Positions 1 through 47,765 of a stretch of 47,765 bases of DNA are shown here, one piece after another. A program made the position numbers and the translations under genes. The stretch covers positions 1 to 47,765 of the forward strand of contig RXIY01000017.1 of NCBI GenBank assembly GCA_003963405.1, given 5' to 3'. Position 1 is the first letter of the stretch. Each line of letters starts with the position of its first letter. Source of the DNA: Hyphomicrobiales bacterium (GTDB lineage: Bacteria; Pseudomonadota; Alphaproteobacteria; Rhizobiales; Beijerinckiaceae). The notes under the pieces were generated by a model. The model saw nothing but the letters and a program-made list of their open reading frames with translations. It was not told where the DNA came from and ran no database searches.

Positions 1-2
1 GC

Positions 3-656
<654 letters not shown>

Positions 657-679
657 GGCAAGCGGCCGCAGGCCAGAAG

Positions 680-706
680 AGCCCCGTCCGTCGGACGGGG
701 CTTTTT
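680..706 (+). terminator. Rho-independent terminator after lon
   Basis: A perfect 11-base inverted repeat (AGCCCCGTCCG with its complement) is followed directly by a run of five T. It lies 24 bases after the lon stop codon and separates lon from hupB. Confidence 0.85.
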
Positions 707-944
707 CGCGCGCGCGCGCGGCGGAAAATCCTCGGGAACGTCATATTTTAGCAGCTTTTTCGCAGCGCACCCGGCGATTTCCCCCGGTTTTCCGGCATTT
801 TTTGAAGGGCGGGGCGGTGAACGCCTTGCTTTTCCTTGAATTCAGCACCAACACTCGCCGTCGCTGCGCGCCGACGATTCGAGATTGCCGGTTGAAAAGC
901 GTTTGATCGCCGGCCTCCCAGCGCGTCAATAAAAGGAATAGGCC

Positions 945-1220
945 ATGAACAAGTTGGAACTGGTCGAGCATGTCGCGGCCGAGACGGAGACGTCCAAGGC
1001 GGCGGCTGCGGCGGCTGTCGACGCCGTCCTCGAGGGCATCACCAATGCGCTCAAGAACGGCGACGAAGTGCGCCTCGTCGGCTTTGGCACCTTTTCTGTC
1101 AAGGAGCGCGCTGCCGGCAAGGGCCGCAATCCTGCGACCGGCGACGAAATCGATATTCCGGCCTCGAAGAGCGCCCGCTTCAAGCCCGGCGCCGCGCTGA
1201 AGGGCGAGCTGAACAAGTAG
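945..1220 (+). CDS. hupB: DNA-binding protein HU (HU-beta type)
   Basis: A 91-residue protein, the normal length for HU/IHF-family proteins. It begins MNKLELV and has the conserved GFGTF segment near residue 47 and the GRNPATG turn of the DNA-intercalating arm near residue 61. The C-terminal lysine-rich end (LKGELNK) is also typical. HU is a small homodimer that bends and compacts DNA in the nucleoid. The start is supported by an AGGA-type ribosome binding site about 8 bases upstream. The gene is separated from lon by a terminator, so it should have its own promoter in the 290-base gap; I could not place that promoter with confidence. HU rather than IHF is favoured by the sequence and by the neighbouring lon. 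Confidence 0.96.
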   Translation: MNKLELVEHVAAETETSKAAAAAAVDAVLEGITNALKNGDEVRLVGFGTFSVKERAAGKGRNPATGDEIDIPASKSARFKPGAALKGELNK

Positions 1221-1287
1221 AAAGACCACGGCTTTCGTTTTACGGGCACGGCCGCCGGGCGATCTCGGCGGCCGTTCCGCCGTCAGC

Positions 1288-1364
1288 GGCGCTTCGGCGC
1301 TCGCCATATGGGCGCTTCAGCGCTTTCCATAAGGGCGCTTCGGCGCTTGCCATTGGCGCTCGCC
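1288..1364 (+). repeat. Tandem ~22-bp repeat, each unit a small hairpin
   Basis: Three tandem units start at 1288, 1310 and 1333, with a partial fourth at 1355. Each unit contains GCGC-TTCG-GCGC or GCGC-TTCA-GCGC followed by a CCAT-like end. Units 1 and 3 would form hairpins with a stable UUCG tetraloop. The repeat lies between hupB and tRNA-Val and has no convincing reading frame. Confidence 0.7.
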
Positions 1365-1472
1365 CTCTTTAAAACCCTGCCGCCGCCTCGTCGAAGCGCA
1401 GCCGCCCGCATGGTCGCGCGGGCGGGAGAGAAAGGCCGCCGGCTTTTCAGATTTGCTTCGACGAAGCGCGCC

Positions 1473-1548
1473 GGGCGGTTAGCTCAGCTGGTAGAGCATC
1501 TCGTTTACACCGAGAATGTCGGGAGTTCGAACCTCTCACCGCCCACCA
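1473..1548 (+). tRNA. tRNA-Val (anticodon UAC)
   Basis: A complete 76-base cloverleaf can be drawn by eye. The acceptor stem GGGCGGT pairs with ACCGCCC; the D-arm contains AGCTCAGCTGGTAGAGC; the anticodon stem CTCGT/ACGAG-like arm holds TTTACAC with anticodon TAC; and the T-arm contains GTTCGAACC. The discriminator A is followed by an encoded CCA. The anticodon UAC reads GUA and, by wobble, other valine codons. Confidence 0.97.
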
Positions 1549-1651
1549 TCGACATCCTACGCTTGCTTCTGGCGCGCTTTCCGCCGAAGCGGGAGCCGGT
1601 TCGGCCGTAGACAGCGCGACGGAACAATAAGCTGGAGCCTCGGAGAAGACT

Positions 1652-1987
1652 CTAGCAGACCCGCTCGAAGTCCCAGTCCCGATCATTGTAGACATAGCAC
1701 GGATCGCCCCCGTAGGTGCGCACCCCGTCGCTCCAATAGCCGTAGGTCGCGCCCAGCAACGCGGCGCCGAAGGCCGCGGCGGAGGATGCGCCCGCGGCGG
1801 ACACCTGTGGGCCCCCGCCGAGATAGGCTTGTCGATAACCGGCGACATAGCCATTCCGGTATCCGACATGGAAGCCGCGATGGTAGGCGTTTTTGCCATG
1901 CGCGGCGCCGGCGCGCGCCGCCGCTTCGGGGAGCGGCGCGGCGATGGCCGCGAGGAGCGCCGTCGCCTGCAAGATTTTTTTGAGCAT
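1652..1987 (-). CDS. Small exported Gly/Tyr-rich protein of unknown function
   Basis: A 111-residue protein that I do not recognise. It begins MLKKILQATALLAAIAAP, a typical Sec signal peptide with likely cleavage after the AAARA segment near residue 25. The mature part has a run of Tyr/Gly/Arg repeats (HRGFHVGYRNGYVAGYRQAY), then an Ala-rich stretch that could cross or associate with a membrane, and a C-terminal region with two cysteines, the second being the last residue. The start at 1987 was chosen over longer frames because GGGAGA lies at proper distance and the signal peptide begins there. It is transcribed alone, divergently from the next gene. The function is unknown; it is probably periplasmic or envelope-associated. 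Confidence 0.7.
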   Translation of the reverse strand: MLKKILQATALLAAIAAPLPEAAARAGAAHGKNAYHRGFHVGYRNGYVAGYRQAYLGGGPQVSAAGASSAAAFGAALLGATYGYWSDGVRTYGGDPCYVYNDRDWDFERVC

Positions 1988-2284
1988 AGCTTTCTCCCGC
2001 CACAGGCCATTTTGCAAAAACATGGCTCTTTTCAAGGGGGGCTGTCCAGCCCCCCGGAAGGGGAGCGCCGGGCTGTCGGGCGGAAGATCGTCGGCCATCG
2101 TCCCGGAGGCTCCGGATGGCTTGACGCGCCCGCTCGAGGCCCGTAGCGCTGCGGGGGTTGGTCGGTTGCGCGAAACTGCGGTAAAGAGCGCCCGCTTTTC
2201 GCGGCGCCGTGCGAAAGTCCTTTGCCGCGCGCAGACGAGCAATTAGGCTTGAGATCCGTTCGGATTCACGAGGCGTCCGCAATC
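1988..2284. other. Divergent intergenic region with a GC-rich hairpin
   Basis: About 300 bases between two divergent genes, without a supportable gene. It holds a perfect 8-bp hairpin at 2036-2055 (GGGGGGCT, loop GTCC, AGCCCCCC). This would lie in the leader of the minus-strand gene. The rest should contain the two promoters, which I could not assign. Confidence 0.5.
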
Positions 2285-2962
2285 ATGACGAGACTGAGGT
2301 TCCTGGCTCTGTGCGCATTCGGCCTTCTGGCTCAGGCGGGCCTCGTCGCCGCCCCCGCGCGGGCCGAGGAAATGAGCTTCCGCCTGGTCGGCGCCACTGG
2401 CGGAAATTGCGGCGCGCGCTGCCCGCAGATGATCGCCGCGCAGGGCGAGATCGGGGAAGGGACGCCGGACGCCTTCGTGAACTTCGTGCGCGAGAATGTC
2501 GGCTCGGGAAATCTGCACGGCATTCTGCTTCTCGACTCGCCCGGCGGCAAGGTCGTGGCCTCCATGGAGCTCGGCCAGGCGCTCCGCCGGCTCGGCATGG
2601 CGGTGATCGTGGCGCGCCCGGCGGCGCAGTCGGGGGATTCCGTGGCGCTCGTCTCGGGGCGCTGCTACTCCGCCTGCGTCTATGCGCTGATGGGCGGCAA
2701 GCGGCGGGTGATTCCGCCCGAAAGCCGCGTTGGCATTCACCGCATGTTCAATTATTCCACGAGCTTCGATTTTTCCGAGGGTCTCGTGAAGGAACGCAAT
2801 TACGACGACGGCGGCATGCGCGAGATGCTCTCGCATTACGCCAGCGGCATGGGGGTTTCCCCGGAACTCGTCAATCTCGCGGAACGCACCTCGCCGGATC
2901 AGCTCTACATGCTGAGCGGCAAGGACATCGCGCGCTGGCGGCTCGGGTCGCGCAAGCTCTAA
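2285..2962 (+). CDS. Periplasmic ClpP/crotonase-fold protein (COG3904-like)
   Basis: A 225-residue exported protein. The signal peptide ([19 protein letters not shown]) has an ARA cleavage site near residue 27, which supports the start at 2285 rather than an in-frame ATG 63 bases upstream. The mature part resembles periplasmic proteins of the ClpP/SppA fold. DSPGGKV (about 84-90) matches the glycine-rich oxyanion strand, and CYSAC (about 127-131) places a serine where SppA and ClpP have their nucleophile. Four cysteines (42, 46, 127, 131) could form disulfides in the periplasm. Proteolytic activity is plausible but unproven; related proteins are usually annotated only as predicted periplasmic proteins. 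It lies 43 bases upstream of pccB on the same strand, so co-transcription is possible. Confidence 0.75.
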
Positions 2963-3005
2963 GAGAAGCGCAGCAAAAAACGAGAGAACAGAAGCAGGGC
3001 TGGAC

Positions 3006-4541
3006 ATGAAACATATTCTCGATGGCCTCGAACAGCGCCGCGCCTCGGCGCGCCTCGGCGGCGGCCACAAGCGCATCGACGCACAGCACGCGCGCGGCAA
3101 GCTCACGGCGCGCGAGCGCATCGAACTTCTCCTCGACCAGGGCTCCTTCGAGGAGTTCGACATGTTCGTGACGCATCGCTGCACGGACTTCGGCATGGAT
3201 CAGGGCGAGAAGACCTCGGGCGACGGCGTCGTCACCGGCTGGGGGACGGTCAACGGCCGCGCGGTCTTCGTCTTCGCCAAGGACTTCACCGTCTTCGGCG
3301 GCTCTCTATCCGAGACGCATGCGCAGAAGATCATCAAGCTTCAGGACATGGCGCTGAAGAATCGCGCGCCGATCATCGGCATCTTCGACGCCGGCGGCGC
3401 GCGCATCCAGGAGGGCGTCGCGGCGCTCGGCGGCTATGGCGAGGTGTTCCAGCGCAATGTGCTGTCGTCCGGCGTCATTCCGCAGATTTCCGTGATCATG
3501 GGCCCCTGCGCCGGCGGCGACGTCTATTCGCCCTCGATGACCGATTTCATCTTCATGGTCCGCGACACGAGCTACATGTTCGTCACCGGCCCGGACGTGG
3601 TGAAGACCGTCACCAATGAAACCGTGACGGCGGAGGAGCTCGGCGGCGCCTCGGTGCACACGACCAAGAGCTCCATCGCCGACCGCGCCTATGACAATGA
3701 CGTCGAGGCGCTCCTCCAGATGCGCCGGCTCATCGACTTCCTGCCCTCCTCCAACACGGAGGAGCCGCCGGAGTGGCCGAGCTTCGACGACGTCGACCGT
3801 CTCGACACGTCGCTCGATAGGCTCATCCCGGACAATCCGAACAAGCCCTATGACATGAAGGAGCTGATCTCGAAGATCGTCGACGAGGGCGACTTCTTCG
3901 AGATTCAGGAGGCGCACGCCAGAAACATCGTCGTCGGCTTCGGCCGCGTCGAGGGCCGCACGGTCGGCTTCGTCGCAAATCAGCCGATGGTGCTCGCGGG
4001 CGTTCTCGACATCGACGCCTCCAAGAAGGCGGCGCGTTTCGTTCGCTTCTGCGACTGCTTCAACATCCCGATCGTCACGCTCGTCGACGTTCCGGGCTTC
4101 CTGCCGGGCACGGCGCAGGAATATGGCGGCCTCATCAAGCACGGCGCCAAGCTGCTCTTCGCCTATGCGGAAGCGACCGTGCCGAAAGTGACGGTCATCA
4201 CGCGCAAGGCTTTCGGCGGCGCCTATGACGTCATGAGCTCCAAACATCTGCGCGGCGATGTGAACTACGCCTGGCCGACGGCGCAGATCGCCGTGATGGG
4301 CGCCAAGGGCGCCGTCGAGATCATCTTCCGCGCCGACCTCGGCGACCCGGAGAAGATCGCGCAGCGCACGAAGGAATATGAGGACCGCTTCCTCTCGCCC
4401 TTCGTCGCGGCGGAGCGCGGCTATATCGACGAAGTGATCATGCCGCATTCGACGCGTCGGCGAATCGCGCGCGCGCTGGCGCTGTTGCGTCACAAGGAGC
4501 TGGAGAATCCCTGGAAGAAGCACGACAACATTCCGCTGTGA
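3006..4541 (+). CDS. pccB: Propionyl-CoA carboxylase, carboxyltransferase (beta) subunit
   Basis: A 511-residue protein, the usual length for PccB. It begins [20 protein letters not shown] and shows the tandem crotonase-like carboxyltransferase halves. The N-terminal half has [11 protein letters not shown] near residue 125 and [11 protein letters not shown] near 170. The C-terminal half has [12 protein letters not shown] near 362 and [13 protein letters not shown] near 403. The enzyme transfers carboxyl from biotin to propionyl-CoA to form methylmalonyl-CoA in the cytoplasm. It works with a biotin carboxylase/BCCP subunit (PccA) that is not in this window. Closely related acetyl-CoA or mixed acyl-CoA carboxylase subunits cannot be excluded from sequence alone. 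A terminator follows. Confidence 0.93.
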
Positions 4542-4574
4542 CGGCGAGTTGTCACAACTTCTGGTAAGTTGAAT

Positions 4575-4603
4575 TGGCGCGGCCTATCGCCGCGCCATTT
4601 TCA
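4575..4603 (+). terminator. Rho-independent terminator after pccB
   Basis: The stem GGCGCGGC / GCCGCGCC with loop CTATC is followed by ATTTTCATTTT. It starts about 33 bases after the pccB stop. Confidence 0.75.
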
Positions 4604-5025
4604 TTTTGTGCCCTTTTGGAACGGCGTCCTGCTACCCTGCCCAAACACCGGGCGCCCTTTTCGAAATTTCGACAGACTGCTCGATTTTCGGATGACAGAC
4701 TTTCGGTTTTGGCATAATGTCCCCCTCGCCAAGTTGGTTGGGTAAGCCTAAGCGTTTAAAGCGTTTAGCTTTCTGTTCCCAGCAACGGTCCAAGTCGGGG
4801 AGGACGCCGGAGAAAACGCAGCTTGCGAGGGTTCGAGAGACGAGCCGAGGCAAGCGGTTATCGGAGCGCAAAGACTTCGAGGCCAGGCGTGGATTCCGGT
4901 TAAAGGACAGGGTGCCAAAGAGTGGGGTGCGGCCCGGCCGTCCCCGCTCTTTGTGTTTGAGGGGGCATTATAGAATTTCCCTCTCGCGCCATAGGCGCCA
5001 CGCCCGCTCCGCCTCGGACCGCTGC
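4604..5025. other. Gene-free, lower-GC stretch with mobile-element-like repeats
   Basis: No frame here looks like a real protein. The first part is visibly richer in A and T than the flanking genes. It contains GACAGACT twice (4671 and 4694), a 9-bp tandem duplication AAGCGTTTA (4750-4767), and a pair of inverted repeats near 4714 and 4971 listed separately. The arrangement suggests a decayed insertion sequence or MITE, but no transposase fragment can be recognised. Confidence 0.4.
4714..4972. repeat. Inverted repeat pair about 245 bp apart, possible MITE or IS ends
   Basis: ATAATGTCCCCCTC at 4714-4727 is matched in inverse orientation by GAGGGGGCATTAT at 4959-4971; the only difference is one missing T. 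The arms enclose about 230 bases without a gene. I see no target-site duplication outside the arms, so the boundaries of any element are unknown. Confidence 0.45.
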
Positions 5026-5054
5026 TTGACGCGCGGTTGGCCCGTTCCTACGTT
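5026..5054 (+). promoter_or_regulatory. Likely sigma-70 promoter of trxA
   Basis: TTGACG, a spacer of 17 bases and TACGTT match the housekeeping consensus reasonably well. The implied transcript would start about 50 bases before the trxA ATG. Confidence 0.5.
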
Positions 5055-5114
5055 TCCATCTCGAATCCTCACCTGTCCGCCATACCTGTCCTGGCCCGCA
5101 ACGAAAGCGCTCTC

Positions 5115-5435
5115 ATGTCCACGCAGAAAATTACCGACGCCACTTTCGAGCAGGAAGTCCTGAAATCCGCCGAGCCCGTCGTCGTCGATTTCTGGGCCGA
5201 GTGGTGCGGCCCCTGCCGCATGATCGCCCCCGCGCTCGAGGAGATCGCGGCCGAGATGAAGGGCAAGGTCAAGATCGTCAAGCTCAACATCGATGAGAAT
5301 CCTGCTGTCGCCGGCACGCTGGGCATCCGCTCGATCCCGACGCTCATTCTGTTCAAGGACGGCAAGGCCGCCGCGCAGAAGGTCGGCGCCGCGCCGAAGG
5401 GCGAGTTGACGCGCTGGATCTCCGCCGCCGTCTGA
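5115..5435 (+). CDS. trxA: Thioredoxin
   Basis: A 106-residue thioredoxin of normal length. It has the WCGPC active site (Cys31 and Cys34), the buried Asp of VVVDFWA, and the cis-proline segment SIPTLILF. It is the general cytoplasmic disulfide reductant, re-reduced by thioredoxin reductase. The start at 5115 ([11 protein letters not shown]) gives the standard N-terminus; an in-frame ATG 78 bases upstream would add an extension that overlaps the predicted promoter. There is no signal peptide, so this is the cytoplasmic form and not a Ccm thioredoxin. It is followed 51 bases later by modB. Confidence 0.96.
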
Positions 5436-5486
5436 ACCAATCTTGCGAGGGCCGGATAAGCGCCCCGCGAAGCGAATGGCGGCGTT

Positions 5487-6173
5487 GTGCTCGACCTGAC
5501 GTCGGAAGATCTCGTCGCCATCGGATTGAGCGTAAAGGTCGCGACCGTGGCGGTCGCGGCCTCTCTCCCCGTCGCCGTCTTCGTCGGCTATGCGCTGGCG
5601 CGCTGGCGCTTTCCGGGCCGCGCGGCGCTCAACGCCGCTGTCCACCTGCCTCTCGTCATGCCGCCGGTCGTCACCGGCTTTGCGCTGCTGCTGCTGTTCG
5701 GGCGGCGTGGTCCCATCGGCGCCTTTCTCGCCGACCATTTGGGCCTCGTCTTCGCCTTCCGCTGGACGGGCGCGGCGCTCGCGGCCGCTGTGATGAGCTT
5801 CCCGCTGATGGTGCGGCCGGTACGGCTCGCCTTCGAGACCGTCGATCCGCGCCTGACCGCCGCCGCTCGCTCGCTCGGCGCGAGCCCCCTGTGGAGCTTC
5901 GCGCTCATCGACTTTCCTCTCGCCGCCAATGGCGTGCTGGTCGGCGCGATTCTCGGCTTCGCCAAGGCGCTCGGCGAATTCGGCGCGACGATCACCTTCG
6001 TCTCCAGCATTCCGGGCGAAACGCGCACCATCCCCGCCGCCATCTATGCGCTGCTCCAGACGCCCGACGGCGACGCCTCGGCGCTGCGACTCGCCGCCTT
6101 TGCGGCGGCGATCGCCGTCGGGGCGCTGCTCGCTTCTGAAGCGTTGCAGTCGCGACTCGGTCCGCCGAGATGA
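5487..6173 (+). CDS. modB: Molybdate ABC transporter permease ModB
   Basis: A 228-residue integral membrane permease with about five transmembrane helices. It carries the EAA-type cytoplasmic loop (RSLGASPLW onward) and the family signature AKALGEFGATITF, by which it couples to the ATPase. The start is a GTG; no in-frame ATG gives a better N-terminus. It overlaps modC by 4 bases (ATGA), indicating translational coupling. The periplasmic binding protein ModA, usually immediately upstream, is absent; trxA is there instead. Uptake of a related oxyanion such as tungstate cannot be excluded. No molybdenum-cofactor riboswitch or ModE site was recognised upstream. Confidence 0.92.
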   Translation: MLDLTSEDLVAIGLSVKVATVAVAASLPVAVFVGYALARWRFPGRAALNAAVHLPLVMPPVVTGFALLLLFGRRGPIGAFLADHLGLVFAFRWTGAALAAAVMSFPLMVRPVRLAFETVDPRLTAAARSLGASPLWSFALIDFPLAANGVLVGAILGFAKALGEFGATITFVSSIPGETRTIPAAIYALLQTPDGDASALRLAAFAAAIAVGALLASEALQSRLGPPR

Positions 6174-7249
6174 TCTCCCTCGACCTGCGCTTCCGGCGCC
6201 CCGGCTTCGACCTCGCCTGCGCCTTCGAGAGCCGCGCGCGGGCGCTGGCGCTGCACGGCCCCTCGGGCGCCGGCAAATCCACGCTCGCCCATCTCATCGC
6301 CGGCGTCCTGCGCCCGGATGAAGGCTCGATCGTCGTCGAGGGGGTCACGCTCGTCGATACGGCGCGCCGTGTCTTTCTGCCGCCCGAGAGGCGGCGCATC
6401 GGCGTGGTGTTTCAGGACGCCCTGCTGTTTCCGCATCTGAGCGTGCGGACAAACATCCTCTTTGGCCGGTTCTTCACGCCGAGGGCCGAGCGCCAGGCTC
6501 CTTACGAGGCGATCGTGGAGACGCTCGGTGTCGGCCCGCTCCTCGAGAGGCGTCCCGCGACGCTCTCGGGCGGCGAGCGCCAACGCGTGGGGCTGGCGCG
6601 GGCGCTTCTCTCCTCGCCGCGGCTGCTGTTGATGGACGAGCCCATGGCGGCGCTCGACCATGCGCGGCGCCAGGAAATCATGGGCCTGATCGAAAAGCTG
6701 CGCGACGCCTTCGATACGCCGATCGTCTTCGTCTCCCATTCCGCCGAGGAAATCGCCCGGCTCGCGGACGAGGCGGTGATCATCGACCGCGGCCGCGTCG
6801 TCGCCCAGGGTCCGCCGCTCGACGTTCTGCCTGGCGCGAGCCGCCTGATCGAGGGCGGGCGCTTCGGGCTCGTGAATTCGCTCGAAGCCGGCGTCGCAGC
6901 GGTCGATGCGGCCTATGGCGTCACCCGCCTCGCCCATCCGGCGGGAGAAATTCTCGTGACTGCGCGGCTCAGCCAGATGCGCACGGCCCGCGTCGCCATT
7001 CGGGCGACGGATGTGGCGCTGGCGAAATCCCGGCCCGCCGACACCAGCGTGCGCACCATTCTGCGGGGGCGCATCGCGCGGATCGACGCCGGCGACGGCG
7101 CCCTCGCCTTCGTCACGCTGCAACTTGTCGGCGGCGACAAGCTCGTCGCCGCCGTCACGCGCCTGGCGCTCGACGACCTCGGGTTGCAGAGCGGGGCTGA
7201 AGTCTTTGCGCTCGTCAAGGCCGTCGCGCTCGACGAACGCGCGCTATAG
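6170..7249 (+). CDS. modC: Molybdate ABC transporter ATP-binding protein ModC
   Basis: A 359-residue ATPase. The N-terminal ABC domain has Walker A GPSGAGKST (about 30-38), Q-loop FQDALLFPH, signature LSGGERQR (about 130), Walker B LLLMDEP and the H-loop VSHSAEE. The C-terminal ~100 residues form the TOBE (molybdopterin-binding-like) domain that is characteristic of ModC and absent from most other importer ATPases. It energises molybdate import through ModB at the inner membrane. The start codon overlaps the end of modB, and the 3' end overlaps the convergent downstream gene by 6 bases. Confidence 0.95.
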   Translation: MISLDLRFRRPGFDLACAFESRARALALHGPSGAGKSTLAHLIAGVLRPDEGSIVVEGVTLVDTARRVFLPPERRRIGVVFQDALLFPHLSVRTNILFGRFFTPRAERQAPYEAIVETLGVGPLLERRPATLSGGERQRVGLARALLSSPRLLLMDEPMAALDHARRQEIMGLIEKLRDAFDTPIVFVSHSAEEIARLADEAVIIDRGRVVAQGPPLDVLPGASRLIEGGRFGLVNSLEAGVAAVDAAYGVTRLAHPAGEILVTARLSQMRTARVAIRATDVALAKSRPADTSVRTILRGRIARIDAGDGALAFVTLQLVGGDKLVAAVTRLALDDLGLQSGAEVFALVKAVALDERAL

Positions 7250-8542
7250 GCCGGCAGGCGCAGGGACGAAGGCGAGCGCCGCCGCGCCGGCGCCGAGCGC
7301 CAGAATCGAAGCGACGGCGAGCCTGAGCCCCATGGCCGCGCCACCCAGAAACCAGGCGATCCCGACCTTGGTCGCGGTATTGCTCAGGACGGCGATGAGC
7401 ACGGTAAGGGAGGCGGCGGTCCAGCCGATCTCCTGCGCGCCATGCCGCGCCATGGACAGCGAAATGGCGTCGACGTCGGCGAGGCCAGACACGACCGCCA
7501 GCGCATAGACGCCCGAACTGCCCGCGACTCTGGTGAGGACCTTGGAAAGGACCATCACGGCGGCGAGAAGCGCGCCGAATTTCAGCACCGCCGGCAGATC
7601 GAGCGGATTGCCCGAGGCCGCGGGGTTGCGCGCCCTGTCCTCCGGACTCGCGCCGCGTCCGATGAGCAGCGCCCCGGCCAGCAGATAGACGAGGCCGATC
7701 GCGATCAGCGGCGCCGCAAGGCGCAGGGCCAAGCCGGGATTGACCACGCCGAGAATGGCGAGCACGCGCGGCCCCATGACGGCGTTGGCGAAAAGAGCGC
7801 CCGCGGCGAGCACGCCCGCGGCGCCCGGATTTTCGTCCGCGAGACGCGCCATGGCCGCCGTCGTCGCCGTCGAGGAGGCGAGCCCGCCCGCCAGCCCCGC
7901 GACCGCGATCCCGCGCCGGTAGCCCACGACCTTCACGGCGACATAGCCGCAGAAGGAGACAGCGGCGATCAGCACCGTCATCAGCCACAACTCATGAGGA
8001 TTGACCGCGCCCCAGCGGTCGATGTCGCGGTCGGGCAGAACGGGCAGGAGAATGAAGCTCATGACCAGCAGCACGAGGCCCGAGCGCAATTCCTCCCAGG
8101 TGAGCTTCTGCACCCATTCGTGCAGCAGGCCTTTCGCCGCCAGCAGGGTCGTCGCCGCCACGGCGCCCGCCGCCGCCGCCGCCTCGTCGCCGACGATCGC
8201 ATAGGCGCCGAGCCCATAGGCGAGCATCATGGCGACGACGGAGGTGGCGCCGAAGGTCTTGTCGTGTTCCGTCTCGCGGAAGCGGAAGACCGCCATCGCC
8301 GCGCCGAAAAGCACAAAGGAGAGCCCGAGCGCCATCGCGCCGCCATCCCGCGAGAACTGGAGGGCGATGGCCCCCCAGACGCCGCCGAGCAAAGCGGCGA
8401 GGCCATGGGTTCGAACGCCCGCCGTGCGCTCGCCCTCCTGCTCGGCGCGCGCGCCCCACCCGCGTTCGAGACCGATGAGCAGGCCGATGGCCAACGCATA
8501 GGCCAGGCGCCGAATGATTTCAGCCGCGCCCATCTCATACAT
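7244..8542 (-). CDS. MgtC/SapB-domain and DUF4010 inner-membrane protein
   Basis: A protein of about 432 residues with some twelve predicted membrane segments. The N-terminal part matches the MgtC/SapB family (AIGLLIGLERG near residue 18 and RTHGLAALLGG about 20 residues later). The larger C-terminal part matches DUF4010, with conserved small-residue helices such as GGLASSTATTAAMAR. Proteins of this architecture are common but uncharacterised; MgtC itself acts in Mg2+ homeostasis and regulation of the F-type ATPase, which should not be assumed here. The start at 8542 was chosen because GGAAGG lies 8 bases upstream; an alternative in-frame start 30 bases further out has no such site. It is convergent with modC and divergent from the aminotransferase. 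Confidence 0.8.
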   Translation of the reverse strand: MYEMGAAEIIRRLAYALAIGLLIGLERGWGARAEQEGERTAGVRTHGLAALLGGVWGAIALQFSRDGGAMALGLSFVLFGAAMAVFRFRETEHDKTFGATSVVAMMLAYGLGAYAIVGDEAAAAAGAVAATTLLAAKGLLHEWVQKLTWEELRSGLVLLVMSFILLPVLPDRDIDRWGAVNPHELWLMTVLIAAVSFCGYVAVKVVGYRRGIAVAGLAGGLASSTATTAAMARLADENPGAAGVLAAGALFANAVMGPRVLAILGVVNPGLALRLAAPLIAIGLVYLLAGALLIGRGASPEDRARNPAASGNPLDLPAVLKFGALLAAVMVLSKVLTRVAGSSGVYALAVVSGLADVDAISLSMARHGAQEIGWTAASLTVLIAVLSNTATKVGIAWFLGGAAMGLRLAVASILALGAGAAALAFVPAPAGL

Positions 8543-8662
8543 TTCCAAAGCCTTCCGCTCGGCGCGATGCAAACACTCGCATGGAAAATCGAGGCGCCTT
8601 AGAGAGTTTCACTAGCGCAAAATCCTTATCAACCGCCGCCCCGCAACCGAAAGGTCGAAAAA

Positions 8663-9829
8663 ATGTCGCGCCTGCGCCCGTCACGCCGATCCGCCGTCGC
8701 CCCCTTCATGGCGATGGAGACCCTGCGCGAGGCGCGGAGCCTGGAGCGGGCGGGCCGGCGCATCATCCATATGGAGCTTGGCGAACCTGGCGCGCCGGTT
8801 CCCCGGCGCGTGCGCGCCGCCGCCGAATCGGCGCTCGCCTCCGGGGGCCTCGGCTACGGGGAAGCCATGGGTGACGCGGCGCTTCGGGACAAAATCGCGC
8901 GCCATTACCTGACGCGCTATGGCGTCGAGATCGCGCCCGATCGGGTGATCGTGACGACGGGCTCGTCGGGGGCCTTCATGCTGACGCTGATCGCCGCCTT
9001 CGATCCCGGCGCGCGCATCGCCGTCACGGCGCCGGGCTATCCGGCCTACGCCAATCTCCTGTCCTCTCTCGGCCTCGAAGCGGCGCCCCTGCCCGTCGGC
9101 GAGGCGACCCGCTTCGCGCCGACGGCCGCGATGCTCGAGGCCGCGCATCGCGAGAGGCCCCTCGGCGGCGCGCTGCTGATGAGCCCCGCCAATCCGACGG
9201 GCGCCATGATCGACGCCGGGGAGCTGTCCCGCATCTGCGCCTTTTGCGAGGAGGCGGGGATCGTCTTCATTTCGGATGAAATCTACCACGGGCTCGAATA
9301 TGCGGCGCCTGCCGAGACCGCCCTGCGCTTCTCGCCCCGCGCGATCGTCATCAACTCCTTCTCGAAATATTACGCCATGACCGGCTGGCGGCTCGGCTGG
9401 CTCGTCGCGCCCGAGGAACTGGTGCGGCCGCTGGAGCGTCTCCAGCAGTCGCTGGCGATCTGCGCGCCGACCATCTCGCAGCGCGCGGCGCTCGCCGCAT
9501 TCGACGCGACCGAGGAGCTCGAAGAAAACCGCGCGGCCTATGCGCGCAACCGCGCGCTCTTGATGGAGCGCCTGCCGTGGATGGGGCTCGACCGCTTCGC
9601 GCCGCCCGACGGGGCCTTCTACATTTATGCGGATGTGTCGGCCTTCACGCGAGATTCGATGGATTTTTGCGCGCGCTTGCTCACCGAGGCGGGCGTCGCG
9701 GCGACGCCCGGCGTCGATTTCGACCCGCGCGGCGGCGCGACCAGCGTGCGTTTCTCCTACGCCGGCGCGGAGCTCGATGTGGCGGAAGGCGTCGCGCGGC
9801 TCGGCGATTGGCTGTCGCGCGCGAAGTAA
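8663..9829 (+). CDS. Class I/II PLP-dependent aminotransferase
   Basis: A 388-residue fold-type I aminotransferase of normal length. The N-terminal substrate segment is MELGEPGAP. The PLP-phosphate region is TTGSSGAFM, the Asn motif is SPANPTGAMI, the cofactor Asp-Tyr pair lies in ISDEIYHGLEY, and the Schiff-base lysine is in NSFSKYYAMTGWR near residue 235. The C-terminal Arg that binds the substrate carboxylate is in SVRFSYA. It transfers an amino group between an amino acid and a 2-oxo acid in the cytoplasm. The substrate cannot be told from sequence; aspartate, alanine and aromatic acids are all possible. It stands alone, between divergent and convergent neighbours, and ends in a bidirectional terminator. 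Confidence 0.9.
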   Translation: MSRLRPSRRSAVAPFMAMETLREARSLERAGRRIIHMELGEPGAPVPRRVRAAAESALASGGLGYGEAMGDAALRDKIARHYLTRYGVEIAPDRVIVTTGSSGAFMLTLIAAFDPGARIAVTAPGYPAYANLLSSLGLEAAPLPVGEATRFAPTAAMLEAAHRERPLGGALLMSPANPTGAMIDAGELSRICAFCEEAGIVFISDEIYHGLEYAAPAETALRFSPRAIVINSFSKYYAMTGWRLGWLVAPEELVRPLERLQQSLAICAPTISQRAALAAFDATEELEENRAAYARNRALLMERLPWMGLDRFAPPDGAFYIYADVSAFTRDSMDFCARLLTEAGVAATPGVDFDPRGGATSVRFSYAGAELDVAEGVARLGDWLSRAK

Positions 9830-9834
9830 AAGAA

Positions 9835-9867
9835 AGCCCGGTCCGACGACGCCGGACCGGGCTGCTT
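9835..9867. terminator. Bidirectional terminator between the aminotransferase and rne
   Basis: The inverted repeat AGCCCGGTCCG / CGGACCGGGCT is 11 bp with a 7-base loop. On the minus strand it is followed by TTCTTTT, so it should be efficient for rne. On the plus strand the T content after it is moderate (GCTTTCT). Confidence 0.75.
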
Positions 9868-9886
9868 TCTCGACGTGAGGCGCGCC

Positions 9887-12800
9887 TTATTCCGGCGCGC
9901 GCACGCGGCTCCACCAACCGCCCTTCTTGGGCGCGCTGGGGTCGGCCTGGGTGATGACGACCTGAGTCGGCTCGCGCGGGGGGGCGGGCTCCTGCGCAGC
10001 GGCGGGCGCGGGCGCTTCGGGCGTCGTCTCGGGCGGCTGCGGCGCGGCTTCATAGACCGCGCCTGCTTCTTGCCCAGGCGTCGCTTGCTGGTCGACCGCT
10101 TGGATCGCAGCCTCCTGCACCGGCGGCGGAGCTGCTTCTGCTTCACGCGCCGCGGGCGGAGCCGCCTCGACTGCCGTAACGGCGTCCGCCGCTGCGGCCG
10201 GCGCCCCCTCGACATCTCCGGCGGGCGCCGCCGGAGCGGACGGCTCAATCGGAGTCTGGGCGAAGGCCTCCGGTGCCGGAGCGAAGTCCGGGATATGAGC
10301 CTCCTGCGGCGAAACGAAAGTCTGCGCCTCTTGCGCGCCTTCATCCAGCGGGAAAAGCGCGGAGGGATCGCGGAATTCCTCCGGCAGCGGCGCGGAGCGG
10401 CGCCAGCGGCCGGGCCCGCGTCCCCGGCTGACGCGCGGCTCACGAGGCTCGCGCGGCGCCGGCGCGCCTTCGATCTCCGCCATGATCGCGAGGCCTTCGT
10501 CCGAGGGCTGCTCGGCGCCCGGCGCGAACACCTCGCCATTCTGGGCGCCGCCACGGCCGCGGCGGCGACGGCGGCGGCGTCCGCGCCCAGCGCCCTCCTC
10601 GCCTTCCTCGCCCGCGAAGCGACGTTGGTCGCGGTCGCGGCGCCCCTCGGCGCGAGTCTCCTGGCTTCCGCCGGCGGCGGCTTCTTCCTCGGCCAGCGCC
10701 TCTTCCTCGAGAATGTCCTCCTCGAGCGGCTCGGCCCGGATCGAATCGACGCGCAGCGGCGCGGGCGCCGAGGGGACGCGCGGTCCGCTCGCAAGCTCCC
10801 CGCGCTCCAGCGCATGATAATTCGCGCCCGTCAGCGTGTCGTCGGCGGCGACGGTGATGTGGACGCCGAAGCGGCTTTCCAGCGCATGCAGATGCGCGCG
10901 CTTCTGATTGAGGATGTAGAGCGCCACGACGCCGCGCGTGCGCAGCGTCACGTCATGCGCGGCGCTCTTGATCAACGCCTCCTCCAGCACGCGCAGCACA
11001 TGCAACGCGATGGAGGCGGTGGAGCGCACATGGCCCGCCCCGGCGCAGTGCGGACAGGGCACGGTCGAGCCCTCGACGACGCCGGCGCGGATGCGCTGGC
11101 GCGACATTTCGAGGAGGCCGAAATGCGAGATGCGGCCGACCTGGATGCGCGCGCGGTCGTTCTTCAGCGCGTCCTTGAGCCGGCGCTCGACGGCGCGATT
11201 GTTGCGGCTCTCCTCCATGTCGATGAAATCGACGACGATCAGACCGGCGAGGTCGCGCAGGCGCAGCTGGCGGGCGACTTCGTCCGCCGCCTCCAGATTG
11301 GTGCGCAGCGCCGTGTCCTCGATATTGTGCTCGCGCGTCGAGCGGCCCGAGTTCACGTCGATCGCCACCAGCGCCTCGGTCTGGTTGATCACCAGATAGC
11401 CGCCCGATTTCAGCGTCACGTGATTGGAGAACATCGCGTCGAGCTGCGCCTCGACCCCCGCCTCGGCGAAGATCGGATAGGGCTCGCGATGCTGCTTCAC
11501 GTTTTTCGCATGGCTCGGCATGAGCATGCGCATGAAATCCTTGGCCTCGCGATAGGCGTCCTCGCCGGAGACCACGATCTCCTCGACGTCGCGGCCATAA
11601 AGGTCTCGGATGGCGCGCTTGATGAGCGAGCCTTCCTCATAGACGAGCGTCGGCGCGCTGGAGCGCAGCGTCAGTTCGCGCACGCTCTCCCACAGCCGCA
11701 GCAGATATTCGAAATCGCGCTTGACCTCCGCCTTGGTGCGCGTCGCGCCCGCCGTGCGCAGGATGACGCCCATCCCCTCCGGCACTTCGAGATCGTGCAC
11801 GATTTCCTTGAGGCGCTTGCGGTCGGCGCCGTCGGTGATCTTCCGGGAGATGCCGCCGCCGCGCGCGGTGTTGGGCATCAGCACCGAATAACGGCCCGCG
11901 AGGGACAGATAGGTGGTGAGCGCCGCGCCCTTGTTGCCGCGCTCCTCCTTCACGACCTGGACGAGCAGCACCTGGCGGCGCTTGATGACTTCCTGGATCT
12001 TGTACTGGCGGCGGGGGCGCGCGACCCGGAACGGCGCCTCGTCCATGGCGTCGCCGCCGATATGCTCGACGTGCTCTTCCTCGTCGTGCTCTTCGTCCTC
12101 GTGGTCCTCGTCGCCCGGCTCCCCGCGCGGCGCGCGAGCCTCGAGCGCCTCGCTCTCGCCCGCCGCTTCCGCCTCGCCGGAGTCCTCGGCCCCTTCTCCA
12201 GCTTCCTCGGCTTCCTCGCGGGCGCGCTCGCGCTCCTCGTCACGCTCGTCCTGCCGGCGCGCCTTCAGCTCGTGGTCCGGCTCGGCCGTCGCCTCGACGA
12301 ATTCCTCGGCCGCGCCTTCCTCGACGGAGCCGAAGCCTGACGGATCGACGGAAATCGTGTGATGGCCCTCGTCGGCTTCGACGATGCCGGCGGCCTCGAC
12401 CGCCTCGACCGCCTCGGCCTCGACCTCGATGTCGGTGGGCGCCTCGGTCTGCGCAGGGGCCGGCTCCGCAGCAAGGGCGGCGACGGCCTCGGACCCGACG
12501 ACGGCCTCTTCGCCAGCATCTTGGCCGGACCCGTCGGTCTCGTCGGCGGCGTCGATCAGCGCCTCGAGGTCGACGGGCTCGCTGACCAGCGTCTCGTCGG
12601 CGCCGGCGCGCTTTTCGGCGCCCTCCTGCTGACGACGGCGCGAGCGACGTCGCCCGTGCGGACGATGCTGCGGCTCCTCCTCCTCGTCCTGCCGATGGGC
12701 GCGGCTCTCCTCTTCGAGGAGCGCCTGACGGTCGGCCACGGGGATCTGATAGTAATCCGGATGGATTTCGGCGAAGGCCAGAAAGCCGTGGCGATTGCCG

Positions 12801-12985
12801 CCGTAATCAACGAAAGCGGCCTGAAGCGAGGGCTCCACCCTCGTTACCTTGGCCAGATAAATATTGCCGCGGAGCGGTTTCTTGTCGGCGGCCTCGAAAT
12901 CGAATTCCTGAACGCGGTTACCGCGCAGCACCACCACCCGGGTTTCCTCCGGGTGGGAGGCGTCGATCAGCATCTTGTTTGCCAT
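9887..12985 (-). CDS. rne: Ribonuclease E with large S1-domain insertion
   Basis: A 1032-residue RNase E/G-family endoribonuclease that processes rRNA and tRNA precursors and starts mRNA decay, and probably scaffolds a degradosome. The S1 domain begins near residue 36 (IYLAKVTRVEPSLQAAFVDYG) and is interrupted from about residue 93 to 325 by a very acidic, low-complexity insertion; it resumes at QYKIQEVIKRRQ. The catalytic Mg2+-binding aspartates are in AIDVNSGRST (near 541) and IVVDFIDME (near 585). The Zn-link cysteines are in CPHCAGAGH (near 643). The last ~250 residues are disordered, rich in Ala, Pro and Arg, and end in a short WWSRVRAPE element that may bind a partner. The ATG at 12985 follows the conserved MANKMLIDA start. 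The long leader and separate promoter are listed below. Confidence 0.97.
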   Translation of the reverse strand: MANKMLIDASHPEETRVVVLRGNRVQEFDFEAADKKPLRGNIYLAKVTRVEPSLQAAFVDYGGNRHGFLAFAEIHPDYYQIPVADRQALLEEESRAHRQDEEEEPQHRPHGRRRSRRRQQEGAEKRAGADETLVSEPVDLEALIDAADETDGSGQDAGEEAVVGSEAVAALAAEPAPAQTEAPTDIEVEAEAVEAVEAAGIVEADEGHHTISVDPSGFGSVEEGAAEEFVEATAEPDHELKARRQDERDEERERAREEAEEAGEGAEDSGEAEAAGESEALEARAPRGEPGDEDHEDEEHDEEEHVEHIGGDAMDEAPFRVARPRRQYKIQEVIKRRQVLLVQVVKEERGNKGAALTTYLSLAGRYSVLMPNTARGGGISRKITDGADRKRLKEIVHDLEVPEGMGVILRTAGATRTKAEVKRDFEYLLRLWESVRELTLRSSAPTLVYEEGSLIKRAIRDLYGRDVEEIVVSGEDAYREAKDFMRMLMPSHAKNVKQHREPYPIFAEAGVEAQLDAMFSNHVTLKSGGYLVINQTEALVAIDVNSGRSTREHNIEDTALRTNLEAADEVARQLRLRDLAGLIVVDFIDMEESRNNRAVERRLKDALKNDRARIQVGRISHFGLLEMSRQRIRAGVVEGSTVPCPHCAGAGHVRSTASIALHVLRVLEEALIKSAAHDVTLRTRGVVALYILNQKRAHLHALESRFGVHITVAADDTLTGANYHALERGELASGPRVPSAPAPLRVDSIRAEPLEEDILEEEALAEEEAAAGGSQETRAEGRRDRDQRRFAGEEGEEGAGRGRRRRRRRGRGGAQNGEVFAPGAEQPSDEGLAIMAEIEGAPAPREPREPRVSRGRGPGRWRRSAPLPEEFRDPSALFPLDEGAQEAQTFVSPQEAHIPDFAPAPEAFAQTPIEPSAPAAPAGDVEGAPAAAADAVTAVEAAPPAAREAEAAPPPVQEAAIQAVDQQATPGQEAGAVYEAAPQPPETTPEAPAPAAAQEPAPPREPTQVVITQADPSAPKKGGWWSRVRAPE

Positions 12986-13349
12986 GTGGGACTCTTTGGG
13001 GCGCTGCGCGCGCGGCGGCCGCCGGAGGGCGCCGCAGTCCGGTCGGGGACGCGGCGGCCGCTGCTCGGCGGGGCCAGCGGGCGCGAACGCATGTTGTGCG
13101 AGAAAAGGGGAAGGGCCGCAGGCCCGTAACGCTCTGGCCGGCGCTTTGACCGGCGCACAGATAGGCTGGGCTCGTCGCCGCGAGCGGGCGCAAACCCGCC
13201 CCTACGGCGCAGAGCCGGACAAGATGACGACCCCAAGCCCGAAGATCCTTCGCGGCGCGAGCGCCGGAAAACGGACCGGGAGGCGCGCGGCGTGAAGCGG
13301 GACGCGCCGCGCGGACGGACCCGGCGAGGCGAACTTCACTTGCTGCGCA
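12986..13349 (-). promoter_or_regulatory. Long 5' leader of rne
   Basis: The segment between the proposed rne promoter and its ATG is about 360 bases, very GC-rich and full of short inverted repeats, with no credible gene on either strand. Long rne leaders mediate feedback control by RNase E in gammaproteobacteria. The same role here is an inference. Confidence 0.5.
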
Positions 13350-13378
13350 TATCATGGTCCTGGCCATGAGATCGTCAA
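13350..13378 (-). promoter_or_regulatory. Likely sigma-70 promoter of rne
   Basis: On the minus strand TTGACG is followed by a 17-base spacer and ATGATA. It is preceded by a T-run. It is the best housekeeping-type promoter in the rne-amiC intergenic region. Confidence 0.45.
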
Positions 13379-13625
13379 AAAACCTTTCGCGACGCCTGAA
13401 GGCGGCGATTTTGCGTCGCATCCGGCCGGAAGCCGCTGGCGACACAAGAGACCTCAGCCCATCCTGGAAGGCGCCGGCCATAATGGCGAGACGCGCCGCT
13501 GACGGCGCGCGCCAGCCGACTCCCAGAGAGCGCCGCTCCTTCATAGCGGTCGCCCGCGAAACGCGCAAGCGCCGCCGCTGCATCCCGTCGGCGGCCCCCG
13601 GCAAGGGTGGCGCAAGCTGTGGAAG
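13379..13625. other. Rest of the rne-amiC intergenic region
   Basis: About 250 bases lie between the rne promoter and the amiC control region. Open frames exist on both strands but have shadow-like Arg/Ala-rich composition. I see nothing I can call. Confidence 0.4.
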
Positions 13626-13669
13626 TTAACGAAACCTCAACGGACAGGCTCGAAATATCTGCCTATATA
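13626..13669 (+). promoter_or_regulatory. amiC promoter with upstream CtrA-like box
   Basis: TTAA-CGAAACC-TCAA at 13626-13640 matches the CtrA consensus TTAA-N7-TTAA with one mismatch. It directly abuts CGGACA, a 17-base spacer and TATATA at 13664-13669. CtrA bound next to the -35 often activates. The match is short and inferred by eye. Confidence 0.4.
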
Positions 13670-13701
13670 TGAGCGAGCCTGAAACCTGCGGGACCCTGGC
13701 C

Positions 13702-14955
13702 ATGACGCATCCGCCCTTTTACCGGAAGAGGGCCGCCCGGCGCCTTCGCGACGCGGCGGGAACGATTTTTATTGGTCTCGGCCTCGGAGTCGACGTCGCC
13801 GCAGCAGCCGAGGCCGAGAAGCCTGTCTCCGCGATTTCCAGCCATGTCGAGGCCGCCCCCGACCATTCCCGCCTCGTCTTCGACCTGACGGGCGCGGTCG
13901 AGGCGCGGGCCCATCCGGCGGCCAATCCGCCCCGGATCATCGTCGATCTGCCCGAAGTGGCCTTTCGCATCGACCCCGGCCAGGGTCGGTCGGCCGCGGG
14001 CTCCAAGCTGATCAAATCCTACCGTTACGGCCAGTTCGCGGCCGGACGGTCGCGCGTCGTCGTCGATCTTCTCTCTCCCGCGCGGATCATGAAGGCCGGG
14101 GTCGAAGGGAATTGTCTCATCATCGATCTCGCCCCAACGACGGAAGCGAACTTCAATGCGGCCGTCGCGCAGAGCGCCGCCGCCGCCCCTGCCGAGCAGC
14201 CGGCCACGCGCGCCGAGACCGCTGCGCCGCCGCCCTCCGACAAGCCCGTCGTGATGATCGACCCCGGCCATGGCGGGGTCGACATGGGCGCGACGGGCAA
14301 GCATGGCGAGCAGGAAAAGACGATCGTCCTCGAATTCGCCCGCGCTCTCGCGGCCAAGATCGAGCAGGGCGGTCGAATCAAAGCCGTGATGACGCGCAAC
14401 GAGGATATTTTCCTGCCGCTCGCCGAGCGGGTGCGCATCGCCCATCACAACAACGCCGCACTGTTTCTCTCGATTCACGCCGACACGCTCGCCGAGGGCC
14501 ATGTCGAGGGGGCGACGGTCTACACCGTTTCCGCCAGGGCCTCCGACGCGGAAGCCGCGCGCATCGCCGAGAAGGAAAATCTCGCCGATCAGGCGGCGGG
14601 TCTCGAGAGCAAGGAAGAGAGCGGGCAGGTCGGCGACATTCTCTTCGACCTCACCCAGCGCGAGACGCGGGCTTTCAGCGCGCAATTCTCGCAATCGCTG
14701 ATCGCCCGCTGGAAGGAGGCCGGCAGCCTCAACAAGAACCCCGCCCGCTCGGCGGGCTTCGTCGTGCTGAAATCCTACGACATTCCCTCGGCGCTGCTGG
14801 AGCTCGGCTATCTGTCGAGCGAAAAGGATCTCGCGCGGCTCACCTCGCCGGAATGGCGCGAGCAGGCGGCCGGCAAGACCGCCGAGGCGATCGAGGCCTT
14901 TTTCGCGGCGCGTTCGCGCGAGGCGCGCGCGCCCGAAAAGCCGCGCCCACAATAA
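13702..14955 (+). CDS. amiC: N-acetylmuramoyl-L-alanine amidase with AMIN domain
   Basis: A 417-residue exported amidase that cleaves the bond between MurNAc and the L-Ala of the stem peptide, mainly during daughter-cell separation. A basic N-terminus followed by TIFIGLGLGVDVAAAA is a signal peptide. The AMIN domain (roughly residues 45-155) targets septal peptidoglycan. After an Ala/Pro linker comes an Amidase_3 domain with Zn ligands in DPGHGG, the Glu about 15 residues on, and the His of SIHAD; the catalytic Glu is in LLELGYLS. An in-frame ATG at 13669 would add 11 residues but overlaps the TATATA promoter element and lacks a ribosome site, so 13702 is preferred. It lies upstream of the PBP1A gene on the same strand. 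The domain order fits AmiC-type enzymes. Confidence 0.9.
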   Translation: MTHPPFYRKRAARRLRDAAGTIFIGLGLGVDVAAAAEAEKPVSAISSHVEAAPDHSRLVFDLTGAVEARAHPAANPPRIIVDLPEVAFRIDPGQGRSAAGSKLIKSYRYGQFAAGRSRVVVDLLSPARIMKAGVEGNCLIIDLAPTTEANFNAAVAQSAAAAPAEQPATRAETAAPPPSDKPVVMIDPGHGGVDMGATGKHGEQEKTIVLEFARALAAKIEQGGRIKAVMTRNEDIFLPLAERVRIAHHNNAALFLSIHADTLAEGHVEGATVYTVSARASDAEAARIAEKENLADQAAGLESKEESGQVGDILFDLTQRETRAFSAQFSQSLIARWKEAGSLNKNPARSAGFVVLKSYDIPSALLELGYLSSEKDLARLTSPEWREQAAGKTAEAIEAFFAARSREARAPEKPRPQ

Positions 14956-15268
14956 AACACAAAATCGCGTCACTTGGGCGATCGACCGGATTCGGAGCGG
15001 GGGCTCCGCCGGCCGCGTGAGCGGGCTTGCGGCGAGGGGCCGCAGCCACTGGATCGACGGACGCGGGCAATGCTAAGGCAGTGCCGCGCGCAACGGAAAT
15101 GGACGGCGTTCGCCGTGTCTGAGCGAGCCCGCGACGACGCAAGCAAGCAGCCCGAAACGGCGCAGGCGCGCCCCGCTGGAGTTCCCTGAAAAAGGGGCAG
15201 GCAGGCGCCATATAGAGGCAGGCGCCGGAAGAGGAGCGGTTCGCCAACCGCTTGAGAGGAAGATTTTC
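14956..15268 (+). other. Intergenic region upstream of the PBP1A gene
   Basis: This 313-base gap has no gene that I can support. The only regular feature is a direct repeat GGCAGGCGCC at 15200-15209 and 15217-15226, 17 bases apart and about 45 bases before the next start. It may be a protein-binding site or chance. Confidence 0.4.
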
Positions 15269-17671
15269 ATGCGACTTCTCGCAAGATTTCTAGGTTTTGT
15301 CTTTGCGACGGGCACGATCGTCTTCCTGATCGCCGCCGTCGCCGGCGCCGGGCTGATCTATTATTATTCGAAGGATCTGCCCGACACGGCGCAGCTCCAG
15401 AATTACGAGCCCCCGGTGACGACGCGGCTCCATGCGAGCGACGGCTCGATTCTCGCCGAATACTCGCGCGAGCGGCGCCTGTTCCTGCCGAGCTCGGCGA
15501 TTCCCCCGCTCGTGAAGCAGGCCTTCATCTCCGCTGAAGACAAGAATTTCTATACGCACAACGGCGTCGATCCCGAGGGCGTGTTGCGCGCCGTCGGCGT
15601 GCTGCTCGAAGGCGGCCGCCACGTGCAGGGCGCCTCGACGATCACCCAGCAGGTCGCCAAGAACTTCCTCGTCGGCAACGAGCGCTCGATCGACCGCAAG
15701 ATTCGCGAGGCGCTCATCTCCTTCCGCATCGAGGCGGCCTATTCCAAGGAGCGCATCCTCGAGCTCTATCTCAACGAAATCTATCTCGGTCTCGGCAATT
15801 ATGGCGTCGCGGCCGCCGCGCTCAATTATTTCAACAAATCGGTCAACGAGCTGACGCTGGCCGAGGCCGCCTATCTCGCGGCTTTGCCCAAGGGGCCGAA
15901 CAACTATCATCCCTTCCAGCATCGCGACCGCGCGATCGAGCGCCGCAACTATGTCATCGACCGCATGGAGGCCGACGGCTTCGTGACCCATGAGGAGGCG
16001 ACGAAGGCCAAGGCCGAGCCGCTCGGGGTCAATCCGCGCGCGCTCTCGCCCAATACCTATGTCGCCGGCTATTTCGCCGAGGAAGTGCGCCGCGATCTGC
16101 TGGAGCGTTACAAGGAGAAGGGCCTCTACGAGGGCGGCCTGTCGGTGCGCACGACGCTCGACCCCAAGATGCAGGCCTGGACCCGCAAGGCGCTCGCCGA
16201 CGGCCTCGTGCGCTTCGACGAGGCGCATGGCTTCCGCGGCCCGATCAACCACATCGACGTCTCGTCCGACTGGGGCGCGCCGCTCGCCAACATCCCATCG
16301 CTCGGCGACATCAAGCCCTGGCGGCTCGCCGTCGTGCTCGATCTCACCGACGCCGGCGCGCGCATCGGCCTCCAGCCGGGCCGCGAGGCCTCGGGCGAGG
16401 TCGCCCGCGAGCGCGAGACGGGGACGCTCACCGCCGAAGGGATGCGCTGGACGGGCCGCAGCCCCAAGAGCGCGCTCACCGTCGGCGACGTCATCTATGT
16501 CGAGCCGATGGTCGGCGCGCCGGGCCGCTACCGGCTGCGCCAGATCCCCGAAATCTCCGGCGCCATGGTGGCGATGGACCCCTATACGGGCCGCGTCTTC
16601 TCCATGGTGGGCGGCTTCTCCTTCGACCAGTCGGAGTTCAACCGCGCCACCCAGGCGCTGCGCCAGCCGGGCTCGTCCTTCAAGCCCTTCGTCTACGCCA
16701 CGGCGCTCGACAATGGCTATACGCCCTCCTCCTCGATCCTGGACGAGCCGATCTCGATCCAGCAGGCCGACGGCAGCTACTGGACGCCCGAGAACTTCGA
16801 GGGCGGCCACGGCACGGGCGCGCATCCGCTGGACTATGGCGTCGCGCATTCCAAGAACATGATGACGGTGCGTCTCGCCAAGGACGTGGGCATGCCGCTC
16901 ATCGCCGAATACGCCAAGCGGTTCGGCATCTACGACGACATGGGGCCCTATCTCTCCCTTTCGCTCGGCGCGGGCGAGACCACGCTGCTCAAGATGGTCA
17001 CGGGCTATTCGATGTTCGCCAATGGCGGCAAGCGCATCAAGCCGACGCTGATCGACCGCGTGCAGGACCGCTGGGGCAAGACCATCTACCGCCACGACGA
17101 GCGCCAGTGCCTCGGCTGCGACGCCGAGAAATGGGACAATCAGAACGAACCCAAGCTGATCGACAAGCGCGAGCAGGTGCTCGACCCGCTCACCGCCTAT
17201 CAGATCACCACCATCATGGAGCATGTCGTCCAGCGCGGCACGGGCGTGTCGATCAAGTCGGTGGGCAAGCACCTCGCCGGCAAGACCGGCACGACCAATG
17301 AGGCGAAGGATCTCTGGTTCGTCGGCTATTCGCCCGATCTCTGCGTCGGCGTCTATATCGGCTACGACCGGCCGCGCTCGCTCGGCAGCCACGCCCAGGC
17401 CGCCCTCTTCGCCGCGCCGATCTTCCGCGACTTCATGACGGTCGCGCTGAAGGACAAGCCCGACACGCCCTTCCGCGTGCCGCCGGGCATCAAGCTCATC
17501 TCGGTCAATCCGAGCTCGGGCCTGCGCACGGCGAGCGGCGGCGAGCTCTGGCCCTTCAAGCCCGGAACGGCCCCGCCCGACTCCTATTCGGGCGGCGGCG
17601 ACGGCCCGCGCCAAGTCAATACGCAGGACGTCGACCAGCGCGTCGGCACCGGAACCGGCGGGCTCTATTGA
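15269..17671 (+). CDS. mrcA: Penicillin-binding protein 1A (bifunctional class A PBP)
   Basis: An 800-residue class A PBP that polymerises glycan strands and cross-links peptides at the outer face of the inner membrane. One N-terminal transmembrane anchor (about 8-32) is followed by the GT51 glycosyltransferase domain, with the catalytic Glu in SAEDKNFYTHNGVD and a second conserved motif QGASTITQQVAKN. The middle region (about 330-420) corresponds to the OB-type insertion seen in PBP1A. The transpeptidase domain has SSFK near residue 468, SKN near 527 and KTGT near 671. The start is supported by GAGAGGAAG about 8 bases upstream. The C-terminal tail is Gly/Pro/Asp-rich. A strong terminator follows. 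Confidence 0.96.
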   Translation: MRLLARFLGFVFATGTIVFLIAAVAGAGLIYYYSKDLPDTAQLQNYEPPVTTRLHASDGSILAEYSRERRLFLPSSAIPPLVKQAFISAEDKNFYTHNGVDPEGVLRAVGVLLEGGRHVQGASTITQQVAKNFLVGNERSIDRKIREALISFRIEAAYSKERILELYLNEIYLGLGNYGVAAAALNYFNKSVNELTLAEAAYLAALPKGPNNYHPFQHRDRAIERRNYVIDRMEADGFVTHEEATKAKAEPLGVNPRALSPNTYVAGYFAEEVRRDLLERYKEKGLYEGGLSVRTTLDPKMQAWTRKALADGLVRFDEAHGFRGPINHIDVSSDWGAPLANIPSLGDIKPWRLAVVLDLTDAGARIGLQPGREASGEVARERETGTLTAEGMRWTGRSPKSALTVGDVIYVEPMVGAPGRYRLRQIPEISGAMVAMDPYTGRVFSMVGGFSFDQSEFNRATQALRQPGSSFKPFVYATALDNGYTPSSSILDEPISIQQADGSYWTPENFEGGHGTGAHPLDYGVAHSKNMMTVRLAKDVGMPLIAEYAKRFGIYDDMGPYLSLSLGAGETTLLKMVTGYSMFANGGKRIKPTLIDRVQDRWGKTIYRHDERQCLGCDAEKWDNQNEPKLIDKREQVLDPLTAYQITTIMEHVVQRGTGVSIKSVGKHLAGKTGTTNEAKDLWFVGYSPDLCVGVYIGYDRPRSLGSHAQAALFAAPIFRDFMTVALKDKPDTPFRVPPGIKLISVNPSSGLRTASGGELWPFKPGTAPPDSYSGGGDGPRQVNTQDVDQRVGTGTGGLY

Positions 17672-17676
17672 TCCCG

Positions 17677-17718
17677 AACGGCGGATGAGGCCAAAGGCGT
17701 CATCCGCCGTTTTCTTTT
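17677..17718 (+). terminator. Rho-independent terminator after the PBP1A gene
   Basis: AACGGCGGATGA pairs perfectly with TCATCCGCCGTT (12 bp, 11-base loop) and runs into TTTCTTTT. It ends only 13 bases before the next start codon, so the next gene either depends on read-through or has a promoter hidden in mrcA. Confidence 0.85.
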
Positions 17719-17731
17719 CCGGAGCGCCCCG

Positions 17732-18523
17732 ATGACCCCCGAAGCCTCGCCGGTCGAGATCGCGATCGACGGCCCAATCGCGACGCTGACGCTGAACAGC
17801 CCCGGCTCGCGCAACGCCCTGTCGCGCGCGCTTATGGCCGATTTGTCGGCGGCGCTCGAGGATGTCGCCGCGCGGCGGGGCATTCGGGTCGTTTTGCTGC
17901 AGGCGGAGGGTTCGGCCTTTTGCGCCGGCCACGATCTCAAGGAGCTGACCGCCCGCCGCAACGACCCCGACCGCGGCCGCGCATTCTTCGAGGAGACCAT
18001 GCGCGCCTGCTCCGCGCTGATGCAGAGCATCGTGGCCCTGCCCCAGCCCGTCATCGCCGCCGTCGACGAGATGGCCACGGCCGCGGGTTGTCAGCTCGTG
18101 GCGAGCTGCGATCTCGCCGTCGCCGGTCCGCGCGCGCGCTTCTGCACGCCGGGCGTCGACATCGGCCTCTTTTGCTCGACCCCCGCCGTCGCCCTCGCCC
18201 GCGCCGTCGCGCCGAAACAGGCGATGGAGATGCTTCTGACCGGCGCGCCCATCGGGGCCGAGGAGGCGCTGCGCATCGGGCTCGTCAATCGCGTCTCTCC
18301 CGACGGCGCACGCACCGGCGCGCTGGCCCTCGCCGAGCAGATCGCCAGAAAATCACCGGAAGCCATCCGCTTCGGCAAACGCGCCTTCTACGCCCAGCGC
18401 GAGAAGCCGCTCGCGCAAGCCTATGCGCTCGCGAGCGCCGTCATGACCGAGAACATGCTGGCCGACGACGCCAAGGAGGGGATCGCGGCCTTTCTGGAAA
18501 AGCGCGCGCCGGCCTGGGGCTGA
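17732..18523 (+). CDS. Crotonase-fold protein of the ECHDC3 type
   Basis: A 263-residue enoyl-CoA hydratase/isomerase superfamily protein. The CoA-binding and oxyanion region is FCAGHDLKEL near residue 67. The two segments that carry the catalytic Glu residues in true hydratases read AAGCQLVASCDLA and TPGVDIGLFCS here, so both Glu positions (Glu144 and Glu164 in rat crotonase) appear replaced, by Gln and Gly. The same two segments are characteristic of the ECHDC3 group. Thus it probably binds an acyl-CoA but is unlikely to be a standard hydratase. The C-terminal helix carries the usual FLEKRAPAW motif. Its neighbours (PBP1A and convergent ccmB) give no clue to its role. Confidence 0.85.
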   Translation: MTPEASPVEIAIDGPIATLTLNSPGSRNALSRALMADLSAALEDVAARRGIRVVLLQAEGSAFCAGHDLKELTARRNDPDRGRAFFEETMRACSALMQSIVALPQPVIAAVDEMATAAGCQLVASCDLAVAGPRARFCTPGVDIGLFCSTPAVALARAVAPKQAMEMLLTGAPIGAEEALRIGLVNRVSPDGARTGALALAEQIARKSPEAIRFGKRAFYAQREKPLAQAYALASAVMTENMLADDAKEGIAAFLEKRAPAWG

Positions 18524-18541
18524 GCGGCCGGGCGCGGCGGC

Positions 18542-19213
18542 TCACTCCCCGAGATTGCGCAGCGCCGCGGCGGCCGCGAAGGGACAGAGCGCCAAAGCGA
18601 CGAGGGTGATGGCGCAGAGGATGGAGAAGGGCGACAGGAAGGGGACCGTGCCCCCCGTCGCGGCCTCCGACGCCGAGACGCCGAAGATCAGCACCGGGAT
18701 CGTCAGCGGCAGGACGAGCAGCGCCATGAGCAGGCCGCCGCGCCGCACGGTGACGGTCGCCGCCGCGCCGATCGCGCCGATGAGGGTCAGCGCCGGCGTG
18801 CCGACGAGGAGCGTCGCCACGACGCCGGCGAGCGCCATCGTCTCCTGCTGGAGCATCAGGCCCAGAAAGGGCGCCGCGACGATGAGCGGCAGCCCCGTCG
18901 CCGCCCAATGCGCCGCGCATTTGACGAGCACGGCGAGTTCCAGCGGCGTATCGGAAAGATGCAGGAGATCGAGCGAGCCGTCCTCGGCGTCCGCCTGAAA
19001 CAGCCGGTCGAAGGCGAGAAGGCTCGCGAGCAGCGCCGCGATCCACAGGATCGCCGGACCGATGCGCGCCAAGAGATTGGGGTCCGGCCCGACCGCGAAG
19101 GGCACGATGGCGACGAGGGTGAGGAAGAACACGACGCCCATGGCGCCCGAGCCGCCGACCCGCCGGGCGATGCGCCATTCGCGCAGGAAGAGGGCGGAAA
19201 CCGGCGCGGTCAT
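18542..19213 (-). CDS. ccmB: Haem exporter membrane protein CcmB
   Basis: A 223-residue membrane protein with six predicted helices, the size and topology of CcmB. It opens with FLREWRIARR, the basic cytoplasmic N-terminus typical of the family, and contains the conserved DRLFQADAEDGSLD segment after the second helix. With CcmA it forms the ABC complex that releases haem-loaded CcmE from CcmC during cytochrome c maturation. Its ATG overlaps the ccmA stop (ATGA). The long N-terminal extension of the open frame belongs to the shadow of ccmA and was removed. ccmC and ccmD, which usually follow, are absent; the next gene is convergent and only 18 bases away. Confidence 0.93.
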   Translation of the reverse strand: MTAPVSALFLREWRIARRVGGSGAMGVVFFLTLVAIVPFAVGPDPNLLARIGPAILWIAALLASLLAFDRLFQADAEDGSLDLLHLSDTPLELAVLVKCAAHWAATGLPLIVAAPFLGLMLQQETMALAGVVATLLVGTPALTLIGAIGAAATVTVRRGGLLMALLVLPLTIPVLIFGVSASEAATGGTVPFLSPFSILCAITLVALALCPFAAAAALRNLGE

Positions 19214-19884
19214 TGCGGGGCTCCGAGCGGCAGTTCGCCCGCCTCCTCGAGCCCCAATGGCTCGTGGGTCGCGGCGACGATGAGTCCGCCGAGGGCGCAA
19301 TGATCGCGCAGCACGGCGGCGAATTTCTCGCGCGAGGCGCGGTCGAGCGCGGTCAGGGGCTCGTCGAGCAGCCACAGCGGCCGGAAGGCGACGAGCAGCC
19401 GCGCGAGCGCCGCGCGCCGTTTCTGCCCCGCCGACAGCGCCCCGAAAGGCGCATGGCGCGCATGGGTGAGCCCGACCATCGCGAGCGCCTCGGCGACCGG
19501 GCGGCTGCGGCGATCCTCCCCCCGGCCAAGATAATTCGCCCAGAAATCGAGATTCTCCTCGAGCGTGAGCGCCGCCTTCATGCCGTCGGCGTGGGCAAGG
19601 TAATGCGCCGACTGGGCAAGCTCGCGATCCTCTCCCACCCCCTCGAGCGCGACTGTTCCGGCCGCCATGGGCAGCAGGCCGGCGATCGCCCGCAGCAAGG
19701 TGGATTTGCCGACGCCGTTGCGCCCGGTCACGACCAGCGCCTCGCCGCCCGAAAGCGAGAAACTCACGCCCGACAAGACGGGCCGGCCGCCGCGCGCGAC
19801 GGCGAGATTCTCGACCCTGAGCTTCGGGACGGCGTGGCGCTCGGCGTGGGGAGCGGCGTGAGGGCGCTTCGGGCTTGTCTCCAT
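19210..19884 (-). CDS. ccmA: Haem exporter ATP-binding protein CcmA
   Basis: A 224-residue ABC ATPase: Walker A TGRNGVGKSTLL, signature LSAGQKRR, Walker B LWLLDEPLTALD and H-loop ATHEP. The DGMKAALTLEENLDFW segment is characteristic of CcmA. It powers CcmB-dependent release of holo-CcmE in system I cytochrome c biogenesis. The start at 19884 (METSPKR) is a choice: the frame stays open for 39 more codons, no strong ribosome site is visible, and the conserved domain begins at about residue 20. It is translationally coupled to ccmB. The partner genes ccmI, ccmE, ccmF and ccmH lie about 23 kb away in this window. Confidence 0.93.
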   Translation of the reverse strand: METSPKRPHAAPHAERHAVPKLRVENLAVARGGRPVLSGVSFSLSGGEALVVTGRNGVGKSTLLRAIAGLLPMAAGTVALEGVGEDRELAQSAHYLAHADGMKAALTLEENLDFWANYLGRGEDRRSRPVAEALAMVGLTHARHAPFGALSAGQKRRAALARLLVAFRPLWLLDEPLTALDRASREKFAAVLRDHCALGGLIVAATHEPLGLEEAGELPLGAPQ

Positions 19885-20037
19885 CGGGGAAGCCAATAGA
19901 GAAAGCCGCGCCAAAGCGCCATAGGCGCCGCGCCCGCCCGCTTGCCCGGCGGAGAGGCGCACTGGCGCGCGGGGGCTCGGGGTGATAAGGGACGCGATCA
20001 CTTCAAGGGGGCCTTCCGCCCCGATTCTTCGTGAAAC

Positions 20038-21324
20038 ATGTGCGCGCGGCGCGCCAGGCCATCAGGGACTGCGAATTCAGTGACGAGACACAGAAGCCTC
20101 TCGGATTACGCGTCGCGGCGATTCCGCCTTGCCGGCAACGCCCTCCTCGAATTCAACAATCCGTTCTTCGCCCAGATCGACAAGCTGAAGGCGGACTTCG
20201 AGGCCAATGGCGTCCATTTCGTCAGCTTCGCCAATTACGACTATCTGGGCCTCGCCAACCATCCGCGCATCCGCGAGGCGGCCAAAGAGGAGGTCGACGG
20301 ACTCGGCATTGGCGCGCTCGCCTCGCGGCTCGTCGGCGGCGAACGCACGACGCACAAGCAATTCGAGGCCGAGATCGCCAAATTCATCGGCATGGAAAGC
20401 GCGCTGGCGCTCGTCTCCGGCTATCTCGCCAATGTGACGACCATCGCCTATCTCATGAACGGCAAGCGCGACGCCATCTTCATCGACGAGCTCGCGCACA
20501 ACAGCATCGTTTATGGCGCCGAGGGCGCGCCGGCCCATGTCGTGAAGTTCCGTCACAACGACATGGACCATCTCGACCATCTGCTGGCCCGCCACCGCGA
20601 GGAATATCGCAACGTGCTCGTGGTGGTCGAGGGCGTCTACAGCATGGACGGCGACACGGCCGACCTGCCGCGCCTCTATGCGCTCAAGGACAAATACAAG
20701 ATCTGGCTGATGGTCGACGAGGCCCATTCCCTCGGCGTCCTCGGCGCGACAGGCCGCGGCCTCGCCGAGCATCAGGGCGTTGATCCGGGCCACATCGATC
20801 TGATCATCGGCACGCTTTCAAAGAGTCTCGCGTCCTGCGGCGGCTATGTCTGCGCCAAAAAGGAAGTGATCGACTGGTTCCGCTTCACGCTTCCGGGCTT
20901 CGTTTACAGCGTCGGCTTCTCGCCCGTCGTTCTCGCGGCGGCGCGCACCGCGCTGACGCTCATGCAGGAAGAGACCTGGCGCATCGACAAGCTTGCGAAA
21001 AACGCCGAACTCTTCCGCCAGGTGGCGCACGAAAACGGCTTCTCGACGGGCCCGGCCATCGGCCGCGGCGTGGTGCCGATCCTCTTCGAGAGCGACCTCG
21101 AAACCATGTGGGCGGCGCGTCACCTGCTCGAAAAGGGCTATTACGTGCCCCCGGTCGTGCGCATCGGCGTGCCCAAGGATGGGCCGCGTCTTCGTTTCTT
21201 CTTCTCCGCCAATCACACGGAGGCCGAAATCCGCGGCGTGGTCCAGGCGCTGCGCGAGATTCCGCCCGTCTCTGAAGAAGCGCAGCGCATCGTGGCCGCC
21301 GCCATGTCCGGCGCCGCCGCGTGA
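20038..21324 (+). CDS. Alpha-oxoamine synthase, serine palmitoyltransferase-like
   Basis: A PLP enzyme of up to 428 residues in the family of serine palmitoyltransferase (SPT), 8-amino-7-oxononanoate synthase and KBL, which condense an amino acid with an acyl thioester. Visible motifs are the substrate segment NYDYLGLANHP, DELAHNSIVYG with the PLP-stacking His, EGVYSMDGD, the cofactor Asp-His in VDEAHSLGVLG, and the Schiff-base lysine in GTLSKSLASCGGY (K262). DELAHNS and the region YALKDKYK...VDEAHS resemble the LCB2 subunit of eukaryotic SPT. Biotin synthesis is unlikely because no bio gene is nearby and the next three genes look like sphingolipid enzymes. The start may instead be the GTG at 20080. 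It heads a four-gene operon. The superfamily is certain; SPT activity is inferred. Confidence 0.85.
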   Translation: MCARRARPSGTANSVTRHRSLSDYASRRFRLAGNALLEFNNPFFAQIDKLKADFEANGVHFVSFANYDYLGLANHPRIREAAKEEVDGLGIGALASRLVGGERTTHKQFEAEIAKFIGMESALALVSGYLANVTTIAYLMNGKRDAIFIDELAHNSIVYGAEGAPAHVVKFRHNDMDHLDHLLARHREEYRNVLVVVEGVYSMDGDTADLPRLYALKDKYKIWLMVDEAHSLGVLGATGRGLAEHQGVDPGHIDLIIGTLSKSLASCGGYVCAKKEVIDWFRFTLPGFVYSVGFSPVVLAAARTALTLMQEETWRIDKLAKNAELFRQVAHENGFSTGPAIGRGVVPILFESDLETMWAARHLLEKGYYVPPVVRIGVPKDGPRLRFFFSANHTEAEIRGVVQALREIPPVSEEAQRIVAAAMSGAAA

Positions 21325-21392
21325 ACGCGGCGCCTTCCGCGTCATCTTGACGCCCTTTTGCGCAGAGTTTTTGAAGAGTAGGAATTTGAGAT

Positions 21393-22553
21393 ATGGCGCG
21401 AATCGACATCGTTCCGGTCGCGGGACTTTCGCATTTTCTTACCTTTTGCAAGCTGCCGCGCCTTCTCTACAAGGGCGCGCCGGGTTTCGCGGCGCCGCTC
21501 GACCTCGAACGCTGGACGCTCTTCGCCCATTTCCTCAATCCGCATTACAAGCTCGTCGAGGACCAGAAATTCCTCGCCCGCCGCGACGGGGAATGGGTCG
21601 GCCGCATCTCCGCCCATGTCTACAAGGACGGGATCACGCCCGTCGGCGCAAGCCCGGCGCAATTCGGCGCGCTCGACGCCGTGGATGATCCCGCGGTCGT
21701 CCGGGCGCTGACGGAGGCCGCCGAGGGCTGGCTCGCGGAAAAGGGCGCGACCCGAATCAACGGCCCCTTCTCGCCGACCATCAATGGCGAATGCGGCATG
21801 CTGGTCGAGGGCTTCGAGGCGACGCCCATGATTTTCATGCCCTGGCACCCGCCCTATCTCTCGCGCCATCTGGAGGCGCTGGGCTATGGCAAGGCCAAGG
21901 ATCTCCTCTCCTATCGCTTCGCCATCGACGAGGCCCTGCTCAACGAGAAGCCCCGCATCACCAGCCGCAAGGAATGGCGCGACCGCCTGACGCTTCGCCC
22001 GCTCGATATGGCGAAGCTCAAGACGGCCGAGACGGCTCTGATGGAGGAGCTTTTCAACGACGGCTGGAGCGAGAACTGGGGCTTCGTGCCCTTCACCAAG
22101 GCGGAGTTCGACTCGACGGCCGACGCGCTCAAGCTCGTCATGCCGCCGGAATTCGGCGTCGTCGCCGAGCTCGACGGCAAGCCGCAGTCCTTCGTCATCG
22201 CGCTGCCTAATCTCTTCGAGATCGTCTCCGATTTCGACGGCCGGCTTTTCCCCTTCGGCCTGCCGAAGCTGATTTCGCGCATGCGCAACCACAAATTCGA
22301 CGCGGCGCGCATCGTTTTGCTCGGCACGCGCAAGGCGTTGCAGAACAGCGCCACCGGCGGCGCCGTTCTGCTCGGCATGATCGAGGAGATGCGCCGGCGC
22401 GGCGCCTCGGCCTCGCTCAGGAATCTCGAAGCCGGCTGGGTGCTCGAGGACAATATCGCCATGCGCCGTCCGATCGAAATGTTCGGCGGGCAGATCGACA
22501 AGATCCACCGCATTTACGAGAAGCGTCTCGACAGTTCGGGAGCATCTTCATGA
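21393..22553 (+). CDS. GNAT-fold N-acyltransferase, candidate bacterial ceramide synthase
   Basis: A 386-residue protein of the large GNAT-like family that begins with a LPRLLYKGAPGFAAPL motif. The N-terminal part has WVGRISAHVYKDG and INGPFSPTINGECGMLVEGF. The second half carries a further acyltransferase-like module (ISRMRNHKFDAARIVLLGTRK, then GGAVLLGMIEEM). There is no signal peptide or clear membrane helix, so it is a cytoplasmic or peripheral protein. The ceramide synthase of Caulobacter is described as a GNAT-type N-acyltransferase unrelated to eukaryotic CerS. The position here between an SPT-like and a dihydroceramide-desaturase-like gene makes N-acylation of a long-chain base the best guess. 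AGGAAT lies upstream; the stop overlaps the next start by 4 bases. Confidence 0.75.
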   Translation: MARIDIVPVAGLSHFLTFCKLPRLLYKGAPGFAAPLDLERWTLFAHFLNPHYKLVEDQKFLARRDGEWVGRISAHVYKDGITPVGASPAQFGALDAVDDPAVVRALTEAAEGWLAEKGATRINGPFSPTINGECGMLVEGFEATPMIFMPWHPPYLSRHLEALGYGKAKDLLSYRFAIDEALLNEKPRITSRKEWRDRLTLRPLDMAKLKTAETALMEELFNDGWSENWGFVPFTKAEFDSTADALKLVMPPEFGVVAELDGKPQSFVIALPNLFEIVSDFDGRLFPFGLPKLISRMRNHKFDAARIVLLGTRKALQNSATGGAVLLGMIEEMRRRGASASLRNLEAGWVLEDNIAMRRPIEMFGGQIDKIHRIYEKRLDSSGASS

Positions 22554-23545
22554 CCGGCATTTCCGTCACCGCCCAGGGCGCCGACCGCTCGCATGTCGAA
22601 CGCCGGCGCCAAATCCTCGAAAAATATCCGCAGGTGCGGGAGCTCTTCGGCAAGGACCCTGTTACCTTCAGGATCACCGCCGGCATATTCGCCCTGCAAT
22701 TCGCCATCTCCGCCTGGCTCGGCTGGCTCGGCCTCTCCTATTGGTGGCTGTCGCTCATCCTCGCGATTTGCGTCGGCGCCTTCGCCAATCACGCCAATTT
22801 CGTCGTCATTCACGACGCGATTCACAATTGCGTGTTCGAGAGCCCGCTCGCCAACAAATGGACGGCGATCCTCGCCGATCTGCCCAACGCCTTTCCGACC
22901 GCGATGGGCTTTCGCTGCTACCACATCAAGCACCATTCGCATCTCTCGGCCTATGATTACGACGCCGACATTCCGAGCGAATGGGAAGTCGAATGGGTGG
23001 GCAACAGCACATGGCGAAAGGCGCTTTGGCTCTTCGGCTTCCCCGCCATTCAGCTCGCGCGCCTGTCGCGGCTGAAGGGGACCGTGCCGATCATGGGCAA
23101 ATGGACCTATATCAACATCGCGGTCATCGTCGCCTTCGATCTCTTCATGCTCTGGGCCTTCGGCCCCAACGCCCTGCTCTATCTCTTCTTCTCCTTCTGG
23201 TTTTCGGTCGGCGGCCTGCATCCGTTGAGCGCGCGCTGGCTTCAGGAGCATTTCGCCTTCGGACCCGATCAGGGCACTTTCGACTATTACGGGCCGCTGA
23301 ACCGGCTCGCGCTCAACATCGGCTACCACAACGAGCACCACGACTTTCACGAAATTCCGTGGACGCGTCTCCCCGAGCTGAAGGCGATGGCGCCGGAATT
23401 CTACGATACGCTGCGCGCCCACCGTTCCTGGGTGGCGCTGCTCGTCACTTTCGTCTTCGATCCGACCTATTCGCTCGGCACGCGTTCTGAAAATGTCACG
23501 CAGGCGGCCGAACCTACCCCTCCGGTCGCGGCCCCCGCGGAGTAA
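22550..23545 (+). CDS. Sphingolipid delta-4 (dihydroceramide) desaturase homologue
   Basis: A 331-residue membrane di-iron desaturase. The three histidine boxes are HDAIH (88-92), HIKHHSH (125-131) and HNEHH (260-264). Several stretches parallel animal and fungal DES1/DEGS: the N-terminal HVERRRQILEKYPQVREL, the segment YYGPLNRLALNIGYHNEHHD, and LKAMAPEFYDTL. These are specific to the delta-4 sphingolipid branch rather than to bacterial acyl-lipid desaturases. Four hydrophobic segments fit a desaturase that faces the cytoplasm. The expected reaction is introduction of a 4,5-trans double bond into dihydroceramide; hydroxylation at C4 is an alternative known in this family. Translation is coupled to the previous gene (ATGA overlap). 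The final ~20 residues are a Pro/Ala-rich tail. Confidence 0.88.
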   Translation: MTGISVTAQGADRSHVERRRQILEKYPQVRELFGKDPVTFRITAGIFALQFAISAWLGWLGLSYWWLSLILAICVGAFANHANFVVIHDAIHNCVFESPLANKWTAILADLPNAFPTAMGFRCYHIKHHSHLSAYDYDADIPSEWEVEWVGNSTWRKALWLFGFPAIQLARLSRLKGTVPIMGKWTYINIAVIVAFDLFMLWAFGPNALLYLFFSFWFSVGGLHPLSARWLQEHFAFGPDQGTFDYYGPLNRLALNIGYHNEHHDFHEIPWTRLPELKAMAPEFYDTLRAHRSWVALLVTFVFDPTYSLGTRSENVTQAAEPTPPVAAPAE

Positions 23546-23550
23546 GCCAA

Positions 23551-24198
23551 ATGACGCAGGACACCAGAACCGAAGCGCTCGACGCCTCGCCGCGCCTGTT
23601 CGAGAGCGACCTTCTGGACAAGCTCTCGCGCGTGCATCATCTCACGCCGGTGATCGTCTATACGCCGATCATTCTGGGCCTGACCTTCTATTCGCTGTCA
23701 TCCGTCGGCGCCGGACTGCTGCTCGCCGGACTCCTCATCGGCTATGTCGCCTGGACGCTGACCGAATATCTCGGCCATCGCTATCTCTTCCATACGGTGT
23801 TTTCGCTGCCCTTCGGGCTCGGACCGCGTTTCCAGTTCCTGATCCACGGCGTGCATCACATCTATCCCAACGACCCGCTGCGGCTCGTGATGCCCCCGCT
23901 CCTTTCGGCGCCGATCATGCTGATCGCGCTCGCGATCATCCGCCCGCTGTTCGGCGCGAGCTTCTGCTGGCCGGTGCTCGCGGGCTTCATGACGGGCTAT
24001 GTCATCTATGATTGCGTGCACTATTGGACGCATCACGGCCAGCCGACCTCGGACTTCGGCAAGTGGGTGAAGCGGCTCCATATGCTTCACCATTTCCGCG
24101 ACGCCGAGAAAGGCTTCGGCGTCCACGCGATCTGGTGGGATTACGTCTTCGGCACGGCCTATCGGAAGGAAGAGACGCCGGGGACGAAGGCGGTCTGA
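23551..24198 (+). CDS. Fatty acid 2-hydroxylase-like membrane protein
   Basis: A 215-residue protein of the fatty acid hydroxylase superfamily. It has four hydrophobic segments and the histidine clusters GHRYLFH (75-81), HGVHH (99-103), CVHYWTHHG (155-163), HMLHHF (177-182) and GFGVH (188-192). Spacing and context such as NDPLRLVMPP and GFGVHAIWWDYVFGT follow eukaryotic FA2H/Scs7, which 2-hydroxylate the fatty acid of ceramides. The cytochrome b5 domain of many eukaryotic forms is missing, so electrons must come from another carrier. It begins 5 bases after the desaturase stop, with GGAG overlapping that stop. It is the last gene of the operon. A carotenoid or sterol hydroxylase is less likely given the motif context. 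Confidence 0.86.
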   Translation: MTQDTRTEALDASPRLFESDLLDKLSRVHHLTPVIVYTPIILGLTFYSLSSVGAGLLLAGLLIGYVAWTLTEYLGHRYLFHTVFSLPFGLGPRFQFLIHGVHHIYPNDPLRLVMPPLLSAPIMLIALAIIRPLFGASFCWPVLAGFMTGYVIYDCVHYWTHHGQPTSDFGKWVKRLHMLHHFRDAEKGFGVHAIWWDYVFGTAYRKEETPGTKAV

Positions 24199-24250
24199 GC
24201 CACAAAGGCTTGATCCAAGTCGGCGAAGCAAGGACGCCAACCTTTCCGGC

Positions 24251-24342
24251 GTCGTGCCCGCGCTTGTCGCGGGCATCCACGGCCCCACTCGGCGGCGCTG
24301 TTGCGGCCCGGCGTGGAGGGCCGGGACGGGCCCGGCCATGAC
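24251..24342. repeat. Two dispersed palindromic repeats between convergent genes
   Basis: The first palindrome is TGCCCGCG-CTTGT-CGCGGGCA at 24255-24275, followed by TCCACG. The second, at 24319-24342, reads on the minus strand GTCATGGCCGGGCCCG and closely matches the repeat at 44815-44839. Such palindromes are scattered through Rhizobiales genomes. They may also end transcription between the hydroxylase gene and ligA. Confidence 0.6.
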
Positions 24343-24361
24343 GGTTGAGACGATCGTTCTC

Positions 24362-26602
<2,241 letters not shown>

Positions 26603-26632
26603 CTATCGCGCGCGGGGCCTTTCGGCGAGAGC

Positions 26633-29503
26633 CTACGCCGCCTCCGGCGCCGCGCCGACGAGGCGCCTTGCTTCCTGCGCGCTGATCGGGCGCCCGAAGG
26701 CGTAGCCCTGCGCATAGCCGCAGCCGAGTTGATAGAGCTCGATGGCGTCGGCCTCGGTCTCGGCGCCCTCCGCCACGACATCCATGCCGAGATCCTGCGC
26801 CAGCGCGATGAGCGAGCGCAGAATGACGGGACGGGCGCCCTTGCCGCTCTGCTTCACGAAGGAGCGGTCGATCTTGATCGTGTCGAAGGGGAAGCGTTGC
26901 AGATAGGCGAGCGAGGAATAGCCCGTGCCGAAATCGTCGAGCACGAGGCCGGCGCCGAGTTCCTTCACCCGCGCGAGCATCTGCGCGGCATATTCCGGGT
27001 TCTCCATCACGAGCCCCTCGGAGAGCTCGAGCTTGAGGCTGCCCTTGACGACATTGTGGCGCATCAGCACGCTTTTCACGTCGCGCAGCAGATCGTGGCG
27101 CAGCAACTGGCGCGATGAGACGTTGACCGAGGCGAAGATCGGCGGATCGACGGCGAGCGCCCGCTGCCAGGCGGCGAGTTCGCGCGCCGACCGCTCGAGC
27201 GCCAGCAGGCCAAAATCGACGATGAGCCCCGTCTGCTCGGCGACGGGCACGAACTGCGCCGGCTCCAGACGGCCGAGCCGCGGATGATCCCAGCGCAGGA
27301 GCGACTCGAAGCCCGCAATGGTGCGATCCTCGAGCCGAACGATCGGCTGGAAGAAGACCTTCACCTCGCCGCGCTCCAGCGCCCGGCGCATGTCGGCTTC
27401 GAGCGTCACCCGGTCCGACCGCTGCACGCGCATGGAGGGGCGGAACACCTCGATGCGGTTGCCGCCCGTGCGCTTGGCGAAGCGCATGGCGATCTCGGCG
27501 TCGTCGAGCATGTCGCTCGCGCCGGGATGCACCTGCTGATCGTAGAGCGCGATGCCGATCGAGGCGAAAAGCGCGATCTCGCGATCCGCGAAGCGCACCG
27601 GCGTCGCGAGCGACCGGCGGACCGAGTCGGCGAGCGTGATCACATGATCCGGATGGGTCTCGGACACGAGGATGATCGCGAAAGTGTCGCCGTTGAGACG
27701 CGCGAGCGTGTCCTGCGGTTGCAGAAGGCGCGTGAGGCGGTGCGCGACGGTCAGCAGGATGCTGTCGCCCATGGCGACGCCGACCTGCTCGTTGATCTGG
27801 CGGAAACGGTCGATGTCGATGACGAGCGCCGTCGGGCGCACGTCCTTCTCCATGCGCGCAAAGACGAGCGCCGCCTCGAGCCGGTCGAAGAACAGCTCCC
27901 GGTTGGGCAGGCCGGTCAGATTATCGTGGACGGCGTCGTGGAGCAGGCGCTCCTGGGCGTTACGCTCATCGGTGACGTCGGTCAGCGTGCCGACGACGCG
28001 GATCACCTCTCCGTCGGGGCCGACGACGGGCCGCGCCCTGAGCCGGTAGCAAAGATAATGACCGTCGGCCGCGCGCAGGCGAAACTCCTGATTGATCCGC
28101 CCCCGGCGCTGCTCCAGCAGCGCGTCGAGACAGGCGCGGTAGCGGTCCTGCTCGAAAGGATGCAGCAGATCGAGCCAGGAGGAGGCGGCGCCCTCGAGCC
28201 CGCCGCGGTCGAGGCCGAGCGCCGCCTCGGCCTCCGGGCTCACATAGATATGGTCGGCCGGCACGTCCCAGTCGAAGACGATCTCATTGGCGCCGGTCAT
28301 GGCCAGCGCCTTGCGCTCCACGTCGCCGATCGCGCCTTGCGACAATCCGCCTGTTGCAAAGGCGTTTTGCATCACCGTGAAGCCGATCAGCATGACGATG
28401 AGCACCAGGCCGCCGACGAGCGCGGGCGAGACGAGGTCGTTCGTCATCCAGCCCGCGACGGCGAAACCCGCGGTCGCCACCCAGACGACGAGCAGGAACC
28501 AGGTGGGGATCAGCATGATCGCCCGCTCGAAGCCGTGCGAGGCGAGATAGAGCACCAGCACGAAGCCGACCACGGCGATGGTCGCGAGCGAAATGCGGGC
28601 GACGCCGGCCGCGACCGGCGCGTCGAAGAGCGCGAGACCCACGAGATCGAGCAGGATCAGCAGCCACAGCGCCGCGACATGCCAGGCGCGCACATGCCAG
28701 CGCGCGAGATTGAGATAGGCGAAGAGGAAGACGACAAGGGTCGCCGAGAGCACCGTCTCGGCCCCCGCGCGCCAGACGCGATCGGCATTGGCGTCCGAAC
28801 CGAAGATCTTGTCCCAGAAACCGAAGTCGATGCAGACATAGGCGAGCACCGCCCAGGCCAGCGCCGCCGCCGCGGGAAAGATCACCGCCCCCTTCACCAC
28901 GAAGACGATGGTGAGGAAGAGCGCGAGCAGGCCCGCAATGCCAATGACGATGCCCTTGTAGAGGGTGAGGCTCGTCACCTTGTCCTTGTAGGCCTCGGGC
29001 TCCCACAGATAGAGCTGCGGGAGGTTCGGCGTGCGCAGCTCGGCCACATAGGTGACCGTCGTTCCGGGGTCGAGGGTGAGCCGGAACACGTCGGCGTCGG
29101 CGGAATCCTCGGCCTCGGGCGGGAAGCCCTGGCTCGCCGTGATGGCGGAGATGCGGGTCGAGCCGAGGTCGGGCCAAATGACGCCGGAGCCCTGGAGCCG
29201 GAAATGCGGGGCGACGAGCAGGCGCTCGATCTGCTCGTCCGTATCGTTCGTCAGCGCGAAGACGATCCAGTTCGGACGGCTGCCCGCCTCGCGGGCGCCG
29301 ACCTCGATGCGGCGCACGATGCCGTCCGAGCCCGGCGCGGTCGAGACCTGCAGCCGGTCGCTCTGCGAGGAATGCTTTTCGACGACGTGGGTCAGGTCGA
29401 TCGCATGGGCGCCCTGCGGCACGCGCACCGATTCAACGCAGTAAGCCGCGGTCGTCATCGCCAGAAGGGCGAAAAGGGCGATCAGAAGCTTTTGAAGACG
29501 CAC
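26633..29503 (-). CDS. Membrane PAS-GGDEF-EAL signalling protein
   Basis: A 956-residue protein. It has a signal peptide (MRLQKLLIALFALLAMTTAAYC), an extracytoplasmic region to about residue 185, and about seven transmembrane helices between 185 and 380, a layout like 7TMR-DISM receptors. A PAS/PAC domain (about 400-515) precedes GGDEF (about 525-685) and EAL (about 700-945). The GGDEF signature is NGDTF, so diguanylate cyclase activity is doubtful. The EAL domain keeps its catalytic set: FESLLRW, NVSSRQL, LELSEG, LDDFGTGYSSL, IKIDRSF, AEGAET and QGYAFGRP. It is therefore most likely a c-di-GMP phosphodiesterase tuned by an envelope signal, with GGDEF possibly a GTP-binding regulator. The start is GTG at 29503, with AGAAGAGA upstream. 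Confidence 0.9.
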   Translation of the reverse strand: MRLQKLLIALFALLAMTTAAYCVESVRVPQGAHAIDLTHVVEKHSSQSDRLQVSTAPGSDGIVRRIEVGAREAGSRPNWIVFALTNDTDEQIERLLVAPHFRLQGSGVIWPDLGSTRISAITASQGFPPEAEDSADADVFRLTLDPGTTVTYVAELRTPNLPQLYLWEPEAYKDKVTSLTLYKGIVIGIAGLLALFLTIVFVVKGAVIFPAAAALAWAVLAYVCIDFGFWDKIFGSDANADRVWRAGAETVLSATLVVFLFAYLNLARWHVRAWHVAALWLLILLDLVGLALFDAPVAAGVARISLATIAVVGFVLVLYLASHGFERAIMLIPTWFLLVVWVATAGFAVAGWMTNDLVSPALVGGLVLIVMLIGFTVMQNAFATGGLSQGAIGDVERKALAMTGANEIVFDWDVPADHIYVSPEAEAALGLDRGGLEGAASSWLDLLHPFEQDRYRACLDALLEQRRGRINQEFRLRAADGHYLCYRLRARPVVGPDGEVIRVVGTLTDVTDERNAQERLLHDAVHDNLTGLPNRELFFDRLEAALVFARMEKDVRPTALVIDIDRFRQINEQVGVAMGDSILLTVAHRLTRLLQPQDTLARLNGDTFAIILVSETHPDHVITLADSVRRSLATPVRFADREIALFASIGIALYDQQVHPGASDMLDDAEIAMRFAKRTGGNRIEVFRPSMRVQRSDRVTLEADMRRALERGEVKVFFQPIVRLEDRTIAGFESLLRWDHPRLGRLEPAQFVPVAEQTGLIVDFGLLALERSARELAAWQRALAVDPPIFASVNVSSRQLLRHDLLRDVKSVLMRHNVVKGSLKLELSEGLVMENPEYAAQMLARVKELGAGLVLDDFGTGYSSLAYLQRFPFDTIKIDRSFVKQSGKGARPVILRSLIALAQDLGMDVVAEGAETEADAIELYQLGCGYAQGYAFGRPISAQEARRLVGAAPEAA

Positions 29504-29923
29504 ATTCTCTTCTCGGCTGCGGCCTGCGGGCCGGCTCTTCTCTTCCTCGGGAGGCGTTCACTAATCGCGGATCGCGGCCAGGTCGCGACAAAGGCTGGGC
29601 GAAAATGAAGCCCATGGCGCTCAACTTGCCCGAGGCCCTGGTTCCTCGGGCCGCCCACCCCCGCCCTGCCGGGCCCGGAGGCGCGCTCTCACCCGAAAGC
29701 ACTAGTGCCTCCCAGCCTCTTCCGCAAGCCGGATTCAAACCGGGGAAAATGCGGTATGCTCCTTGCGAGGGAAGGTCGGCCGCGCTTGCGAATGGCGAAG
29801 GCGGCCAATATACCCTTGTAGACGTAGCAGCGCGGCGCGCGCGGATTTCCCGAAAAAGGGCGAACGGCGGTTTCGCGACGGTCCGGCCGCGGGCGTCGCC
29901 TTGTGGATGGGAATGAATTGAGC
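29504..29923. other. Divergent intergenic region before ptsP
   Basis: This 420-base gap separates divergent genes. Short frames are present but have no credible start or composition. It should contain both promoters; I found no strong -35/-10 pair. A T-arm-like element on the minus strand near 29728 does not extend into a tRNA. Confidence 0.4.
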
Positions 29924-32188
29924 ATGCGTAGCGCTCTCGGCGGTCCCCGCCTTCTGCTGCGCCGGCTGCGCGAGATCAGCGCGGAGTCGGTGAGCGCGCA
30001 GGCGCGTCTCGACAAGATCGTCGTGCAGATCGCCGCCAACATGGTCGCCGAGGTCTGCTCCGTTTACGTGCTGCGCGCCGATCAGCGCCTCGAGCTCTAT
30101 GCGACCGAGGGCCTGAACCGCGAGGCCGTCCACCAGACGACCATGCACGCCGGCGAGGGCCTCGTCGGCCTCATCGCCCGCAGCGCCGAACCGCTGGCGC
30201 TTTCCGAGGCGCAGGATCACCCCGCCTTCGCCTACAAGCCGGAAACGGGCGAAGAGGCCTATCACTCCTTCCTGGGCGTGCCGATCCTGCGCGGCGGCTC
30301 GACGCTCGGCGTCCTCGTCGTGCAGAACAAGGTCCGGCGCGTCTATTCCGAGGAGGAAGTCGAGGCGCTGCAGACGACGGCGATGCTGCTCGCCGAACTC
30401 ATCGCCTCGGGCGAGCTGCAGGCGATCGAGGACCCGCGCGACCTCGCCCTCTACCGCCCCGCGACGCTCAGGGGCGCCCCCATGTGCGAGGGCGTCGGCC
30501 TCGGCCATGTGCTGCTGCACGAGCCGCGCGTCGTCGTGAAGCAGCTCGTCGCCGAGGATCTATCGCGCGAGCTCGTTCGTCTGGAGCAGGCGGTCGACGC
30601 CATGCGCGCGTCGATCGACGAGCTCGTCGCCCATGGCGACCGCATGGGCGTGGGCGAACATCGCGACGTGCTCGAAACCGTGCGCATGGTCGCCTATGAC
30701 CGCGGCTGGGTGCGCCGCCTGCGCGAGGCGGTGAAATCCGGCCTGACGGCGGAAGCCGCGGTGGAGCGCGTGCAAAGCGACGCCCGCGCCCGCATGCAGC
30801 GCCAGACCGACCCCTATCTGCGCGACCGGCTGCACGATCTCGACGACATCGCCAACCGGCTCCTGCACCAGCTCACCGGCCAAAGCTACGTCGCCGACCG
30901 CGACAGCGTGCCGGAGAACGCCATCATCGTCGCCCGCACCATGGGGCCGGCGGCGCTGCTCGACTACGACCGCGCGCGGCTGCGCGGCCTCGTGCTCGAG
31001 GAGGGCGGCCCGTCGAGCCATGTCGCCATCGTCGCCCGCGCGCTCGGCGTCGCGACCGTGGGCCTCGTGCCGGGGATCATCGATCTCGTCGAGACGGGCG
31101 ACCCGATCATCGTCGACGGTTCGACGGGCGAAGTGCATGTGCGGCCGCAGCCCGACGTGCAGAGCGCCTATGCCGAGAAGGCGCGGCTGCGCGCGCGGCG
31201 CCAGGAGCAATACGCCCGGCTGCGCGACGTGCCCGCCGTGACCAAGGACGGCGTCGAAATCGCCCTGCACATGAATGCGGGGCTCGCCATCGACGTGCCG
31301 CATGTGCACGAGACCGGCGCGCAATCGATCGGCCTCTTCCGCACCGAGCTGCAATTCATGCTGGCCTCGCGCTTTCCGCGCATGGACGAGCAATATCGCT
31401 TCTACAGGGGCGTCTTCGACGCCGTGCCGGATCGTCCCGTGACCTTCCGCACGCTCGATATCGGCTCGGACAAGATTCTTCCCTACATGGCGAAGATCGA
31501 CGAGGAAAACCCGGCGCTGGGCTGGCGCGCGATCCGCATCGGCCTCGACCGGCCGGGCCTGCTGCGGATGCAGTTGCGCGCCATGCTGAAGGCGGGCGCG
31601 GGCCGCGAATTGCGCATCATGTTTCCCATGATCGCCAATGTCGCGGAGTTCGAGGCGGCCAAGTCCATCGCCCTGCGCGAGCTCGAGCATCTGAGGCGCC
31701 ATCGCCATCCCGAGCCGCAAACGCTCCGGCTCGGCGCCATGGTGGAAGTGCCCTCGCTTTTGTGGGAGCTCGATCTCATCGCCGAGCGCGCCGATTTCCT
31801 CTCGGTCGGCTCGAACGACCTGGTCCAGTACATGTACGCCGCCGACCGCGACAATACGCGCGTGTCGAAACGCTACGACAATCTCTCGCCCCCCGTGCTG
31901 CGCGCGCTGGAGCGCATCGCCGATACGGGGAAGCGCGCCGGAACGCCGGTGACGCTGTGCGGCGAGATGGGCGGACGGCCGCTCGAGGCGCTCGCCCTGC
32001 TCGCGCTCGGCTACCGCTCGCTTTCCATGTCGCCCTCTGCCATCGGCCCGGTGAAGTCGATGATCCTGAGCCTCGATCTCGACGAGGCGCAGGTCTATCT
32101 CGCGACGCTGCTCGCGGCCAATGACGGCGCGCCCTCGCTGCGCGACAAGCTGCGCGACTATGCGCTCGCGCGCGGCGTGCCCTTGTAG
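29924..32188 (+). CDS. ptsP: PtsP, enzyme I of the nitrogen phosphotransferase system
   Basis: A 754-residue EI-Ntr. An N-terminal GAF domain (about 20-160) binds effectors such as glutamine in homologues. The PTS enzyme I part has the phosphohistidine in [12 protein letters not shown] near residue 365, and the PEP-binding TIM barrel with [14 protein letters not shown], the NDLVQY segment and the catalytic cysteine in TLCGEMGG near 679. It takes phosphate from PEP and passes it to NPr and EIIA-Ntr, a regulatory chain linked to nitrogen status and potassium homeostasis. The frame opens 21 bases earlier at a GTG, but 29924 gives the N-terminus [17 protein letters not shown] expected for rhizobial PtsP. 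It is followed by prfA 59 bases later, a common alphaproteobacterial order. Confidence 0.95.
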
Positions 32189-32247
32189 CGGCGCTTTCTT
32201 GCCGCCCAAAAAAGCCGCGCCCCTTTATCCTCTCTCAAAAGATCAAG

Positions 32248-33318
32248 ATGTTCGCACAAGACAAGCTCGACCTCATCATGCGCCGCTATGAGGAAATCGG
32301 CGAGAAACTCGCCAGCGGCGCCGATGGGCAGGCCTTCGTCGCCCTCTCGCGCGAGCGCGCGAGCCTCGACGAGGTGGTGGAGGCGATCCGCGCCCATCGC
32401 GCCGCCGAGCGCGAGGTCGAGGATCTCGACGCCATGCTCGCCGACGGCGGGCTCGATCCCGACATGCGCGCCCTCGCCCAAGCCGAGATCGACGAGGCGC
32501 GCGAACGGCGCGAGGCGACCGAAAAGGCGCTGCAATTCGCCCTGCTGCCGAAGGACGAGGCGGATGAAAAGGGCGTCATTCTCGAAGTGCGCGCCGGCAC
32601 CGGCGGCGACGAGGCGGCGCTGTTCGCCGGCGATCTCTTCCGCGCCTATCAGAAATACGCCGCGCTGAAGGGCTGGCGCGTCGAGCTCGTCTCGGAGAGC
32701 CCCGGCGCGCTCGGCGGCTTCAAGGAAATCGTCGCCGAGATTCAGGGGCGCGGCGTCTATGGGCGCCTGAAATTCGAGTCCGGCGTCCATCGCGTGCAGC
32801 GCGTGCCCGCAACAGAGACGCAGGGGCGCATCCACACCTCCGCCGCGACGGTCGCGGTGCTGCCGCAGGCGGAGGACGTCGACATCACCATCGACGACAA
32901 GGACCTCAACATCGAGACGATGCGCTCGGGCGGCGCGGGCGGCCAGCACGTCAACAAGACGGAATCGGCGATCCGCATCACCCATATTCCGAGCGGCATC
33001 GTCGTGATGATGCAGGAGGAGCGTTCGCAGCACCGCAACAAGGCGAAGGCGATGACTCTTCTTCGTTCACGCCTCTACGACGCCGAGCGCAGCCGACTCG
33101 ATCAGGAGCGCTCCGACGACCGCAAGAGCCAGGTCGGCTCGGGCGATCGTTCCGAGCGCATCCGCACCTATAATTTTCCGCAAGGGCGCGTCACCGACCA
33201 CCGCATCAATCTGACGCTCTACAAGCTCGACCGCGTGATGGAAGGCGAGTTCGATGAAATCATCGACGCGCTGCTGACCGACCATCAGCAGAAGCTTCTG
33301 GCGCAAAGCGCGGCGTGA
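32248..33318 (+). CDS. prfA: Peptide chain release factor 1
   Basis: A 356-residue class I release factor. The stop-codon recognition tripeptide is PAT (in RVPATETQG), which identifies RF1 (UAG/UAA) rather than RF2 (SPF). The peptidyl-tRNA hydrolysis motif is GGQ, in [12 protein letters not shown] near residue 233. Length and N-terminal coiled region are normal. The methyltransferase gene prmC, which often follows and modifies the GGQ glutamine, is not here; a small minus-strand gene follows instead. Confidence 0.97.
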
Positions 33319-33378
33319 GCGCCGCGCTCGTCTGCACCCAGCGCAGCCGCCCCTTGCAATGATCGAGGCTGGATTCCC

Positions 33379-33705
33379 TTACCAGCCGGGGACGGTCCCG
33401 TTATCCATGATGCTGCCGTTTTCGGTGTACCAGGTCGGATCGTAACCGCCGCGCTGCTCGAGGAAATAATTGTCGTTGTTCTGCGCGTTCGGCTTGAGCG
33501 TCCCGCTCGCCGGATTGCCGGCGCCGTCGTCGAGCCAGTCCTTGTTGGTGGTCAGATCCTTGGGAAGCGGAATGGCGTTCGGATCCTGCGACACGGCCCC
33601 CTGCGGGGCCGGCGCCGGCTTGCGGGATTTCGCGAGCGCGGCGTCTCCGCCGGCAAACGCCGAGACCAGAGCGACACAAAGAGACAATCGAACCGCGCGG
33701 CGCAT
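33379..33705 (-). CDS. Small exported protein of unknown function
   Basis: A 108-residue protein that I cannot assign to a named family. It begins MRRAVRLSLCVALVSAFAGG with likely cleavage after DAALA near residue 25. The mature part is hydrophilic, rich in Asn, Asp, Pro and Gly, has no cysteine, and ends NGTVPGW; it is probably periplasmic and partly disordered. The start at 33705 has TGGAG upstream and starts the signal peptide; an in-frame start 30 bases further upstream is less likely. It is a lone gene between prfA (convergent) and purH (same strand). Confidence 0.65.
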   Translation of the reverse strand: MRRAVRLSLCVALVSAFAGGDAALAKSRKPAPAPQGAVSQDPNAIPLPKDLTTNKDWLDDGAGNPASGTLKPNAQNNDNYFLEQRGGYDPTWYTENGSIMDNGTVPGW

Positions 33706-33769
33706 GGCGAACTCCAGAAAGAATACAATCTCCAAAACACCTTAGCCGGAACCGGTATGCCTGCGCTAG

Positions 33770-33807
33770 AGCCTTTTCCGGTCCGATGCAACGGATCGGA
33801 AAAGGCT
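33770..33807. repeat. Long palindrome downstream of purH
   Basis: AGCCTTTTCCG pairs perfectly with CGGAAAAGGCT, and the inner GGTCCG / CGGATC pair extends the stem around a short ATGCAA loop. It resembles dispersed palindromic repeats of Rhizobiales. It could also act as terminator for purH, whose stop lies about 60 bases away. Confidence 0.6.
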
Positions 33808-33869
33808 CCAGCTTCTTGTTTCGCCGCGCTTTCTGCGGCCGAACCGGTCTCCCCTTCGGCGGAACGCGC

Positions 33870-35462
33870 CTAATGCCGGAAGTGCCGCACGCCCGTGAAC
33901 ACCATGGCGAGGCCCGTCTCGTCCGCGGCGGCGATCACGTCCTTGTCGTTGACCGAGCCGCCGGGCTGAATGACGGCGGTCGCTCCTGCCGCCGCCGCCG
34001 CGAGCAGGCCGTCGGGGAAGGGAAAGAAGGCGTCGGAGGCGACGACCGAGCCCTTGGCGAGGCTCTCGGCGAGACCCGCCGCCTGCGCCGCCTCGCCCGC
34101 CTTGTGAGCGGCGGTGCGCGAACTGTCGACGCGCGACATCTGCCCCGCGCCAATGCCGACCGTCGCGAGGTCCTTGGCGTAAACGATCGCGTTGGACTTC
34201 ACATGCTTCACCACCCGATAGGCGAATTTCAGATCGGCAAGCTCGCGCTCGGTCGGCGCGCGCTTCGTCACGACCGTCAGCGCCATGTCGTCGACGACGG
34301 CGTTGTCGCGCGACTGCGCGAGGAAACCGCCCCCCACGCTGCGAAACACGAGCCCCGAGGCGCGCGGGTCCGGCAGGCCGCCGGTCAGCAGCAGGCGCAG
34401 ATTCTTCTTGGCGGCCACGATCGCCGCCGCCTCGTCGTCGGCGTCCGGCGCGATGATGACCTCGGTGAAGACCTTCACGATCTCGCGCGCGGCCGCGGCG
34501 TCGAGCCTGCGATTCGTCGCGACGATGCCGCCGAAGGCGGAGACGGGGTCGCAGCGCAGCGCCTTGCGGTACGCCTCTTCGAGCGACGCGCCTTCCGCCA
34601 CGCCGCAGGGATTGGCGTGCTTGACGATGACGACGGCGGCCGTGCGCGCCGGATCGAACTCCGCGACGCATTCGAAGGCCGCGTCCGTGTCGTTGACATT
34701 GTTATAGGAGAGCTGCTTGCCCTGCGCCTGCCGCGCCGTGGCGACGCCGGGCCGCGCCTCGCCGGTGAGATAGAAACCCGCCGCCTGATGCGGGTTCTCG
34801 CCGTAGCGCATGGGCTCGGCCAGCCGGCCGCCAAAGGCGCGCACGGGCGGCGACGCCTCGCCCAGATGCTGCGCAAGCCAGTTCGAGATCGCCGCGTCAT
34901 AGGCGGCGGTGCGCGCGAAGGCTTTCTGCGCGAGGCGCCGGCGCGTGGCGATGAGCGTCGCGCCGCCCGTCGCCGTCATCTCGTCGACGATGGCGGCGTA
35001 ATCCGACGGGTCGACCACCACGGCGACGTCGTCGTGGTTCTTGGAGGCCGCGCGGATCATCGCCGGGCCGCCGATGTCGATATTTTCGACGCATTCGTCA
35101 AAGGGCGCACCCTTCGCGAGCGTGGCCTCGAAGGGATAGAGATTGACGACGAGCAGGTCGATCGGGGCGATGTCATGCGCGAGCATCGCCGCCTCGTGCT
35201 CGGGATTCTCGCGGATCGCCAGCAGGCCGCCATGCACTTTCGGGTGCAGCGTCTTGAGCCTTCCGTCCATCATCTCGGGAAAATGGGTGAGGTCGGAAAT
35301 GTCCCTGACGGCCAGGCCCGCATCCGCGAGCGCCTTGCGCGTGCCGCCCGTCGAGACCAGCTCGACGCCATGGCCGGCGAGCGCGCGCGCGAATTCGACG
35401 AGGCCCGTCTTGTCGGAGACGGAGAGAAGCGCCCGCGCGACTTTACGCTGATCCACCGGCAT
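33870..35462 (-). CDS. purH: Bifunctional AICAR transformylase / IMP cyclohydrolase
   Basis: A 530-residue PurH that performs the last two steps of IMP synthesis. The N-terminal cyclohydrolase (MGS-like) domain has [19 protein letters not shown] and the [13 protein letters not shown] segment. The C-terminal AICAR transformylase domain has RYGENPHQ, the catalytic Lys-His in [10 protein letters not shown], and [12 protein letters not shown] near the end. The open frame runs 211 codons further upstream in shadow of the heparinase gene; the real start is [17 protein letters not shown] at 35462, with GGGAGG at proper distance. It follows a heparinase-like gene by 62 bases on the same strand, a pairing that I recall in many alphaproteobacteria. 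The window also ends in purB of the same pathway. Confidence 0.96.
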
Positions 35463-35524
35463 GTGCTCGAATCCTCCCTTGGAATTGGCCGCGCTTATCA
35501 CACATCGGCAGGCGGCGGAACGCC

Positions 35525-37168
35525 TCAGACCCGCTGGAAGGACCAGCTGACCTCGGCGCCGGGCGCGGCCTTTCCGCGCAGCACGATCTGGACGCATTTG
35601 CGCGCCCCGCCGGACGCGGCAAAAAATATGCTTTCCTCGAGCTGCGGAAAGGCGCCGTCGGCCTCGAAAATGAGCGTCTCGCCGCTCGCCAGCGCCACTT
35701 CCACCGCCTCGCCCAGCGCCGTCGCGCGCACGCGCGGGTGGAGGTGGAAGCGCACCGCGAATTCGGCGTCCCCCGCCCTGCCGCCGCCATTTGCGGCGCG
35801 CAGCCGGTCGCAGCCGGAGAGCGAACCCGCATCTGCGGCGAGCATGATCTCGCGGGTGTGGAGAAGGCCGAAGTCGCGCGCATAGCCGTCGTGCGACAGC
35901 AAGAGCGTCACGCCGGCGGGCGCCTCGCGCCGCTCCGCCTCCACTTGCCGCGGCCCCGCGACGATCCGCCCGGCGCGCGCGTCTTTTGCAGCCACGCGGG
36001 CGGAGGAGCGGTCGTCGATCACGAGCGTGGAATGGGCCGCCGTGGCGCGCGCCACCTCGCGCAGCTCCTCGTGCGGCGGCGCGGGGGCGCCGCAATTCAC
36101 CACGACATGCTCGACGCCGAGCGAATATTCGAAGGAGAGACAGCCGGCGTGGGCGCTTCGGGAAAATTCCGGCGGCGGCGGCGCGCCGGCGTCGACGATC
36201 GCCACCGCGTCGCGCGCGACGAGGCGCTGATAGCCCGAATAGGGCGCCTTCAGCGGCGGCGCGCCGCGCGTATCCTCATTGGCGAGAACATTGGCGACGC
36301 GGTCGAGCTCGGTCACGCCCATCCCGTTGAACAGCGCCAGCGCGCCGTCGCCATGCTGCATCATGCGCAAGGCCGGCATCATGCGGTCGATGGCGCGCAG
36401 GGCTGAAGGCCGCTGAAGGCCGCGGGCGTCGAGAACCTGCCGCAGGGGCAAGAGATCGAGCAGAAGATCGACCGCGACCTGCGGATTGCGGCTGATATGG
36501 CCGCCATCGGGCAAAATCTGGCGCTCGAGCTCGGCTGAAAGCAGGCGCGAGACCTGCGGCGCGATCTTGCGGCCAGTGTCGGCGCAGACGGCGAATTCGG
36601 CGAGCGCAATGGCGCAAAAGGCGCGGTCGGCGCCCTCGGCCTGACCGGTGGCGAGCGCCCGCCACAACAGCCGCGCGCCCTGCGCCAGGGACTGCATGAA
36701 GGCGTCGTAGAATTCCGGCTCGGCGCCGTCGAGCAACACGGGCGACTGCGCGAAAAACGACATGAGCCGGCGCGCGGCGACGGCGGGCTCGAGCGCCGGA
36801 TCGTCGGGCGCGAGTTTGCGGATCGTGAGAAATTCCGCGACGAGCGCCCGAGCGTTCGCCTGCGCCAGCGCCTTGTCGGCCGAGCGCAGATGCCGCAGCC
36901 AGGAGAAGCCCGTGAGCGCCCGGCGCCAGGCGGGAGAGGGCGGCGTCAGCGCGAAGGGAGACGCGCCATAGCTTTGCGCCGTCTTGCCGGCGAAAGAAAA
37001 ATATCCCGCATAGATCTCGTCGGCGACGGTCGGATCGGCGGTGCGAATGTCGGGCGGCGCGATTCGCAGCCGCTCCGGCGGCGCGATCGCCATGGATTTC
37101 ACGATGTGATAAGGCGCGCTCGCGCGGCGCGCGAAAGTCTTCGCGGCGAAAGCGCCGGCGAGCCGCAT
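35525..37168 (-). CDS. Heparinase II/III family protein
   Basis: A protein of about 547 residues. The N-terminal half is an alpha-helical (alpha/alpha toroid-like) domain, with the segment [21 protein letters not shown]. The C-terminal half is the beta-sheet heparinase II/III domain, with [20 protein letters not shown] and FHLHPRVRA. There is no signal peptide, so the protein may act in the cytoplasm or leave by another route. Family members are polysaccharide lyases, but the substrate in alphaproteobacteria is unknown. The order heparinase-purH is conserved in many genomes (from memory), where a 16S rRNA methyltransferase gene (rsmB) often precedes; it is not here. The start is uncertain: ATG at 37168 or TTG at 37180. 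Confidence 0.85.
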
Positions 37169-37298
37169 CCGATCCCGCAAACCGCCGTTCAGGTCCTCTT
37201 CCTCCGATTCGCCGGCGCGTCGCGTCAGCGGCAGATTCCACGATCATTTGCCGGCGCCTGACAGGATGCGCGGCGCGCATGGCTGTTTATATACGTTT

Positions 37299-37379
37299 TT
37301 CGCCATCAGGCGAATTTGACCAGGAGCGCGACGTCAAGGCGCCGCTTGGCTCGGCCGCTTTGTAGCGGCCGTCGCCTTG
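37299..37379 (+). promoter_or_regulatory. Structured leader upstream of the gamma-carbonic anhydrase gene
   Basis: There are two consecutive hairpin elements. The first is TTCGCC-ATCA-GGCGAA at 37299-37314. The second, at 37335-37379, has an outer stem CAAGGCG/CGCCTTG around a perfect inner stem CGGCCGCT-TTGT-AGCGGCCG. No T-run follows. They sit 70-150 bases before the start codon and match no riboswitch class that I know. Confidence 0.4.
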
Positions 37380-37452
37380 CGCGAGCCCCCTTTCGCTCGC
37401 GCCGCGAGAAATGGCAATGTCGCGCCGGACATATGCAAGGAGAATCCTGAAA

Positions 37453-37986
37453 ATGCCGCTTTACACGCTCGACGGCGTCGCGCCGCGCCTGCCCCAGCCG
37501 GGGCGTTATTTCGTTGCGCCCGGCGCGCATCTCATCGGCCGGGTCGAGCTCGCGGAAGACGCCAATGTTTGGTTCAATTGCGTTTTGCGCGGCGACAACG
37601 AATGGATCACGATCGGCGCGCGCACCAATATTCAGGACAACAGCATCCTGCACACCGACATGGGCTTTCCGCTCGACATCGGGCCGGACTGCACCATCGG
37701 CCACAATGTCATCCTGCATGGCTGCACGATCGGCGAAGGCAGCCTGATCGGCATGGGCGCGACCATTCTGAACGGCGCCAAGATCGGCAGGAACTGCCTC
37801 GTCGGCGCCAATGCGCTGGTGACGGGCGGCAAGGAATATCCCGACAATTCGCTGATCGTCGGCTCACCCGCCAAGGTCGTGCGCGAACTCGGCGACGAGT
37901 CGCGCGCGAGCCATCTCGAATCGGCGCGGCATTATGTGGAAAACGCCCGGCGCTACCTGAAGGGCCTCGTCGAGATCGCGCCCTGA
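37453..37986 (+). CDS. Gamma-class carbonic anhydrase family protein
   Basis: A 177-residue left-handed beta-helix protein with hexapeptide repeats (for example IGRVEL, IGARTNIQDNS, IGHNVILHGCTIGEGSLIGMG, IGRNCLVGANALV). It resembles the YrdA/PaaY/CaiE group. The three metal-binding histidines are at DNSILHTD (His70-type position) and IGHNVILHGC. It forms trimers; some homologues hydrate CO2, others have no shown activity. The start at 37453 has AAGGAGAA 8 bases upstream, clearly better than the ATG 42 bases earlier. It is a single gene with a structured leader, convergent with the first BTLCP gene, which ends 4 bases away. Confidence 0.9.
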   Translation: MPLYTLDGVAPRLPQPGRYFVAPGAHLIGRVELAEDANVWFNCVLRGDNEWITIGARTNIQDNSILHTDMGFPLDIGPDCTIGHNVILHGCTIGEGSLIGMGATILNGAKIGRNCLVGANALVTGGKEYPDNSLIVGSPAKVVRELGDESRASHLESARHYVENARRYLKGLVEIAP

Positions 37987-37990
37987 GGGC

Positions 37991-38617
37991 TCATTTCGCC
38001 ACATACATCGGCGCGCTGACCGGCGCGCCGATCGACACCCACATATTCGGGTTTTCCTGCGACTGGCGCTTCACGAAGCGGTAGGCCGTGCGCGTCCAGG
38101 GCTTCACCTCGTCGGTGAGATTGTCGAGCACGAAATCGCCGCGGCTGGTGCGCGCCATGAGCACGGCGTGGCCGTCGCCATGCGCGTCCTTCACCACGGT
38201 CATGAGCAGGGCGGCGCGGGGGAAGCCCGCCTCCATCAGCAGGCGACGCTTGAGCAGCGCATAGTCCTCGCAATCGCCCTTGTCGTCGTCGGGATAGTCC
38301 CAGGCGTCGGGAACGCCCGCATGGTCGGCGTCGGCGACGGGATCGACCCTGGCGTTCACCTTCGCATTGATCGTCTCGATCCTCTGGAGCGCGGCCGGCG
38401 TCAGTTCGATCGTCTCCGGGGCGCTCTGCGCCTCGTCGCATTCGCCGCTGTAGCGCTGGCAGAAATCCACCCAGCCGAAGGGCACGCTGGTCTCCGGCCC
38501 GAGCGGCGAGAGAGACGAGGCGGGAAGGCGGACGCCGGCGACGGCGGCGAGAGGCGAGAGGCTCACGGCGAAGAGGCCGAGAAGCAGAACCCTGGAGAAC
38601 TGACGCGCAACACACAT
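37991..38617 (-). CDS. Transglutaminase-like cysteine proteinase (BTLCP), copy 1
   Basis: A 208-residue exported protein of the bacterial transglutaminase-like cysteine proteinase family. The signal peptide is VLLLGLFAVSLSPLAAVAG. The triad is visible as Cys in KGDCEDYALLKR, His in GDGHAVLMAR and Asp in DFVLDNLTDEV. A further Cys pair (FCQRYSGEC) may form a disulfide. Such proteins are thought to act in the periplasm; in some species LapG-type relatives cleave a surface adhesin under c-di-GMP control, but adhesin and lapD are not seen here. It is a close paralogue of the next gene upstream. Two CtrA-like boxes lie 32 and 76 bases before its start. Confidence 0.9.
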   Translation of the reverse strand: MCVARQFSRVLLLGLFAVSLSPLAAVAGVRLPASSLSPLGPETSVPFGWVDFCQRYSGECDEAQSAPETIELTPAALQRIETINAKVNARVDPVADADHAGVPDAWDYPDDDKGDCEDYALLKRRLLMEAGFPRAALLMTVVKDAHGDGHAVLMARTSRGDFVLDNLTDEVKPWTRTAYRFVKRQSQENPNMWVSIGAPVSAPMYVAK

Positions 38618-38648
38618 CTTAACGCAACCTTCGCCCGCGAACCCGTCG

Positions 38649-38663
38649 TTAAGAAAGTTTTAA
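38649..38663. promoter_or_regulatory. CtrA-like box 1
   Basis: TTAA-GAAAGTT-TTAA is an exact match to the TTAA-N7-TTAA consensus of the cell-cycle regulator CtrA. It lies 32 bases upstream of BTLCP copy 1. Confidence 0.5.
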
Positions 38664-38691
38664 CGAGTAGGGCGGCTTTGCCAAGGTCCGC

Positions 38692-38708
38692 GTTAAGAAG
38701 TTCTTAAC
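38692..38708. promoter_or_regulatory. CtrA-like box 2, perfect palindrome
   Basis: GTTAAGAA-G-TTCTTAAC is a perfect 17-base palindrome and contains TTAA-N7-TTAA. It lies 75 bases upstream of BTLCP copy 1 and about 100 bases downstream of copy 2. A different dimeric regulator is also possible. Confidence 0.5.
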
Positions 38709-38809
38709 TTATGGTTTACGGCGGAGCCGGCGCCCCGTCGCGGGCAGGCTTGTCGAGTAAGAAACTATACTTGGCTCCGCTCCCGGTTCAGCGCCGCCGC
38801 AAGCGCCCT

Positions 38810-39439
38810 CTAGCGTTCGTTCGAGACATAGGCGGGCGCTGTCGTCGGCGCGCCGATCGCGACCCAGACATTGGGGTTTTCCTGGGACTGGCGCTTGACG
38901 AAACGGTAGGGCGTCTGCGTCCAGGGCTTTACCGCGTCAGTGAGATTGTCGAGGACGAACTCGCCGCGATTGGTGCGGATCGTCAGAACGGAATGGCCGT
39001 CGCCATTCTTTTCCTTCACGACCGTCATGAGCAGGGCCTCGCGCGGGAAGCCCGCCTCCATCAGCATCCGGCGCTTGAGCAGCGCATAGTCCTCGCAATC
39101 GCCTTTTCCGTCCGTGGGATAGTCCCAGGCGTCGACGGCCGCCCAATGATCCTTGTCGGTCACGGGGTCGATGGTCTTGTTTACAAAGCCGTTGATCCGG
39201 GCGATCTGGCGCAGGGCCGCCGCGGTGAGGTCGACATCGCGCGGCGCCGTCGTCTCCTCGGGGCATTCGCCGCGATAACGGCTGCAGAAATCGACCCAGC
39301 CATAGGGCACGCTCGTCTCGGACCCGAGCGTCGCGAAGCTCGACAAGTCCGCGCCGGCGACGCCCGCCGTCGTCTGGCCGACGAGAGCTGCGCTGAAGAG
39401 TCCGAGAGCCACAAGCCAGTTGACGACCACGCGACGCAT
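38810..39439 (-). CDS. Transglutaminase-like cysteine proteinase (BTLCP), copy 2
   Basis: A 209-residue paralogue of copy 1, alike over the whole mature part (ETSVPYGWVDFC, KGDCEDYALLKRRMLMEAG, FVLDNLTDAVKPWTQTPYR, FVKRQSQENPN). The triad is Cys in KGDCEDY, His in GDGHSVL and Asp in EFVLDNLTD. The signal peptide is WLVALGLFSAALVGQTTAG. The N-termini, the residues after the signal peptide and the control regions have diverged: the CtrA-like palindromes are before copy 1, not copy 2. The two copies lie in the same direction, 192 bases apart, which suggests a tandem duplication. Confidence 0.9.
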   Translation of the reverse strand: MRRVVVNWLVALGLFSAALVGQTTAGVAGADLSSFATLGSETSVPYGWVDFCSRYRGECPEETTAPRDVDLTAAALRQIARINGFVNKTIDPVTDKDHWAAVDAWDYPTDGKGDCEDYALLKRRMLMEAGFPREALLMTVVKEKNGDGHSVLTIRTNRGEFVLDNLTDAVKPWTQTPYRFVKRQSQENPNVWVAIGAPTTAPAYVSNER

Positions 39440-39789
39440 TGCCCGCCTCCATTCGATGGGGCGAGAATAGATTTCTCCTTTTGCCGTCCTTGAAAGTAAT
39501 TCCGCCGCATTTTACGCAGATCGATTCAGAAATGCGGCGATCTCTCGTAAGTATAATTTTCAGCGAATGAAATAGCTAAAATGCGATGCTTGCTTCGTAA
39601 CGGCATGATTCTGAACGGTTTTGTCAGAGAGACCGCGGCCTTGGGGCGGCCTCTCGCTTTTCTCGGGATGGACTTCGAGGTGGCGGCCGTTAACGCCCCG
39701 GCCCGTTGCTGGTTAACGGGCCGGCCGGGCGTCAAGTCCTGTGGCGCGGATGCGGCGAAAATTGGAAAGACAGGGGAGGCGCGCGCCCC
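39440..39789. other. 350-base region without protein genes, possible small RNA
   Basis: The start is A/T-richer than the surroundings. It holds a TATAAT at 39550, the terminator-like hairpin at 39628-39661 and another strong hairpin at 39698-39724 (CCGGCCCGTT ... AACGGGCCGG). Two short frames overlap it in opposite directions; neither has a ribosome site or known motif. Confidence 0.4.
39562..39661 (+). ncRNA. Candidate small RNA
   Basis: A consensus -10 (TATAAT, 39550-39555) is followed about 75 bases later by AGAGACCGC ... GCGGCCTCT with one mismatch and CGCTTTT, a terminator with no protein gene in front of it on this strand. A transcript of about 100 bases would result. The -35 is poor (TTCAGA, 19-base spacer). 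Confidence 0.3.
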
Positions 39790-40659
39790 TCAGAAGACCT
39801 TCGGCAGTTGCGGCAGGTCGGGCAGATAGTCGCTCGGGTCGACGACGAAGGAGCGCGAGACGGCGAGGCCCGCGGTGAACTGGCTGCGGGAGCCGATCAC
39901 ATTCGGGATGGGGCTCGCGCCGACGCTGCCGAGCAGGCGCTGGCCGCCGCCATAGATCGAGACGTTGGTCAGTTCGTTGATGTCGTAGCGCACCGTGGCC
40001 ATGCCGCCCGCGGCGGTGAAGCCGCCCGTGGCCCAATAGGGCGTGAGCCGGCCGTTCAGCATCGCCTCCAGCGGCGTCACCGAATAATAGGCGTTGGCGT
40101 AGGTGTTGTCGCCGAAATTCAGCCGCGGCCCGACCGAAAGCCGGATTGGCCCGAAGTTCTGATAGGCGTCGGCGTAAAAGGCGGCGACGAAGCCCTTGTG
40201 GCCGTCGATGCCCTGCCGCATCTCGGCGCGGACGCGGAAATGGTCGACGGGATAGAGTTCGACGAAGCCGCCGATCTCATGCGTCAAGCCGATGCGGCGC
40301 ATGCCGAAAAGCCCGTCCCGCTGGCCGCGCTGGAACACGAAATTCGCCACCGGTCCGGCTTTCATATAGCCGAGATCGAGGAGATCGAGGCCGAAGCCTT
40401 CGTCGGGCGTCGAGAAGCTCTCCGGCTCGCCCACCCGGCGGAAGGAGACCGAGGGAAAGGGATAAGGCCGCATCTGGCCCGAACCGGGGAAGCTCGGCGT
40501 CACCGCGCCGATGGCGCTGACCGTGACGATCCAGCCCTTGGCGTCCGTCTTGGGCGGCGGGGTCAGCTCGGCGGCGGCTGTCGCGCCGGCGAAGCCAAGC
40601 CAGGCGGCGCCGCAGGCCAGAGCCGCGCCGCAGGCCAGATGTATCGCCCCGAATCGCAA
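39790..40659 (-). CDS. MipA/OmpV family outer-membrane protein
   Basis: A 289-residue protein with signal peptide (ACGAALACGAAWLGFAGATAAAE) and a mature part made of alternating amphipathic beta strands, ending in a phenylalanine as usual for BAM-dependent outer-membrane barrels. Motifs such as PSFPGSGQMRPYPFPSVSFRR and GFVELYPVDHFRVRAEMRQG fit the MipA/OmpV family. MipA of E. coli links the lytic transglycosylase MltA to PBP1B; other members are porin-like, so the role here is open. The start appears to be a TTG at 40659, since no ATG precedes the signal peptide in frame. It is transcribed alone. Confidence 0.85.
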   Translation of the reverse strand: MRFGAIHLACGAALACGAAWLGFAGATAAAELTPPPKTDAKGWIVTVSAIGAVTPSFPGSGQMRPYPFPSVSFRRVGEPESFSTPDEGFGLDLLDLGYMKAGPVANFVFQRGQRDGLFGMRRIGLTHEIGGFVELYPVDHFRVRAEMRQGIDGHKGFVAAFYADAYQNFGPIRLSVGPRLNFGDNTYANAYYSVTPLEAMLNGRLTPYWATGGFTAAGGMATVRYDINELTNVSIYGGGQRLLGSVGASPIPNVIGSRSQFTAGLAVSRSFVVDPSDYLPDLPQLPKVF

Positions 40660-40754
40660 GGATTACAGCCCCGTTTCAGATTTCTTGACAAATTCCTAAC
40701 AAGCCGCGCAGCGCCGCGCTACTGACTATGGCGCGAAAATCACGACTCCTCGCC

Positions 40755-41960
40755 CTATGTTGCGCTTTGGCCACGGGGCTGACGGTAAAGCCAGTCGTTG
40801 CGGGCGAGCATGCCGCGGCCGCCGAGCGCGCGAATGGCGAGATCGCGGCCGACGGCGCCGAGGCCGCCGAGGTGGAAATAATCTCCCTGCCGCCGGGAGG
40901 CGCGCACCACGCGCGAGGCGCGGTCGATGCGGCTCTTTTCATAGGCCGAAAACGCGGTCTCGACGCTCGCCCCGAGGGTCAGGAAGGCGCGGCCGAGCGC
41001 CTCCGCGTCTTCGATCGCCTGGGCCGCGCCCTGGGCCAGAAAGGGGACCATGGGATGGGCGGCGTCGCCCAGAAGCGTCACGGCGCCCCGGCTCCATCTC
41101 GAAAGCGGCGGCCGCGCGAAGAGCGGCCAGTGACGCCAGACCGCCCCGGCCTCGATCAGGGCGGAGAGCATCGGGGCCGGCCGGCGGCCGTGCAGCGCGC
41201 GCGCGAGCGCCGCGCCGTCGAGCGAAAGGACCGCCGCCTGATCGTCCTGGCGCGGCGTCGCGACGATCACGACGACATTGACGATCTCGCCGCCGCGCAG
41301 CGGATAATGGACGACATGGGCGCCCGGCAGCATCCACAGATTGCTTTCGCGCGCCCGCAACTCGGCGGGGGCGCTTTCGGCCGGCACGAGGGCGCGCCAG
41401 GCGGTGAGGCCCGAATAGACGGGCGCGTCGCGCTCGGTCGGCAGCAGATGGCCGCGCACCGCCGAGCGTTGCCCGTCGGCGCCGACGAGCCCGGCCGCCG
41501 CGATTTCCTCGACGCCCTCTCCCGCATGGACGCGCAGGCGCACGGCCCCGTCGCAGTCCTCGAAATCGCCGACGCGCGCGCCCGTGCGAATCTCGATCGC
41601 CGGCTCGTCGTCCGCGGCCTGCAACAGAACCTGCTGAAGATCGCCGCGATGATAGACGCGGAAAGGGGCGCCGTAGCGCGCGCGGGTCCCGGCGAGACCG
41701 AGCCGCGCCAGAACCGCGCCGTCATGACCGCGCCGGACGTTGATCGCCGCGGGCTCCAGCGCCACGGCGCGCAGCTCCTCCTCGAGGCCGAGGCCGGCGA
41801 GAATTCGGCCGGCGTTGGGCGCGATCTGGAGGCCGGCGCCGACCTCCTCGATTTTCGGCGCCCGCTCGAGAAGCAGGACGCGCCGGCCGGCGCGGGCCAG
41901 CGCAAGGGCCGCGCTCAATCCGCCGATGCCGGCGCCCGCGATGACGAGGGGGGCGCTCAC
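40755..41960 (-). CDS. FAD-dependent aromatic-ring monooxygenase-like protein
   Basis: A 401-residue flavoprotein of the salicylate hydroxylase / PHBH group. The dinucleotide motif is GAGIGGLSAALALARAGRR near the N-terminus, with a Glu at the end of beta-2 (LLLERAP). The DG motif is GADGQRSAVR and the second FAD motif is LLGDAAHPMVPFLAQGAAQ. It would hydroxylate an aromatic substrate with NAD(P)H and O2 in the cytoplasm; the substrate is unknown. The start is GTG at 41960, 16 bases after the zinc-finger gene; the open frame before it is the shadow of that gene. The two genes are probably co-transcribed. Confidence 0.88.
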   Translation of the reverse strand: MSAPLVIAGAGIGGLSAALALARAGRRVLLLERAPKIEEVGAGLQIAPNAGRILAGLGLEEELRAVALEPAAINVRRGHDGAVLARLGLAGTRARYGAPFRVYHRGDLQQVLLQAADDEPAIEIRTGARVGDFEDCDGAVRLRVHAGEGVEEIAAAGLVGADGQRSAVRGHLLPTERDAPVYSGLTAWRALVPAESAPAELRARESNLWMLPGAHVVHYPLRGGEIVNVVVIVATPRQDDQAAVLSLDGAALARALHGRRPAPMLSALIEAGAVWRHWPLFARPPLSRWSRGAVTLLGDAAHPMVPFLAQGAAQAIEDAEALGRAFLTLGASVETAFSAYEKSRIDRASRVVRASRRQGDYFHLGGLGAVGRDLAIRALGGRGMLARNDWLYRQPRGQSAT

Positions 41961-41976
41961 GCCGGGGCGGCCGATA

Positions 41977-42222
41977 TCAGGCCGGCTCTTCGGCGTGATA
42001 GACGCATTCCTTGGGCTCGGCGCCGCCATGGAGCGTGGCGTCATAGACGAAAAGCGTCGAGCAATAGGGGCAGACCGCCTGCGTATCGGCGCCCATGTCG
42101 ATATAGACATGCGGATGGTCGAAGGGCGGCAGCGCGCCGATGCACATGAATTCCTTCGCGCCCACGCGAATCTCGGCGACGCCGGGCGTATTGTGGAAAT
42201 GGGGCGTGGAATGTTCGGCCAT
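41977..42222 (-). CDS. Small CHCC-type zinc-finger protein
   Basis: An 81-residue protein with a C-terminal zinc-binding site: His in FDHPHVYIDMG and cysteines in AVCPYCSTLF, and a further Cys near the end (ECVYH). This is the zf-CHCC pattern of the mitochondrial complex I subunit NDUFS6 and its alphaproteobacterial homologues. In alphaproteobacteria it may be an accessory subunit of NADH dehydrogenase. There is no signal peptide. The start at 42222 (MAEHSTPHF) gives the normal length. Confidence 0.85.
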   Translation of the reverse strand: MAEHSTPHFHNTPGVAEIRVGAKEFMCIGALPPFDHPHVYIDMGADTQAVCPYCSTLFVYDATLHGGAEPKECVYHAEEPA

Positions 42223-42299
42223 GTTCCGCTTCTTTCGCTTCGCGCCGCGCGGGCGGCTCAAAAATGCTGCCGCCCCCTATATTGCAGCGCGGCCCGGTT

Positions 42300-42806
42300 T
42301 CATAGGGGGCGCGTCTCGTCGACCTCGTCGGCGACGCCGAGCGCCTTGAGCCGCGCGCGCTCCTCAGCCGTGAGGCCGGCGGGTCCGGCCGGGATGGCGC
42401 GCCGGCGGGCGGCGACGAAGACGGCCGCAGCCCCGGCCAGCAGCGCGAAGAGCGGCGCGGTCCAGAGCAGGATCGTCTCGACTTTCAACGGCGGGCGCAG
42501 CAGCACGAAATCGCCGTAGCGGGAATGGACATAGTCCTTCACCTGCGCGTCGCTCAGGCCCTCCTTGAGCTTCTCGCGCACGAGAACGCGCAAGTCCCTG
42601 GCGAGCGACGCGTCGGAATCGTCGACCGACTGATTCTGACAGACGAGGCAGCGCAATTCGCTGGTGATGGCGCGGGCCCGCGCCTCCATGGCCGGATCGG
42701 GCAGCATCTCGCCCGGCGTGACGGCGAAGGCGGGGGCGAGCGCGAGGCTGACGGTGAGCGCGAGCGCGACGCGCCGGACGGAAAAGGTTTCGGTCTTCCG
42801 CCTCAT
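42300..42806 (-). CDS. ccmH: Cytochrome c maturation protein CcmH
   Basis: A 168-residue protein with signal peptide (VALALTVSLALAPAFA), a periplasmic domain with the redox motif LRCLVCQNQS and one C-terminal membrane anchor near residue 110-130 followed by a short cytoplasmic tail. The LRCxxC pair reduces apocytochrome c so that haem can be attached. It is equivalent to CycL of rhizobia. Its start overlaps the ccmF stop by 4 bases, showing translational coupling. It is the last gene of the ccmI-E-F-H transcript. Confidence 0.94.
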   Translation of the reverse strand: MRRKTETFSVRRVALALTVSLALAPAFAVTPGEMLPDPAMEARARAITSELRCLVCQNQSVDDSDASLARDLRVLVREKLKEGLSDAQVKDYVHSRYGDFVLLRPPLKVETILLWTAPLFALLAGAAAVFVAARRRAIPAGPAGLTAEERARLKALGVADEVDETRPL

Positions 42807-44779
42807 TCCGCCGCCTCCGGCATCGCCGCGGCCGGGGCGCGGCGCGCCACGCCGATTCTCAAGCGCCGGTCGGCGAGCGAGCAGGCGCCGCCGAACGCCA
42901 TGACCAGCGCGCCGATCCAGATCAAGGTCACGAGCGGTTTCCAGTAGAGCCGCGCGTCGATCGTCCCGTCGGGATGGGAGTCGCCGATCGCGGCGTAAAC
43001 CTGCCCCAGGCCCAGCGTCACGATGCCGGCCTCGGATCGCTGCATCTTGCGCGCCTGATAGAACCGCTTGGCCGGCTCGATCTCGGCGAGCGTCCTGTCG
43101 CCCGCGCGCACGGCCATCTGCGCGTAAATCTCCGAATAATTCGGCCCGTTGCGCGGAGCGATGGCTTCGATGGCGAGCTTGTAGGGGCCGACGTCGTAGA
43201 AATCGCCGGGCTTCATGGCGACGATGGTCTCGACGCCCCAGCCCGTCGCGGCGAGGCCGAGAAGCGTCAGCCCCATGCCGGCGTGGGAAATCGACGTGCC
43301 CCAGGCCGAGAGCGGCAGGCCGCGCAGCCGGGAGAAGACGGCGCCCGCCGAGGACGCGCGGAAGGCGGCGCGCTGGGCGATGTCGCTCACGCCGCCGATG
43401 ACGAGATAAAGGGCGAGGCCCGCCGTGACGATGGAGAGGAAGGGCGTCCCGTAGAGAGCGCCAAAGGCCGCCGCCCCCAGCACGCCGACGGCGAAGGCGG
43501 CGCGCAGGCGCTGGAGCGCCGCCGGCAGGTCGCCGCGCTTCCAGGCGAGCATCTGGCCAATGGGCATGAGCACGGCGAGCGGAAGGGCGATCGGGATCAG
43601 CACCGTGTTGAAGAAGGGCGGGCCGACCGAAATCTTCTCGCCGGTGAGCGCCTCGAGCGCCAGCGGATAGAGCGTGCCGACGACGACCGTCGCGCAGGCG
43701 GCCGAGAGCAGCAGATTGTTCACGACGAGCGCGCCCTCGCGCGAGATCGGCGAGAACAGCCCGCCGACCGGCAGCGCCCCCGCCCGCAGGGCGAAGAGCG
43801 CCAGCGCGCCGCCGATGAAGAAGACCAGAATGCCGAGGATGAAGACGCCGCGATCGGGATCGCTGGCGAAGGCGTGCACGGAGGTGAGCACGCCCGAACG
43901 CACCAGGAAGGTGCCGAGCAGCGAGAGCGAAAAGGCCAGAATCGACAGGAAGATCGTCCAGACCTTGAGGGCCTCGCGCTTCTCCATCACCGCCGCGCTG
44001 TGGATGAGCGCCGTGCCGGCGATCCAGGGCATGAGCGAGGCGTTCTCGACCGGGTCCCAGAACCAGAAGCCGCCCCAGCCGAGCGTGTAATAGGCCCAGT
44101 AGGAGCCCATGGCGATGCCGAGCGTCAGCGCCACCCAGGCAAAGAGCGTCCACGGCCGCGCGAAGCGCGCCCAAGCGGCGTCGATGCGCCCGCCGATCAG
44201 CGCCGCCGCCGCGAAGGAGAAGACGATCGAGAAGCCGACATAGCCGAGATAGAGCAGCGGCGGGTGGATCGCGAGGCCGGGGTCCTGAAGGATCGGGTTG
44301 AGGTCGCGTCCCTCCCACGGCGGCTGATCGACGCGCGCGAAGGGATTGGAGGTGAGCAGGATGAACAGCAGGAAGGCCGCGCCGAGCAGGCCCTGCACGG
44401 AAAGCGCGTCGGCGCGCAGCCTGTCCGGCATGGACGAAGAGAAAATCGCGATCAGGGCGCCGCAGAGCGAGAGCACCAGCACCCACAGGAGCATGGAGCC
44501 TTCGTGATTCCCCCACACGCCGGAGATTTTGTAGATGAACGGCTTCAGCGAGTGCGAATTCTCGATGACGTTCACGAGCGAGAAGTCGGAGACGACATGC
44601 GCGTAGGTGAGCGCGCCATAGGCGAGCGCGACGAAGAGGAACTGTGCGATCGCCGTCGGGCGCGCGACCCGCATCAGCCCCGCGTCGTCGAGGCGCGCGC
44701 CGGCGAAGGGCACGGCGAACTGCATGAGCGCCAGAGCCAGGGCGAGAACGAGGGCGTAATGTCCGGTTTCGACGATCAT
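42803..44779 (-). CDS. ccmF: Cytochrome c haem lyase subunit CcmF
   Basis: A 658-residue membrane protein with about 15 helices. It carries the tryptophan-rich haem-handling WWD-type motif GGFWFWDPVENASLMPW near residue 230, and periplasmic segments such as ISGVWGNHEGSMLLWV and PPLLYLGYVGF with conserved His. It transfers haem from CcmE to apocytochrome together with CcmH and CcmI. It is CycK in rhizobial nomenclature. The start was placed at 44779 (MIVETGHYALV), the usual N-terminus; another in-frame ATG is 15 bases earlier. Confidence 0.95.
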   Translation of the reverse strand: MIVETGHYALVLALALALMQFAVPFAGARLDDAGLMRVARPTAIAQFLFVALAYGALTYAHVVSDFSLVNVIENSHSLKPFIYKISGVWGNHEGSMLLWVLVLSLCGALIAIFSSSMPDRLRADALSVQGLLGAAFLLFILLTSNPFARVDQPPWEGRDLNPILQDPGLAIHPPLLYLGYVGFSIVFSFAAAALIGGRIDAAWARFARPWTLFAWVALTLGIAMGSYWAYYTLGWGGFWFWDPVENASLMPWIAGTALIHSAAVMEKREALKVWTIFLSILAFSLSLLGTFLVRSGVLTSVHAFASDPDRGVFILGILVFFIGGALALFALRAGALPVGGLFSPISREGALVVNNLLLSAACATVVVGTLYPLALEALTGEKISVGPPFFNTVLIPIALPLAVLMPIGQMLAWKRGDLPAALQRLRAAFAVGVLGAAAFGALYGTPFLSIVTAGLALYLVIGGVSDIAQRAAFRASSAGAVFSRLRGLPLSAWGTSISHAGMGLTLLGLAATGWGVETIVAMKPGDFYDVGPYKLAIEAIAPRNGPNYSEIYAQMAVRAGDRTLAEIEPAKRFYQARKMQRSEAGIVTLGLGQVYAAIGDSHPDGTIDARLYWKPLVTLIWIGALVMAFGGACSLADRRLRIGVARRAPAAAMPEAAE

Positions 44780-44814
44780 GAGCGGTTGCCCCATCGAGTG
44801 GCGCCGTCTCCCGC

Positions 44815-44839
44815 GTCATGGCCGGGCCTGCCCCGGCCA
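44815..44839. repeat. Dispersed palindromic repeat between ccmE and ccmF
   Basis: GTCATGGCCGGGCC followed by TGCCCCGGCCA is a palindrome of the same type as the minus-strand copy at 24319-24342. It interrupts the ccm operon, in the 73-base ccmE-ccmF gap. Confidence 0.6.
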
Positions 44840-44852
44840 ATTACGCAAAGAG

Positions 44853-45290
44853 TCACTTCTTTTCTCCCTGCCAAACGCCCTGCTTCTTGAGGGCGTCGGC
44901 CACGTCGCGCGGCATGTAGCGTTCGTCGTGCTTGGCGAGAACGCTGTCGGCCCTGAAGGCGCCGCCCGGCTGCAACTGGCCATCGACGACGACGCCCTGC
45001 CCCTCGCGGAAGAGATCGGGCAGCAGGCCCGTATAGGTCACGTCGAGATCCTTCGTCCGGTCAGTGACGGCGAAGGAAATGTCACGCCCATTCTTGACGA
45101 CGCTGCCTTCCTTGACCAGCCCGCCGATGCGCAGCCGCGCGCCGGGCGCGACCTGCTTCTGGGCGAGTTCCGAGGGCGTGTAGAAGAAGACGATATTGTC
45201 GCGCAGCGCAAACAGGATGAGGCCGGCGGCGAGGCCGAGCGCCGCCAGCGCCCCGATGATCAGCGTCAGTCTCTTGCCTTTTCGCGTCAT
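44853..45290 (-). CDS. ccmE: Haem chaperone CcmE
   Basis: A 145-residue protein with one N-terminal membrane anchor ([22 protein letters not shown]) and a periplasmic beta-barrel domain. The haem-binding His is in [11 protein letters not shown] near residue 122, with the following Tyr conserved. It receives haem from CcmC, is released by CcmAB and delivers to CcmF. It is CycJ in rhizobia. It lies 78 bases downstream of ccmI. Confidence 0.96.
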
Positions 45291-45368
45291 GCTTCTCGTC
45301 GCCTGATTTCCTCGCCCCGCCCCTCTTCCGCCGCGCGGAGGAGGGCCGCGAGCGGGCCTTTCGAGGGA

Positions 45369-46571
45369 TTATCCCCCGATGTCCAATTCCCTCGCCAGCG
45401 CCTCGATGCGGGCGACCTCGGCTTCCTTGCCGGCGAGCGCCTTGCGCGCGTCGGCCACGGCCTTCCTGGCCTTTTCGGACTCGGAGAGGACGCTGTAGGC
45501 GCGGATGAGCCGCAGCCAGCCCTCGACGTCGTCGCCCTTGGTCTCGAGCCGCGTGGCGAGCCGGTCCACCATGCTGCGGATCATCGCCTCGCGCTGATCC
45601 GCCGGCATGGCGGCGATGGCCTTGCCCTGCTCGCCGCCTGGCGCTTGCGCCATGGGCGCCATGGGGGCCCGCGGCGCCTGGGCCAAGGGCGCCTGCGGCG
45701 CTTGCGCCAAGGGCGCCTGCGGCGCTTGCGCGAAGGGCGACTCGGGGGCCTCCCCCTCGCCGCGCAGCGTCGCGAGACGCTGTCTGACGGCGGAGAGATA
45801 GGGCGCGTCCGCCGGCGCCTCTGCCTCCATCTTCGAAAAGATGTCGATGGCCCGGTCCTTTTCGCCGGCCTGTTCGGCGGCGACGCCCAGATAGAAGCGG
45901 GCGGCGGGAAGGGCGGGATCGAGGGCGAGCGCCGCCTCGAACTCCTTTCGCGCCTCGGCCGTCACTTGGCCCTGCGCGACGATCATGCGCGCCTGGCCCA
46001 GCGCCAGATGACGCTCGGCCGTCGCCCCGAGCAGCTTCAGGGCCTGTTCATAGGCGCTGATCGCCGCCTCGCCCTGGCCGGTGCGCAGATAATAGGGGGC
46101 GACGACCTCATAGCCGCGGCCGTCCTCGGGATGCTCGCGCAAATGATGCTCGATGCGCGCCACGGCGCCGGCGAGATCGCCCTTTTCGGGCGCGGCGTCG
46201 AGACGCGCGGCCAGCGGCATGTCCGGCAGCGCCGACTTGCCGAGTCGCAAATAGATCGGGAGGGCGACGGAAGGAATGGCGACGATGGCGGCGAGCGCGG
46301 CGATCAACGCCGCCTTGCGGGAGCCGGCCGATCCGGTCTTCGGAGCGGCCTCGGCGCGCAGCAGGCGCCGCGCGGCTTCGGTCCGGGCGGCCTCGGCCTC
46401 GGCGGGATCGAGACGCCCCTCGTCGCGCTCGCGCTCGATTTCGGCGATCTGCTCCTCGAAGAAGGCGATGTCGGCGGCGCTGGCGTCCCTGGCCTCGCCC
46501 CGCATGGCGAGAGGCGCGAGCACCGCCATGACGGCGGCGCCGGTGAGAAGAGCGAAAACGAGCCAGATCAT
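45369..46571 (-). CDS. ccmI: Cytochrome c biogenesis protein CcmI (CycH)
   Basis: A 400-residue protein. Two membrane helices (about 2-22 and 88-108) enclose a cytoplasmic coiled-coil loop (FEEQIAEIERERDEGRLDPAEAE). The periplasmic part has TPR-type repeats (GYEVVAPYYLRTGQGEAAISAYEQ and following) that hold apocytochrome c. Between the TPR region and the C-terminal helical region is a low-complexity linker with repeated APQAPLAQ units (45640-45740). It opens the ccmI-ccmE-ccmF-ccmH operon. It is CycH in rhizobia. Confidence 0.93.
   Translation of the reverse strand: MIWLVFALLTGAAVMAVLAPLAMRGEARDASAADIAFFEEQIAEIERERDEGRLDPAEAEAARTEAARRLLRAEAAPKTGSAGSRKAALIAALAAIVAIPSVALPIYLRLGKSALPDMPLAARLDAAPEKGDLAGAVARIEHHLREHPEDGRGYEVVAPYYLRTGQGEAAISAYEQALKLLGATAERHLALGQARMIVAQGQVTAEARKEFEAALALDPALPAARFYLGVAAEQAGEKDRAIDIFSKMEAEAPADAPYLSAVRQRLATLRGEGEAPESPFAQAPQAPLAQAPQAPLAQAPRAPMAPMAQAPGGEQGKAIAAMPADQREAMIRSMVDRLATRLETKGDDVEGWLRLIRAYSVLSESEKARKAVADARKALAGKEAEVARIEALARELDIGG
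45640..45740 (-). repeat. Short in-frame tandem repeat within ccmI
   Basis: On the plus strand the unit GGCGCCTGCGGCGCTTGCGC recurs, about 24 bases apart, with related degenerate copies after it. Each unit encodes APQAPLAQ. Two near-perfect copies and degenerate flanks form a Pro/Ala/Gln linker. Confidence 0.7.
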
Positions 46572-46667
46572 GGGGGCTGTTTAAAGCTTTGAGGCCCGCT
46601 TTGAAAGAAAAATGCGGGCGCCGCCGCTCGTCGCCGAAAATAGCGCGACCGAGAGGACCAGTATATC

Positions 46668-47186
46668 ATGGCCGCGCCTGTCCCCCAGTCCACGGCCTCC
46701 ATGTCCTTCGACCTTCAGACCCCCTCGATCGAACAGCTCTCCAACGTCATCTCGCAGGTCACGGGACCTGCTTTTCTGCTCGCCGCCGAGGCGCAATTGC
46801 TCAGCGTCCTCATCTCGCGCCTCGATCGCCTCGTCGACCATTCGCGCGAACTCGCCGCGCGCGGGGACGACGACGCGCGCGATCAGCACAGAGCCGAGCT
46901 CCCGGTCCTGCGCCGCCGCGCGATGCTGGTGCACCGCTCGATCTATTGGGGCGTCGCGAGCTGCGTCGTCACCAGCCTTCTGGTCATTCTCGGATTCGTC
47001 GCGGCCTTCGCCCGCGTCCGTCACGAATATGGCGCGGGCTTTCTGTTCATCGTCGCCATGGCGCTGTTCACCATGGCGCTCGTCGCCTTCGGCCAGGAGG
47101 TGCGCCTCGGCTATACCGAAATCGACGCCCACGCCCTGCTCATGCGCAAGAAGAGGTGGGGGCCGAATCTGACCGGCGACGAGTAG
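46668..47186 (+). CDS. DUF2721 membrane protein
   Basis: A 172-residue protein with the DUF2721 pattern: an N-terminal segment ISQVTGPAFLLAAEAQLLSVL, a basic and acidic cytoplasmic loop (LVDHSRELAARG), then two helices (about 92-114 and 124-144) and the conserved RLGYTEIDAHAL near the end. The function of this family is not known. It is divergent from ccmI with a 96-base shared promoter region and convergent with purB. Confidence 0.8.
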   Translation: MAAPVPQSTASMSFDLQTPSIEQLSNVISQVTGPAFLLAAEAQLLSVLISRLDRLVDHSRELAARGDDDARDQHRAELPVLRRRAMLVHRSIYWGVASCVVTSLLVILGFVAAFARVRHEYGAGFLFIVAMALFTMALVAFGQEVRLGYTEIDAHALLMRKKRWGPNLTGDE

Positions 47187-47194
47187 CGCGCCCC

Positions 47195-47764
47195 TTACGC
47201 CGCGCCGAAGACGCGGCGGAAGACCGTGTCCACATGCTTGAAGTGGTAGGAAAGGTCGAAAAGCTCGTCGAGCTCGGCGGGCGAGAGTTTTGCGCTGACG
47301 TCCGGGTCCTGGCCCAGCAGCGTGCGGAAGTCCCCCTCGCCGCGCCAGACCGGCATGGCGTTCCTTTGCACCATGGCGTAGGCGTCCTCGCGAGAGACGC
47401 CCTTTTGCGTCAACGCCAGCAGGACGCGCTGGGAATGCACGAGCCCGCCGAGCCGGTCGAGATTCTTCTGCATGTTCTCGGGATAGACGAGCAGGTTCTC
47501 GATCACGCCGGTGAGCCGCGCGAGCGCGAAATCGAGCGTCACCGTGGCGTCCGGGCCGATCATGCGCTCCACCGAGGAATGGGAGATGTCGCGCTCGTGC
47601 CAGAGCGCCACATTTTCCATCGCCGGAAACGCCATGCCGCGCACGAGGCGGGCGAGGCCGGTCAGATTTTCGGTGAGCACCGGATTGCGCTTGTGCGGCA
47701 TGGCCGAGGAGCCCTTCTGGCCGGCCGAGAAATATTCCTCGGCCTCCAGCACCTCGGTGCGCTG
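47195..47764 (-). CDS. purB: Adenylosuccinate lyase, C-terminal part (5' end outside window)
   Basis: The last ~189 codons of PurB; the frame is open to the window edge, so the start lies beyond. The superfamily signature loop is [11 protein letters not shown], which carries the flexible catalytic serine, and [17 protein letters not shown] and [14 protein letters not shown] follow as in PurB. The enzyme cleaves SAICAR and adenylosuccinate in purine synthesis. The gene ends 8 bases from the convergent DUF2721 gene. Confidence 0.96.
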
Positions 47765-47765
47765 G

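Follow-up and report, generated by a model that had tools for sequence, protein, structure and literature searches.

The four adjoining genes studied here resemble enzymes that make, desaturate and hydroxylate ceramide in eukaryotes but lie in a bacterium of the Beijerinckiaceae, which raises the question of whether such an organism could make and tailor a ceramide of its own and by which route. The stretch of DNA that we analysed (the window; 47,765 nucleotides of contig RXIY01000017.1) belongs to a genome whose closest named relatives are Methylocystis. A sequence-only reading of the window had described a four-gene plus-strand arrangement with intergenic gaps of 68, -4 and 5 bases. Re-reading the frames reproduced this arrangement, all four being open, with a third-position GC of 0.81-0.85 (Table 1). 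A promoter scan returned no promoter-like site and a terminator scan gave 5 terminator-like sites vs 4.2 in shuffles.

Table 1. Position and basis of assignment of the operon genes and of the partner cluster.
Feature	Position	Strand	Basis or remark
P0001, spt-like alpha-oxoamine synthase	20038..21324	+	PF00155; PDB SPT matches; 428 aa as read
P0002, ceramide synthase (bCerS/YghO family), tandem GNAT	21393..22553	+	YghO homology, model fold
P0003, DES-type sphingolipid desaturase	22550..23545	+	PF00487, PF08557 Lipid_DES, His boxes
P0004, SCS7/FA2H-like fatty acid hydroxylase lacking a cytochrome b5 domain	23551..24198	+	PF04116, SCS7 match
Whole operon spt-cerS-des-fah	20038..24198	+	Gene order kept in genus loci
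Partner cluster acp-kas-dh-maoC-sdr-GT21-GT2	G000:C98 about 29200-35000 (L222:8704-14506)		Outside the window, same genome

DES is present in 36 of the 37 genus genomes, source genome included, and the order and strand of CerS, DES and FAH are the same in all 25 genus loci retrieved, which argues that the arrangement is not due to chance. SPT was found in 21 of these loci; the other four are short stretches that end at or before the place of SPT, and two of them do contain the gene when extended. More widely, we counted the best 80 of 547 confirmed loci (36 Beijerinckiaceae-type and 44 others), excluding alignments covering less than 40% of the query, SDR matches below 42% identity and KAS matches below 50%. 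SPT, CerS and DES occur together in 33 of the 36 Beijerinckiaceae-type loci, the remaining three beginning at contig ends, and a hydroxylase-family gene is present in 21. Hydroxylase-family genes next to cerS are frequent: one with PF04116 adjoins cerS in 13 of 29 other loci of the class, these being 29 of 41 cerS places outside the source genome.

P0001 had been called an LCB2-like alpha-oxoamine synthase (AOS), and its nearest solved relatives within this family are indeed SPTs (top PDB matches 3a2b and 8guh, 8e-64). Since orthologous SPTs begin at residue 15 of the frame as read, the start codon is likely GTG 20080 and not ATG 20038. P0002 gave no match to Pfam, NCBIfam or PDB sequences. 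It aligns to YghO of E. coli BL21 (36% over 377 residues) and its AlphaFold model (pLDDT 87.9) finds tandem GNATs as structural matches (7q3a, E 4.6e-13), in accordance with the GNAT acyltransferase proposed from sequence; a single copy was found in the source genome (E 0.001). P0004 is a protein of 215 aa with PF04116 (57.4 bits) and no second domain, and its nearest PDB entry is SCS7 (4zr1, E 4.7e-23 over residues 22-203), so that its description as an FA2H-like hydroxylase holds. An N-terminal cytochrome b5 domain is absent from its Pfam matches, which is not decisive because an Arabidopsis FA2H/SCS7 homologue without this domain is, going by the title of a reference, reportedly active. P0003 combines PF00487 (84.3 bits) with an N-terminal PF08557 Lipid_DES domain (36.5 bits, cut-off 23) that a distant contrast desaturase (L063) does not have, and its three His boxes (H88/H92, H125/H128/H129 and H260/H263/H264) are kept in 42-43 of 43 homologues. 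Searched by sequence against solved structures it gave nothing useful (one chance match, E 0.49), and Foldseek found weak matches to its model (best 8xks_K, 7.6e-4; SCD1, 0.13).

The four-gene operon itself contains neither a ketoreductase nor an ACP, as had been pointed out before. The genome does have candidates for both on contig C98, where they belong to a cluster that in several relatives adjoins the operon. This partner cluster holds an ACP, a KAS, two dehydratase-like proteins (DH and MaoC), an SDR, a GT21 and a GT2. No ACP-like ORF was seen adjoining spt, and the partner ACP shares only 25-39% over 57-60 aa with two AcpRs. Its genes are found next to the operon, whole or in part, in L090, L093, L094, L100, L101, L103-L107, L109 and L112, and also in L227, L236, L241, L242 and L243, whose genomes partly overlap those of the first list. 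They lie mostly on the opposite strand and the adjacency recurs across several genera. Reading 11 partner clusters from operon-bearing genomes (alignments below 40% of the query excluded) we found the SDR in 10, and GT21 in all six from FAH-bearing genomes vs none of the five whose operon has no adjacent FAH. All 10 operon-bearing Beijerinckiaceae tested have KAS orthologues (58-73% identity), whereas three operon-free members have KAS homologues of 38-42% only. Over 248 family genomes, kinship ignored, 63 have both DES and KAS, 5 DES only, 16 KAS only and 164 neither (thresholds E 1e-30 and 1e-100, the 1e-100 search scoring the best 7 candidates per genome). GT21 (PF13506, 152.8 bits) matches the solved ceramide glucosyltransferase 26qf with an E value of 2.1e-33 over residues 37-365. 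The second KAS copy of the source genome (L223) has no partner genes within 20 kb. Being a generic classical SDR, the partner SDR might instead act as FabG within the ACP module; it is absent from the operon-adjacent cluster L236, and in L241 and L242 an extra SDR adjoins fah.

The operon probably encodes a ceramide-making and tailoring route that dispenses with the CerR and AasR of Caulobacter and to which the partner cluster contributes. Ceramide making and tailoring is the best reading because of the CerS homology, the DES-specific Pfam domain, the similarity to SCS7 and the genus-wide conservation, and because the co-occurring cluster carries a ceramide glucosyltransferase homologue. We infer every reaction, with its substrates, its place in the order and its product, from the genes, families, gene order, conservation and co-occurrence described above. 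KAS and the two dehydratase-like proteins of the partner cluster would supply an acyl chain carried by the cluster's own ACP. SPT would join serine to an acyl thioester, CerS would N-acylate the long-chain base and an SDR would reduce the 3-keto group (the partner cluster being very likely the source of the ketoreductase). Delta-4 desaturation, or else introduction of a 4-hydroxyl, would fall to the DES-type enzyme, and 2-hydroxylation of the amide-linked acyl chain to the FA2H-like one. GT21 would glucosylate the ceramide and GT2 perhaps attach a further sugar.

Several other explanations have to be weighed against this one. The operon could be a plain Caulobacter pathway with CerR, AcpR and AasR genes scattered as in Sphingomonadaceae. 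Such ceramide genes are dispersed in Zymomonas and Sphingomonas according to the portions available of two studies (PMC9386255; PMC11324152), CerS is homologous, and AasR-like domains are matched in four of five Methylocystis (1e-112 to 1e-121). These matches however fall in long open frames (958-986 codons), similarly strong ones occur in the operon-free G249 and G343 (frames of 645 and 1312), and the operon-bearing G019 gives none; a profile that scores 8.5e-235 or better in six genomes with the usual set found no dedicated AasR in the five Methylocystis. The genome search for a CerR-like reductase that had been suggested turned out negative: the CerR profile gives 1.3e-93 or better in six of six genomes with the usual set, three of which contributed rows to it, but found no CerR in five of five Methylocystis, with only partial matches at superfamily or paralogue level (6e-25 to 1e-26). 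In a tree from which the truncated L156 synthase was omitted, P0001-type SPTs form a clade apart from the E. coli and alphaproteobacterial SPTs compared, both clades having 100/99 support, and P0001 is 33% identical to BL21 Spt. A scattered Caulobacter pathway is thus very improbable, and judging from these comparisons the operon pathway appears not to be the Caulobacter and E. coli one. That separate clade could also be taken to mean that P0001 is another oxoamine synthase, BioF-like and using glycine or alanine, with another amino-ketone or a 1-deoxy lipid as the operon product. Indeed P0001 scores under all NCBIfam equivalog cut-offs, the top score being bioF (342 of 426 bits) and the SPT equivalogs giving 293.9 of 500, 288.2 of 640 and 208.6 of 670 bits. 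One Verrucomicrobiota synthase tested is likewise under these cut-offs, however, and P0001 is the third AOS of a genome that already has HemA (C9) and a BioF-like gene (C40; 360 bits from a truncated translation, short of the cut-off of 426). As the latter adjoins an apparent BioA we rejected P0001 as BioF itself, and since CerS, DES and the ceramide glucosyltransferase homologue travel along with P0001, this alternative is improbable.

The remaining two explanations concern the partner cluster and the DES-type enzyme. The former might belong to unrelated lipid or polyketide chemistry, for instance a hopanoid glycosyltransferase set, with its adjacency accidental and the ketoreductase and acyl donor of the operon coming from housekeeping enzymes. 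GT21 (P0014) also matches HpnI (150.9 bits, cut-off 310). Eleven of the 16 KAS-only genomes belong to one genus, and the two of these genomes that we inspected have an acp-kas-dh-maoC unit without SDR or operon, so the module can serve another purpose. In another methanotroph a FAH-superfamily protein has been put forward as a hopanoid desaturase (PMC6460317), and P0004 could conceivably be alike. Against this, the adjacency is seen in several genera, KAS is present in 63 of the 68 DES genomes and, among solved structures, GT21 is related to ceramide glucosyltransferase; GT21 as HpnI was rejected since the genome has a separate proper HpnI on C28 (387.8 bits). An accidental neighbourhood is therefore unlikely. 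For P0003 the sequence-only reading had gone as far as a DES1-like delta-4 desaturase. The DES-type family is borne out by PF08557 and the His boxes, whereas PF08557 does not tell a desaturase from a hydroxylase and DES2 enzymes are bifunctional. P0003 could then be a hydroxylase acting on C4 of the base or on the N-acyl chain, and the ceramide-like product would be phytoceramide-like or doubly hydroxylated instead of Delta-4 desaturated. For the DesA-family protein CC_0202 of Caulobacter, a role in hydroxylating the amide-linked acyl chain has been suggested (PMC11324152, in the part available). The separate hydroxylase-family gene in 21 of the 36 Beijerinckiaceae-type loci (among the best 80 of 547) would leave less need for another acyl hydroxylase in those loci, and we regard this alternative as possible though rather unlikely. 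Of the desaturated and 2-hydroxylated ceramide originally predicted, the making and tailoring of ceramide therefore stands as the best reading, while the choice between desaturation and hydroxylation is not settled by sequence.

Compared with the pathway of Caulobacter and E. coli BL21 (spt, acpR, aasR, cerR, cerS) the operon shares a homologous CerS, an SPT-type AOS and the link of an ACP to the pathway. It differs in the clade of its SPT, which is not the AcpR-linked one, in that the Methylocystis genomes searched yielded neither CerR nor a dedicated AasR, in the grouping of its ACP with KAS and dehydratases, and in the inclusion of DES and FAH and the linkage of GT21. Likeness to eukaryotic enzymes is seen for P0003 and DES1/DES2 (PF08557 and His boxes), for P0004 and FA2H/SCS7 apart from the cytochrome b5 domain, and for GT21 and ceramide glucosyltransferase. 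Eukaryotes have an LCB1/LCB2 pair and a ceramide synthase that is not a GNAT, whereas here we find a single AOS gene and a GNAT. In SgaAB of Pseudomonas fluorescens MYb115, as far as the source covers it (PMC12134224), an SPT-type AOS is likewise fed by dedicated carrier-bound chain synthesis, but by a one-module PKS, in contrast to the discrete ACP, KAS and dehydratases, together with CerS, DES, FAH and GTs, found here. A non-CerR precedent for the SDR, likened by role alone, is the 3-ketosphinganine reductase BT_0972 of Bacteroides (PMC11087976, in part).

The four enzyme types are also found together in soil Verrucomicrobiota MAGs, in a des-fah-spt-CDP-alcohol phosphotransferase-cerS cluster (L114-L150). 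All four occur in 17 of the 44 loci outside Beijerinckiaceae, in a Verrucomicrobiota-type cluster (among the best 80 of 547 loci), so the operon is not unique to the Beijerinckiaceae lineage. This cluster is likewise single and co-directional but has its own gene order, an SPT of another clade, and a phospho head-group enzyme where Beijerinckiaceae have glycosyltransferases. The suggestion that coupling both tailoring enzymes to synthesis is unprecedented thus has to be narrowed, although no description of a bacterial DES or DES-FAH operon was found in the portions of the literature covered. Extending our reading, we put forward tentatively, and as somewhat short of an even chance, that methanotrophs and related Beijerinckiaceae would make a eukaryote-style desaturated and 2-hydroxylated glucosylceramide by a second, separately assembled bacterial pathway, with an ACP/KAS/dehydratase chain module, an SDR in place of CerR and a DES acting on ceramide, and with a parallel in soil Verrucomicrobiota that would carry a phospho head group.

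Within the literature covered, we found no report of a sphingolipid from Methylocystis or other named methanotrophs. In the available parts of the following sources, alphaproteobacterial sphingolipids appear confined to Sphingomonadales according to a 2020 survey (PMC7179689), and ceramide in samples is ascribed to various bacterial or eukaryotic sources (PMC12322946). For R. fermentans Pf56, an alphaproteobacterium set beside Roseiarcaceae and Beijerinckiaceae in a taxonomic comparison, the tabulated polar lipids include a sphingolipid (PMC11936349). Core enzymes are described, as far as these excerpts go, in all sphingolipid-making bacteria (PMC11087976), and rhodobacterial spt genes as invariably accompanied by genes for an ACP and for an acyl-CoA synthetase (PMC9386255). 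If the operon makes ceramide, CerR and AasR would therefore not be general, and sphingolipids would reach methanotrophs, other Beijerinckiaceae and soil Verrucomicrobiota. With bacterial DES genes a bacterial origin of Delta-4 unsaturated long-chain bases would become testable, and three enzymes of medical interest (DES, FA2H and ceramide glucosyltransferase) would gain simple systems for their study. A minor observation concerns a single locus: a lone DES gene (53%) occurs in G055, with no SPT, CerS or FAH homologue found in the 18 kb covered there.

On re-examination the four plus-strand genes lie where the sequence-only reading had placed them, with the same gaps of 68, -4 and 5 bases. Orthologous synthases begin at residue 15 of the frame originally assigned to P0001, so translation probably starts, on sequence grounds, at the GTG at 20080. 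The genes on either side seem to have nothing to do with the operon: from reading the translations, we take the upstream genes to be a CcmA/CcmB-like pair and a penicillin-binding protein, and the downstream ones an NAD-dependent DNA ligase and a GGDEF/EAL protein. The G+C content at 20001-24000 (0.62-0.64) is marginally at the low end of the range, the remaining 2-kb steps lying at 0.64-0.72.

Operon genes and the partner cluster of the source genome
Feature	Location	Strand	Remark
P0001, spt-like alpha-oxoamine synthase	20038-21324	+	ORF
P0002, CerS	21393-22553	+	ORF
P0003, DES-type	22550-23545	+	ORF
P0004, FAH	23551-24198	+	ORF
Partner cluster	contig C98, L222:8704-14506		GT21 between SDR and GT2

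P0001 belongs to the alpha-oxoamine synthase (AOS) family and its closest solved structures are serine palmitoyltransferases (SPTs; 8e-64). It reached no cut-off among the NCBIfam equivalogs, of which bioF scored highest. The source genome holds two further AOS genes: that on contig C9 is HemA (558.9 bits, cut-off 338.55), and that on contig C40, which adjoins what we take to be BioA, also scores highest with bioF (360 bits, truncated translation), likewise under the cut-off. A tree built from 22 synthases separates the SPT sequences into three groups, Beijerinckiaceae, Verrucomicrobiota-type and usual (bootstrap 100 each), the deeper joins and the placement of BioF and HemA being uncertain. 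P0002 had no match in family libraries; it resembles E. coli YghO (36% identity, 377 residues) and its AlphaFold model (pLDDT 87.9) tandem GNAT proteins. P0003 carries a Lipid_DES domain (36.5 bits against a cut-off of 23) that a contrast desaturase (L063, 27% identical) lacks, and its histidine boxes are conserved in 42-43 of 43 homologues; its model found weak structural relatives only. P0004 matches yeast SCS7 (4.7e-23), the cytochrome b5 domain being absent.

Among the matches listed, the closest named contigs to the operon are from Methylocystis. DES is present in 36 of 37 genomes of the genus, the source genome counted, and the order CerS-DES-FAH was unchanged in all 25 loci returned. 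DES is common within the family (68 of 248 genomes); a DES profile at 1e-60 recovered 4 of 398 Pseudomonadota genomes, and a search with P0003 alone at 1e-15 recovered 3 of 289 genomes of the class, namely the source genome and two partial matches. Among the best 80 of 547 confirmed loci, 36 are of Beijerinckiaceae type (L077-L112) and 44 are others. SPT, CerS and DES occur together in 33 of those 36, the remaining three beginning at contig ends, and FAH in 21, with the L099 copy on the opposite strand. CerS homologues were found in 40 of 289 class genomes. At 29 of the 41 cerS places outside the source genome, a PF04116 gene adjoins cerS in 13 (all three tested exceed the Pfam cut-off), and the hydroxylase half of the coupling between tailoring and synthesis is therefore not special to this operon.

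The CerR-like reductase search proposed by the sequence-only reading gave only partial matches in five of five Methylocystis genomes (6e-25 to 1e-26), much like those in three relatives lacking the operon (7e-22 to 3e-31). The CerR and AasR profiles, built from the annotated E. coli BL21 cluster and three alphaproteobacterial loci, scored 1.3e-93 to 3.9e-165 and 8.5e-235 or better, respectively, in six genomes with the usual ceramide genes, three of which supplied profile rows for CerR. AasR matches of 1e-112 to 1e-121, within long open frames, were present in four of five Methylocystis genomes, and two of the three operon-free relatives had matches of similar strength; the operon-bearing genome G019 had none at 1e-20. 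Judged by sequence comparison, the operon is other than the Caulobacter set.

Comparison of neighbourhoods in Beijerinckia and relatives showed that genes for an ACP, a beta-ketoacyl-ACP synthase (KAS), a dehydratase-like protein with no Pfam match, MaoC, an SDR and GT2 adjoin des, mostly on the strand opposite to the operon; in L101 the locus is rearranged and des lies on the partner-cluster side. In L241, L242 and L243 a complete operon with FAH adjoins a complete partner cluster. GT21 of the source genome matches a solved ceramide glucosyltransferase (2.1e-33, residues 37-365); its identification as HpnI was rejected, and HpnI was found on contig C28. Across 11 partner clusters of operon-bearing genomes the SDR is missing from L236 alone, and GT21 is present in all six from FAH-bearing genomes (L222, L226, L228, L241-L243) and in none of the five where the operon has no adjacent FAH (L224, L227, L236, L238, L239). 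An additional short-chain dehydrogenase lies beside fah at L241:12307-13134 and L242:8502-9338, which gives those lineages another ketoreductase candidate.

All 10 of the operon-bearing Beijerinckiaceae tested have KAS orthologues (58-73%); in three members of the family that lack the operon the homologues are of 38-42% only, and in the one Verrucomicrobiota genome 37-38% at best. Across 248 family genomes 63 have both DES and KAS, 5 DES only, 16 KAS only and 164 neither (Fisher's test 2e-37, ancestry ignored). Of the DES-only genomes, two fall short of completeness (84% and 76%) and the other three come from one genus; the two of these three that were examined showed no partner of DES in the stretch fetched, one stretch beginning near a contig end. 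Eleven KAS-only genomes are of one genus, and the two examined carry acp-kas-dh-maoC and lack SDR, GTs and operon; in four others the homologues are of 50-54% only, and the last, 86% complete, is from a DES-bearing genus. A second partner-type KAS copy without other partner genes lies on C98 (148838-150031; L223:8833-10095), and 14 of 16 Methylocystis genomes in the family-wide KAS search have two copies. At L233:7411-10861, in family genome G373, a 38% CerS directly adjoins acp-kas-dehydratase, another mixture of ceramide and ACP/KAS modules.

The best reading of the operon with its partner cluster is ceramide synthesis and tailoring. A dedicated ACP module would supply the acyl chain, the SDR would reduce the keto group, and DES, FAH and GT21 would tailor the ceramide. 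Since N-acylation is proposed to precede reduction in Caulobacter (PMC11087976), the SDR may, by analogy, act on keto-ceramide. The DES step could be desaturation or hydroxylation; PMC11324152 suggests that a DesA-family enzyme of Caulobacter, CC_0202, hydroxylates the amide-linked chain. The joint occurrence of GT21 and FAH is consistent with a glucosylated 2-hydroxy-ceramide as the product in the branch of the source genome. According to PMC9386255, rhodobacterial spt is always accompanied by genes for an ACP and a synthetase; the operon departs from this rule as regards the synthetase and its own immediate neighbourhood, although a different ACP is linked to it. The closest precedent for dedicated chain synthesis feeding an AOS of SPT type is described in PMC12134224. 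In literature of incomplete coverage, consulted in part, neither Methylocystis nor any other named methanotroph was found to have a reported sphingolipid; one table in PMC11936349 gives a sphingolipid for R. fermentans Pf56, a record of the lipid alone that is consistent with sphingolipids near the family.

All four enzymes are found in 17 of the 44 loci of other type among the best 80 of 547, and some of the rest are short contigs; a homologue of CDP-alcohol phosphotransferase, at no less than 60%, is present in 20 of the 44. Soil Verrucomicrobiota MAGs (L114-L150) show the order des-fah-spt-CDP-alcohol phosphotransferase-cerS (e.g. L138:9974-15187), an arrangement that suggests a phospho-head-group hydroxyceramide. 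One four-enzyme locus, L132, is labelled Acidobacteria and may be mis-binned, because its synthase groups with one from Verrucomicrobia. Thirteen Bacteroidota-labelled loci (L113, L115, L118, L119, L124 and eight more) have DES-type desaturases that share about 50% identity with P0003; homologues of SPT, CerS and FAH are all absent from the fetched flanks. Yet another variant lies on an alphaproteobacterial MAG contig (L156:3-1837), where an AOS 41% identical to P0001 is followed by a DES at 49% and the contig end cuts the locus.
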